DNA of 41,971 nucleotides, from positions 1-41,971 of the forward strand of contig JAFMNE010000020.1 of the NCBI GenBank assembly GCA_017859395.1. The letters run 5' to 3'. The position numbers and the translations under genes were made by a program. Shown here in pieces: positions 1 through 41,971 of the stretch (its first letter is position 1; the number at the start of each line of letters is the position of its first letter). The notes beneath the pieces are model-generated. The model was not told the origin of the DNA. It searched no databases and saw nothing but the letters and a program-made list of their open reading frames with translations. The stretch comes from Ilumatobacteraceae bacterium. Lineage in GTDB: Bacteria; Actinomycetota; Acidimicrobiia; Acidimicrobiales; Ilumatobacteraceae.

Positions 1-722
1 CGCAACACGCCACCGGGTGCAGCAGCAGTTGCGGCGGCAATGTCGTCTTCGGTGAGGTGGCGGCCAAGTTCGGTGATGATCACCCCGGGATGCACAGCGA
101 ACGCTTCAACGCCTTGCCCAGCGAGCCGGCGTTGCAATTCCACGGCGAACAAGATGTTGGCCGTCTTCGACTGGCCGTATGCGGTCCACTTCTCGTAGGA
201 GCCATCGGAGAACCACGGGTCGTCAAAACGCATCGGTGAACGATGATGTGCGCGTGAACTCAACGCGACGATGCGCGACGAGTCGGCAGCCAGCAGTGCT
301 GGTGCGATCAGCACAGTCATCAGGAAATGACCGAGATGATTGGTGCCGAACTGCAGCTCGAACCCGTCCTGCGTGGTGCCCTGAGGGCACGCCATGATGC
401 CGGCATTGTTGATCAACATGTCCATCTGGCTGTGACGTGCCAGGTACTCATCGGCAAAGCGGCGCACATCGGCCAACGAGGCCAACTCCAGCGACATCAT
501 CTCCACATCGTCATTACCGGTGGACGCACGCACCTGGTCGACCACGGCCCGGCCCTTGTCGAGGTCGCGCGCAGTGAAGGTAACGGCGCAGCCTTTGGCA
601 GCGAGGGCACGTACCGTCTCGGTACCGAGCCCACTGGATGCACCGGTGACAAGTGCTCGTCGACCACTCAGATCAATGCCGTCAAGTACTTCGTCGGTGG
701 TGGTGTCGTGTCCAAAGGTCAT
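1..722 (-). CDS. Short-chain dehydrogenase/reductase, 3' end outside window
   Basis: Predicted NAD(P)-dependent oxidoreductase of the retinol-dehydrogenase/WWOX-like SDR group. Seen: the glycine-rich cofactor motif TGASSGLG at residues 26-33, NNAG near residue 105, and the active-site YGQSK (Tyr182, Lys186), preceded by a Ser-containing ALSSRAHH strand. About 240 codons are present and the C-terminus runs off the window edge. The ATG at 722 is preceded by TACGGT (731-736 on the plus strand) at 8 bases, consistent with a leaderless or very short-leader transcript. The substrate cannot be told from sequence. The gene lies just downstream of the acyl-ACP desaturase on the same strand with a 72-base gap. 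Confidence 0.88.
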   Translation of the reverse strand, partial: MTFGHDTTTDEVLDGIDLSGRRALVTGASSGLGTETVRALAAKGCAVTFTARDLDKGRAVVDQVRASTGNDDVEMMSLELASLADVRRFADEYLARHSQMDMLINNAGIMACPQGTTQDGFELQFGTNHLGHFLMTVLIAPALLAADSSRIVALSSRAHHRSPMRFDDPWFSDGSYEKWTAYGQSKTANILFAVELQRRLAGQGVEAFAVHPGVIITELGRHLTEDDIAAATAAAPGGVL

Positions 723-794
723 GGAGCGGCACCGTACATGTGTAGGCATCTCCGCGCCCGACCGAAGCGGATGCGGTAGCGGACAGGTGCGCGA

Positions 795-1715
795 TCAGGC
801 AGGCGCGATCGCGGCGTGGCGGCGTTCCATTAGACGCTCGGCAACTCGTGCACTGCGATCCAGTCGTGACATCACCGCGTCGCGTGCCCGGCTTCCCACA
901 TCGCCGAGGCCCGACATCTTGTCGACAGCCCATTGGTGCAAGAGCACCGGCACCAGAATCTGTTGGTGGTGAATCGCCAGGTCGTAGATACCGGCAGTGG
1001 CAATGCGACGAGCGTGGGCCGCGAAGTCGCGGATGCCCACACCGGGCATCTCGAAACTGGTGACCTGACGCAACACCGCAGCCATCATCTGATCGGGCAC
1101 GACCGCGAAGGCCGCGGTTGCGAGATCACGGTAGAAGAGGTGATGCAGGTTCTCATCGGCCGCCACGCGACTCATCACGTCATGGCCGGCAGGGTCGCCG
1201 ATCATCGCGCCGGTGGTGCGGTGCGCGATACGCGTCGCCAGTTCCTGCAGCGACAGATACACCAAGGCATCACACACCGATTCAGGTTCGGGCACCTGAC
1301 CGGAACTGACCTGAGCCATGCGATCACGTTCGAGCGCCACCGGGTCGACGGCACGGGTGGTCATGAGGTAGCCGTAGATCGCCATGGAGTGCCGACCTTC
1401 TTCGGCGGTCCAACGGCGCACCCACTCACCCCATGCGCCGTCACGGCCAAGGGTGCCTTCAACGGTGCGGAAGTAGTACGGCAGGTTGTCCTCGGTGAGC
1501 AGGTTCACGATGAGCGATGACCGCACGGCGTCGTCGATCTGCGCGCCACCGAGGTCGGTATCGGCCTCGCTCCACGACCCGTCACGGTGTGCCCGACCAC
1601 GTTCGTACGGAACGTACTCATGGGGAAACCATTCACGCGAGCGTTCGATATGCCGCTCAAGTAGTCGTTCGACATCGCCGTCGAGCTCACGCAACAGATC
1701 CGTATCGGTCCCCAT
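795..1715 (-). CDS. Acyl-ACP desaturase (ferritin-like diiron, DesA family)
   Basis: Predicted soluble diiron desaturase that introduces a double bond into acyl-ACP, like mycobacterial DesA1/DesA2. Seen: 306 residues of helical ferritin-like sequence with the expected ligand-bearing segments in order: TEDNLPYYF, then EEGRHS, then a helix with LQELATR, then DENLHHLFY. These carry the Glu and His residues that bind the two irons in this family. The ATG is preceded by TAGGGT (1722-1727) at exactly 6 bases, the leaderless pattern seen across the window. Length fits the family. Electron donor and position of the double bond are unknown. Confidence 0.87.
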   Translation of the reverse strand: MGTDTDLLRELDGDVERLLERHIERSREWFPHEYVPYERGRAHRDGSWSEADTDLGGAQIDDAVRSSLIVNLLTEDNLPYYFRTVEGTLGRDGAWGEWVRRWTAEEGRHSMAIYGYLMTTRAVDPVALERDRMAQVSSGQVPEPESVCDALVYLSLQELATRIAHRTTGAMIGDPAGHDVMSRVAADENLHHLFYRDLATAAFAVVPDQMMAAVLRQVTSFEMPGVGIRDFAAHARRIATAGIYDLAIHHQQILVPVLLHQWAVDKMSGLGDVGSRARDAVMSRLDRSARVAERLMERRHAAIAPA

Positions 1716-1953
1716 ATGCGCACCCTAGGCGAACGGGGTACCCGATTGACAGCGACAGCAGTCACGCCCGTTTCCGCTCACCCGCTGTTACGGTGCGGGT
1801 GCCGTCCGGGTCTTCCGTGCGGTGGGTTCGCCGAGCGGGATGTGGTTCCTCCGGTCATCGTGAGCCACCCCCAGCCCGCATCGCACGCTGTGCTCATGCG
1901 CTAACTGAACCCACACGCCACCGTGTTCGGTGTGCAGAGACGGAGACCCTTCC

Positions 1954-3348
1954 ATGACCATGACCCCAGAGGCTGTCGCCTCCACAACCTTCGCCGACCT
2001 CGGAGTGCCCGAGTTCGTATGCAATGCGCTCGCGCGACGCGGTATCGAACGACCGTTCGAAATTCAGGCCGCCACCATTGCCGACACCTTGGCCGGCCGC
2101 GATGTGTGCGGTGCCGCACCCACTGGTTCGGGCAAGACCCTCGCATTTGGTGTGCCGTTGGTGGCGCTCACCGAGCGTGGCCGTGCGCATCATCCACGAG
2201 CTCTCGTGCTCTCCCCCACCCGCGAACTGGCCGACCAGATCGCCGACGAGATGTCCACCCTCTCGGGTCGCACAACCGTCGAGCCGGTCTATGGCGGCGT
2301 TGGCTACGGCAAGCAGATTGCCGCATTGAAACGCGGCGTCGACATTTTGGTGGCATGCCCCGGTCGCCTCGAAGATCTGATGGAACAGGGCATCGTCCGC
2401 CTCAACGAGGTGGAACGCGTTGTCATCGACGAAGCCGACCGTATGGCCGACATGGGCTTCATGCCCGCCGTACGGCGCATTCTCGACGCCACAACATCGC
2501 GCCAGCAGACCGTGTTGTTCTCGGCCACCCTGGACGGCGACGTTGGACGTCTTGTTGCCGAGTACCAGAACGACCCGGTGCGCCACGAGGTATCGGTTGA
2601 CGATGCCGACACCGTGCCCGCCGAGCACCTGTTCTGGACCCTTGGCCGCGACGAACGCCTCGGCGTGTTGTCAGAGGTTCTGCGCAGCACCTGGCCGGCC
2701 ATCGTGTTCTGTCGCACCCGTCACGGCGCAGATCGACTCGCCAAACAGTTGGCTCGTGACGGCATCATCGCCGTGCCAATTCATGGAGGGCGCAGCCAGC
2801 AGCAACGCACCCGTGCCCTTGCCGATTTCACCAACGGCCACGCACACGCGCTCATCGCCACCGATGTGGCCGCACGCGGAATCCATGTCGACGGCGTGGC
2901 CTGCGTGGTGCACTTCGATGTGCCCGAAGACCACAAGGCCTACATCCACCGGTCCGGTCGCACCGCGCGAGCGGGCCGCGGCGGTGTGGTGCTGTCGTTC
3001 ATCGAGCCGAACGGCAAGCGGTCCGCACGACGCATGCAACGCGAGGTCGGTATCGAGGCCGAAGTGACCGCGGCAGATCCGTCGGCGCTGTCGGCGTATC
3101 AGAACTACAGCCCTGCACCCACTCCGGCGCCAGCGCATTCCCCTGCCCCGAAGGGCAAGGGAGCGCCGCGCAATAAGGGCGGTAAGGGCCCGCGGAATGC
3201 CAAGGGCGGTCCGCGTCGTTCCTCGCCGGGCGCCGCACGTCAGGGGGCGCAACGACAGGGTGACTCCCGTCAAGGTGGCCCCCGCCGTAATGGACCCAAG
3301 GCCCAGGGCCGCACCCACCGCGGTGCGCGCCCAACTCAGCACACCTGA
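1954..3348 (+). CDS. DEAD-box ATP-dependent RNA helicase
   Basis: RNA helicase of the RhlE/DeaD type, 464 residues. Seen in order: Q-motif region with IQAATI, motif I APTGSGKT, motif Ia PTRELADQ, motif II DEAD, motif III SAT, and motif VI HRSGRTARAG. A basic, Gly/Arg/Lys-rich tail of roughly 90 residues follows, of the kind that gives general RNA binding. I chose ATG 1954 because GGAG at 1942-1945 sits 8 bases upstream; an in-frame GTG at 1930 would add 8 residues and bury that site. The helicase core is complete. Probable role in ribosome assembly or mRNA turnover (family knowledge, not shown here). Confidence 0.93.
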   Translation: MTMTPEAVASTTFADLGVPEFVCNALARRGIERPFEIQAATIADTLAGRDVCGAAPTGSGKTLAFGVPLVALTERGRAHHPRALVLSPTRELADQIADEMSTLSGRTTVEPVYGGVGYGKQIAALKRGVDILVACPGRLEDLMEQGIVRLNEVERVVIDEADRMADMGFMPAVRRILDATTSRQQTVLFSATLDGDVGRLVAEYQNDPVRHEVSVDDADTVPAEHLFWTLGRDERLGVLSEVLRSTWPAIVFCRTRHGADRLAKQLARDGIIAVPIHGGRSQQQRTRALADFTNGHAHALIATDVAARGIHVDGVACVVHFDVPEDHKAYIHRSGRTARAGRGGVVLSFIEPNGKRSARRMQREVGIEAEVTAADPSALSAYQNYSPAPTPAPAHSPAPKGKGAPRNKGGKGPRNAKGGPRRSSPGAARQGAQRQGDSRQGGPRRNGPKAQGRTHRGARPTQHT

Positions 3349-3361
3349 TGCACGTGATGTC

Positions 3362-4189
3362 ATGAGGTTTGCCAATGTCGCCGGCCGCGCATCGGTGGTC
3401 ATCGACGACACAGTCGTCGATCTGGCTGAGGCCACCGATGGGCGCATTGGCCCCGACCCGATGGACATCTATCGCTCATGGGACGATGCGCTCCAGATCA
3501 GTCGTGGTCTTGGCCCGTCATCAACGCCGCTTGACCTTGACCAGCTCGGCTGTCCAGTGCCGATGCCGCGACAGGTCTTCGCCATTGGTTTGAACTATCG
3601 CCGTCACGCCGAAGAGGCCGGCATGGCCGTGCCGACTAAACCGGCGACATTCACCAAGTTTCCATCATCGCTTGCGGGACCCTTCGACGACGTCACCGTC
3701 ATCGGCGACGCCACCGACTGGGAGGTGGAACTGGTGGTGGTGATTGGACGCACCGCCGACCGGGTGGCTCACGACGACGCCTGGTCGCATGTGGCTGGTC
3801 TTACCGTTGGCCAAGACATCAGCGACCGCTACCTGCAGATGGCTGCGGGAGCGCAGTTTTCGCTCGGTAAATCACACCGCGGCTTCGGGCCCATGGGTCC
3901 GTGGGTGGTGAGTATCGATGAGTTCGATGACCCATCCGACCTATCACTGGGCTGCTCGATCGACGGCGAGGTGGTGCAAGACGCCCGTACCAGAGACCTC
4001 ATCTTCGATGTCCCGACCCTGATTGAGGAGTTGTCGTCGGTGCTCACTCTGTGGCCCGGCGATGTGATTTTCACCGGCACACCCAGCGGTGTGGGCATGG
4101 GCTACTCGCCACCACGAGCCCTTGCTCCGGGCAACGTGATCGAAACCTGGATCGACGGCATCGGCACGATGCGCAACCGCTGCGTGTGA
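3362..4189 (+). CDS. Fumarylacetoacetate hydrolase family protein
   Basis: 275-residue FAH-fold enzyme (hydrolase, decarboxylase or isomerase of 2-oxo/beta-diketo acids). Seen: an N-terminal lid domain, then GLNYRRHAEE, the metal-binding DWEVELVVVIG, QDISDR, the lysine-containing KSHRGFGPMG, and TGTPSGVGMG near the C-terminus, all standard for the family. The start is set at ATG 3362, where MRFANV begins the family-like N-terminus; the reading frame is open further upstream but overlaps the helicase. The gene begins 13 bases after the helicase stop, so the two may be cotranscribed. The exact substrate is not predictable. Confidence 0.9.
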   Translation: MRFANVAGRASVVIDDTVVDLAEATDGRIGPDPMDIYRSWDDALQISRGLGPSSTPLDLDQLGCPVPMPRQVFAIGLNYRRHAEEAGMAVPTKPATFTKFPSSLAGPFDDVTVIGDATDWEVELVVVIGRTADRVAHDDAWSHVAGLTVGQDISDRYLQMAAGAQFSLGKSHRGFGPMGPWVVSIDEFDDPSDLSLGCSIDGEVVQDARTRDLIFDVPTLIEELSSVLTLWPGDVIFTGTPSGVGMGYSPPRALAPGNVIETWIDGIGTMRNRCV

Positions 4190-4252
4190 CCACACCTGCA
4201 CCCGCGGCGCATATCGACCTCAAAAAGCAGCACCTCAGCGTCACTGGTGCGG

Positions 4253-5716
4253 TCACACGCGCTGGCGTGCCTCAGCTGTGCGCGACATGTTCCGAAGCAT
4301 GCCTTCAAACACGATCCCGTGGAAGGGCCACACCGACCACCAATAGATTTTGCCGGCGATACCTCGTGGTGTGAACGTCGCGCGCTGGAAGATACGAGAA
4401 CCGGCGCCGTCCGACTCAACACGGAATTCAAGCCACGCTCGTCCGGGAAGACGCATCTCGGCTCGCAAACGCAGGAGGTGTCCGGGTTCGAGTGCTTCCA
4501 CCCGCCAGAAGTCGAGGGCTTCGCCAACATGCAAATAGTCGGGATCACGACGACCTCTCCGCAGGCCGACTCCGCCGATAAGACGATCAAGAAAACCACG
4601 CACCGCCCAAGCCAGCGGGAACGAGTACCAGCCTCGCTCACCGCCGATGCCCTCTACCACTTTCCATACATCCATGGGCGATGCATCGACGTGGCGGTCG
4701 CGTTCATCTATCTCAACATCGCCCCCGGCCCATACTGGATCACTCGGGAGCGGATCGGACGGGGCATTCGGCCACGACGCATCTGACCATCGGGTCTCGA
4801 CCGATCCCTGCTGGATTTTCTCGAGCGCTAATCTCACCGCCTCGTCATATCCGATCGGTGTCAAACCAATCAGGGCCTGCAGGTCACGCTCGCGTGGCAC
4901 CACCGAGTTACGAAGAGACTCCACAAGAGGCACCGCAATTGCACGAGGTACCGGCGTCACAATATTCACCCAGTGGCTTGACAGCCTGGGGGTCAGAACC
5001 GGGATCGGGATGATCAATCGTCGACCAAGTCCGGCAACACGCGCGTACCGATGCATCATGTCCCGATAGGTCATGACTTCTGGGCCTGCGATATCAAATT
5101 GCCGATTCAACCCATCCGGTAAATCAACGGCGGCAATCAGACAACGTAGAACGTCGCGCACTGCGATCGGGGCAACCTTGCTGTCGACCCATCGTGGCGT
5201 CACCATGGCTGGGAGTCGCTCCGTCAAGTAGCGAAGCATCTCAAACGAGGCGCTCCCCGATCCGATGATCACCCCCGCCTGGAGTACGACGGCCGGGACG
5301 GATGAGTCAAGGAAAATTTGCCCAACCTCTGCTCGCGACGCGAGATGTTTGGATACGTCTTCGGTGTCAGGCGGGATGATCCCGCCGAGGTACACGATCC
5401 GCTTCACACCCGCACGTCGCGCAGCACCAACGACGTTGACCGCGCCGCGACGGTCCGAGTCACTGAAGTCGCCGGCCGTGCCAATTGAGTGCACCAGATA
5501 GAACACCGTGTCAACACCGACACACGCCGATTCAACAGATCCGGCATCTAAGACATCGCCCCTGAGGATTTCAGCGTGTGTTGCCCACGGAACCCCGGAG
5601 AATTTGGTGGGATCACGCGCGAGGCAGACGACGTCGTAGCCAAGGTTGATGAGAGATGGCGCAAGGCGACCTCCGACGTACCCGCTCGCTCCTGCGATCA
5701 GGATTCGTCGCTGCAT
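4253..5716 (-). CDS. NAD(P)-binding SDR-family protein with C-terminal DUF2867 domain
   Basis: 487 residues in two parts. Residues about 1-300 form an atypical SDR/NmrA-like Rossmann domain (AGASGYVGGRL near the start, VFYLVHS, YLGGI). Residues about 330-485 match the DUF2867 pattern: WYSFPLAW, PDYLHVGEALDFWRVE, LRAEMRLPGRAWLEF and a tryptophan-rich IYWWSVWPFHGIVFEGML end. The pairing of these domains is common in bacteria; the reaction is unknown. ATG 5716 is preceded by TACGCT (5723-5728) at exactly 6 bases, a leaderless signature. The gene runs away from the neighbouring tRNA. Confidence 0.88.
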   Translation of the reverse strand: MQRRILIAGASGYVGGRLAPSLINLGYDVVCLARDPTKFSGVPWATHAEILRGDVLDAGSVESACVGVDTVFYLVHSIGTAGDFSDSDRRGAVNVVGAARRAGVKRIVYLGGIIPPDTEDVSKHLASRAEVGQIFLDSSVPAVVLQAGVIIGSGSASFEMLRYLTERLPAMVTPRWVDSKVAPIAVRDVLRCLIAAVDLPDGLNRQFDIAGPEVMTYRDMMHRYARVAGLGRRLIIPIPVLTPRLSSHWVNIVTPVPRAIAVPLVESLRNSVVPRERDLQALIGLTPIGYDEAVRLALEKIQQGSVETRWSDASWPNAPSDPLPSDPVWAGGDVEIDERDRHVDASPMDVWKVVEGIGGERGWYSFPLAWAVRGFLDRLIGGVGLRRGRRDPDYLHVGEALDFWRVEALEPGHLLRLRAEMRLPGRAWLEFRVESDGAGSRIFQRATFTPRGIAGKIYWWSVWPFHGIVFEGMLRNMSRTAEARQRV

Positions 5717-5801
5717 GAGCCAAGCGTACGACGCCCTCGACCCAGATGTGTTTCCGCGCAGATTGCCCAGTTGGCCACAGCAGGCGGGGACCCTACGCCG
5801 G

Positions 5802-5874
5802 CGCCCCCGGCACGACTCGAACGTGCGACCTGCGGTTTAGGAAACCGTTGCTCTATCCACTGAGCTACGGGGGC
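5802..5874 (-). tRNA. tRNA-Arg (anticodon CCT)
   Basis: Folds as a 73-base cloverleaf on the minus strand: 7-bp acceptor (GCCCCCG/CGGGGGC), D stem GCTC/GAGC, anticodon stem around the loop TTCCTAA giving anticodon CCT, a 5-base variable loop, and T arm GCACG-TTCGAGT-CGTGC. The discriminator base is G, and the 3' CCA is not encoded. It would read AGG codons. The first pair at the base of the anticodon stem is a mismatch (A-C), which is tolerated in tRNAs. Confidence 0.93.
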
Positions 5875-5969
5875 GGGGATGGCCCGAAACGTGGTCCGAA
5901 ATTCGGACACAGCGCGTTGGGTTACCGACCGTTGAGGTTAGCGGGGAAGCTTGTTAGCTCGAAGAGCGA

Positions 5970-6280
5970 TCATCGGCCGGCGAATACCTGACGGTCGGTG
6001 AGGTCCTCTGTCTCAGTGCGAATCGAACGACCCGCGTTGGTCAGCCCTCCTCCGCTGTCGACGATGCCGTGCTGGCCGAACCGAGAGACCGCAGCCTCAA
6101 GATGCCGACGCTCCCAACCTTGCCACTGCTCGAACAACTCCAGTTCGATACCGCGCTCGGCGGTAGGCAGCACCGCCGCCTCCAGACTGTCGATGCCGAA
6201 CACGGCTAGGGCAGCCACGTGACCATCGCTGCGTTGCTCACGGACCGTCGTGCACCACTGCCACTCGTCCTGCACCCCGA
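5970..6280 (-). pseudogene. Remnant of a SCO6745/SalK-family gene (C-terminal part)
   Basis: The minus strand encodes a stretch that resembles the C-terminal third of actinobacterial SCO6745-family proteins: REQRSDGHVAAL, then a linker, then WERRHLEAAVSRFGQHGIVD, GLTNAGRSIRTETEDLTDR. I recognise the RxHRxDGHVAAL and LTxAGRxLRxxIExxTDR patterns from memory of the family. Full-length members are about 250-290 residues. Here the similarity begins abruptly near 6280, next to the start of the divergent GNAT-AAA gene, and ends early at a stop at 5970. No N-terminal two thirds is visible, so I call it a decayed fragment. It could alternatively be a short expressed ORF. Confidence 0.5.
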
Positions 6281-6300
6281 TGGTCGGGGTAGCGTGGTGC

Positions 6301-7569
6301 ATGGCGTTACAAATCTGCGATCTTAAGCCGACCGACATCGGCGCCGCGGTTCGCCTGCTGGAGGAAATCCGTCAGCTCCCCGACAGCACCCCGATCGAGA
6401 TCGATCAATTCATCACCGAGGTCAACGACGGAGCCGTCGTCGTCGTGGCTCTCGCCGAAGGCGCACTCGTAGGACTCGCGAGCGCACGTGTTGCCGGCGA
6501 CCGAGCTTGGACCCAATTCCTCGCGATATCGCCCTCCTGGAGAAAACAAGGAATCGGCTCCGCCCTCACGAATGGGCTGGAGAGTCGCCTCCTCCACCTC
6601 GGCGTCCGTAGAGTCTCCGCGCTCCTCGAACCCGGTCGTCTCGGTGAACGAGCGCTCGTCAACCGCGGATACGTCCCGACGACGGGAATGGTGCTGTACG
6701 AGAAGTCGCTCTCATTTGAACCTAGCGAGGTCCGCATCATCGACAAGTGGGGTGGCCAAATCCTCGACACCGATCTCTGGTCACAACTCGCGGGGATGGA
6801 GCGAGAGAAGTCGCTGATCGACCAGCGGATCGTGGCACCACTCGCGAATCCAACGGTCGCCTCCGAGGTGGGGCTGCGACTCCCGGGGACCGTGCTGATG
6901 TTCGGCCCTCCCGGAACCGGCAAGACCACCTTCGCCCGAGGCCTCGCGAGCCGACTTGAGTGGCCCTTCGTGGAGCTGCTGCCATCGAAGCTGGCGAGCG
7001 GCGAGGGTCGCCTCGCCGGCGAGTTGCGTGAAGCTCTCATCGAACTCGGGCATCTCGAACACGTCGTCATCTTCATCGACGAGTTCGACGAGATCGCGCC
7101 GGCGCGGGAGAGCAGCCCCGCCTCCGCCGGGGTGGTCAACGAACTCCTGAAGTCGATTCCGGAACTTCGACGACGGCCCGGCAAGTTGTTGGTATGTGCC
7201 ACCAATTTCGTGGAGACCATTGACCCAGCGGTACTGCGACCCGGGCGATTCGATCTCCTCATCGGTATCGGCCCACCAGACTTGGATGCCCTCAGAGCTC
7301 TGTGGGCTCAGTCCCTCGGCGCGATGAGGGTTCACTCCGACGTCGACATCGATGCCGTGGCCGACCGGTGCGTCGGATTCACACCCGGTGATGTCGACCT
7401 CGCCGCCCAACGCGCTGCCTCCCTCGCGTTCTCACGGGCAAGCGAAGGTGGAGACACCGTGGTCACTACAGCGGACATCGACGACGCGGTCGAGCGAACC
7501 AGCCCATCCGTCACCCGCAAGATGTACGACACCTTCCGTTCCGAAGTCGCTGCCTTCGAACGTATCTAG
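6301..7569 (+). CDS. GNAT N-acetyltransferase fused to AAA+ ATPase
   Basis: 422 residues. Residues about 1-140 are a GNAT domain, with the acetyl-CoA pyrophosphate loop RKQGIGSAL near residue 81. Residues about 165-420 are a classical AAA+ module: Walker A GPPGTGKTT (about 202-210), Walker B VIFIDEFDE (about 258-265), sensor-1 CATN, and an arginine-finger/SRH segment LRPGRFDLLIGIG, followed by the C-terminal lid ending in VTRKMYDTF. The AAA part looks like the FtsH/Cdc48 group without a protease. Start ATG 6301 is supported by TAGCGT at 6290-6295, five bases upstream. Flanking sequence holds two gene remnants. The acetyl acceptor and remodelling target are unknown. Confidence 0.87.
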   Translation: MALQICDLKPTDIGAAVRLLEEIRQLPDSTPIEIDQFITEVNDGAVVVVALAEGALVGLASARVAGDRAWTQFLAISPSWRKQGIGSALTNGLESRLLHLGVRRVSALLEPGRLGERALVNRGYVPTTGMVLYEKSLSFEPSEVRIIDKWGGQILDTDLWSQLAGMEREKSLIDQRIVAPLANPTVASEVGLRLPGTVLMFGPPGTGKTTFARGLASRLEWPFVELLPSKLASGEGRLAGELREALIELGHLEHVVIFIDEFDEIAPARESSPASAGVVNELLKSIPELRRRPGKLLVCATNFVETIDPAVLRPGRFDLLIGIGPPDLDALRALWAQSLGAMRVHSDVDIDAVADRCVGFTPGDVDLAAQRAASLAFSRASEGGDTVVTTADIDDAVERTSPSVTRKMYDTFRSEVAAFERI

Positions 7570-7611
7570 TGGCGCGCGGTTCGCTCAGGGCATTGTGCCT
7601 AACGTGCGATC

Positions 7612-7825
7612 GTGCAGATCCAGATCACCGGCGATGCCCAAGACCCCAACGAACTCGTCCACTTCTAGAACGCAGGCCCTCGGCTACCGAAAGGAGCACA
7701 ACGACGGCTTCGTCCACCAGATAATCGCCGCTAGCAAGATCAGCGAGGACGATGTCGTGGAGGTGCGCGACCACCTCCAGTTCCACGACGGCGCCACGGG
7801 GCCGGTGGATGGCAACTTGGAGTGA
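7612..7825 (+). pseudogene. Small gene broken by a frameshift
   Basis: A GTG at 7612 is preceded by TAACGT (7600-7605) at exactly 6 bases, the same promoter/start layout as intact genes in the window. It opens MQIQITGDAQDPNELVHF and stops at TAG 7666. Another frame continues with coding-like sequence (ALGYRKEHNDGFVHQII to GPVDGNLE) to a stop at 7823-7825. Joined, this would be a protein of about 70 residues, so I read it as a frameshifted gene, or a sequencing error. I do not recognise the protein. I see no gene from 7826 to 8078. Confidence 0.4.
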
Positions 7826-8078
7826 AACTTGCCGTCTGATGCGCACGCCACTGGTCACGTTGAGCCTCAGCGAAGGGCGTTACTGAGTTGAGCTCAACCG
7901 AGGAGTGGTACTCGCCGTGCTCTATGGCTCGGCGATGGTCACTCCTGAAAACAGGCTCACGACTGCTGCGGCAAGGCAGGCCGACATCGCAACTCGACGC
8001 GACTGGTGCCGTTGGCGGAACATAGGCGCATGAAAAAACGCGTGGGTATCCCCGCGAGCCCGACAACCGGTCCCTCGA

Positions 8079-9161
8079 TCACGTGCTGCCTGAGAGGAAC
8101 GGCACCTCGCAGGCTTGGCCGGTGATTACCGGCTCATGCACCACCACATTGCCGTGACCACCAGCCGACCACGATGGGAACACCGCCGAGTACAACCCCT
8201 CCGCACCGGCCACGAACACCACGACATGTTCCGGCGATGGCACGGTGCGCACCATGTCGGCATCGTCGCCACGCGGCGTGAATGCGGGATTCAGCAAACG
8301 AATACGCCCACGCGGCACGTGACACAGGTCGAACACTCGCTGCTGAATCGTCTCGCGCGTCCACCCCGCACCCGACAGCACCCGAGCGTGCTCCGGGTTC
8401 AGCGCCACCGCAACCGCACCCGTGCGCAGATACAGGTTGTTCGAGCCGGCGTTCACCACCACTTCGGCGATGATGCGCAACAGCCGCTCCGGTGAATCTG
8501 GATCATCCGCATCGTTCACGAACATCACGGAATGCGGGCCTTCCGTGCCCAGCGCAGTCACCACGTCATCGCCGGCCGCATACCCCCAACACGACGACAG
8601 CGGCGGGAACGGCGACTCGCTCTCTGCCTCCGCGAGACACATGGAGAACTTCCCTGGATGACCGAGCAGAGCCATATCGGACACGCCAGGTGCCGCGCCG
8701 CCGATGTTCAACAGGCACAGACGTACTGCTCGCCCGATGCTCGCATTCGCCCGATGCCCCGGCCCCAACGCACCAAAACCCGATGCGATGCCAGTGATCG
8801 GTGCGAGCGCTCCGTTCACGATGATCAACGGCGCGATCGAGTGGGTGGTGGACTGCACCTCGCTGAGGTCGAACGCCGGTTGCAGCACCGCCTGCACCGC
8901 CGCCAGCACATATGGCATGTGATCGGGGTCGCAGCCCGCCATCACCGTGTTCGTCGCCACTTTGGCAACCGTGGCCACACCACCGAGCGGGCCCACCTCG
9001 CCCAACACCACGTCGGCATCGAGTCCCGATGCCAACACCATCCGATCCACTCGCTCCGGGGTGGGGATCACCACCGGCAGGCCGTCGGTGCATCCCATCT
9101 CGTGAAGCTGCCGCAGCGCATCTGCGTCGTCTGTAGCGCTGAGCACCTGCGGCACGCTCAC
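8079..9161 (-). CDS. Conserved partner of UGSC selenoprotein, function unknown
   Basis: 360 residues, cytoplasmic. I do not recognise a characterised enzyme. Seen: an N-terminal TDGLPVVIPTPERVDRM motif, a core with TNTVMAGCDPDHMPYVLAA, IIVNGALAPITGIASGFGALGPG and HPGKFSMCLAEAESESPFPPL. I recall the DGLPVVPPT-type opening from uncharacterised proteins encoded beside UGSC-family genes, so the pairing is probably functional. GTG 9161 overlaps the stop of the upstream selenoprotein (GTGA), which means translational coupling. Several conserved-looking Cys and His residues are present but no metal-site pattern is clear. Probably a redox or thiol-linked step with the selenoprotein (inference). Confidence 0.75.
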   Translation of the reverse strand: MSVPQVLSATDDADALRQLHEMGCTDGLPVVIPTPERVDRMVLASGLDADVVLGEVGPLGGVATVAKVATNTVMAGCDPDHMPYVLAAVQAVLQPAFDLSEVQSTTHSIAPLIIVNGALAPITGIASGFGALGPGHRANASIGRAVRLCLLNIGGAAPGVSDMALLGHPGKFSMCLAEAESESPFPPLSSCWGYAAGDDVVTALGTEGPHSVMFVNDADDPDSPERLLRIIAEVVVNAGSNNLYLRTGAVAVALNPEHARVLSGAGWTRETIQQRVFDLCHVPRGRIRLLNPAFTPRGDDADMVRTVPSPEHVVVFVAGAEGLYSAVFPSWSAGGHGNVVVHEPVITGQACEVPFLSGST

Positions 9162-9709
9162 ACCAACGCTGGTGGGTTGTCGGCCACCGACTCGCCGCGC
9201 AGCACCTCGAGCAGACGCGGAACGATCTGGTCCGCCAATGCTGCCATCTCTTCTGCGCTCGATCCCGCCACGGGATGCGGCAACCGGATGCGCGGCACAT
9301 CGGGCATGCCACCCGATAGCGCGATGAGGTCACCCTGTTGCCAAAACGGCTCGGTCACGAGTGCCACCACCGCCACCCCTCTCATCGCCAGTTGGATCCC
9401 GTCACGCACGGTGCCGGAGGTGCAACTGCCTCAATGCCCGTAGGCCGCGATCACCGCGGAGCAGGTATCGGAAATCTCGTTGAGATCTTCTGTGGTGGCC
9501 AGAGCACTGGCGTTGCCCTTGTTCCATAACTTCGTGGTGAGGTCAGCCGCGTGTCGTTCAACAGCGGCACCAATATGGCGGAGAAACTCAACCGAACCTG
9601 GGAAGCCGTTGGCAAACAAGCCGATCTGGCTGCCTGCTCTCAACGATGCGGCCACCTCATAGGAGTGCACCGGCCCGGATCGTTCGCCACGTGGATCGCA
9701 GAACTGCAC
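9158..9709 (-). CDS. UGSC-family selenoprotein (TGA read as selenocysteine)
   Basis: 183 residues if the in-frame TGA at 9433-9431 is decoded as selenocysteine (residue 93). Upstream frame: 92 residues ending CSAVIAAYGH. Immediately after the TGA comes GSCTSGTVRDGIQLAMRG, so the product reads U-G-S-C-T, the motif that defines the UGSC family. The same frame then continues without a stop (VVALVTEPFW, PHPVAG) to 9158. Both halves fit the family's single-domain layout. Start GTG 9709 is preceded by TAGGGT (9716-9721) at 6 bases, and that TAG is also an in-frame stop, so no longer start is possible. It overlaps the next gene by 4 bases. Biochemical role unknown; decoding needs selA/B/C/D elsewhere in the genome. 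Confidence 0.85.
9389..9433 (-). promoter_or_regulatory. Candidate bacterial SECIS hairpin after the Sec codon
   Basis: Directly 3' of the TGA, CAGTTG (9428-9423) can pair perfectly with CAACTG (9394-9389). The 28 bases between allow a short TCC/GGG inner pairing and a GC-rich tip (GGCACCGTGC). A hairpin placed a few bases after the UGA inside the coding sequence is where bacterial SelB-binding SECIS elements lie. Pairing was found by eye and is not energy-tested. Confidence 0.45.
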
Positions 9710-9763
9710 ACCACCACCCTAGGTGATGGACATCGGCATCAATTCGTCGGCCAATGCCGGCGC

Positions 9764-10123
9764 TCAGGAGTTGAGCATCACGATGAGCATCGCGGGTGCC
9801 CCAAGCATGGCAAGCGTGGAGATAGCGAAATACACGGGGAACGGTGCCTTGGTGAAGTTGGCTCCAAATGCTGTGGCCCGAAGTTCATCATCCATGTCCT
9901 TGCGCATTGTTGCGATGTCCATGATCGCGCCGAACGCGGCGAACCATAGGAAAAACCCGACCACGCCGACGGCGATCGACAGCGCCACTTCAGCGTTGTC
10001 GCTCAGACCCCCGTACGAGGCCGCAATCGCGACACCAATGATGAGGCCGACGAGGCACTTCAAGCAGATCCACAACATCTGCGCCCGGTGATCAATCCAA
10101 CCGCGTAGTTCGATCGAGTTCAT
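9764..10123 (-). CDS. Small membrane protein, paralogue of the one at 11241-11594
   Basis: 119 residues with three hydrophobic stretches: about 18-36 (LVGLIIGVAIAASYGG), about 43-66 (ALSIAVGVVGFFLWFAAFG) and a C-terminal helix ending in VMLNS. Between the second and third lies a polar loop (RKDMDDELRA). ATG 10123 is chosen because AGGGGA lies about 8 bases upstream; an earlier in-frame start would add 13 residues before MNSIELRG. The segment GLSDNAEVAL matches GASDDVQALL of the protein at 11241-11594 and the helix order is the same, so the two are probably paralogues. Family not recognised. It sits downstream of the structured RNA segment on the same strand. Confidence 0.7.
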   Translation of the reverse strand: MNSIELRGWIDHRAQMLWICLKCLVGLIIGVAIAASYGGLSDNAEVALSIAVGVVGFFLWFAAFGAIMDIATMRKDMDDELRATAFGANFTKAPFPVYFAISTLAMLGAPAMLIVMLNS

Positions 10124-10239
10124 GGCATTCCCCTGTCTCCAGCCGGCGGCCGGTTGATGCAACGATCAAATATCGTCGACGTTGCGGAATCCTTGCACGC
10201 GCGGGGCAATCACCTGGCGATACCAGGCCTACAACGTCG

Positions 10240-10590
10240 AACGCCCCGGGCGGTGCTGCCACGAAGGCGCTCCACCCGGGGCGTCCGGTTGCGGATCCAC
10301 CGGTGGTCGATCTTCGGGCGTTAGCCTTCTCTCCGACCTTTCACATCGCCCGTCGCGCCCGAAGGCGTGGCGGGCGATGCCGCTTCAGAGGCCAGGCCTC
10401 CAGCCGTTGCCGACTGTCAAACCCTCCCCCTGTCCGACCGTTCCTGCCGCCGAAGCGACCCTCCCGATCGGACCCGGTGTCCGCGTCCTCTACTCGCCTC
10501 TGCCGCCTTAGAGTCGGTCCTGCCTCTCAGTCGGTGTGACCCTTCCAAGCTGCTCTCCCGCCCCCTCGTCGCCGTGCGCCGTAGTGGACT
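10240..10590 (-). ncRNA. Candidate structured RNA, family not recognised
   Basis: This non-coding stretch is packed with stable hairpins that make most sense on the minus strand. CATCGCCCG (10344-10352) pairs with CGGGCGATG (10371-10379); inner pairs extend it to about 16 bp, and on the minus strand the loop is C(UUCG)G. GTCCGA/TCGGAC encloses a second C(UUCG)G loop. CAGUCG-GCAA-CGGCUG is a GNRA hairpin. CGCCCCGGG (10242-10250) pairs with CCCGGGGCG (10275-10283) near the 3' end and could act as a terminator. A good promoter lies just upstream. I compared it with RNase P RNA, tmRNA and the bacterial SRP RNA from memory and found none of their core motifs. It could instead be a long structured 5' leader of the membrane protein at 9764-10123. 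Confidence 0.5.
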
Positions 10591-10596
10591 GACAAC

Positions 10597-10625
10597 AGTA
10601 TGCAAGCGATAAAACCGCAGGTCAA
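10597..10625 (-). promoter_or_regulatory. Sigma70-type promoter for the structured RNA segment
   Basis: On the minus strand TTGACC (10625-10620) and CATACT (10602-10597) are separated by exactly 17 bases, close to the TTGACA-N17-TATAAT consensus. The start of transcription would be near 10590. It is one of the few places in the window where both a -35 and a -10 box are obvious. Confidence 0.6.
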
Positions 10626-10648
10626 GGGGTATTTTTGAATTCACAGGG

Positions 10649-10732
10649 TTATCCACCACATTTCTCAGTTATCCACCGAATTTTTCTGTTGTCCACACTG
10701 ATGTCCACCGTCAACCCACAGGGATGTCCACA
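10649..10732 (+). repeat. Cluster of five DnaA-box-like 9-mers
   Basis: Five same-direction 9-mers: TTATCCACC at 10649-10657 and 10669-10677, TTGTCCACA at 10689-10697 (the classical high-GC actinobacterial DnaA box), ATGTCCACC at 10701-10709 and ATGTCCACA at 10724-10732. The first three are spaced exactly 20 bases apart, about two helical turns. The flanks are relatively AT-rich. They lie upstream of the minus-strand promoter at 10597-10625. This may be a DnaA-titrating or DnaA-controlled site, or part of a replication origin, although dnaA, dnaN and rpmH are not nearby. Confidence 0.6.
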
Positions 10733-10769
10733 GAACGGCCCTTGTTTCTGCCCCTCATCCGATAACGCA

Positions 10770-10814
10770 AAAGGGGTTCTTCCCCGCCGATACCCGGCAC
10801 GGAAGAACCCCTTT
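10770..10814 (-). terminator. Strong rho-independent terminator of the 10842-12850 operon
   Basis: AAAGGGGTTCTTCC (10770-10783) is a perfect 14-bp inverted repeat of GGAAGAACCCCTTT (10801-10814), with a 17-base loop. On the minus strand the stem is followed by a short U tract (UUUUG). It could also work on the other strand. A second hairpin, CGCCACT-TCGC-AGTGGCG (10819-10836), lies between it and the last stop codon of the operon; on the minus strand its loop is the GNRA type GCGA. Confidence 0.8.
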
Positions 10815-10841
10815 GCATCGCCACTTCGCAGTGGCGCCTGG

Positions 10842-11147
10842 TCACTGACCGGCCATCAGCCCAAACATCTCCTCAGTCGGAATGAACGGACCCGACGACT
10901 CAACTTCGGCCAACTGCTCGGCCGCAAGGCGGGCGATGACTCGAACCGACGACTCAACATCGGGATAGGTGTTCACATTGATGAACTTTCCGATGCCAGC
11001 AGCAAAACCACCAACGATGGTGGTGGCACCACCCTCTTCAAGAATCGCGAATTGACGTCCAACGAGAGCACTCCACTCCTCGGAGCCAAAGACGATGCCG
11101 TCATACGCGCGACCCGGGCGCGCAATGGAAAATGATGTGTAACTCAT
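10842..11147 (-). CDS. Small alpha/beta-barrel-like protein, last gene of operon
   Basis: 101 residues starting MSYTSFSIARPGRAYDG. Length, the short beta-strand opening (YTSFSIAR) and an amphipathic helix ending in AAEQLAEVESS suggest a ferredoxin-like, dimeric alpha/beta-barrel fold (ABM/EthD/GYD superfamily), but similarity is weak and the family is not identified. The start was chosen at ATG 11147, with an AGGA about 11 bases upstream. It follows the small membrane protein gene by 93 bases that contain a 13-bp inverted repeat, and is followed by a terminator. Function unknown. Confidence 0.65.
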   Translation of the reverse strand: MSYTSFSIARPGRAYDGIVFGSEEWSALVGRQFAILEEGGATTIVGGFAAGIGKFINVNTYPDVESSVRVIARLAAEQLAEVESSGPFIPTEEMFGLMAGQ

Positions 11148-11174
11148 TCTTTTCTCAGTCCTTTCGTCACTCCG

Positions 11175-11210
11175 TGAATCTTGCTTGCCAGATAACACAA
11201 GCAAGATTCA
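11175..11210. repeat. 13-bp perfect inverted repeat between operon genes
   Basis: TGAATCTTGCTTG (11175-11187) and CAAGCAAGATTCA (11198-11209, plus A11210) form a perfect stem with a 10-base loop. It lies between the stop of the membrane protein gene and the start of the last gene of the operon. No U tract follows on either strand, so a processing site, mRNA stabiliser or attenuator is more likely than a simple terminator. Confidence 0.6.
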
Positions 11211-11240
11211 ACGAAAGCATCCGGTTTCAACAGTTAGCGA

Positions 11241-11594
11241 TTAGTAGATGGTGATGATTTGGAACACGGCGATGGCCGCACAGAACAACGCATTCGTTGC
11301 GCGGTAGAACGCGAACGGTGTTGCAGAGTTGAGCTGCCCGATTGGCGTATCTGCCACCGACGATGGCATCGACTTCACCAGGTTCATGAAGACCTGCTGC
11401 GCATAGTCGAATGTCAAAATGCCGAACAGCGCCACGCCAACTGCGGAGACGGTGAGAAGTGCCTGCACGTCATCGCTGGCACCGAACACAATCGTGGCGG
11501 TCAGCGCCGCGGTGGCGAGCAGATAGGTGAGTTGGTTCATCCGCATCGTTGCGGAGTTCTGCTCACCGGCTCTGTTCCATGTGTCTTCGTTCAT
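11241..11594 (-). CDS. Small membrane protein of the alpha/beta-barrel operon
   Basis: 117 residues with three predicted membrane segments: about 21-38 (TYLLATAALTATIVFG), about 44-63 (LTVSAVGVALFGILTF) and a C-terminal one ending VFQIITIY. ATG 11594 is supported by a strong GGAGG ribosome-binding site. The SD-containing loop after helix 1 (GASDDVQALL) and the SATPFAFY segment before helix 3 resemble GLSDNAEVAL and KAPFPVYF in the protein at 9764-10123, so the two are likely paralogues. I do not recognise the family. It may anchor or transport something handled by the small soluble proteins beside it (inference). Confidence 0.72.
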   Translation of the reverse strand: MNEDTWNRAGEQNSATMRMNQLTYLLATAALTATIVFGASDDVQALLTVSAVGVALFGILTFDYAQQVFMNLVKSMPSSVADTPIGQLNSATPFAFYRATNALFCAAIAVFQIITIY

Positions 11595-11662
11595 GATGTC
11601 TTTCCTCCGTATGCCTGTGCCGAGTACCGACACAATTTGATGATGTGGGGGATGCCCACCCG

Positions 11663-11953
11663 TTAGACGGTGATATCTGCCACCAGATCCAAGTTCTGGA
11701 AGCGAACCTCACCGACACGAGCGGAGAACTCAGCAGCCGCGGCCTGGGTGATCTCAAGGTTGTTGTTCGCCTCGGCATCGGCAGCCGAATCGAAGAACAT
11801 GATCTGCACGACGGTGCCCGGCCGGTCGCGATCTGCGCACACGATTGCTCGACGTGCGAACGACTGCCCGCCGGCGGACTTGCGATACTCCTCGATGAAC
11901 GCCACCGCATCGGCCGGATCCATCTCGAATTCCATGATCTGCATGTAGCTCAT
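11663..11953 (-). CDS. Small antibiotic-biosynthesis-monooxygenase-like protein
   Basis: 96 residues, MSYMQIMEFEMDPADAVAFIEEYRK at the start, then VVQIMFFDSAADAEANNN and a C-terminal strand. This is the beta-alpha-beta-beta-alpha-beta outline of a dimeric alpha/beta-barrel (ABM-like). ATG 11953 begins two bases past the stop of the gene upstream, so the pair is coupled; a longer in-frame start would overlap that gene by about 70 bases. No catalytic residues are conserved across this superfamily, so activity cannot be inferred; cofactor-free oxygenases, heme-handling proteins and non-enzymes all use this fold. Confidence 0.7.
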   Translation of the reverse strand: MSYMQIMEFEMDPADAVAFIEEYRKSAGGQSFARRAIVCADRDRPGTVVQIMFFDSAADAEANNNLEITQAAAAEFSARVGEVRFQNLDLVADITV

Positions 11954-11954
11954 G

Positions 11955-12242
11955 TCATGAGTCCATGATCTGGGCGACTCGAGCTGCGGCGTCACCAACA
12001 GGCTGGATTCGGATCGTTCCCGCATCGGTGATTGGACGGAATGCGTCCTGGATGGCTGTGATGTCGTCAGACTCGATGACGAAAAACATCTGGTGCGCGA
12101 GTTGGTCGACCCACGCGCCGACCAACGTCACCGACGATGCCGCAATGCTGGGAAACAGCGCACCGAAGCTCGACTGCATGCCCTCTGGGTTGTCGATTGG
12201 GCAGGTGTGCTCGGTGTGGGTATGTGTGATGTGGAACAGCAT
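11955..12242 (-). CDS. Small alpha/beta-barrel-like protein
   Basis: 95 residues beginning MLFHITHTHTEHTCPIDNP, followed by a helix, VTLVGAWVDQLAHQMFFVIES and a second helix ending RVAQIMDS. The opening MLFHITHTHT and a later strand QMFFVIES are like DUF3303/GYD-type ferredoxin-like proteins. The His-rich first strand plus Cys14 could bind a metal or heme (speculation). ATG 12242 shares a base with the TGA of the upstream gene (TGATG), showing tight coupling. Confidence 0.72.
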   Translation of the reverse strand: MLFHITHTHTEHTCPIDNPEGMQSSFGALFPSIAASSVTLVGAWVDQLAHQMFFVIESDDITAIQDAFRPITDAGTIRIQPVGDAAARVAQIMDS

Positions 12243-12850
12243 CAGTAGAGCCGCCGACCCAGCACCCGGCCGAGCACCGTCGTGCCACTCGTTGCCATCA
12301 TCTCGTGCACCTTCGGATCAGCGAAGTTCTTTGCCGAAGCAGCAAGAAGTGCATCAATTGAGTCGGACCATGTGGCGACGGCACCGGTGAACGGTGCGGG
12401 GCCCTGCGCAATGACCTGCATGGCGGTCATGCCGTTGGCGCCATCTTGCACGTGACTCCAGTTGTGGGAGAAGTTGGCCATTGCTGTGGCGTCGTCAACC
12501 ATGCCACCACCCAAATACAGCGCCGATGAGTAGGCCCCCTCGCGGACACCAAAGTCGGCCTGCACGCGCATCAGGCCGCGACGCAGCACCTGCACCTGCG
12601 TGTCACGCATGAGCGCGACCATCTTGTCGTCGGCGTAAATCTTCGACTGCAGATCCATCGCAGCATCTGCGGTTGCCGTCTCAAACGAGACAAAGACCGA
12701 CCCGGCCATCTCGCCACCCATGATCACCTCGGTCGCTGTGGAGCTGATGGCCCCCATCTCCATGAGATGATCTGCAGCCCATTCTTCGGCAGCTGTGCCG
12801 AAACCTTCCGCGTCGCCCATTTTGGCGACGACGATGTAGACGAATGACAT
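12242..12850 (-). CDS. Tandem alpha/beta-barrel-like protein, first gene of operon
   Basis: 202 residues, apparently two ferredoxin-like units: residues about 1-95 (MSFVYIVVAKMGDAEGF to TQVQVLRRG) and about 98-202 (ADFGVREGAYSSALYLG to RVLGRRLY). Internal duplication of the ABM-like fold is inferred from the repeated strand-helix order and the LRRG/LGRR endings, not from close identity. ATG 12850 has a GGGGG ribosome-binding site about 6 bases upstream. It heads the four-gene soluble set and is preceded by a perfect palindrome at 12878-12898 that may be an operator. Function unknown. Confidence 0.72.
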   Translation of the reverse strand: MSFVYIVVAKMGDAEGFGTAAEEWAADHLMEMGAISSTATEVIMGGEMAGSVFVSFETATADAAMDLQSKIYADDKMVALMRDTQVQVLRRGLMRVQADFGVREGAYSSALYLGGGMVDDATAMANFSHNWSHVQDGANGMTAMQVIAQGPAPFTGAVATWSDSIDALLAASAKNFADPKVHEMMATSGTTVLGRVLGRRLY

Positions 12851-12877
12851 GTGAAACCCCCATTGATTAGGTCATTG

Positions 12878-12898
12878 GATGAACTAGACCAGTTCATC
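12878..12898. promoter_or_regulatory. Palindromic operator candidate upstream of the operon
   Basis: GATGAACT (12878-12885) and AGTTCATC (12891-12898) form a perfect 8-bp inverted repeat with a 5-base spacer, 28-48 bases before the start of the first gene of the operon. The size and spacing fit a dimeric helix-turn-helix binding site. Confidence 0.5.
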
Positions 12899-12948
12899 GC
12901 ATCGACCTTGCAGATGTCTTGCGGCTCCGTCGTAGGAATGTTGCGTGA

Positions 12949-13113
12949 CTAGTCGGGGTCCGTAGATGCCATCTCTTGCACCTGTTCACGGGTCAACGTC
13001 ATGTCATGCTCGGAGCCGGCATGAGCGGTGACATCAGCAACGAGCTGGTCAAAGGATGAGGCGCGAATGACCACTCCGCATGGGCAGGAGACGGACAATT
13101 GGGAACTGCTCAT
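12949..13113 (-). CDS. DUF1059-like small protein
   Basis: 54 residues beginning MSSSQLSVSCPCGVVIRASS, followed by FDQLVADVTAHAGSEHDM and a short acidic tail. The Cys-x-Cys-Gly strand, then a helix with HA..EH, matches DUF1059, a small zinc-ribbon-like domain of unknown role. ATG 13113 is supported by TACTGT (13120-13125) at exactly 6 bases, so a longer TTG start at 13137 is unlikely. It is divergent from the SARP gene, with only 44 bases between the two -10 boxes. Confidence 0.72.
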   Translation of the reverse strand: MSSSQLSVSCPCGVVIRASSFDQLVADVTAHAGSEHDMTLTREQVQEMASTDPD

Positions 13114-13119
13114 AGGTGA

Positions 13120-13175
13120 ACAGTAGTTGACAACCAAGTACTCCCTCGCTCCGTGACCGAGGCCCTTAGTACAGT
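13120..13175. promoter_or_regulatory. Divergent leaderless promoters of DUF1059-like and SARP genes
   Basis: Minus-strand -10 box TACTGT at 13120-13125 lies 6 bases before ATG 13113. Plus-strand -10 box TACAGT at 13170-13175 lies 6 bases before ATT 13182. The 44 bases between must hold both -35 regions, so one bound regulator could affect both genes. Confidence 0.5.
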
Positions 13176-13217
13176 CGCGACATTGAGACGAGAGTTCACC
13201 TTCAAATTTGCGGACGC

Positions 13218-13985
13218 ATGTCGATCACGGGTTCGCGTGGCGTGGTTGACCAGCGCGACCTCTCCGGCGTCATCGGACGTCACGTGCTCGCCCTTTTGAC
13301 GCTGGCAAACGGCCCCATCGGGCGTTATGAAGTGATCGACGCCGTGTGGGGAGGGCGACCAACGAAAGCCGTCGATTCCACACTGAACGCTACTCTCTCT
13401 CGGCTTCGGTCGGCGTTAGTCCGAGCCGGTGGCGACGCCGACGCCATCATCGGTGAGCAGGGACAAATTGAGTTCCGTGGTCATCTCTTCACCTCGGACT
13501 ATCACGATGCGGTGCGTGCAGGTGATCGCTGTGTCCCGATGTTGCACCGACAAGAATTCGCTGAGGCGTGGGTGCAGGCCACTATCGCATTCTCCATCAG
13601 CAACCGACGATTGCTCGCAGGAATCGAAAGCGAATGGCTGGACCACCGGCGAGATCACCTCCACCATCTGGTCTGCCGCTCCCTCGCTGTCGTCGTCATC
13701 GCGGCGATGGCCCGCGATCGCGCCCAAGATGCCATTTTCGCGGCTCGGGAATTGGTGCGCCGCGAACCACACAGTGATCGCGGCGTGCAACTCCTCGTGG
13801 CGACACTCCTGAATGTCGGCGACCGCGGCGCCTCTCGTCTTGCAGTACATGAATGGGCAGCTCGCCTGCAGAGCGAACTTGGCGTCCTTCCTGACGACCA
13901 CACATTGCAGGCCCTCGACCGTTCCATCAACCGCCGATCCGACCTCGCGGAAAGCCTCGCCGAGCTCGTACCACTCATCACCTGA
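13218..13985 (+). CDS. SARP/BTAD-family transcriptional regulator
   Basis: 255 residues from ATG 13218. Residues about 20-80 form the winged-helix DNA-binding domain of the OmpR/SARP type (LALLTLANGPIGRYEVIDAV, then STLNATLSRLRSAL). Residues about 90-245 are a bacterial transcriptional activator domain of TPR-like helices (ARELVRREPHSDRGVQLL, LGVLPDDHTLQAL). SARPs usually activate neighbouring biosynthetic or stress genes. The family's first strand appears to be encoded upstream of this ATG: the frame is open back to TAG 13167 and reads RVHLQICGR before the Met. The real start may therefore be ATT 13182, six bases after TACAGT, adding 12 residues. A regulator of the divergent operon is the obvious guess. 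Confidence 0.82.
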   Translation: MSITGSRGVVDQRDLSGVIGRHVLALLTLANGPIGRYEVIDAVWGGRPTKAVDSTLNATLSRLRSALVRAGGDADAIIGEQGQIEFRGHLFTSDYHDAVRAGDRCVPMLHRQEFAEAWVQATIAFSISNRRLLAGIESEWLDHRRDHLHHLVCRSLAVVVIAAMARDRAQDAIFAARELVRREPHSDRGVQLLVATLLNVGDRGASRLAVHEWAARLQSELGVLPDDHTLQALDRSINRRSDLAESLAELVPLIT

Positions 13986-14058
13986 ACCGCCCCAGACGCA
14001 CAGACACGCATGAGTCCGCGCCTCAGCGTGGGGTGATTCACAGATGTACGGTGAGGTC

Positions 14059-15144
14059 GTGAGCGCTGCGACACAAACCGTCAATGAGTTCCGTGCGACC
14101 GTCGTATCAATGATCGACGATGCCGTACGCAACGAAGTCGCCTGCGCCGAATACGGCACGATACTCCCGCCCGGCCTCATCGATCCGGCGCGTCGCTGGC
14201 AACAGCACATCGCGGCGGCGGGCCTTGCCGGGATCGACTGGGCACCCGAGCATCACGGCCTCGGTCTCAGCCCCGACCACTCGGCTGTGTGGTACACCGA
14301 ATGCGCGTTGGCCGGGGTGGCCCCGTATGCGAACTTTCAGGGCTACATCCTCACCGCTGGTGCTCTGCGCGCGCACGGCACCGACGCTCAACGCCACCGT
14401 CACCTGCCCGGCATCCTCAATGCCTCCACCATCTGGTGCCAGTTGTTCTCCGAGCCCGATGCTGGCAGCGACCTATCCAGTCTCGCGACGCGCGCCGAAG
14501 CCGACGGCGACCGCTGGCGCATCACCGGCCAGAAGATCTGGACATCCACTGCGCAGGTGTCGGATATGGGCATCTTGCTGGTGCGCACCGCACCCGATAC
14601 CCGCGGCGCCCGTGGCATCTCCTTCATGCTGATCGACATGCACCAGCCCGGAGTGGAGATCCGACCGATCATGCAGATGACCGGCGACGCCGAGTTCTGC
14701 GAGGTGTTCCTCGACGGTGCCGTGGTGGAGGCCGACGGCCTCGTCGGTGATCTCAACACCGGATGGACGGTGGCCACCAGCGTTCTCGCCGATGAACGTG
14801 CCGCCGTCGGTGCGGCATCAGTTCGTTTGCGACGGCGTTTGAATCGCATCGCCGACGACACCACCGGCCTGGTCGCGCGGGGACGGGCGCTAGAGACACT
14901 GATGGCACGCACCGGCGTGAACCCCGGGCTTGGCCCGCTGATGAAACTCGGCATCACCGAATTCGAAACCGCTCTGAGTCGCGAGTTACTTGCCCGACAC
15001 GGCGCGGAGGCAATGGTGCACACCGACGACACCGAGGCGTTCTTGTACGCACCCGGTATGCGGGTGGCTGGTGGCAGCAGCGAAGTGCAACGTGACCTCG
15101 TCGGGGAACGCCTGCTGGGGCTACCACGCGCTCCCCGCAGCTGA
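14059..15144 (+). CDS. Acyl-CoA dehydrogenase family protein (FadE-like)
   Basis: 361 residues, flavin-dependent oxidation of acyl-CoA. Seen: N-terminal helical domain, GLSPDHSAVWYTECAL, the FAD/substrate-binding WCQLFSEPDAGSDLSSL, GQKIWTSTAQVSD, and the C-terminal helical domain closing with MRVAGGSSEVQRDLVGERLLGLPR, typical of actinobacterial FadE paralogues. GTG 14059 is chosen over ATG 14044 because TACGGT at 14047-14052 lies exactly 6 bases before it, so transcription would begin at the GTG. The substrate is unknown; GGSSEVQR-type members often act on steroid or branched acyl-CoAs and pair with a second subunit, not seen here. Confidence 0.9.
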   Translation: MSAATQTVNEFRATVVSMIDDAVRNEVACAEYGTILPPGLIDPARRWQQHIAAAGLAGIDWAPEHHGLGLSPDHSAVWYTECALAGVAPYANFQGYILTAGALRAHGTDAQRHRHLPGILNASTIWCQLFSEPDAGSDLSSLATRAEADGDRWRITGQKIWTSTAQVSDMGILLVRTAPDTRGARGISFMLIDMHQPGVEIRPIMQMTGDAEFCEVFLDGAVVEADGLVGDLNTGWTVATSVLADERAAVGAASVRLRRRLNRIADDTTGLVARGRALETLMARTGVNPGLGPLMKLGITEFETALSRELLARHGAEAMVHTDDTEAFLYAPGMRVAGGSSEVQRDLVGERLLGLPRAPRS

Positions 15145-15197
15145 GAATTCGCCACCTGCACCTGCTGCCGCATTGACACTGCATCTAGGTTGGATTC

Positions 15198-16064
15198 ATG
15201 ACGTTGAGCCCTGCGAACTGGTACCCCGACCCCACCGGCCGGCACGAGCACCGCTACTACGACGGCTCGGCGTGGACCGACCAAGTCGCAGATGACGGCA
15301 TCCAGTCCACCGACCCTGTCGAGGCCGCGCCCGACCCACCAAGCCGACTCGATCGATTGGACTCCGGCCTGACGATGGGCGACGAAGCACGCCGCGTCGA
15401 CGAACAACTCCACGGCAGCGGACATCGCGGTGTGGGCATGGACGCGCCAGTTGCCGGTGGGGGCGGCGGCATCCTCACCGAACCGGTTCTGGTGGTGAAC
15501 CAGAAGGCCAAGCTCATCGAGTTGAACAACCAGTATTCGGTGTTCGACCAGCACGGCAACCGCATCGCGGCGGTGAATCAGGTCGGACAATCAACCGCGC
15601 GCAAGGTGTTGCGGCTGGTGGCAAGTGTTGACCAGTTCCTGACCACCCGACTCGATATCACCGATGTGGACGGTCGTTCGATTCTGCGCCTGACCCGCCC
15701 CGGGAAAATCATCAAGTCGACCGTTATCGTCAGCGATGGCAACGACCGTGAGATCGGCCGCATCGTGCAGCAGAACGCCATCGGCAAGATCAACTTCTCG
15801 CTCGAGGCCGACGGACAGCAATTGGGGATGATCAAGGCCGAGAACTGGCGCGCATGGGACTTTGCGATCGTCGATGCGGCCGGCGACGAAATCGCTCGGG
15901 TCACCAAGACCTGGGAGGGTCTTGCCAAGACGATGTTCACCACCGCCGACAACTACGTGCTGCAGATCACCCGCCGGGCAGCCGAGCCGTTGAACTCCTT
16001 GGTGGTGGCGTCCGCACTCAGCATCGACACCGCATTGAAACAAGACAGCCGGGGTCTCGGCTGA
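15198..16064 (+). CDS. DUF2510 domain plus phospholipid scramblase/LURP-one-like protein
   Basis: 288 residues. Residues about 7-32 form a DUF2510 module (NWYPDPTGRHEHRYYDGSAW), common in actinobacterial membrane-associated proteins. After a Gly-rich linker (about 85-92), residues about 95-280 form the beta-barrel of the scramblase/LURP-one family (LVVNQKAKLIELNNQYSVFD, then repeated strand pairs). No catalytic site is known. ATG 15198 is preceded by TAGGTT (15186-15191) at 6 bases, a leaderless signature. It probably acts at or near the membrane (inference). Confidence 0.83.
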   Translation: MTLSPANWYPDPTGRHEHRYYDGSAWTDQVADDGIQSTDPVEAAPDPPSRLDRLDSGLTMGDEARRVDEQLHGSGHRGVGMDAPVAGGGGGILTEPVLVVNQKAKLIELNNQYSVFDQHGNRIAAVNQVGQSTARKVLRLVASVDQFLTTRLDITDVDGRSILRLTRPGKIIKSTVIVSDGNDREIGRIVQQNAIGKINFSLEADGQQLGMIKAENWRAWDFAIVDAAGDEIARVTKTWEGLAKTMFTTADNYVLQITRRAAEPLNSLVVASALSIDTALKQDSRGLG

Positions 16065-16096
16065 ACCGCGTCCGGGCTGGATAGCGTCGCCCGGGC

Positions 16097-17935
16097 ATGA
16101 CCCACTCCCCCACCTCCCGCAGCGACCTTCGCAACCTCGCGATCGTCGCCCACGTCGACCACGGCAAGACGACTCTGGTCGACTCGATGCTGCGTCAATC
16201 CGGGGCGTTTCGCGCCAACGAGTCCGTGGACGAACGCGTCATGGACTCTATGGACCTCGAACGCGAGAAGGGCATCACCATCCTCGCGAAGAACACCTCC
16301 CTGGTGTGGGAGGGCATCACCTTAAACATCGTGGATACCCCCGGCCACGCCGACTTCGGTGGCGAGGTGGAGCGGGCGCTCACCATGGTGGACGGCATCG
16401 TGCTTCTCGTCGACGCGGCCGAAGGCCCGTTGCCCCAGACCCGGTTCGTGCTGCGCAAGGCTCTTGCCCGCGATATGCCGGTGATCCTCGTGGTCAACAA
16501 GGTGGATCGGCCCGATGCCCGGATCGCCGAAGTTGTGGACGAGGCCTACGAACTGTTCATGGATCTCGATGCCAACGATGCGCAGTTGGATTTCCCGATC
16601 GTGTACTGCGCGGGTCGTGACGGCTGGGCATCGCTCGACGATGCCACGCTCGGCGAGGACCTGCGCCCGCTGTTCGAGACCATCGTCGCCACCGTGCCCG
16701 CACCTACCTACACCGACGGTGCGCCGCTGCAGGCCTGGGTGACCAACCTCGATGCCAACCCGTACCTCGGGCGATTGGCTCTGTGCCGGGTGATGGAAGG
16801 GACCATCACCAAAGGTCAGTCGGTGGCGTGGTGCCGTGCCGACGGATCGATCACTCGTGCACGGGTTGCCGAACTGCTGCTCACCGAACATCTGGAGCGC
16901 AGGCCGGTGGACTCAGCCCGTCAGGGCGACCTCGTGGCCGTCGCCGGCATCGAGGACATCACCATCGGCGAAACTCTCGCCGATCCCGACGACCCGCGAC
17001 CGCTGCCGGTCATCACCGTCGACGAACCGGCTCTGTCGATGACCATCGGCATCAACACGTCACCGCTCGCCGGACGCGATGGTTCGAAGATGACCGCCCG
17101 GCTGGTGAAGAACCGTCTCGACGCCGAACTGGTGGGCAATGTGAGCCTGCGCGTCAACCCCACCGATCGCCCCGATGCGTGGGAAGTGCAGGCCCGCGGG
17201 GAACTGCAACTGGCGGTGCTGGTCGAGACGATGCGCCGCGAGGGGTTTGAACTCACCGTCGGCAAACCGGAAGTGGTCATACGCCTCGTCGACGGCGTGC
17301 GTCACGAACCGGTCGAAGCCGTGACGATCGACGTTCCCGATGAACACCTAGGCACCATCACCCAGTTACTCGCCGGACGCAAAGGCCGCATGGAATCGAT
17401 GACAAACCACGGTCTTGGCTGGGTGCGACTTGAGTATCTCGTGCCGGCGCGCGGCCTGATTGGTTTCCGCACCTCGTTCCTCACCGAGACCCGTGGAACC
17501 GGTGTGATCAGCCACGTGTACGACCGCCACGAACCCTGGGCCGGCGAGATCGAAGCCCGTGACCGCGGATCGCTGGTTGCCGACCGGTCCGGTCCGGCCA
17601 CCACCTACGCCATGTTGAACCTGCAGGATCGCGCCACGATGATGGTCGGGCCGGGCACCGAGGTGTACTGCGGGATGATCGTCGGCGAGAACAGCCGCGC
17701 CGATGACATGGACGTCAACATCTGCAAAGAGAAGAAACTCACCAACATGCGCGCGTCATCCGCAGATGAAACGGTGAAGTTGACGCCACACCGTCAGCTG
17801 TCGCTCGAACATGCCCTCGAGTTCATCGACACCGACGAGTGTGTGGAGGTGACCCCGAACTTCATTCGGTTGCGCAAGGTGCACCTCGACCCCACCGAGC
17901 GCATCCGTCACGCCAAGCGCGTCGCCGCGGTCTGA
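16097..17935 (+). CDS. typA: Ribosome-associated GTPase TypA/BipA
   Basis: 612 residues, full length for BipA, a translational GTPase needed for ribosome assembly and stress growth. Seen: P-loop AHVDHGKTTL, switch I region EREKGITI, DTPGHAD, NKVD, then the EF-G-like domains and the BipA-specific C-terminal region (GRKGRMESM, RGLIGFRTSFLTETRGTG, EKKLTNMRASSADE). ATG 16097 follows TAGCGT (16082-16087) by 9 bases. It is the best conserved gene of the window and stands as a single unit, convergent with the amidohydrolase. Confidence 0.97.
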   Translation: MTHSPTSRSDLRNLAIVAHVDHGKTTLVDSMLRQSGAFRANESVDERVMDSMDLEREKGITILAKNTSLVWEGITLNIVDTPGHADFGGEVERALTMVDGIVLLVDAAEGPLPQTRFVLRKALARDMPVILVVNKVDRPDARIAEVVDEAYELFMDLDANDAQLDFPIVYCAGRDGWASLDDATLGEDLRPLFETIVATVPAPTYTDGAPLQAWVTNLDANPYLGRLALCRVMEGTITKGQSVAWCRADGSITRARVAELLLTEHLERRPVDSARQGDLVAVAGIEDITIGETLADPDDPRPLPVITVDEPALSMTIGINTSPLAGRDGSKMTARLVKNRLDAELVGNVSLRVNPTDRPDAWEVQARGELQLAVLVETMRREGFELTVGKPEVVIRLVDGVRHEPVEAVTIDVPDEHLGTITQLLAGRKGRMESMTNHGLGWVRLEYLVPARGLIGFRTSFLTETRGTGVISHVYDRHEPWAGEIEARDRGSLVADRSGPATTYAMLNLQDRATMMVGPGTEVYCGMIVGENSRADDMDVNICKEKKLTNMRASSADETVKLTPHRQLSLEHALEFIDTDECVEVTPNFIRLRKVHLDPTERIRHAKRVAAV

Positions 17936-17944
17936 GCGCTGCGG

Positions 17945-19159
17945 TCACGCAGCGAGCAGCGCGCCGAGTCGACCACCCATCAACTCGTCGAAGTTGTCGT
18001 GGTAGAAACGCTGACGCACTTCGTCGCCACAGTTGGCCAGTGACCGTTCGAAACGCTCGATCGGTCGGCGACCACCTTCCACATGGGGGTAGTCGGAGGA
18101 AAACATCACTACTCCGGCACCAGCCTGGTCGACCACCCATCCGACATCCTCAGTTGGATACGGCGTGAATTTCATCTGTCGACGCACGTAGTCGCTGGGC
18201 CGCAGCGACAAACGTTGCAGGCGTTCTTCGTGCCGGCCGAATGCCTCGACTGCGGATTCCATCTGGCGCATCCACGACGGCACCCACACCGCGCCCTGCT
18301 CGATGACCCCGACCTGCAGATCAGGGAACCGTTCAAACACCCCGTCAAAAATCATGGTTGCCAGTGTTTGGGCGGGCTGAACCGGGATCGCCATGTAGTC
18401 CACCGACCGGAAGTTCTCCTCACCCCCGTGAAAATCCGGCGGCATGGGCAGACCGTTGTCGAAGTAGTGCGGGTCGAGCAGTTCCCCCGTACCGCCCACG
18501 TGGAACACCACCGGCACGCGCGCCTCGGCCGCCTGCGCCCACACGGCATCGAGGCCTACATGGCTGGGCGAGTGTGTTGGAGGGCACCCCGATGCAATCA
18601 GTAGAGCACCTGCACCCATATCAAGCGCCTCGGCGGCCAACGCCGGTGCTCGTTCAAGATCTGCAAGGGGCACATACAACGTTGACAACAGGCGGCGATC
18701 AACAGAACAGAACTCGGCCATTCCGCGGTTATGTGCCCGCGACACACCCTCGGCCATGGTGGTGTCACCGGCGTGTTCCCAGTCGCGCAACCGCGTGTTG
18801 TGGAAGGTGTTGAACACCAGTTGACTAGCAAAACCCAGATGGTCAAGCGCCCGCGGACGATCGTGGGCAATAAACGATCCGGTGGCCGCAAAGTTCTTGC
18901 GCGTCATGATCTCGTCAGCTTCGGCCGCGATGTAGTCCTCGCTTGCGTGCTGAGAGGCCAACCGATCGAAACCGCGCGATAGATCATCGCGGTCCTCGGT
19001 GAGCACCGCCGACTGCTGCAGTTCATTTCCGCCTGGATAGGTGAGTGCATCGATGCGCTCGCGGATCTGCGGGTCGGCATATTCGGCAAGCCACGTGGGC
19101 GTCTCCATGATGTGGGCATCGGCGTCGTGCACCACTAGCCCCGTCGAGTTGTAGGCCAT
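17945..19159 (-). CDS. Amidohydrolase family protein (PF04909 type)
   Basis: 404-residue metal-dependent hydrolase or decarboxylase of the amidohydrolase-2 family. Seen: the first metal-binding strand VHDADAHIMETP, a TIM-barrel core with VVFHVGGTGE carrying the strand-5 His, and the C-terminal FSSDYPHVEGG with the catalytic Asp. Related actinobacterial proteins are often annotated as amidohydrolase or 2-amino-3-carboxymuconate-6-semialdehyde decarboxylase-like. ATG 19159 is chosen; upstream in-frame codons would intrude on the divergent gene. It ends 10 bases from the TypA stop (convergent). Confidence 0.87.
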   Translation of the reverse strand: MAYNSTGLVVHDADAHIMETPTWLAEYADPQIRERIDALTYPGGNELQQSAVLTEDRDDLSRGFDRLASQHASEDYIAAEADEIMTRKNFAATGSFIAHDRPRALDHLGFASQLVFNTFHNTRLRDWEHAGDTTMAEGVSRAHNRGMAEFCSVDRRLLSTLYVPLADLERAPALAAEALDMGAGALLIASGCPPTHSPSHVGLDAVWAQAAEARVPVVFHVGGTGELLDPHYFDNGLPMPPDFHGGEENFRSVDYMAIPVQPAQTLATMIFDGVFERFPDLQVGVIEQGAVWVPSWMRQMESAVEAFGRHEERLQRLSLRPSDYVRRQMKFTPYPTEDVGWVVDQAGAGVVMFSSDYPHVEGGRRPIERFERSLANCGDEVRQRFYHDNFDELMGGRLGALLAA

Positions 19160-19220
19160 GAGTGCAGTGTCGTCGTGGCGCAGTCCCCGCAGCGAGTCGG
19201 ACAGCACTAGCGTCGCTGAT

Positions 19221-19613
19221 GTGGGATACCGCTACGAGAACGGTGAACGGCTGCCAATCGAGGTACTCGTCTTCGAGATGGACCCAGACCACGTTGCGGC
19301 ATTCTGTGCGCTCGACCACGAAGTGTGGACACTTGGCGAGGCGTATCACGGCACCAGTGTTGGTGACCCTGACCATCACATCCCGTTCCTGTCCAAAGAG
19401 GTGTGGCTCGACGATGCCCACCCCGGCCGGGTCACGTTGGTGTTCGTGTGGGAGTCGATTGAAGCGTGGATGCATATGGGTGACAGCACCACCCAGGCGG
19501 AACTGCAGGCACGTTTCGATGCCGCATTCGAACATGAGGTGCGCCTTGTGTCCGCCCCGCACGAGGACTCGTCGTTCGGCATTCACCGCTGGAGCCGGTT
19601 CGAACGGCTCTGA
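19221..19613 (+). CDS. TIGR03792-like small protein
   Basis: 130 residues. The core (LPIEVLVFEMDPDHVAAF, HEVWTL, FLSKEVWLDD, VTLVFVWESIEAW) matches the TIGR03792 pattern of IE-W/V-L-x-F, a bound DEEIW and GKEVWL; the role is unknown and the fold is probably ferredoxin-like. GTG 19221 is preferred over ATG 19158 because TAGCGT (19208-19213) precedes it by 7 bases, and because ATG 19158 would overlap the start codon of the divergent amidohydrolase. Confidence 0.72.
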   Translation: MGYRYENGERLPIEVLVFEMDPDHVAAFCALDHEVWTLGEAYHGTSVGDPDHHIPFLSKEVWLDDAHPGRVTLVFVWESIEAWMHMGDSTTQAELQARFDAAFEHEVRLVSAPHEDSSFGIHRWSRFERL

Positions 19614-19660
19614 ACGGCACCGACACCGGTGGCTCTCCTACACCGCGTAGTGTCAACAAC

Positions 19661-20209
19661 ATGACTCTGCTCATCGTCATCGCCATCGTCGTGGTGCTCG
19701 CCATCATCGTCGTCGTCCTCTACAACAACTTGGTGAAGCTTCGGAACCTCGTGGACAACGCGTGGGCCCAGATCGAGGTGCAGCTCACCCGACGCGCTGA
19801 CCTCATCCCGAACCTCGTCAACACGGTGAAGGGATACGCCGCACACGAACGCGAAACGCTCGACGCGGTGATCTCTGCGCGAGGGGCGGCGATGGGCGCA
19901 TCGACTCCTGCCGAGGCATCGGCTGCCGAGGGCCCGCTCACCGCCGCGCTCGGCCGGTTGTTCGCAGTGGCCGAGGCCTACCCGGACCTGAAAGCCGATA
20001 CGAATTTCCGCCAGCTGCAAGAAGAATTGACCTCAACCGAGAACCGCATCGGCTTCGCCCGCCAGCACTACAACGACGCTACTACCCGCTTCAACACCAC
20101 CATCCAGTCATTCCCCGGTGTGCTGGTGGCCAAGATGGGCGACTTCGGCGAGCGCGATCTATTCGAGGCCGATGAAGCCGCCCGCGCCGTTCCCGACGTG
20201 CAGTTCTGA
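19661..20209 (+). CDS. lemA: LemA family protein
   Basis: 182 residues. An N-terminal membrane helix (residues about 3-25, LLIVIAIVVVLAIIVVVLY) is followed by the LemA helical bundle: NAWAQIEVQLTRRADLIPNL, TVKGYAAHE, LQEELTSTENRI, ARQHYND. The protein is expected to sit in the membrane with the N-terminus outside. ATG 19661 follows TAGTGT (19648-19653) by 7 bases. The M48 protease gene starts 28 bases after its stop; LemA-HtpX gene pairs are common and suggest joint membrane-protein quality control. Confidence 0.93.
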   Translation: MTLLIVIAIVVVLAIIVVVLYNNLVKLRNLVDNAWAQIEVQLTRRADLIPNLVNTVKGYAAHERETLDAVISARGAAMGASTPAEASAAEGPLTAALGRLFAVAEAYPDLKADTNFRQLQEELTSTENRIGFARQHYNDATTRFNTTIQSFPGVLVAKMGDFGERDLFEADEAARAVPDVQF

Positions 20210-20236
20210 CCTCCGCCGCACAAGCACCCACGATTG

Positions 20237-21280
20237 ATGTCCACTGATTTCCGCGCAATCGCGGCGACGAACCAACGTCGTTCCGTCGGCTTGCTCGCAG
20301 CATCGGTGCTGCTGTTGTGGGGCGTCGGCAACCTCATCGCATGGGCATTCGGCGCATGGAGCGGTTCGACCGACTGGTGGATCACCCCGGTTGTCATCGC
20401 TGCGCTCGCCGTCGGCTACCTGCTCATTGCATGGTCAATGTCGGCACGAGCCACGCTGCGCCTCTCGGGCGCCGAGCCAGCCTCACCCGAGATGTATCCG
20501 GTGCTGCACAACGTGGTGGAGGAGATGTGCATCGCCGCTGGCATGAACAAACCGACGGTGTGGGTGATCGAGGACCCAGCACCGAACGCATTCGCCACCG
20601 GAATGACGCCGGATCGTTCGGCAGTGGCGGTGACCACCGGGCTACTGGAGATGCTGTCGCGGCGCGAGCTCGCGGGGGTCATCGCCCACGAACTGGGGCA
20701 CATTCGCAACCGGGATATCTCGATCACCACGATCTCGGTTCTGTCGGCCGCCGCAATAGCTGTTCTGGCCGATGTGGCGTTCCGAGCCGGGCAGGTGGTG
20801 CTGTTTACCTCGGGACGCAGTCGGAACCGGGAAGGTCAATCGGGTGCAGGCCTCGGCCTCGCCCTCATGGCGCTTGGCGCGGTCATCTTCATCATTGGTG
20901 TACCACTGTCGTTGCTGTTGAAAGCCGCGCTGTCACGTTCACGCGAGTCGCTGGCTGACGCCACCGCGGTGGAACTCACCCGCAACCCAGCAAGCATCCG
21001 CTCAGCGCTCGAGAAACTCGAGGCCGACACAACACAGATCCGCAAGGTCACTACCGCGACCGCACACATGTGGATCGAAGCACCATCGGACAAGGAGATG
21101 GGCCTCACTCGCGCCTTCGGCGGCATGTTGGCCACTCATCCGCCGCTATCGGAACGCATCGCCATTCTCCGACGCATGGAGGGTCTCGACCCAGATGAAC
21201 GCGGGCCGAACGACACCGTGGCCGTGCGCCGCCCGCTGCCACCACCGAATCCGGCGAGTCGCTGGCGACGCCACCCGTAA
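20237..21280 (+). CDS. htpX: M48 family membrane metalloprotease (HtpX-like)
   Basis: 347-residue zinc protease of the membrane. Seen: two N-terminal membrane helices (about residues 17-37 and 52-70), the zinc motif AHELGH, two further helices near 160-180 and 210-235, and the third ligand region SRESLADATAVELTRNP. The C-terminal part has the family's HPPLSERIAIL motif. ATG 20237 is used; the preceding TTG at 20234 would add only one residue. It probably acts with the upstream LemA in degrading damaged membrane proteins. Confidence 0.92.
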   Translation: MSTDFRAIAATNQRRSVGLLAASVLLLWGVGNLIAWAFGAWSGSTDWWITPVVIAALAVGYLLIAWSMSARATLRLSGAEPASPEMYPVLHNVVEEMCIAAGMNKPTVWVIEDPAPNAFATGMTPDRSAVAVTTGLLEMLSRRELAGVIAHELGHIRNRDISITTISVLSAAAIAVLADVAFRAGQVVLFTSGRSRNREGQSGAGLGLALMALGAVIFIIGVPLSLLLKAALSRSRESLADATAVELTRNPASIRSALEKLEADTTQIRKVTTATAHMWIEAPSDKEMGLTRAFGGMLATHPPLSERIAILRRMEGLDPDERGPNDTVAVRRPLPPPNPASRWRRHP

Positions 21281-21361
21281 TTCATCACCGTGCTGACGGG
21301 CAGATGACCGGCTGACGGACAACATGACGGGTGCCACACCCGTGTCGTACCCTCTCTGCCC

Positions 21362-22777
21362 ATGTCGTCCGCCACCGATGACGCCCCTTTCCTGCGCGCA
21401 GAGCAGAACGCCGGCCGGTACCGCGACGTGTACCGGGCCACTCGCGACCACCTGACGCGCGCGACGGTGCGTGAGCTCGCGCGGCCCAGTTCAGCCGAGC
21501 GCGTGGAACACCTGCTCGATGCGGCCATTGACCTGGTGCGCGCACAACCCACGACGTCGTTCCCGATCACCGCCGTACTCGACGCAGCCGGCTTCGATGC
21601 GCCGTTCGTCTACCGCTACTTCGACTCGCGTGATCACCTCGAATGGGCGGCGCGGCTCATCGAGTTCGAAGCCACGTTCACTGCCGACAGCACGATGATC
21701 GTCGAACGACTGACGTCGTGCGACTCCACGAGCGAGATCGCCGAGGTCATCGATGTCTGGCTACAAGAGGCCGACAAGACCGAGGCCCGCGCAAACCGTA
21801 TGAACCGCTTCGCCTCGCTGGCCGCCGTGCTCCGCCACCCCGAGGCAGCAACACCATATGCGGCAATGACCCAACGATTGCTCGCCCTCGGGTCCACCTG
21901 CACCCGCACGCTGCGTAGCCGCGGGCACCTATGCCCTGCCATCGACCCCACCTCGATGACCGAGTTCATGTTCATTGCACCGATGACCCGCGTGATCGTC
22001 GATCTCTACCCCGACCTCGTCCCGCATCAGCAATGGGTCCCGGTCATTCACCGCGCCTACGCCGTGCATCTCGACACGTCCTGCCGCACCAACTGTGGGC
22101 CGCCACGCGCCCGGGTTGCCGTTCCAGCTGATGAGAACACAATCGATACCGCGCTGCACGAGTGGCTGCGCGTTCGCCATTTGCATTCCGACGCCACGCG
22201 CATTATCTCGGCAGCAGTTCACATCACCCGCGCCGCCCTCGACGGCGATTTCCGCCTTGCCGAGGTGGCCCATGCCACCGGGTTCACAACATCGCATATC
22301 TATCGACACTTCGATTCCAAAGAGTCGCTCCGACGCACCGCTCTGGTGGCCAATTTCGGTGCCACCACCACCACATTGCTCGACGAGTTCGATCGGTTGC
22401 TCTTGGCTCCCGATGCCACCGGTGCCATCGACCATGTTCGCGCATGGGTACACGCACTCACCGCATCGGCCGATGCACCCGGGCGACGCCTTGGCATGCA
22501 GACCCTCGGGTACTTGGTCACCGGCGACGATGCCACCAGCGACGCCCTCACTCGCAATGCCATCGAGGAGATCATCGATCGGTTCGCGACGACGATCACG
22601 ACGGGCCAAGAACGCGGCTGGTTCACCACGGCTGTGAACCCTTGTGCGCTCGGTACCTTCTTCTTCGGCGTGCTCACCGCCCAGGCCTTCTTCGATCCGT
22701 GCCCCACAGCTGCGCCAGATGCAGCATGGACCCAGCACGTAGATCATCTTCTCGCCACGATGATCAGCGTCGACTAA
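21362..22777 (+). CDS. Transcriptional regulator with two TetR units in tandem
   Basis: 471 residues, about twice the usual TetR length. First helix-turn-helix around residues 48-95 (LLDAAIDLVRAQ, ITAVLDAAGFDAPFVYRYFD), second around 275-325 (RIISAAVHITRAAL, LAEVAHATGFTTSHIYRHFD), each followed by a helical ligand-binding-like domain. No frameshift or stop separates them. ATG 21362 follows TACCCT (21348-21353) by 8 bases. The enoyl-CoA hydratase-family gene is 89 bases downstream on the same strand, so control of acyl-CoA metabolism is a reasonable guess. Confidence 0.87.
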   Translation: MSSATDDAPFLRAEQNAGRYRDVYRATRDHLTRATVRELARPSSAERVEHLLDAAIDLVRAQPTTSFPITAVLDAAGFDAPFVYRYFDSRDHLEWAARLIEFEATFTADSTMIVERLTSCDSTSEIAEVIDVWLQEADKTEARANRMNRFASLAAVLRHPEAATPYAAMTQRLLALGSTCTRTLRSRGHLCPAIDPTSMTEFMFIAPMTRVIVDLYPDLVPHQQWVPVIHRAYAVHLDTSCRTNCGPPRARVAVPADENTIDTALHEWLRVRHLHSDATRIISAAVHITRAALDGDFRLAEVAHATGFTTSHIYRHFDSKESLRRTALVANFGATTTTLLDEFDRLLLAPDATGAIDHVRAWVHALTASADAPGRRLGMQTLGYLVTGDDATSDALTRNAIEEIIDRFATTITTGQERGWFTTAVNPCALGTFFFGVLTAQAFFDPCPTAAPDAAWTQHVDHLLATMISVD

Positions 22778-22866
22778 TCAGCGCAGAACACCCCGGTACT
22801 GGCCGTACCGAGCCTGCATGCGACACTTGTCGCCGCATCAACATGACGCATGAGAGGGAGAACGAC

Positions 22867-23688
22867 ATGGGTGAACTGCGTACCGGAACCGACCATCTGA
22901 TCGGACACATCGACGGCGACGTTGCTGTGCTGTCGTTCAACCGTCCCGATCGGCGCAACGCCCTCAGCGAGGAGATCTACCTCGGCTTTGCCACCGCGCT
23001 CGAACAGGTACGCGACGATGCCGACATCCGCGTGCTGATGGTCACCGGGGAAGGTGGGGCCTTCTGCGCCGGCGGTGACGTGAAGGGCTTTGTTGCCGAT
23101 CATGCCGATGCAGGGCCACGACGCTCCACCGAAGAGGCCATCACTCACCTCACCACCATTCAAAAAGGTGTGAGCCTCGCATTCCGTTCCCTGCCCAAAC
23201 CCGTCGTGGCCGCCCTGCCCGGGGCCGCGGCCGGTGCTGGCCTGTCCATCGCTCTCGCGGCCGATATTCGCCTCGCCGCTCGCAGCGCCGTGCTGGTCAC
23301 CGCGTTCTCCACCATTGGCGCCAGCGGCGATTTCGGCACGTCATGGTTTCTGCCGCGCCTTGTTGGCGAGGCCAAAGCCAAGGAACTGATGTGGATGTCG
23401 CCACGCCTCGATGCCGCCGAGGCAGAACGTCTGGGCATCGTCAACCACGTGTACGACGACGCCACGTTCGCCGACGACGCCATGGCGTTCTGTCGCGCCT
23501 TGGCCGCCCGCGCGCCCATCGCCATGCGCTACATCAAAGAGAACATCCAACGTGGCGATGATGTGCCGTTGGCCGAAGCTCTGGAAGGCGAAGCCGCAGC
23601 CATGGTGCGCACCATGGCCACCCGCGACCATCGCGAGGCGTCGTTGGCCTTCGTGGAGAAGCGCCCCCCGACGTTCTCTGGTCAGTGA
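22867..23688 (+). CDS. Enoyl-CoA hydratase/isomerase family protein
   Basis: 273-residue crotonase-fold enzyme. Seen: FNRPDRRNAL, the oxyanion-hole strand GEGGAFCAGGDVKGF, and PGAAAGAGLSIALAADIRLA. The usual catalytic Glu of hydratases at the GxGGTQxLPR position is replaced by IGASGDFGTSWFLPRLVG, with an Asp as in PaaG-type isomerases, so isomerase or another crotonase activity is as likely as hydration. ATG 22867 has GAGAGGGAGAAC just upstream. The open frame extends far 5' but that part is a shadow of the TetR gene. Confidence 0.88.
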   Translation: MGELRTGTDHLIGHIDGDVAVLSFNRPDRRNALSEEIYLGFATALEQVRDDADIRVLMVTGEGGAFCAGGDVKGFVADHADAGPRRSTEEAITHLTTIQKGVSLAFRSLPKPVVAALPGAAAGAGLSIALAADIRLAARSAVLVTAFSTIGASGDFGTSWFLPRLVGEAKAKELMWMSPRLDAAEAERLGIVNHVYDDATFADDAMAFCRALAARAPIAMRYIKENIQRGDDVPLAEALEGEAAAMVRTMATRDHREASLAFVEKRPPTFSGQ

Positions 23689-23732
23689 CCACGCCGACCG
23701 CACCCTGTCACTCCAGCGAAACGAGACCACTC

Positions 23733-25085
23733 ATGCGTACCAGAACACGATTTCTTGCCACCGTCATCGCGAGTGCTCTCGCTGTCGCCGCCTGCGGGGG
23801 CGACGACGCCGCGAGCGAACCCACCTCGGCCCCAGCCACCACCGCGGCACCCGAGACAACAGCTGCGCCTGAGACCACCGCCGCACCTGAAACCACTGCT
23901 GCGCCTGAAACCACCGCCGCACCCGAGACCACCGCTGCGCCGGAGACCGCCTCGGACGTCGATGCCTTCGTGGCCGACACCCAGGACGCGATCGAGGCCT
24001 TCCTCGCCGACACCGGCGTGCCCGGTGCCACCGTGGCGGTCATCGCGCCCGTCGATGGCACGCTGAACGAATTTACATTCAGTGCTGGGCTGTCCGATGT
24101 CACCGGCGATGTTGCTGCCGACCCCGCGCACTACTACCGATTCGGTTCAATCACCAAGCCAATGACGTCGGTGGTCGTGCTCCGACTCGTCGCCGAGGGC
24201 CTGATCGACCTCAACGCGACCGTGGCGTCATACCTGGGGGACGACTGGATTCCCTCCTACGAACTGGACGGCGTGGACTACGCCGGTGAGGTGACGATCC
24301 GCCAGATTCTGAACCACACCGATGGCTTCGCGGAGTACGCATTCGACCCGGGCTTCTACATCATGGTGTCGTCGCGTCTCGACCAGGAGATGGCCCCACA
24401 GGAGATCATCAACTGGGCATCGGGGGTTGGCCCGCTGTATGCCCCGGGCACCGATTACGCGTACAACACCGTGGGCCATGTGGTGGCCGGACTTGTGATC
24501 GAGGCCGTCACCGGACGCGACGCGCTCGATGTAATGACTGAACAGATCTTCACCCCGGCCGACGCCACCGACGTGTACCTGCCGCCGGGCACCTACCCAC
24601 CCGACGATCTCGTCGCCGGCCACGTCGCCGGCGAATTGAAGGCCGCCATCGATCTGCTGCCCGGTTATCAGCCGTATCGCGAGGACTCCGTCGTGGGCGA
24701 CTTCTACGACGTCACCGTGGCCCCACAGGCGGTGACCCGCACCGCAGGCTGGACCGGCGGCGGGCTCGAGGCCCAGGCCGACGACGTTGCCCGCATCTTC
24801 CGGTCGTTCTTCCACGGCGCTCTCGGTGATGCCGAACTCTCAGAGTTCGTCACCACCAGCGACTACTCGAATTACGGGCTCGGCATCAGCGTCGGCGAAT
24901 GGGAGGGCGAGCCGCGGTACTCCCACGGTGGTGGTGTGCCCGGTTTCCGCTCCGACGCAACCCACCTACCCGACAGCGATATCACCATCGCATTGTCGAC
25001 AAATCTCATTCCCTACGAACCCGACGTGTCATCGCTGACCGATGCCATTCTCGACGTGATCGCCGCCGAACTCATCGGCGCGTGA
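23733..25085 (+). CDS. Serine hydrolase lipoprotein (class C beta-lactamase/DD-peptidase fold)
   Basis: 450 residues. A lipoprotein signal peptide (RTRTRFLATVIASALAVAAC, lipobox AVAAC) is followed by a Thr/Ala/Pro/Glu linker of six TTAAPE units (residues 36-71) and a beta-lactamase-class-C domain. Active-site SITK: Ser139 and Lys142. The second motif reads YNT (Tyr244-Asn245-Thr246) by alignment, where YxN is usual. The third is HGG (YSHGGGVPGF). It is probably anchored outside the membrane and acts on peptidoglycan or an ester/amide substrate. It begins 44 bases after the enoyl-CoA hydratase gene. Confidence 0.88.
   Translation: MRTRTRFLATVIASALAVAACGGDDAASEPTSAPATTAAPETTAAPETTAAPETTAAPETTAAPETTAAPETASDVDAFVADTQDAIEAFLADTGVPGATVAVIAPVDGTLNEFTFSAGLSDVTGDVAADPAHYYRFGSITKPMTSVVVLRLVAEGLIDLNATVASYLGDDWIPSYELDGVDYAGEVTIRQILNHTDGFAEYAFDPGFYIMVSSRLDQEMAPQEIINWASGVGPLYAPGTDYAYNTVGHVVAGLVIEAVTGRDALDVMTEQIFTPADATDVYLPPGTYPPDDLVAGHVAGELKAAIDLLPGYQPYREDSVVGDFYDVTVAPQAVTRTAGWTGGGLEAQADDVARIFRSFFHGALGDAELSEFVTTSDYSNYGLGISVGEWEGEPRYSHGGGVPGFRSDATHLPDSDITIALSTNLIPYEPDVSSLTDAILDVIAAELIGA
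23838..23945 (+). repeat. Six 18-bp coding repeats (TTAAPE linker)
   Basis: Six consecutive 18-base units encode TTAAPE. Codons vary between units (for example accaccgcc, acaacagct), so the repeat is kept at protein level. It forms a flexible linker between the lipid anchor and the hydrolase domain. Confidence 0.85.
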
Positions 25086-25496
25086 TTACGGCATCGTCAA
25101 CATGTTGAGCAGCGCCGGGCCGTCGATGTCGACAGCCAGCCACAGCGGCTGATCGGCAGCTGCGGTATCAGGATTGGTGGTTGCAAAGGTCAGCGCACCT
25201 GCATTGGCAACATCGACAAGGAACTGGCCGTGGAGTGTTGCGTCGAAGGCAATAGCGAAGGCCGCGAGCACCGGCCGTGACAGGCGCACACCAATGATGA
25301 TCGTGGTGTCTGAGCGCACCGCCGCGGTCGTCACATCACCCACACCATCGACGGCGTGCACCCGGGCGAGATCCGCGATCTGGGGATAGCCCTCGACATC
25401 GATCACCACGGTGGGTGTCAACTCACCGTCGGCGCCCACGGTGTGGCCAACATCGAGCGCCACGAACACCAGCGGGTCGATGTCCGCTCCGGTCAT
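25086..25496 (-). CDS. Hypothetical protein coupled to PPOX-fold protein
   Basis: 136 residues starting MTGADIDPLVFVALDVGHTV. I do not recognise a family. The sequence is rich in short beta strands (TPTVVIDVEGYP, TIIIGVRLSRPVLAAFAIAF, PLWLAVDIDGP) and lacks membrane segments or obvious catalytic motifs. ATG 25496 overlaps the TGA of the PPOX-fold gene by 4 bases (ATGA), so the two are translationally coupled. It is convergent with the serine hydrolase gene, with no gap between their stops. Confidence 0.65.
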   Translation of the reverse strand: MTGADIDPLVFVALDVGHTVGADGELTPTVVIDVEGYPQIADLARVHAVDGVGDVTTAAVRSDTTIIIGVRLSRPVLAAFAIAFDATLHGQFLVDVANAGALTFATTNPDTAAADQPLWLAVDIDGPALLNMLTMP

Positions 25497-25819
25497 GGCG
25501 CGGGTCGGTGCCACACCGCACCGGTGAATTCGAGCGCGATCACCCCGTCGGTAACCGGGTGCGCTGTTGCATCGACCACCAACGAATAGCCGGCGTGCGG
25601 CCACTCATCACGCGGTGGAAACACCAGCGTGACCATCGAACCAGCTGCCACATTGCGTGCCGCGCGACCTGTCCCCACCGCAAGGTGAAGCCGCCCGCCA
25701 TCACCAACTGTGGGATGAAGTGCCACCACGTGAGCGCCGTCGGTTCCCACCGTCATCACATAGGCCCACGCACCCATCACGATGTCGGCAACGTCGTGTG
25801 GTTCCACGCGGATGCTCAT
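25493..25819 (-). CDS. PPOX-fold (FMN-binding split barrel) protein
   Basis: 108 residues: MSIRVEPHDVADIVMG, AWAYVMTVGTDGAHVVALHP, GRLHLAVGTGRAARNVAAG, VTLVFPP, YSLVVDATAHP. This is the strand order of pyridoxamine-5'-phosphate-oxidase-like split barrels that bind FMN, F420 or heme; the TGRAARNV segment is a likely phosphate contact. ATG 25819 follows TAGGGT (25827-25832) by 7 bases, so the long open frame upstream of it, which runs through the ABC gene, is not coding. Substrate unknown. Confidence 0.75.
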   Translation of the reverse strand: MSIRVEPHDVADIVMGAWAYVMTVGTDGAHVVALHPTVGDGGRLHLAVGTGRAARNVAAGSMVTLVFPPRDEWPHAGYSLVVDATAHPVTDGVIALEFTGAVWHRPAP

Positions 25820-25921
25820 ATCGCCGACCCTACACACGCTGTGACGGTGGGTCATCTGTTGTTCATCTGAGGACCAACCGGGCGATGTCCGCTCGGTTGA
25901 ATGGCACGGCAGACTGGCAAG

Positions 25922-26668
25922 GTGACCCCCACCGAGACCACCGTCGCACCCGCTGTCGCTGCCCGCAATGCCGTCAAGGTGTACGGCCGTGGGGATGCTG
26001 AGGTCCGCGCACTTGACGGCATCGATATCGAATTCGCCCACGGACAGTTCACCGCGGTGATGGGCCCGTCGGGTTCGGGCAAATCCACCTTGATGCACTG
26101 TCTGGCCGGACTCGACGAACTCACCGATGGGCACGTCACCATCGGCAACACCACCCTCGATGCACTCAACGATCGGCAACTCACCGAACTGCGTCGCACC
26201 GAGGTCGGTTTCATCTTCCAATCCTTCAACCTCGTGCCCACGCTGACGGCGCGTGAGAACATCGTGTTGCCACTTGCCCTCGCGGGACGACGCGGCGACA
26301 CCGCCTGGATCGAACAAGTCATCGACACCGTGGGACTTCGCGATCGGCTCTCGCATAAACCGTCGGAACTCTCCGGTGGCCAGCAGCAGCGTGTGGCCGT
26401 GGCGCGAGCTTTGGCATGTCAACCCAGCGTGATCTTCGCCGATGAACCCACGGGCAACCTCGACTCGAACTCCGGCGGAGAGATTCTGGACTTCATGCGT
26501 CGCGCCGTCGACGAGCACGCGCAGACAATCGTCATGGTGACCCACGATCCGAACGCTGCGGCCCGTGCAGACCGTGCGGTCTTTCTCGCCGATGGGCGCA
26601 TCGTGGCCGATATGGCAGACCCCAGCGCCGAGCGAATTCTCGACACGATGAAATCACTCGGGAGCTGA
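25922..26668 (+). CDS. ABC transporter ATP-binding protein (MacB/LolD type)
   Basis: 248 residues. Walker A GPSGSGKST, Q-loop FQSFNLVPTLT, signature LSGGQQQR, Walker B VIFADEPTGNLD, and H-loop TH. These are the features of the ATPases that drive FtsX/MacB-type permeases, and the permease gene follows after one base. GTG 25922 is preferred to ATG 25901 because a -10-like CAGACT (25910-25915) precedes it by 6 bases; the upstream start would add 7 residues. Confidence 0.92.
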   Translation: MTPTETTVAPAVAARNAVKVYGRGDAEVRALDGIDIEFAHGQFTAVMGPSGSGKSTLMHCLAGLDELTDGHVTIGNTTLDALNDRQLTELRRTEVGFIFQSFNLVPTLTARENIVLPLALAGRRGDTAWIEQVIDTVGLRDRLSHKPSELSGGQQQRVAVARALACQPSVIFADEPTGNLDSNSGGEILDFMRRAVDEHAQTIVMVTHDPNAAARADRAVFLADGRIVADMADPSAERILDTMKSLGS

Positions 26669-26669
26669 C

Positions 26670-29213
26670 GTGTTGTCGCTCGTGTTGCGCGGCGTTCGCG
26701 CCCATATGGGTCGCTTGATCCTCACCGTCGTCTCGGTCGTTCTCGGCGTCGCGTTCGTATCGGGGTCGTTCGTGCTGGCCGACAGCCTCCGCTCCATCTT
26801 CAACCAGGTGGCCGAAGACACCTTCGCCGGCGTCGATGCCCAGGTTCGCGCCGTTGAAGGAGATTTGAATTCGTCGGCCGCGGATGAACTGCGCTTCTCC
26901 GATGACATCGCCGACACGGTCAGCGAGCTGCCCGAGGTCGCCATCGCACGTGGTGGCCTACTCGCGTTCGAGAAGGCATACAGCATCGATGCCGCCGGTG
27001 ACGTGGTGCGGTCGTCAGGGCCACCGACGTTCACGGTGTCGTGGCAGGGACCGAGCAGTGTGTCATCGTTCCGGCTGCTCGACGGCGAGGCGCCCACCGG
27101 CCAGCAGGTCGCCCTTGACGCCAACCAGGTGGAGGCCGGAGGCTTCAGCATCGGTGGCGATGTCACCGTGTCGATGCCAAGTGGGGACCCTGAAGTGTTC
27201 ACCCTGTCGGGCATCATCGATTTTGGCGAGGGTGGCAGCGGTGGCGCCTACTTCTTGTTGTTCGATCTCCCAACCACGCAGCGGGTACTTGGTGCGGAAG
27301 GCCTGGTCGACTCGGTGGTCGTCGGCGCCGCCGATGGTGTGACCCCTGGCGACCTAGCGGCCGCGATCAACGCAGTGCTGCCCGACAACCTCGAAGCAGT
27401 CACCGGCGACGTTGTGATCGGTGAGCAGCAGGACGAGTTCGGGTCGTTCATCGACATCTTCGGCAACGTGCTGCTCGGCTTTGCCGTCGTCGTGCTGTTC
27501 GTCTCCACCTTCATCATCTACAACACTTTCGCCACCCTCGTCGGACAGCGCACCCGCCAGTACGCACTGTTGCGTTCCATTGGCGCCAGCGCTCGTCAGA
27601 TCAGATCCATGGTGGTGTGGGAAGCGGGATTGGTCGGTATCGCCGCGTCGGCCATCGGGCTATTCGGTGGCCTCGGTATCGCCGCTGGCCTGAAAGCGCT
27701 GTTCGCTGCTGCCGGTGGTGACTTCCCCGATGGCCCACTGCAGATCCAACTCCGCACGGTGATCGTCGTTGTGCTCGTCGGGCTCGGCGTCACCTTGGTG
27801 TCGGCACTTGCTCCGGCCATTCGGGCCTCCCGGGTGAGCCCACTCGAAGCGTTCCGCAGCGGTGGTCGCCCACCTCGCTCGCTGAGCTTCCGACTCATCA
27901 CTGGCGGCATCGTGTTCGTGCCGGGTGTGGCGATGCTGGGCGTCGGCATGTTCGGTAACCCCGGCTCGACGTCGAGCACGCTCGCACTCATGGGAGCAGG
28001 CGGTGCGCTGCTGTTCATCGGCACCTCAATGCTGAGCGCAAGTTTTGCTGGCCCTGTGACCTCGGTACTCGGCGCACCGATTGCTCGACTGCGGGGCGTC
28101 ACCGGTGAAATCGCGCGCGGCAATGCCAGTCGTAATCCGCAGCGATCAAGTGCCACCGCCACCGCGTTGATGATCGGACTCGCTCTCATCAGCGGCGTGG
28201 CCGTCCTCACCCAGTCCATCCTCGACACCTTCGATGAAATTCTCGAAGAGTCGATTGCGGCCGACCTCTTCATCTTCGAAGAAAATCAGGGCCTCGAATT
28301 CTCCGGCCTTGTTCCCGATCGGCTCGCAGAACTTGACGAGGTCGCCTCGGTGTCGGGCTACTCCACGGTGGAGGTTCGCCTCGATGGTGAGGTCGTCTCC
28401 GCCACCGGTTTCGACTCTGCAAGCGGCACCGATGTCGTCGACATGGGTGTGCTGGATGGCGATATCCGCATCGGGGGTGATGGTGTGGCTGTTCTCGATG
28501 AGGTCGCTGCCGAGCGCGGCTACACCATTGGTGATCAACTCAGCATCGAATTCGAAGACGGCTATACCCAGCAGGTCACCCTGCGGGCCATCTTCGATGA
28601 TGCCGCCGTGGTGGAGAACGACTGGCTGCTCGACCGATCGCTCACCCGAGCCCACGTGAACGTCGACGACGTGGCCTTTGTCGGTCTCACCTATGCCACG
28701 GGCGCCAATCCAGATGCGGCCCGCGCTGCCGTTGAAGCGGTGATCACCGCCTATCCGCAACTCAGCGTGCAGGACAACACCGAGTTCCGCGAGACAGCCG
28801 AAGGCCAGATCGCCAGTCTGCAGATCGTGATCAACGGGCTGCTGGTGCTGTGCCTCATCGTCGCGTTCTTTGGCATCGTGAACACGATGGCGCTCGCGGT
28901 GCTGGAACGCACACGAGAAATCGGGCTGCTGCGCGCCGTGGGCATGACCCGCCGGCAATTACAGTCGAGTGTGCGAAACGAGGCGATGATCATCGCTCTC
29001 TTCGGCTCGGTGCTCGGCGTGCTGCTCGGCTTGTTGCTCGGTTGGGCGGCCGTGATCGCCATTCCCGACAGCGTCGTGCGCAACCTCGGCATTCCGTGGA
29101 CGCAACTGATCATCTACGTGGTGGTCGGAGCGGTCATCGGCGTGCTGGCTGCGTGGTTCCCTGCCCGACGAGCAGGACGTCTCGACGTCCTCGACGCCAT
29201 CTCCACCGTCTGA
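26670..29213 (+). CDS. ABC transporter permease with two FtsX domains
   Basis: 847 residues. Layout: N-terminal membrane helix (about 16-40), a periplasm-like domain of about 230 residues, three helices (about 265-385), a linker, a second block beginning near residue 405 with hydrophobic segments and a second extracellular domain, and three C-terminal helices (about 710-845, ending GAVIGVLAAWFPARRAGRLDVLDAISTV). Two FtsX signatures are visible: TRQYALLRSIGASARQI and TREIGLLRAVGMTRRQL. This type exports or extracts lipids, lipoproteins or peptides by mechanical coupling. GTG 26670 directly follows the ATPase stop. Confidence 0.9.
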   Translation: MLSLVLRGVRAHMGRLILTVVSVVLGVAFVSGSFVLADSLRSIFNQVAEDTFAGVDAQVRAVEGDLNSSAADELRFSDDIADTVSELPEVAIARGGLLAFEKAYSIDAAGDVVRSSGPPTFTVSWQGPSSVSSFRLLDGEAPTGQQVALDANQVEAGGFSIGGDVTVSMPSGDPEVFTLSGIIDFGEGGSGGAYFLLFDLPTTQRVLGAEGLVDSVVVGAADGVTPGDLAAAINAVLPDNLEAVTGDVVIGEQQDEFGSFIDIFGNVLLGFAVVVLFVSTFIIYNTFATLVGQRTRQYALLRSIGASARQIRSMVVWEAGLVGIAASAIGLFGGLGIAAGLKALFAAAGGDFPDGPLQIQLRTVIVVVLVGLGVTLVSALAPAIRASRVSPLEAFRSGGRPPRSLSFRLITGGIVFVPGVAMLGVGMFGNPGSTSSTLALMGAGGALLFIGTSMLSASFAGPVTSVLGAPIARLRGVTGEIARGNASRNPQRSSATATALMIGLALISGVAVLTQSILDTFDEILEESIAADLFIFEENQGLEFSGLVPDRLAELDEVASVSGYSTVEVRLDGEVVSATGFDSASGTDVVDMGVLDGDIRIGGDGVAVLDEVAAERGYTIGDQLSIEFEDGYTQQVTLRAIFDDAAVVENDWLLDRSLTRAHVNVDDVAFVGLTYATGANPDAARAAVEAVITAYPQLSVQDNTEFRETAEGQIASLQIVINGLLVLCLIVAFFGIVNTMALAVLERTREIGLLRAVGMTRRQLQSSVRNEAMIIALFGSVLGVLLGLLLGWAAVIAIPDSVVRNLGIPWTQLIIYVVVGAVIGVLAAWFPARRAGRLDVLDAISTV

Positions 29214-29219
29214 TCCGCC

Positions 29220-29609
29220 ATGGCGCTTGACCCCACCAACCTCTCGTCCGAAGTCATGGACTTCCTCGCGGAATATCACCTGGCCACCCTCACCACGTTG
29301 CGCGCCGACGGTTCACCGCACTCGGTGCCGGTCGGGTTCTCCTACGACCCGGAGAACCAGCTTGTGCGCATCATCGCCGCCGACGGCTCACAGAAAGTTG
29401 TGAACGCCGACCGAGGGTGCCGCGCCACGGTGTCGCAGGTCGACGGTGGGCGTTGGCTCACCTTTGAAGGTGTGGCCCGGGTGCGCCGAGAGCCCGACGC
29501 CGTGGCTGCGGCCGTCGCCGGCTACACCGCGCGCTACCGGCCACCCCGCGACAACCCCGAACGGGTCGCGATCGAGATCGTCGTCGATCGGATTCTCGGC
29601 CGCGGCTGA
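29220..29609 (+). CDS. PPOX-class F420-dependent oxidoreductase-like protein
   Basis: 129 residues: MDFLAEYHLATLTTLRADGS, PHSVPVGFSYDPENQLVRII, SQKVVNADRGCRATVSQVDG, WLTFEGVARVRREPDAV, and the ending RVAIEIVVDRILGRG. This is the TIGR03618-like pattern of actinobacterial split-barrel reductases that use coenzyme F420. Cofactor is inferred from the family. ATG 29220 lies 6 bases after the permease stop, so it may be cotranscribed with the transporter. Confidence 0.85.
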   Translation: MALDPTNLSSEVMDFLAEYHLATLTTLRADGSPHSVPVGFSYDPENQLVRIIAADGSQKVVNADRGCRATVSQVDGGRWLTFEGVARVRREPDAVAAAVAGYTARYRPPRDNPERVAIEIVVDRILGRG

Positions 29610-29618
29610 CCGCCGTGG

Positions 29619-30500
29619 TCAGATCGACAATCCGCCGCTTGGCCGCGGCACGTCGATCAAGTACTCCGCTGGCCGCGCTCCCGCAGGAGGGGTGTCGTCG
29701 AGAAGACGATGATCGAATCGGGTCTGGCACCCCGGGCACCAGTAGAGCAGCCGTCCATCGGCACGCACTCGCCGCACCTCGATGACTTCGGCGCAACGAT
29801 GACATTCCTGCCCGTTGCGCGCGTATACCGACAACCCGAGCGGCGCGTACCCCAACGACCGAGGGGCGGCAGCAGCCAGATGTTCCCGCACCAGCCGGGC
29901 TGTGCTGTTCACCAGCATCACCAGATCGCTCCGCGCCATCTCCCCGACTCGCGCCCACGGTGACACGCGGTTCTCCCACAACGCTTCCGCGGCGTACACG
30001 TTGCCTACACCGCGCATCACATGCGGGTCGAGGAGCGCGTCGCGCACCCGGGTGTGGGGAGCTACCCGCCCGGCAAGCGTCATCACCACGGCGCTGAGGT
30101 CAGCTGATGGGTCCGTGACATCGGGCCCCACTGGCCCAGATGCCGGGTGACGACGCTCAGCACCGGCACGGAAGGTCTCTACATCAGCGGCGTTGAAACA
30201 CACGGCCACCCAGCCATCGTTCTCCAGCATGACCCCGACCTGGCGTTGCGGTCGGCGCCAACGTTCACCCATTCGATACAGATGCCAGGTACCCGAACGG
30301 CGCAGAGCCGTGTGTAACACCAGCCCGTCGTCCCACACCACATCGAGTTCGCGTCCGCGACAGTCGACGCGCTCGATGACCCGCCCCGGCTGCGGCGTCG
30401 GGCCATGCGCACTGCCTGTGTCGACCCGCACCGTGGGTCGCCCGATCAACGCAGAGCGCATCGCCGACGCGGTGCGGCGTATCTGCGGAGCTTCGAGCAC
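29619..30500 (-). CDS. Fpg/Nei-family DNA glycosylase homologue with altered active site
   Basis: 293 residues with the Fpg/Nei layout: N-terminal beta-sandwich, the H2TH domain (DPHVMRGVGNVYAAEALWENRV) and a complete C-terminal zinc finger (CHRC...CPGC). Start GTG 30500 is fixed by TACGAT (30507-30512), six bases upstream. The protein then begins M-L-E-A-P-Q-I-R-R, aligning with M-P-E-G-P-E-I-R-R of E. coli Nei. The catalytic proline is Leu2, while Glu3 is kept. The beta-hairpin lysine (RGK in active enzymes) is Arg50 (CRGRELD). By family knowledge this should lack the usual glycosylase/lyase chemistry; DNA binding may remain. An in-frame TTG at 30530 would only add residues before the Leu. 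Confidence 0.85.
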   Translation of the reverse strand: MLEAPQIRRTASAMRSALIGRPTVRVDTGSAHGPTPQPGRVIERVDCRGRELDVVWDDGLVLHTALRRSGTWHLYRMGERWRRPQRQVGVMLENDGWVAVCFNAADVETFRAGAERRHPASGPVGPDVTDPSADLSAVVMTLAGRVAPHTRVRDALLDPHVMRGVGNVYAAEALWENRVSPWARVGEMARSDLVMLVNSTARLVREHLAAAAPRSLGYAPLGLSVYARNGQECHRCAEVIEVRRVRADGRLLYWCPGCQTRFDHRLLDDTPPAGARPAEYLIDVPRPSGGLSI

Positions 30501-30572
30501 ATCAAAATCGTAGGTTTCCCACCGGCTCAATTGGTGGATGTCACATCGTCGCCGGAACCCGGCCGCGCGCCC

Positions 30573-31118
30573 TCAGGGCAGTTGGTCGACGTGTGCCAAA
30601 GCCAACCGGATCAGGCGATCATGCCCGCTGGTCATCTGGCTGCGCACCGTGGGGCTCACGGCTTCAGCGGGACTGAACCAGGCCAAATCCAGAGCCTGCT
30701 GGGTGGGTTGGCAATCGCCGTCAACAGGCACCACGTAGGCCAACGACACCGCGTGCTGGCGGGGGTCGTAGTAGCCGCTGCGATCAGGGTCGGGAAAGTA
30801 CTCCACCACCGTGAACGGTGACGGTGATGCCGGAATGCGTGGGAGGGCCATCGGCCCGAGATCTTTCTCGCAGTGACGCACCAGCGCGTCACGCACACGC
30901 TCACCGAACAGGATCCGACCGCTCACCACCATGCGCGAGATCGACCCATCGGGCGCCACCCGCAACAACATGCCCACCTGGGTGACGTTGCCGGCGGCGT
31001 CGACACGCACCGGCACGGCGTCGACGTACACGATGGGAAGCCGCGACCGCGCGACCTCCATATCGTCATCGGAAAGCCACTGCTCGTGGGTATCGGTGGT
31101 GACCTCGGCGCCGCTCAC
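30573..31118 (-). CDS. DUF4916 (Nudix-like) protein
   Basis: 181 residues. Seen: QWLSDDDMEVARSRLPIVYV, VDAVPVRVDAAGNVTQVGML, VSGRILFGERVRDALVRHCE and KDLGPMALPRIPASPSPFTV, followed by DPRQHAVSLAYVVPVDGDC. I know this conserved block from actinobacterial DUF4916/Nudix-hydrolase-family proteins. The Nudix-box region GRILFGERVRDALVRHCEKD keeps the G-x5-E spacing, but the REx2EE core is degenerate (RHCEKD), so hydrolase activity is doubtful. GTG 31118 is preferred because GACAAT (31125-31130) precedes it by 6 bases. Confidence 0.82.
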   Translation of the reverse strand: MSGAEVTTDTHEQWLSDDDMEVARSRLPIVYVDAVPVRVDAAGNVTQVGMLLRVAPDGSISRMVVSGRILFGERVRDALVRHCEKDLGPMALPRIPASPSPFTVVEYFPDPDRSGYYDPRQHAVSLAYVVPVDGDCQPTQQALDLAWFSPAEAVSPTVRSQMTSGHDRLIRLALAHVDQLP

Positions 31119-31178
31119 AATCTCATTGTCCCAGATCGGCGCTGCGGAGGTGTGACATGTGGGTGGAAGAATGCCCCG

Positions 31179-31829
31179 ATGGATCTCGGCAGCCACCGCA
31201 CCGACACCATCGGCAGCCCCTTATTGCTGGTGCCGGTGGGCTCATGTGAGCAGCACGGCCCGCATCTGCCACTGGCCACCGACACCCTCATCGCAACCGC
31301 GATCTGTGACGCGGTCGCGGAGCGCCAGACCACATGCGTGGTCGCCCCAGCCATCGGCATCGCGGCTTCCGGGGAACATGCCGGCTTTGCTGGCACCTTG
31401 TCGATCGGTGTCGAGGTGCTGACCCAGGCACTTATGGAACTTGGGCGTTCCGCCGATTGGGCCGACGGGGTGGTGTTCGTGAATGGCCACGGCGGCAATG
31501 TGCACGCGGTGACCACTGCCGTGCGCACGCTCATCGCCGAAGGCCGTCGTGTCAGCACATGGTCCCCCAGGGGAGATGGATCCGACCTCCATGCCGGTCA
31601 CGACGAGACATCGGTGATGCTGCATCTGCACCCCAACCTGGTGGGTGAGCACACAACCATCGACCCAGTGCATGTGGAACTGAGCGATGTGGTGCGCGAC
31701 GGCGTGGCCGCGCACAGTCCATCTGGGGTGCTTGGCGATCCGCGCACCGCCTCGGCTGATCTTGGTGCGGCGATCATCGCCGACTGGGTCACCCAACTCG
31801 CCCAACATGTGGAGCACGTTCTGACGTGA
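31179..31829 (+). CDS. mftE: Mycofactocin system creatininase-family peptidase MftE
   Basis: 216 residues of the creatininase family. Seen: LLVPVGSCEQHGPHLPLATD with metal-binding Glu/His/Asp, IGIAASGEHAGFAGTLSIG, VFVNGHGGN, and DLHAGHDETSVMLHLHP. In the mycofactocin pathway MftE cleaves the MftC-modified MftA peptide to release the C-terminal Val-Tyr dipeptide (family knowledge). The call rests on this sequence type plus the directly following mftF. ATG 31179 is preceded by a -10-like AAGAAT (31167-31172) at 6 bases. The stop overlaps the mftF start by 4 bases (GTGA). Confidence 0.87.
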   Translation: MDLGSHRTDTIGSPLLLVPVGSCEQHGPHLPLATDTLIATAICDAVAERQTTCVVAPAIGIAASGEHAGFAGTLSIGVEVLTQALMELGRSADWADGVVFVNGHGGNVHAVTTAVRTLIAEGRRVSTWSPRGDGSDLHAGHDETSVMLHLHPNLVGEHTTIDPVHVELSDVVRDGVAAHSPSGVLGDPRTASADLGAAIIADWVTQLAQHVEHVLT

Positions 31830-33151
31830 GTTCCCACGACCCTGAGATGTCGCCACGAATGGCGCTCGACACCGACGCCCAATTCATCGGAGGGCGTCTG
31901 GTTGGCGGTTCCCCACCCAGCGTTTTTCGCCTCAGCCCCGCTGGTCGACGCCGTGTTGATGCCGCGATCTCTGGTCCGACTCCTGCATCCCCGCTCATCG
32001 ACCGGTTGACCGCGGCCGGTGTGCTCCACCCTGTTGTGCACGCAGTGGCTGCCGCCAAAGTTGGCTCTCGCGTCACGGTGGTCGTGCCCACACTGGGCGC
32101 GCCCCGGCATGTGCCCGTTGTGCCTGAGGGCGTGCGCGTCGTCATCGTCGATGACTATTCCGATCCACCGGTGCCCAACGCCACCCTGCGACGAACCAGC
32201 CGGGGTGGGCCGGCGGCGGCGCGGACATCTGGCATGGCGATGCTGGACACCGAGTTGGTTGCCTTCGTCGATGCCGATGTCGACACCACGATGACATCCG
32301 ACTGGTTGCAGCGATGTGTCGCCCATATCGATGCCGGTGCCGACATCGTGGCACCACGAGTGCGCGAGGATCCGGCGGCTCCGTTGCGGCATCGGTCGGG
32401 ACCTCTCGACATGGGACATCGTCCCGGCCCGGTCGGCCATGGCCGACAGGTGAGTTACGTGCCGTCTGCCGTGATGGTGTGCCGGGTGGCCGCACTCACT
32501 GATGTGGGTGGTTTCGACGAACGAATGCTGACCGGCGAAGACGTCGACCTCGTCTGGCGTGTGGTCGATGCAGGTCGACGAGTGCGCTATGCCCCCGAGA
32601 TTGTTGTTGCCCACGAGCGGCGACTGCATCTGGTCGATCGCCTGCGGCGCGAATACGACTACGGACTATCCGCCGGGCCGTTGGCTGCACGGCACCCCCG
32701 GCGCCTCCACCCATTGGTGGCATCACCATGGGCAGCAGCGATCATCGTCGTGGCCGCTCTGCCGCTAACCCGACCGGTGCGCGGCGCGATCATGGCCCTC
32801 GTGTGCGCCGCGGCCACCCGCCGGTTGGCGGCCGGCACCGGACTCGGCCGGGCTGACGCAGCGGCGGTGGTCGCTCGCTCGGTAGCGACCACGGCTGTCG
32901 CGCTGGCACGTGCTGTTCGCATGCTGTGGTGGCCAGCCTGCCTGGTGGGTATGTGCCGTCGTGGACCTCGCCGTCTGCTGCTCGCCGCACTACTCACCGC
33001 CGGCGGCGGTGAACGCGTGGTGCGCGATATCGCCCACGGCGCCGGTGTGTGGCGCTCGGTCATCGCCAGCCGCAGCGCCGACCCGGTAACACCGCGGCTG
33101 CGGTGGCGCCACCGCGACACAGCGACTGCGGCCTACGCTGCGGGGTCATGA
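31826..33151 (+). CDS. mftF: Mycofactocin system glycosyltransferase MftF
   Basis: 441 residues, GT2 family. Residues about 1-65 are the MftF-type leader domain (ALDTDAQFIGGRLVGGSPPS, VFRLSPAGRRR). The GT-A domain follows: VTVVVPTLG, VRVVIVDDYSDPP, the AARTSGMAMLD helix, FVDADVD (the DxD), and GGFDERMLTGEDVDLVWRV. C-terminal residues about 300-390 contain hydrophobic segments that probably hold it to the membrane. MftF builds the beta-1,4-glucose chain on mycofactocin. The gene overlaps mftE by 4 bases and the next gene by 4 bases (ATGA). Confidence 0.88.
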   Translation: MSSHDPEMSPRMALDTDAQFIGGRLVGGSPPSVFRLSPAGRRRVDAAISGPTPASPLIDRLTAAGVLHPVVHAVAAAKVGSRVTVVVPTLGAPRHVPVVPEGVRVVIVDDYSDPPVPNATLRRTSRGGPAAARTSGMAMLDTELVAFVDADVDTTMTSDWLQRCVAHIDAGADIVAPRVREDPAAPLRHRSGPLDMGHRPGPVGHGRQVSYVPSAVMVCRVAALTDVGGFDERMLTGEDVDLVWRVVDAGRRVRYAPEIVVAHERRLHLVDRLRREYDYGLSAGPLAARHPRRLHPLVASPWAAAIIVVAALPLTRPVRGAIMALVCAAATRRLAAGTGLGRADAAAVVARSVATTAVALARAVRMLWWPACLVGMCRRGPRRLLLAALLTAGGGERVVRDIAHGAGVWRSVIASRSADPVTPRLRWRHRDTATAAYAAGS

Positions 33152-34062
33152 CTGTTCGCCTGAGCGTCGACCGTCGGCGCTGGGAAACGCATGTAGACAC
33201 AACCCTTGCGGCCTACCCCTCCCCGGTGCCGGTCGTGAAAGGGAATGGCTACGGGTTTGGACGCGAAGGCCTTGCCAAATTCGCAGCAGAACGCGTCGAC
33301 ACCATCGCCGTTGGCACGGTGCACGAACTCGACGCTGTGCCCAGTGCAACGACCGCTGTCGTGCTCACGCCCACGCTGGTGGCACCCGAGCGTCACGATG
33401 TGGTTCTGACCGTGGCGGCTCACGAGCACGTCGATGCGCTTGCGGGCTGGTCAGGCCGGGTGCTGGTGAAGTTGGCATCGTCGATGCAGCGGTATGGCGG
33501 AGAGCCCGAACTCATCGCAGCGGCAGGTGCCGCCGGCCTTGACGTGCTCGGTGTGTCGGTTCATCCGCCGCTGGCGGCGAGCGACACGGACCACGTGGCC
33601 GAGATCGTGCGCATCGTCGAGGCCGTGGACCCAGCCCTTGACGTGTGGGCCAGCCATGTCGGCCCATCACTCACCGATGCGCTTCCCGGTCGACGGATAC
33701 GCCACCGCATCGGTAGCACCCTGTGGCATGGCGATCGCGAGGCGCTGCATCTCGCAGCGCAGGTCATCGATGTGCGGGCGACCACCCGTGGCTCCGCAGC
33801 GGGTTACCGCTCGACCGAGGTACCTGTTGACGGACACCTCGTGATGGTGGGCGCCGGAACCGCGCACGGCGTCGCCGCGCTGCCCGATGGCCGCAGCCCC
33901 TTTCATCACCGCCAGCAACGACTCCAGATGTTCGAACCGCCACACATGCACACCACGATGCTGCTGATTCCAAATGGTGAACCGTTACCGGTCACCGGCG
34001 ACTGGCTGGATCTGCAACGACCACTGACCCAAACCATGGTCGACGAGATCGTCTGGGTCTAG
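33148..34062 (+). CDS. Alanine-racemase-like PLP protein
   Basis: 304 residues, shorter than true alanine racemases (about 370). Seen: VPVVKGNGYGFGREGL with the PLP lysine (Lys31) in a fold-III barrel setting, VLVKLASSMQRYGG, and RIRHRIGSTLW. The second domain is reduced and divergent (AAGYRSTEVPVDGHLVMVGA), so the catalytic Tyr of the usual C-terminal domain cannot be placed with confidence. ATG 33148 overlaps the mftF stop (ATGA); TACGCT at 33134-33139 inside mftF may give it its own promoter. It may supply a D-amino acid or act on another amine. A link to mycofactocin is only positional. Confidence 0.75.
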   Translation: MTVRLSVDRRRWETHVDTTLAAYPSPVPVVKGNGYGFGREGLAKFAAERVDTIAVGTVHELDAVPSATTAVVLTPTLVAPERHDVVLTVAAHEHVDALAGWSGRVLVKLASSMQRYGGEPELIAAAGAAGLDVLGVSVHPPLAASDTDHVAEIVRIVEAVDPALDVWASHVGPSLTDALPGRRIRHRIGSTLWHGDREALHLAAQVIDVRATTRGSAAGYRSTEVPVDGHLVMVGAGTAHGVAALPDGRSPFHHRQQRLQMFEPPHMHTTMLLIPNGEPLPVTGDWLDLQRPLTQTMVDEIVWV

Positions 34063-34095
34063 ACACACTGCGGTGCCCGTCGCTACGCGACAGGG

Positions 34096-35004
34096 CTAGA
34101 CCACGCGCGCGACGCGCGGGCCGACCTCCACACCAAGCGCTTGCCAAGCGATAGCGGCCGCGCCGATGAGCGGACCACGGTCAGCGAGTCGGGTCTGCAC
34201 AATGCGAGGAGCCACCCCGACACCGACCCGAGCGCGTTCGTCGAGTTCGAGCTGCGCGGCATTGAGGAAGGTGGCTCCGAACCCCAGCGCCACTGCGCCA
34301 CCCACTACAACGAGATCGAGATCCGCCACGTTGCAGATCGATGCGGCAGCACGCCCCACCAAGGTGCCTGTGCGCTGCATGATCTCGTATGTCGGTTGAC
34401 GGGGGGACCGCCCAGTGATCGCCTCCACCGCCCGCCCGGAGGCTTCCGCTTCCAAACAGCCCCGCGCACCGCAGCCGCAACGACGACCATCGGGCACGAC
34501 GATGAGATGACCGATGTGGCCGGCATTGCCACTGTCGCCGTCGAGCACCTGCCCGTCGATCACAAGCGCCCCACCCACCCCGGTCGACACCGTCATCGTG
34601 CAGAAATCCCGGATACCGCGGCCCGCACCTAGCCACCCCTCAGCGACGGCGAGAGCCTTGGCATCGAGGTCGCCGTGCACGTCCAGACCGGTCAGCTCGG
34701 CCAGATGACCGCGCAGGGGAAAGCGTTTCCATGCGGTGATGTTCACTGGCGACACCGTTGCGCAGTCGCGTTCAATCGGGCCGGCACACCCCACGCCGAT
34801 GGCCACCGGGTTGGCGTGATGCTGGTCGCGCGCACGCTCGAGTTGCTCCGCAATCAGGACTGCCAGGGCCGAGAAATGCGACTGCGGCCCCACATCGTGG
34901 TCGACCTCGCACCGGCTTCGGTCGAGGAGTTCACCGCCCTCGCCGACAAGGCCGACCTCAAATTTCGTGGCACCGATATCGACGGCGCACACAACGCGGC
35001 GCAT
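34096..35004 (-). CDS. ROK family sugar kinase (glucokinase-like)
   Basis: 302 residues. Seen: ATP-binding CAVDIGATKFEVGLV, AIGVGCAGPIE, the catalytic region VHGDLDAKALAVAE, TVSTGVGGALVIDG, GHIGH, and the ROK zinc motif CGCGARGCLE. It probably phosphorylates glucose or a related hexose with ATP. ATG 35004 follows GGGGGC at a proper distance; the adjacent GTG 35007 is also possible. It is divergent from the uracil-DNA glycosylase gene with an 82-base gap. Confidence 0.88.
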   Translation of the reverse strand: MRRVVCAVDIGATKFEVGLVGEGGELLDRSRCEVDHDVGPQSHFSALAVLIAEQLERARDQHHANPVAIGVGCAGPIERDCATVSPVNITAWKRFPLRGHLAELTGLDVHGDLDAKALAVAEGWLGAGRGIRDFCTMTVSTGVGGALVIDGQVLDGDSGNAGHIGHLIVVPDGRRCGCGARGCLEAEASGRAVEAITGRSPRQPTYEIMQRTGTLVGRAAASICNVADLDLVVVGGAVALGFGATFLNAAQLELDERARVGVGVAPRIVQTRLADRGPLIGAAAIAWQALGVEVGPRVARVV

Positions 35005-35086
35005 CACTGCCCCCGAGGGGTCACACGCATCGGTTTCAGATGGCTCCGCACGTGGCGATGATACGGCCGAGCCCTACCCTGCGGGT

Positions 35087-35743
35087 GTGCCCACCGATTG
35101 GAACCCGGTGCTGCGCGACCAGTTCGACGAGCCATACTGGTCGGAGCTGATGGATTTCGTTGCGTACGAGCGCTCCCTCCACCGCGTCTACCCCGCTGCC
35201 GATGAAGTCTTCGCTGCTCTGCACCTCACCGCGTTGGCTGACACCCGCGTGGTCATCATTGGCCAAGATCCCTATCACGGCCCCGGACAGGCGCATGGCT
35301 TGGCATTCTCCGTGCGCCATGGTCAACGCATTCCGCCGTCGCTGCGAAATATCCACCGCGAACTCGCCGACGACCTCGGCATGGCAATTCCGGCACACGG
35401 CAATCTCGACGCATGGGCTCACCAAGGGGTGTTGTTGTTGAATACCACCCTCACCGTGCGCGCTGGGGAGGCCGGATCCCATCGAGGGCGCGGATGGGAA
35501 CGCTTTACCGACCGGGTGATCGGTGCCGTGTCCAGCTCGAACAACCCGGTGGTGTTCATCTGCTGGGGGGCTGCGGCCCGCGCAAAGCAGAGCCTGATCG
35601 ACACCACCCGCCACACGGTGATCACGTCGGCACATCCGTCACCGCTGTCGGCGCACAACGGCTTTTTTGGCTCGCGACCATTCTCCGCCACCAACAATGC
35701 CCTCATCGCCGCTGGCGCCGAGCCCATCGACTGGACGCTCTGA
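35087..35743 (+). CDS. ung: Uracil-DNA glycosylase (family 1)
   Basis: 218 residues, removes uracil from DNA. Seen: the water-activating loop GQDPYHGPGQAHGLAFSV with Asp61, LLLNTTLTVRAGEAGSH, VVFICWGAAARAK and the HPSPLSAHNGFFGSRPFSA minor-groove loop with the catalytic His. All key residues are intact. GTG 35087 is fixed by TACCCT (35075-35080) exactly 6 bases upstream; the frame is open further 5' but runs through the ROK gene's 5' end. The stop shares a base with the next start (TGATG). Confidence 0.95.
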   Translation: MPTDWNPVLRDQFDEPYWSELMDFVAYERSLHRVYPAADEVFAALHLTALADTRVVIIGQDPYHGPGQAHGLAFSVRHGQRIPPSLRNIHRELADDLGMAIPAHGNLDAWAHQGVLLLNTTLTVRAGEAGSHRGRGWERFTDRVIGAVSSSNNPVVFICWGAAARAKQSLIDTTRHTVITSAHPSPLSAHNGFFGSRPFSATNNALIAAGAEPIDWTL

Positions 35744-36576
35744 TGGACTGGGCCCACTGGCCCCCGGTGCGGCGCGCGCGTCGACGCGTGCGCGCAGTCG
35801 ATGTGGCGGTCGACGCCACAGTGGGCTTCGTGTTGCATCAGTCGGGTCGTAACGCTGCCGTGCTCGCGTACTACGGCTTTTTGACCCTGTTCCCACTCAT
35901 CATGGTGGCGACTACTGTGCTCGGCTTCGTTCTTCAGGGCCGGCCGGAGTTAGAAACCGACATCGTTGATACGGCTCTGGCGCAAATTCCTGTGCTCGGC
36001 CAACAGTTGGAACTTCAGGCCGGTCGTGTCGATGGCAGCGTCGTCGCCCTAATCGTGGGCCTCGCGGCGGCATTGTGGGGCTCCACCCGAGCGTTTGCGG
36101 GCCTGCAGACCGCCCTCGACGACATCTGGGAAGTGCCGATTCCCGACCGCCCAAACATCGTCGTGCGGCGCATCCATTCGCTGGTGGGTGTGCTGGTCAT
36201 CGGGTCGGCGCAGGTCGCCATGGTGACCGTTACCGCAGTGGCCGGCTGGGCCGATGTCGGGGCGATCAGCATCGTGTTCATTCTCATTGGTGTGCTGATC
36301 GTGAACACCGTCGTCGTGGGCACCATGTTCCGCTATCTCACGGCGGCCAACGTTGGATGGTCGATGGTGAAATACGGAGCAATCCTCTCCGGGGTGTCCT
36401 ACACGATCTTGCAGGTGTTCGGCACGAGCATCATGACCCGGCTGTTATCGGGCGCGCAGAGCGTGTACGGCGCCTTCGCGTCGGTGCTCGCCATCACCGG
36501 TTGGCTCAGCATCCACGCCGTGATCAGCTTGTATTCAGCCGAGATCAACGCAGTGATCGCCGCGCGTCGCCGCTGA
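35743..36576 (+). CDS. YihY/virulence factor BrkB family membrane protein
   Basis: 277 residues with about six membrane segments. Seen: the family's AVLAYYGFLTLFPLIMVA near residue 45, GSVVALIVGLAAALWGSTRAFAGLQTALDDIW, VIGSAQVAMVTVTAVAG, the SMVKYGAILSGVSYTIL region, and the ending AVISLYSAEINAVIAARRR. Despite older RNase BN naming, these are now seen as membrane proteins of unclear function. ATG 35743 overlaps the ung stop, so the two are coupled. Its last 32 bases overlap the 3' end of the convergent GH3 gene. Confidence 0.88.
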   Translation: MDWAHWPPVRRARRRVRAVDVAVDATVGFVLHQSGRNAAVLAYYGFLTLFPLIMVATTVLGFVLQGRPELETDIVDTALAQIPVLGQQLELQAGRVDGSVVALIVGLAAALWGSTRAFAGLQTALDDIWEVPIPDRPNIVVRRIHSLVGVLVIGSAQVAMVTVTAVAGWADVGAISIVFILIGVLIVNTVVVGTMFRYLTAANVGWSMVKYGAILSGVSYTILQVFGTSIMTRLLSGAQSVYGAFASVLAITGWLSIHAVISLYSAEINAVIAARRR

Positions 36577-38914
36577 GCACCACGGCGTCGGCCACATCCA
36601 CACGTGCGGCGACCCGAGTATCGCCTGCATGACGCCCGACATGAATTTCATGGGTGCCCGCTGGCATACGGAACTGGCCGTCAGCCCATACGGCAACACG
36701 CCGCGCCGGTACCCGCACCACCGCGGTTGTGGTGGCGCCCGGCGCGATGTCCACCACCGTGGATGCCACAAACCGGAACGGTGCCACATCATCGAGATCC
36801 GGTGCGAGGGCGTACACCTGCACAACTTCGCGCACCTCACGGTCGGCCTCGTTGGTGACCGGCACGGTGACCTCAATGGCATCGCTGATATCGCCGCTGA
36901 CGACCGGGGCGCCCCACGATGTTGTGCCGTAGATGAGCCCATGACCAAACCAGAACGCTGGCGCCACGTCATGGTGGCGGTACCAGCGGTGGCCGATGGC
37001 GCGTCCCTCGGCGTACGACATGCGGTCATCGGTGCCCGGATAGTGCGCCGCCGCGGGGGTATCACCGAGACGCTCGGGGATGGTCACCGGCAAGCGACCG
37101 CCTGGAGCCGCGACACCCGTGACGAGGTCTGCAACGGCGGCGCCGATCTCACCACCGGGGAACCACACCTGCATCACCGCCGACACATCATGACGCCAGT
37201 CCATCGTCACCGGGCTCCCGGCATTGAGAACGACCGTTGTGTTGCGGTTCGCCGCTGCAACCGCCGCGATCAACTCGCTTTGCCGACCGGGAAGATCCAT
37301 ATCGTCGCGGTCGCGGCTCTCTGTTTCCCAGTCGTCGTCGGTGCCCACCACCAACAGCACGCGATCAGCGGCTGCGGCCACCTCGACGGCGTGGGCCACC
37401 GGGTCCGCACCGGCGGGTGAGCGCAAACCCACCGAGAGTGCGCGGATACCGGGGTGATCGTCGACGGGGTAGTCGATGCGGACATCCACGGCGATATCGG
37501 CCACCAGTTCCACGTCAGCGACGCGCTCTGGTGAGCCATAGTCGAAGAACGATCCGCCGCGATCTTCGCGGTCGATGCGCAGCACTTCCACCCCGTCGAT
37601 ACTGACGATGCACTCCCCCACTGAACGCGCCCCAAGGGTCCATACACCGCTGGTATCCGGCGTGAATGACGTGGCCATCACGACACCGAATCGACGGCTG
37701 AGTCCGGGTGCCGGCTCTTCTTGCCAAAACGCCATGGTGCCGCCGTTCGTCTCGGTGTGCACCGTGCCGGCATCGTCGGTGATCTCCATCTCGATCGGGC
37801 CCGGCAGTGGCCGATGGAACCGCTCGATCGAACACCCTTGGGCGGACACGGTGCGCACACCACGATCGCCGAGGGCCGCCATGATCGGCGTGACGTGATC
37901 CGGACGCACCCGTGCGCTGCCGCCGCCTTGGGGCCGCCCCACATCGGCGTACGGGCCGATCACCGCCACCGTTCCCGGCTCGGACGGCCAGGGCAATTGA
38001 TCATTGTTGGTGAGCAACACCGTGCCGGCAACAGCTGCCCGATACTGCACCTCAGCGATGTCGGCTGCACCAAGGCAAACCTCTGATCCGTCATCGTTGC
38101 CGGCGCCCGACCAGGCAGCGAGAGCCGTGATCCGCTCCACCGACTCGTCGATGAGCGCCATGGGGACATCGCCGGCTTCCACAGCTGCGCGAAGGTGGTC
38201 GCCGCGATGGATTGGCGGGCCGGGCATCTCGATATCGAGTCCGGCATGCACCGCCTCGGTGGTGCTGTGCAGACCGAACCAGTCCGATATCACGACACCG
38301 TCAAAACCCCATTCGCCGCGCAATACGTCACGGAGTAGCCACTCATTATCGGCACAGAACACACCGTTCAACCGGTTGTAGCCCGTCATCACTGCGCGTA
38401 CGCCCACCCCAACAGCGGCTTCGAACGGCACCAGGTACACCTCGCGCAGCGTCCGCTCATCAATGTCGGACGACACCGTCATCCGCCGATACTCGGTGTC
38501 GTTGCCCACGAAATGCTTCACACAGCACGCAACACCTTGGGTCTGCACCCCATTGATATACGCCGTGGCGATATCCACGGTGAGCCACGGGTCTTCGCTC
38601 ATGCACTCGAAGTTGCGGCCACCGATCGGTGTGCGGTGAAGGTTCACGGTGGGCGCCAACAGCACGTGGGCCGATTTCGAACGGGCCTCACGGCCAAGGG
38701 CAACGCCCACCTCGTGAATCAAGCTCGGATCGAAACTTGCAGCGAGCGCGGTGCCACAGGGGAATGACGCCGACCGGGGGCCGTTCCAGTCGGTGCCGCG
38801 CACGCCAGCAGGCCCGTCCGACATTCGGATGGCAGGAATACCCGCAGCGGCGGGCGTGTGCCACATATCGGCACCTGCCATCACCGCGATGCGCTCGGAC
38901 AGCGCTTCGCTCAT
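36545..38914 (-). CDS. Glycoside hydrolase family 3 with PA14-like insert
   Basis: 789 residues, beta-glucosidase type. Residues about 1-270 form the (beta/alpha) barrel: RMSDGPAGVRGTDW, APTVNLHRTPIGGRNFECMSEDP, CVKHFVGNDTEYRR, with the nucleophile Asp211 in VISDWFG. The second domain includes AVIGPYADVGRPQGGGSA. Residues about 370-475 look like a PA14 insert that shapes the sugar site. The C-terminal fibronectin-III-like domain ends near 785 (MPAGTHEIHVGRHAGD). No signal peptide, so it is probably cytoplasmic. The start overlaps the OsmC stop by 4 bases, suggesting an operon. Confidence 0.92.
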   Translation of the reverse strand: MSEALSERIAVMAGADMWHTPAAAGIPAIRMSDGPAGVRGTDWNGPRSASFPCGTALAASFDPSLIHEVGVALGREARSKSAHVLLAPTVNLHRTPIGGRNFECMSEDPWLTVDIATAYINGVQTQGVACCVKHFVGNDTEYRRMTVSSDIDERTLREVYLVPFEAAVGVGVRAVMTGYNRLNGVFCADNEWLLRDVLRGEWGFDGVVISDWFGLHSTTEAVHAGLDIEMPGPPIHRGDHLRAAVEAGDVPMALIDESVERITALAAWSGAGNDDGSEVCLGAADIAEVQYRAAVAGTVLLTNNDQLPWPSEPGTVAVIGPYADVGRPQGGGSARVRPDHVTPIMAALGDRGVRTVSAQGCSIERFHRPLPGPIEMEITDDAGTVHTETNGGTMAFWQEEPAPGLSRRFGVVMATSFTPDTSGVWTLGARSVGECIVSIDGVEVLRIDREDRGGSFFDYGSPERVADVELVADIAVDVRIDYPVDDHPGIRALSVGLRSPAGADPVAHAVEVAAAADRVLLVVGTDDDWETESRDRDDMDLPGRQSELIAAVAAANRNTTVVLNAGSPVTMDWRHDVSAVMQVWFPGGEIGAAVADLVTGVAAPGGRLPVTIPERLGDTPAAAHYPGTDDRMSYAEGRAIGHRWYRHHDVAPAFWFGHGLIYGTTSWGAPVVSGDISDAIEVTVPVTNEADREVREVVQVYALAPDLDDVAPFRFVASTVVDIAPGATTTAVVRVPARRVAVWADGQFRMPAGTHEIHVGRHAGDTRVAARVDVADAVVLSGDARRSLR

Positions 38915-39321
38915 GACCCCACCCCAACCATTTCAGTGGTGATCACCGCGGTTCCTTCCAGCGACCGATGCACCGGGCATCGGTCGGCAATCTCCAAGAG
39001 GCGTTTACGCTGTGACGCATCGAGCGCTCCTCGAAGGACGAGCGATCGATCGAAATGATCTTGGCCATCCACGCGGCGATGATCGACGTCGACCTCAACC
39101 CGTTCGAGGGGCCACTTCTTTCGATCGGCGTACATGCGCAACGTGATCGACGTGCACGCCCCGAGGGCCGCACACAAATAGTCGTAGGGGTTTGGTCCCG
39201 CCCCGTCTCCGCCGACGCTGGGCGGTTCGTCAGCGATGAACCGCATCGTGCCGATGGTGACGTCGTTCTGGTACCGCCCGCGGCCGGACTCGGCCACGGT
39301 CACGCGTGGGTTGTGTGACAC
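38911..39321 (-). CDS. OsmC/Ohr family peroxiredoxin-like protein
   Basis: 136 residues. The two redox cysteines of the family are present: Cys56 in ALGACTSITLRMYA and Cys115 in DRCPVHRSLEG. The N-terminal half has GGDGAGPNPYDYL. By family it would reduce organic or fatty-acid hydroperoxides with a thiol donor. GTG 39321 follows TACGGT (39328-39333) by 6 bases (leaderless). Its stop overlaps the GH3 start (4 bases). Confidence 0.92.
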   Translation of the reverse strand: MSHNPRVTVAESGRGRYQNDVTIGTMRFIADEPPSVGGDGAGPNPYDYLCAALGACTSITLRMYADRKKWPLERVEVDVDHRRVDGQDHFDRSLVLRGALDASQRKRLLEIADRCPVHRSLEGTAVITTEMVGVGS

Positions 39322-39377
39322 GCGCCGACCGTATCAGTAGGTGGATCGCCCCATCGGCGGTGCGATACTCGCAGTCC

Positions 39378-40703
39378 GTGACCGATCTGCAGTCCCGTCG
39401 CCGCCAAGTGGCCAACCTCCCGCACCGGGTCATCACCCCGTTGCGCGACGTACTGCATCGCGAGTCGACCGCTGGCATGTTGCTGGTCATCGCCGCCGCC
39501 GCCGCTGTGGTGTGGGCTAACTCGCCGTTTTCCGATTCCTACGACACTTTCTGGAACGCGGAGATCACACTTGATGTGGGCGGGCACACCCTGGGCATGG
39601 AGTTGCGGCACTGGGTCAACGATTTGGCCATGGTGCTCTTCTTCTTCGTCGCTGGCTTGGAGATCAAGCGCGAAATCACCCACGGCGAACTCCGTGATCC
39701 CAAACATGCGTCGCTGCCGATAGCGGGGGCAATCGGCGGCATGGTCGTCCCGGCATTGCTCTTCGCGGCGCTCAACGCCGGTGGCGACGGCAGCCGGGGC
39801 TGGGGCATCCCGATGGCGACCGATATCGCCATCGTGATGGGTGTGGTCGCACTCATCGGCACGCGGGCACCGGCATGGATCAAGTTGTTCTTATTAGCCT
39901 TGGCCATCGTCGACGACATCGGGGCGATCGTCGTGATCGCGGTCTTCTACTCCGAAGGCGTGTCGTTCACATGGCTGGCCATTGCCGCAGCCGCGCTGGT
40001 GGCCGCCCTTGCCATCAGATCTCGTATCGGGTGGATCGGGGCCTATGTTGCCCTCGGTGGTCTGTGCTGGTTCGCACTGCACGAGGCGCACGTTCATCCA
40101 ACTCTTGCCGGGGTTGCATTCGGTCTTGCCTCGCCGGTCACACCGCGCCGAACCCAGTTGATGGTCGATGCCGTCGAGGTTCCCGACGACGTCGACTATG
40201 CCACCGCATGGGATCTCACAAAGCGGGCGAGAGAGAGCGTGTCGGTGGTGGAGTGGTTGCAGCACCGTTTGCATCCGTGGTCGGCATTTCTGGTGGTGCC
40301 CGCCTTCGCGCTCGCCAATGCCGGGGTGCCGGTGTCGGGAGAATCAATTCGTGAGGCCGTATCAGCTGATGTGACCTGGGGCATTGTTCTCGGCCTGGTG
40401 GTTGGCAAAGCCGTTGGAATCACCGCAGCAACCCGACTGGCGGTTGCTCTCGGCATCGGCCGGCTTCCTGGTGGTATGACCTGGCGCTACGTGACCGGGG
40501 CCGGAATGCTCGGCGGCATTGGATTTACGGTGTCGTTGTTCGTCACCGAGTTGGCCTTCGGCGATTCGATCCTGGCCGAAGACGCTCGCCTTGCGGTCCT
40601 GTTCGCATCACTTGTTGCCGGCGTCATCGGATGCGCCATCGTGTTGCCCGGCCGGGTGGGTGACCGTTTAGAGGACGCCATCTCTTCGGGTTATGAGTCG
40701 TGA
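39378..40703 (+). CDS. nhaA: Na+/H+ antiporter NhaA
   Basis: 441 residues, about 12 membrane helices. Seen: VLFFFVAGLEIKREI in helix 2/3, the ion-site helices with PMATDIAIVMG and AIVDDIGAIVVIAVFYSE (the paired aspartates at residues 179-180), and FVTELAF near the C-terminus. It expels Na+ in exchange for protons and supports pH and salt tolerance. GTG 39378 is chosen; GATACT at 39364-39369 precedes it by 8 bases. The stop overlaps the next start (GTGA). Confidence 0.93.
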   Translation: MTDLQSRRRQVANLPHRVITPLRDVLHRESTAGMLLVIAAAAAVVWANSPFSDSYDTFWNAEITLDVGGHTLGMELRHWVNDLAMVLFFFVAGLEIKREITHGELRDPKHASLPIAGAIGGMVVPALLFAALNAGGDGSRGWGIPMATDIAIVMGVVALIGTRAPAWIKLFLLALAIVDDIGAIVVIAVFYSEGVSFTWLAIAAAALVAALAIRSRIGWIGAYVALGGLCWFALHEAHVHPTLAGVAFGLASPVTPRRTQLMVDAVEVPDDVDYATAWDLTKRARESVSVVEWLQHRLHPWSAFLVVPAFALANAGVPVSGESIREAVSADVTWGIVLGLVVGKAVGITAATRLAVALGIGRLPGGMTWRYVTGAGMLGGIGFTVSLFVTELAFGDSILAEDARLAVLFASLVAGVIGCAIVLPGRVGDRLEDAISSGYES

Positions 40704-41134
40704 GTTCACCGTTGCCCGACCACACCAATATCGCGTCGCTGTTCGCCTATGGCACATTGATGCCCGGTGAAGAGCGCTGGCACATGCTCGCGCCATTCGT
40801 CGTCGACGAGGGTTTCGCCGACACCGTGCAGGGCGAGGTGTACGACACCGGTCTCGGGTATCCGGCAGCTCGCTTCGACCGGGCTGGTGTGATCCACGGT
40901 CGAACCTTCCACCTGCTCGCATCGTCACTCACCGATGCCCTCCGGGTACTCGACGAGGTGGAAGGTGTGGTGGACGGCGAATATCGACGCATCGTCGTTA
41001 CCACCATGGCGGGCTATCAGGCCTGGTCATACGAGTGTGGGGCGATCGAGGGGATGCGCCTCACCGCGCTCGCGAACGGTGACTGGGTGTCGCGCCACCG
41101 TTCCATCGATCACGCGGGCGGCGAACGCAGGTGA
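40700..41134 (+). CDS. Gamma-glutamylcyclotransferase-like (AIG2/GGCT) protein
   Basis: 144 residues. Seen: the phosphate-loop-like LFAYGTLMPGEERW near residue 14, GEVYDTGLGYPAARFD and the acidic VLDEVEGVVDGEYRRI that carries the putative catalytic Glu. The family includes gamma-glutamylcyclotransferases and gamma-glutamylamine cyclotransferases; the substrate here is unknown. GTG 40700 overlaps the nhaA stop by 4 bases, so the two are translationally coupled. Confidence 0.85.
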   Translation: MSSPLPDHTNIASLFAYGTLMPGEERWHMLAPFVVDEGFADTVQGEVYDTGLGYPAARFDRAGVIHGRTFHLLASSLTDALRVLDEVEGVVDGEYRRIVVTTMAGYQAWSYECGAIEGMRLTALANGDWVSRHRSIDHAGGERR

Positions 41135-41149
41135 GCCGTGACCAAATGA

Positions 41150-41971
41150 TTAGTCGCGGTCGAGCACCTCGGGGGCGATGATCTCGACACTGACGGCGAC
41201 CACAGCTTCTGCGTGAGCGCGTGCTTGTTCCGGGGTGAGCGTGGGGCCAAGTTCCACGGTGAAGCCAGTGCCGGGATCATCCAGAACGGTTCGTGACCAT
41301 TGCGAGGCCGTGCCGGTGTAGGTGCCGCCGGCGACCTCCACGATCGGCAGACCGGTGAGTTCGGCATATCGATTGCGCACCTGACCGGAGAAACCACCAG
41401 CTGGATTGATGCGGTTCAGATCTTGGTGGTACCACAGAACCAGGTGGGGCTGGACGCGCTCGCCCAGGTCGACGATTGCGCGCGTCTCGGGTTCGGATGC
41501 GGCATCGGGCCCGCCGTACTGCCAGTCACCCGGCTGGGCCAATGGCGCCCAGTTCTGAGGGAAGTTGCGATTGAGATCCACCCCATTGGCGTTGTGACGC
41601 CGAACGGAGCGTTCGCCGTCGGGGTTCATCGACGGCACGAGCCACAATTCGAGGTTGTCGGGTAGATCTAACCGTTCGAGTTCGTCGATGATGGCGAGCC
41701 CAGCGGACTCGTCACCGTGAATCACACCGACCACCAGCACGCGCACGCCATAGGGGTTACCCCGGCGTATGACCTCGATCGGTTGACCGAGGACCGACCG
41801 TCCAATCTCCACGGGGCGGTCCTGAGCAACCTCGGTGATCTCGGCATAATCGGCCAACGTGGGCGCCAGCGTCGTGGTCGTAGTTGTTGTGGTGCTCGTG
41901 GTCGTCGTCGTTGAGGTGGTGCTCGTCGACGTGGTGGTCGCAGGAAGTGTCGACGTGGTCGTCGACGTCGT
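41150..41971 (-). CDS. Secreted M14 zinc peptidase, 5' end outside window
   Basis: 274 codons in the window; the N-terminus lies beyond the edge. Residues of the catalytic domain: GRSVLGQPIEVIRRG, the zinc motif VIHGDESAG (His and Glu ligands), SMNPDGERSVRRHNANGVDL with NRNFPQNW, VLWYHQDLN with the third ligand His, and FTVELGPTL with the catalytic Glu. This resembles murein-peptide amidase/M14 carboxypeptidases. The first 38 codons seen (41858-41971) encode an almost pure Thr/Ser linker, which implies an upstream signal or lipoprotein peptide. A TTG at 41855-41857 is not the start. Confidence 0.87.
   Translation of the reverse strand, partial: TTSTTTSTLPATTTSTSTTSTTTTTSTTTTTTTTLAPTLADYAEITEVAQDRPVEIGRSVLGQPIEVIRRGNPYGVRVLVVGVIHGDESAGLAIIDELERLDLPDNLELWLVPSMNPDGERSVRRHNANGVDLNRNFPQNWAPLAQPGDWQYGGPDAASEPETRAIVDLGERVQPHLVLWYHQDLNRINPAGGFSGQVRNRYAELTGLPIVEVAGGTYTGTASQWSRTVLDDPGTGFTVELGPTLTPEQARAHAEAVVAVSVEIIAPEVLDRD

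Follow-up and report, generated by a model that had tools for sequence, protein, structure and literature searches.

A predicted selenocysteine gene of the UGSC family and its near-constant partner gene in an Ilumatobacteraceae genome

The locus and its reading frame

The window, by which we mean the whole stretch of 41,971 nucleotides analyzed here (contig JAFMNE010000020.1 of assembly GCA_017859395.1, from an Ilumatobacteraceae bacterium), carries two overlapping genes on its minus strand. Their features are as follows.

9716..9721, minus strand: TAGGGT, a -10-like box at -12 of the GTG start, from the TANNNT comparison in 10 genes
9158..9709, minus strand: UGSC selenoprotein gene of 183 residues, selenocysteine (Sec) at 93, GTG start and TGA stop, from the reading frame and the PF24696 match
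9431..9433, minus strand: in-frame TGA, probably read as Sec, from its conservation in relatives
9422..9433, minus strand: U-G-S-C (UxxC) motif, from the sequence, at the start of a helix (94-109) in the AlphaFold2 model
9399..9417, minus strand: SECIS hairpin inside the coding sequence, stem CCG-G-CAC / GUG-A-CGG and loop CGUGC, from pairs counted on 50 genes and from codon use
8079..9161, minus strand: partner gene, 360 aa, with no Pfam or NCBIfam family over cut-off and a 4-base overlap with the UGSC stop, from adjacency and fusions

The GTG at 9709 starts a 183-codon frame whose true stop is the TGA at 9160-9158, and whose single internal TGA lies at 9433-9431, residue 93. The codons directly after this TGA encode GSCT, giving the U-G-S-C motif at residues 93-96 on which the original prediction of a selenoprotein was built. 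As that prediction anticipated of standard gene calling, a mechanical ORF list breaks the gene into two separate ORFs, 9709-9431 (92 aa) and 9409-9158, the latter starting at an internal GTG and encoding 83 aa, and the locus is thus a clear case for annotation of a gene cut in two by ordinary gene finding. The read-through protein matched Pfam family PF24696 at 139.8 bits (cut-off 25; E 1.3e-40), with residues 4-171 of 183 aligned to positions 3-171 of the 172 in the profile. The match therefore crosses the TGA, in agreement with the claim that the two frames are one gene. The narrower NCBIfam equivalog NF041046 was also aligned over its full length (2-147 of 147; E 1.8e-29), and its score of 102.7 bits lies below the cut-off of 125, so that the window protein is not filed under the narrower name. 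Assignment to the UGSC family accordingly holds at the level of PF24696 and fails at that of NF041046.

Two further details of the original prediction were borne out. The TAGGGT at 9721-9716 ends 6 bases upstream of the GTG, and TANNNT stands at -12 in 8 of the 10 genes compared, the window's gene among them, which suggests a leaderless transcript. At the other end, the four bases GTGA are common to the UGSC stop and the start of the next ORF, 9161-8079.

The UGSC family itself is already known. The accessible text of Zhang and Gladyshev (2008; PMC2398784) places it among the most abundant selenoproteins of aquatic samples, with 255 Sec forms and 21 Cys homologues, and a 2026 review (PMC13188914), in its accessible part, lists it among selenoproteins whose functions are largely uncharacterized. 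With the family as described in that part of the 2008 text, the window's gene shares the full-length profile match, the Sec-first UxxC, the TGA codon and a SECIS. It differs from the UGSCTSC form of the motif, since the window type (YGHUGSC followed by TSG or TTG) is without the second Cys.

Conservation of the TGA, the hairpin and the selenocysteine machinery

To place the gene among its relatives, we examined 120 genomes, namely the window's own and 119 others related to it at order level or closer. These held 127 UGSC matches, 120 with one TGA and 7 with none, and exactly one TGA was found in 117 of the 119 matches longer than 400 nt. Among the relatives' fetched loci that fit the motif pattern, the TGA occupied the Sec position in all 49 distinct sites. 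A set of 80 named loci was retrieved with the partner protein as query, UGSC not being used; 77 of them contained a UGSC gene, with the TGA at the Sec position in 74, two (L131, Rhodococcus wratislaviensis, and L139, Roseicella) carried Cys instead, and one (L122) had other stops. The U/C-G-S-C motif and the sequence downstream of the TGA were kept in relatives, including the close homologues.

Two or more UGSC matches occurred in 28 of the 81 UGSC-bearing genomes, and the copies may serve different substrates. One genome of the order (G083, with loci L013, L064 and L173) had 10 UGSC and 9 partner matches, fragments counted.

Counting the T of the TGA as base 1, the hairpin of the window type occupies bases 17-35; its stem has six pairs interrupted by one G-A mismatch and carries the loop CGUGC. 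We aligned the window with 49 window-type loci, leaving out L149 (another type), L107 and L113 (which contain N) and L122 (stops). Across these 50 genes, 47 of them distinct, 99.6% of cells were paired. In two pairs both bases had changed, with U-A replacing C-G in five distinct sequences and G-C replacing C-G in one, and the covariation score was reached by none of 500 shuffles. Codon use tells the same story: codons +6 to +10 (Gly-Thr-Val-Arg-Asp) showed zero entropy, with one codon each in the 50 genes, where the arginine, present in 49 of 50, is written with a single codon in those 49. For comparison, 45 conserved positions elsewhere in these genes had codon entropies from 0.65 to 2.46 bits (mean 1.51). 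The constrained codons span Actinomycetota, Gammaproteobacteria and Chloroflexota.

A different hairpin was found in 22 other UGSC genes (22 of 23 such sites, one being truncated; the codon-use count took 21 of the 23). It covers bases 17-31, and its loop of five bases (AGUGU, for example) lies 2 bases closer to the TGA than the loop of the window type. All of its cells were paired (100%), and 12 were doubly changed, for example TGC...GTG-CAC against TGG...GTC-CAC. The SECIS loop of Escherichia coli fdhF likewise has G and U at about 23-24. Folded alone, the window's hairpin was no more stable than shuffled sequences (z 1.20, -0.15 and -0.03), and the case for the SECIS thus rests on the comparison.

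The organism was expected to have the whole Sec pathway, and its genome (2.25 Mb, 95 contigs, 95% complete) contains every part sought: selA (393 bits), selB (259.5 bits), selD (316.5 bits) and a tRNA-Sec scoring 62.6 bits against a gathering score of 47, with anticodon tca according to ARAGORN. Among the 120 genomes, UGSC was found in 81 and selA over cut-off in 90, with both in 75, UGSC only in 6, selA only in 15 and neither in 24 (Fisher p 5e-10, a value that ignores relatedness). For four of the six genomes with UGSC only, particular circumstances were noted: completeness is 58% in G001, a piece of selA sits at the end of a contig in G003, UGSC in G089 is a 37-column fragment only, and G021 still has a tRNA-Sec (66.8 bits); for G060 and G073, 89% and 84% complete, we found no cause. 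Among 10 genomes tested for tRNA-Sec, Rhodococcus alone had none over cut-off, and Roseicella had one despite its Cys form of UGSC. In at least 10 other genomes, selA lies 3.8 to 4.5 kb from UGSC.

These results bear on two other readings of the split frame, both of which we regard as having next to no chance of being right. A frame divided by TGA does look like a pseudogene, and decayed relatives exist (L122, with two stops at the motif, and L121, without most of UGSC), but the disruption of a single gene, by a stop mutation or through faulty sequencing, does not agree with the recurrence of one TGA (117/119 long matches, 49/49 fetched sites, 74/77 UGSC-bearing named loci), with conservation of the part after it, or with a SECIS under constraint; the compensatory changes in the hairpin and the constrained codons behind the TGA uphold the earlier argument against a pseudogene. 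An open frame cannot by itself tell what TGA means, so that an ordinary amino acid (through a change of code) or leaky readthrough, either without selenium, might be proposed; however, the same gene and several relatives use TGA as a normal stop, tRNA-Sec (tca), SelA, SelB and SelD are present, the hairpin is under constraint, and Rhodococcus wratislaviensis, which has Cys at this position, is the species without a tRNA-Sec over cut-off.

The two decayed relatives deserve a separate description. The UGSC gene of L122 (2759-3289) has TAG at the Sec codon and a TGA three codons earlier, at a Tyr/Trp position, whereas in L121 (about 5300-6100) UGSC is mostly deleted and the partner has an internal stop. 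The two loci have common flanking sequence even though they were binned as different phyla, and we take them as likely, if unproven, cases of decay or mis-binning. TAG-encoded UGSC genes have been reported in Geodermatophilaceae (PMC5330540, accessible part). For L122 we rejected a TAG-encoded Sec: its genome bin has a tRNA-Sec with anticodon tca.

The partner gene and a second operon

The gene that overlaps the UGSC stop is a near-constant companion of UGSC and is left unnamed by the family libraries that were searched. A partner match lay within 1.5 kb on the same strand for 118 of the 127 UGSC matches in the 120 genomes, and UGSC stood beside 120 of the 130 partner matches; judged by coordinates, the unpaired matches of either kind were mostly fragments or at contig ends. 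In one genome (G059) the two genes are 2.1 kb apart. Similarly, UGSC was found within 1.5 kb of the partner in 75 of the 80 partner-retrieved loci and 3.7 kb away in 2 more. The partner follows UGSC in the window, whereas partner first is the commoner order in the relatives' genomes (86 pairs, against 32 with UGSC first). In two genomes the genes are fused, once with the Cys form (L173) and once with the Sec form (L174), both loci having been fetched on account of their long frames. A conserved domain fused to UGSC, Unknown_1, is described from GOS data in the accessible text of the 2008 study (PMC2398784), and it resembles the partner in being joined to UGSC in this way.

Searches of the partner against Pfam and NCBIfam gave no family over cut-off, and the 52 members of its alignment gave none at E up to 0.01. 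That alignment holds the window and 51 of the 80 partner loci; an internal stop excluded L121 and L132, and the rest were omitted by choice. Cysteine C175 is conserved in all 52 members and C77 in at least 90%. Two hits were set aside as chance: Pfam Piwi (E 0.042 and 13.5 bits, where 28.9 are required) and, with the partner profile, PDB entry 3him_A (E 0.00079 over 99 positions of a transcription regulator). Sequence searches of the PDB with UGSC and with the partner gave no convincing match. The partner's structure was modeled confidently (pLDDT 89.0); Foldseek gave it no match at E of 0.001 or below, with a cyclic amide hydrolase ranked first (E 0.015), and VIA gave no clear match, the best Z being 5.9 over 82 residues.

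The window's genome has a second copy of the arrangement. Contig C95 (L012, 1-1700) carries a partner paralogue on the minus strand (match 133-1116), whose N-terminal region is thioredoxin-like and contains CATC; this region had no Pfam match, and against the PDB it gave weak matches with thioredoxins first (best E 0.0023). From the contig end, the order is partner paralogue, tRNA-Sec at 1597, then selB and selA. Bases 1-89 of the contig, read on the minus strand, encode 29 residues that start like the genus's other UGSC type (compared with L030), so that the genome has a further UGSC gene, truncated where the contig ends. The tRNA-Sec also lies beside the same UGSC-partner pair in G003 and G013, and was absent from the stretches examined beside the pair in G012 and G084.

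Fold, kinship and possible chemistry

On the strength of the comparisons that establish the gene structure, the conserved TGA, the SECIS, the complete Sec machinery and the near-constant partner, we give a probability of roughly 0.9 to the reading that this is a UGSC-family gene that functions with selenocysteine and is accompanied by its partner gene. The hairpin at bases 17-35 would mark the UGA as the site to which SelB delivers the Sec-tRNA.

An AlphaFold2 model of UGSC was built from 75 sequences (74 of the 80 UGSC hits and the window) and reached a pLDDT of 91.7 and a pTM of 0.88. Its strands and helices alternate, and Sec93 comes after strand three, where helix 94-109 begins. Foldseek ranked flavodiiron proteins best (E 6.7e-5, TM 0.47), and the 50 matches listed by VIA, at Z 8.6 to 11.2, began with a designed protein and comprised varied alpha/beta sandwiches. 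Judged from the model, the matches reflect a common arrangement and point to no specific structural relative, and the predicted fold appears to be an alpha/beta sandwich of Rossmann-like type, and probably not the thioredoxin fold put forward in 2008.

Under that 2008 proposal, UGSC would be a thiol-disulphide oxidoreductase of thioredoxin-like fold, here taken as acting without a partner. The UxxC motif fits such an enzyme, as does the paralogous partner with its thioredoxin-like N-terminus. However, in the model the strands and helices alternate with Sec after the third strand, and the matches listed, in lists that leave room for other folds, were flavodoxin-like and other alpha/beta sandwiches with no thioredoxins among them; moreover, UGSC nearly always adjoins its partner. 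We therefore consider this proposal unlikely, while granting it far more weight than the two readings dismissed above.

A possible kinship of another sort emerged from profile comparison with the Sec-containing subunits GrdB and PrdB of glycine and D-proline reductase (GRDB, PF07355). Of the 120 genomes, 42 gave GRDB matches, both full GrdB and shorter PrdB-like proteins, and the window's genome was not among them; the 11 GRDB proteins aligned all had one in-frame TGA. Short PrdB-like proteins with one in-frame TGA occur among relatives at the levels of genus, family and order (L186-L192). In hhalign, the alignment of UGSC with the GRDB Sec domain spans 79 columns and places the Sec residues opposite each other, and the C+3 residues too, at E 3.8e-6 and, the other way round, 4.2e-7 (single-pair values). 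Controls gave 0.081 for the reversed profile, 0.068 for the best of 100 column permutations, 0.021 for GrdE (one sequence) and 0.01 for the best of 21 other alignments, the last derived from simple ORF calls of which some may not be real genes and two are the partner itself. Masking Sec raised the E-value to 7.2e-5, and masking Sec and C+3 to 3e-4; GrdB alone gave 1.5e-4, PrdB-like proteins alone 4.1e-4, and the window's UGSC type alone against GRDB 0.0013.

In direct searches, PF24696 reached 2 of the 11 GRDB proteins (best E 0.072), and PF07355 matched neither the window protein at E up to 10 nor the 75 UGSC members at E up to 1. The partner did not match GrdE (E 0.51, one sequence), and no solved relative of the GRDB proteins was found by sequence. 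A literature search, with supplements and most subscription papers outside its reach, found neither the partner named nor a link between UGSC and GrdB. UGSC and GrdB/PrdB thus have in common a weak profile similarity above controls, with Sec and C+3 aligned, and the fact that both are Sec proteins encoded with a partner; they differ in that a direct PF07355 match is missing and, in one test, the partner is unlike GrdE. According to the accessible part of the 2026 review (PMC13188914), GrdB is the subunit to which the substrate binds, and its motif is UxxCxxC; many UGSC proteins share this spacing (UGSCTSC), whereas the window type is without the last Cys. From these sequence profiles, a kinship of UGSC with GRDB appears likely, not proved.

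By analogy, UGSC might be a Sec-dependent reductase working like the GrdB/PrdB subunits, a tentative suggestion that we put somewhat below an even chance. UGSC and its partner would form a complex and act as one enzyme, with the selenol at the helix start of the Rossmann-like domain, three residues before the Cys. The selenolate would attack the substrate, and thiols would then undo the bond to selenium; in the second operon, a possible source of reductant is the partner paralogue, through its fused thioredoxin-like region. The pair may thus represent a two-component selenium-dependent reductase. It is also possible, if slightly less probable than its contrary, that such enzymes constitute a third group alongside the reductases of glycine and proline, cleaving a bond in their substrate and encoded by a gene pair that Actinomycetota, Gammaproteobacteria, Chloroflexota and others carry, with a variant SECIS of its own, as many as ten UGSC matches in a genome and, in one genus, a place next to the Sec-tRNA gene. 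To the known family, the present analysis adds a partner gene, a variant form of the SECIS, another operon adjoining the tRNA-Sec gene, and the possible link to glycine and proline reductases. The constant partner, the likely fold and this possible kinship make the function of UGSC testable.

The neighborhood of the window-type pair offered no constant pathway across 51 loci. The commonest clusters occurred in 8 loci; judging from the sequences, we take the neighbors to include SDR, MaoC, CaiB, nitrile hydratase and fumarase. Upstream of the UGSC operon in the window, four small minus-strand ORFs (10842-12850; 120, 130, 120 and 202 aa) had no Pfam family at E up to 0.01. Elsewhere in the window, the plus-strand ORF 6250-7569 combines GNAT acetyltransferase and AAA ATPase domains, which looks unusual.
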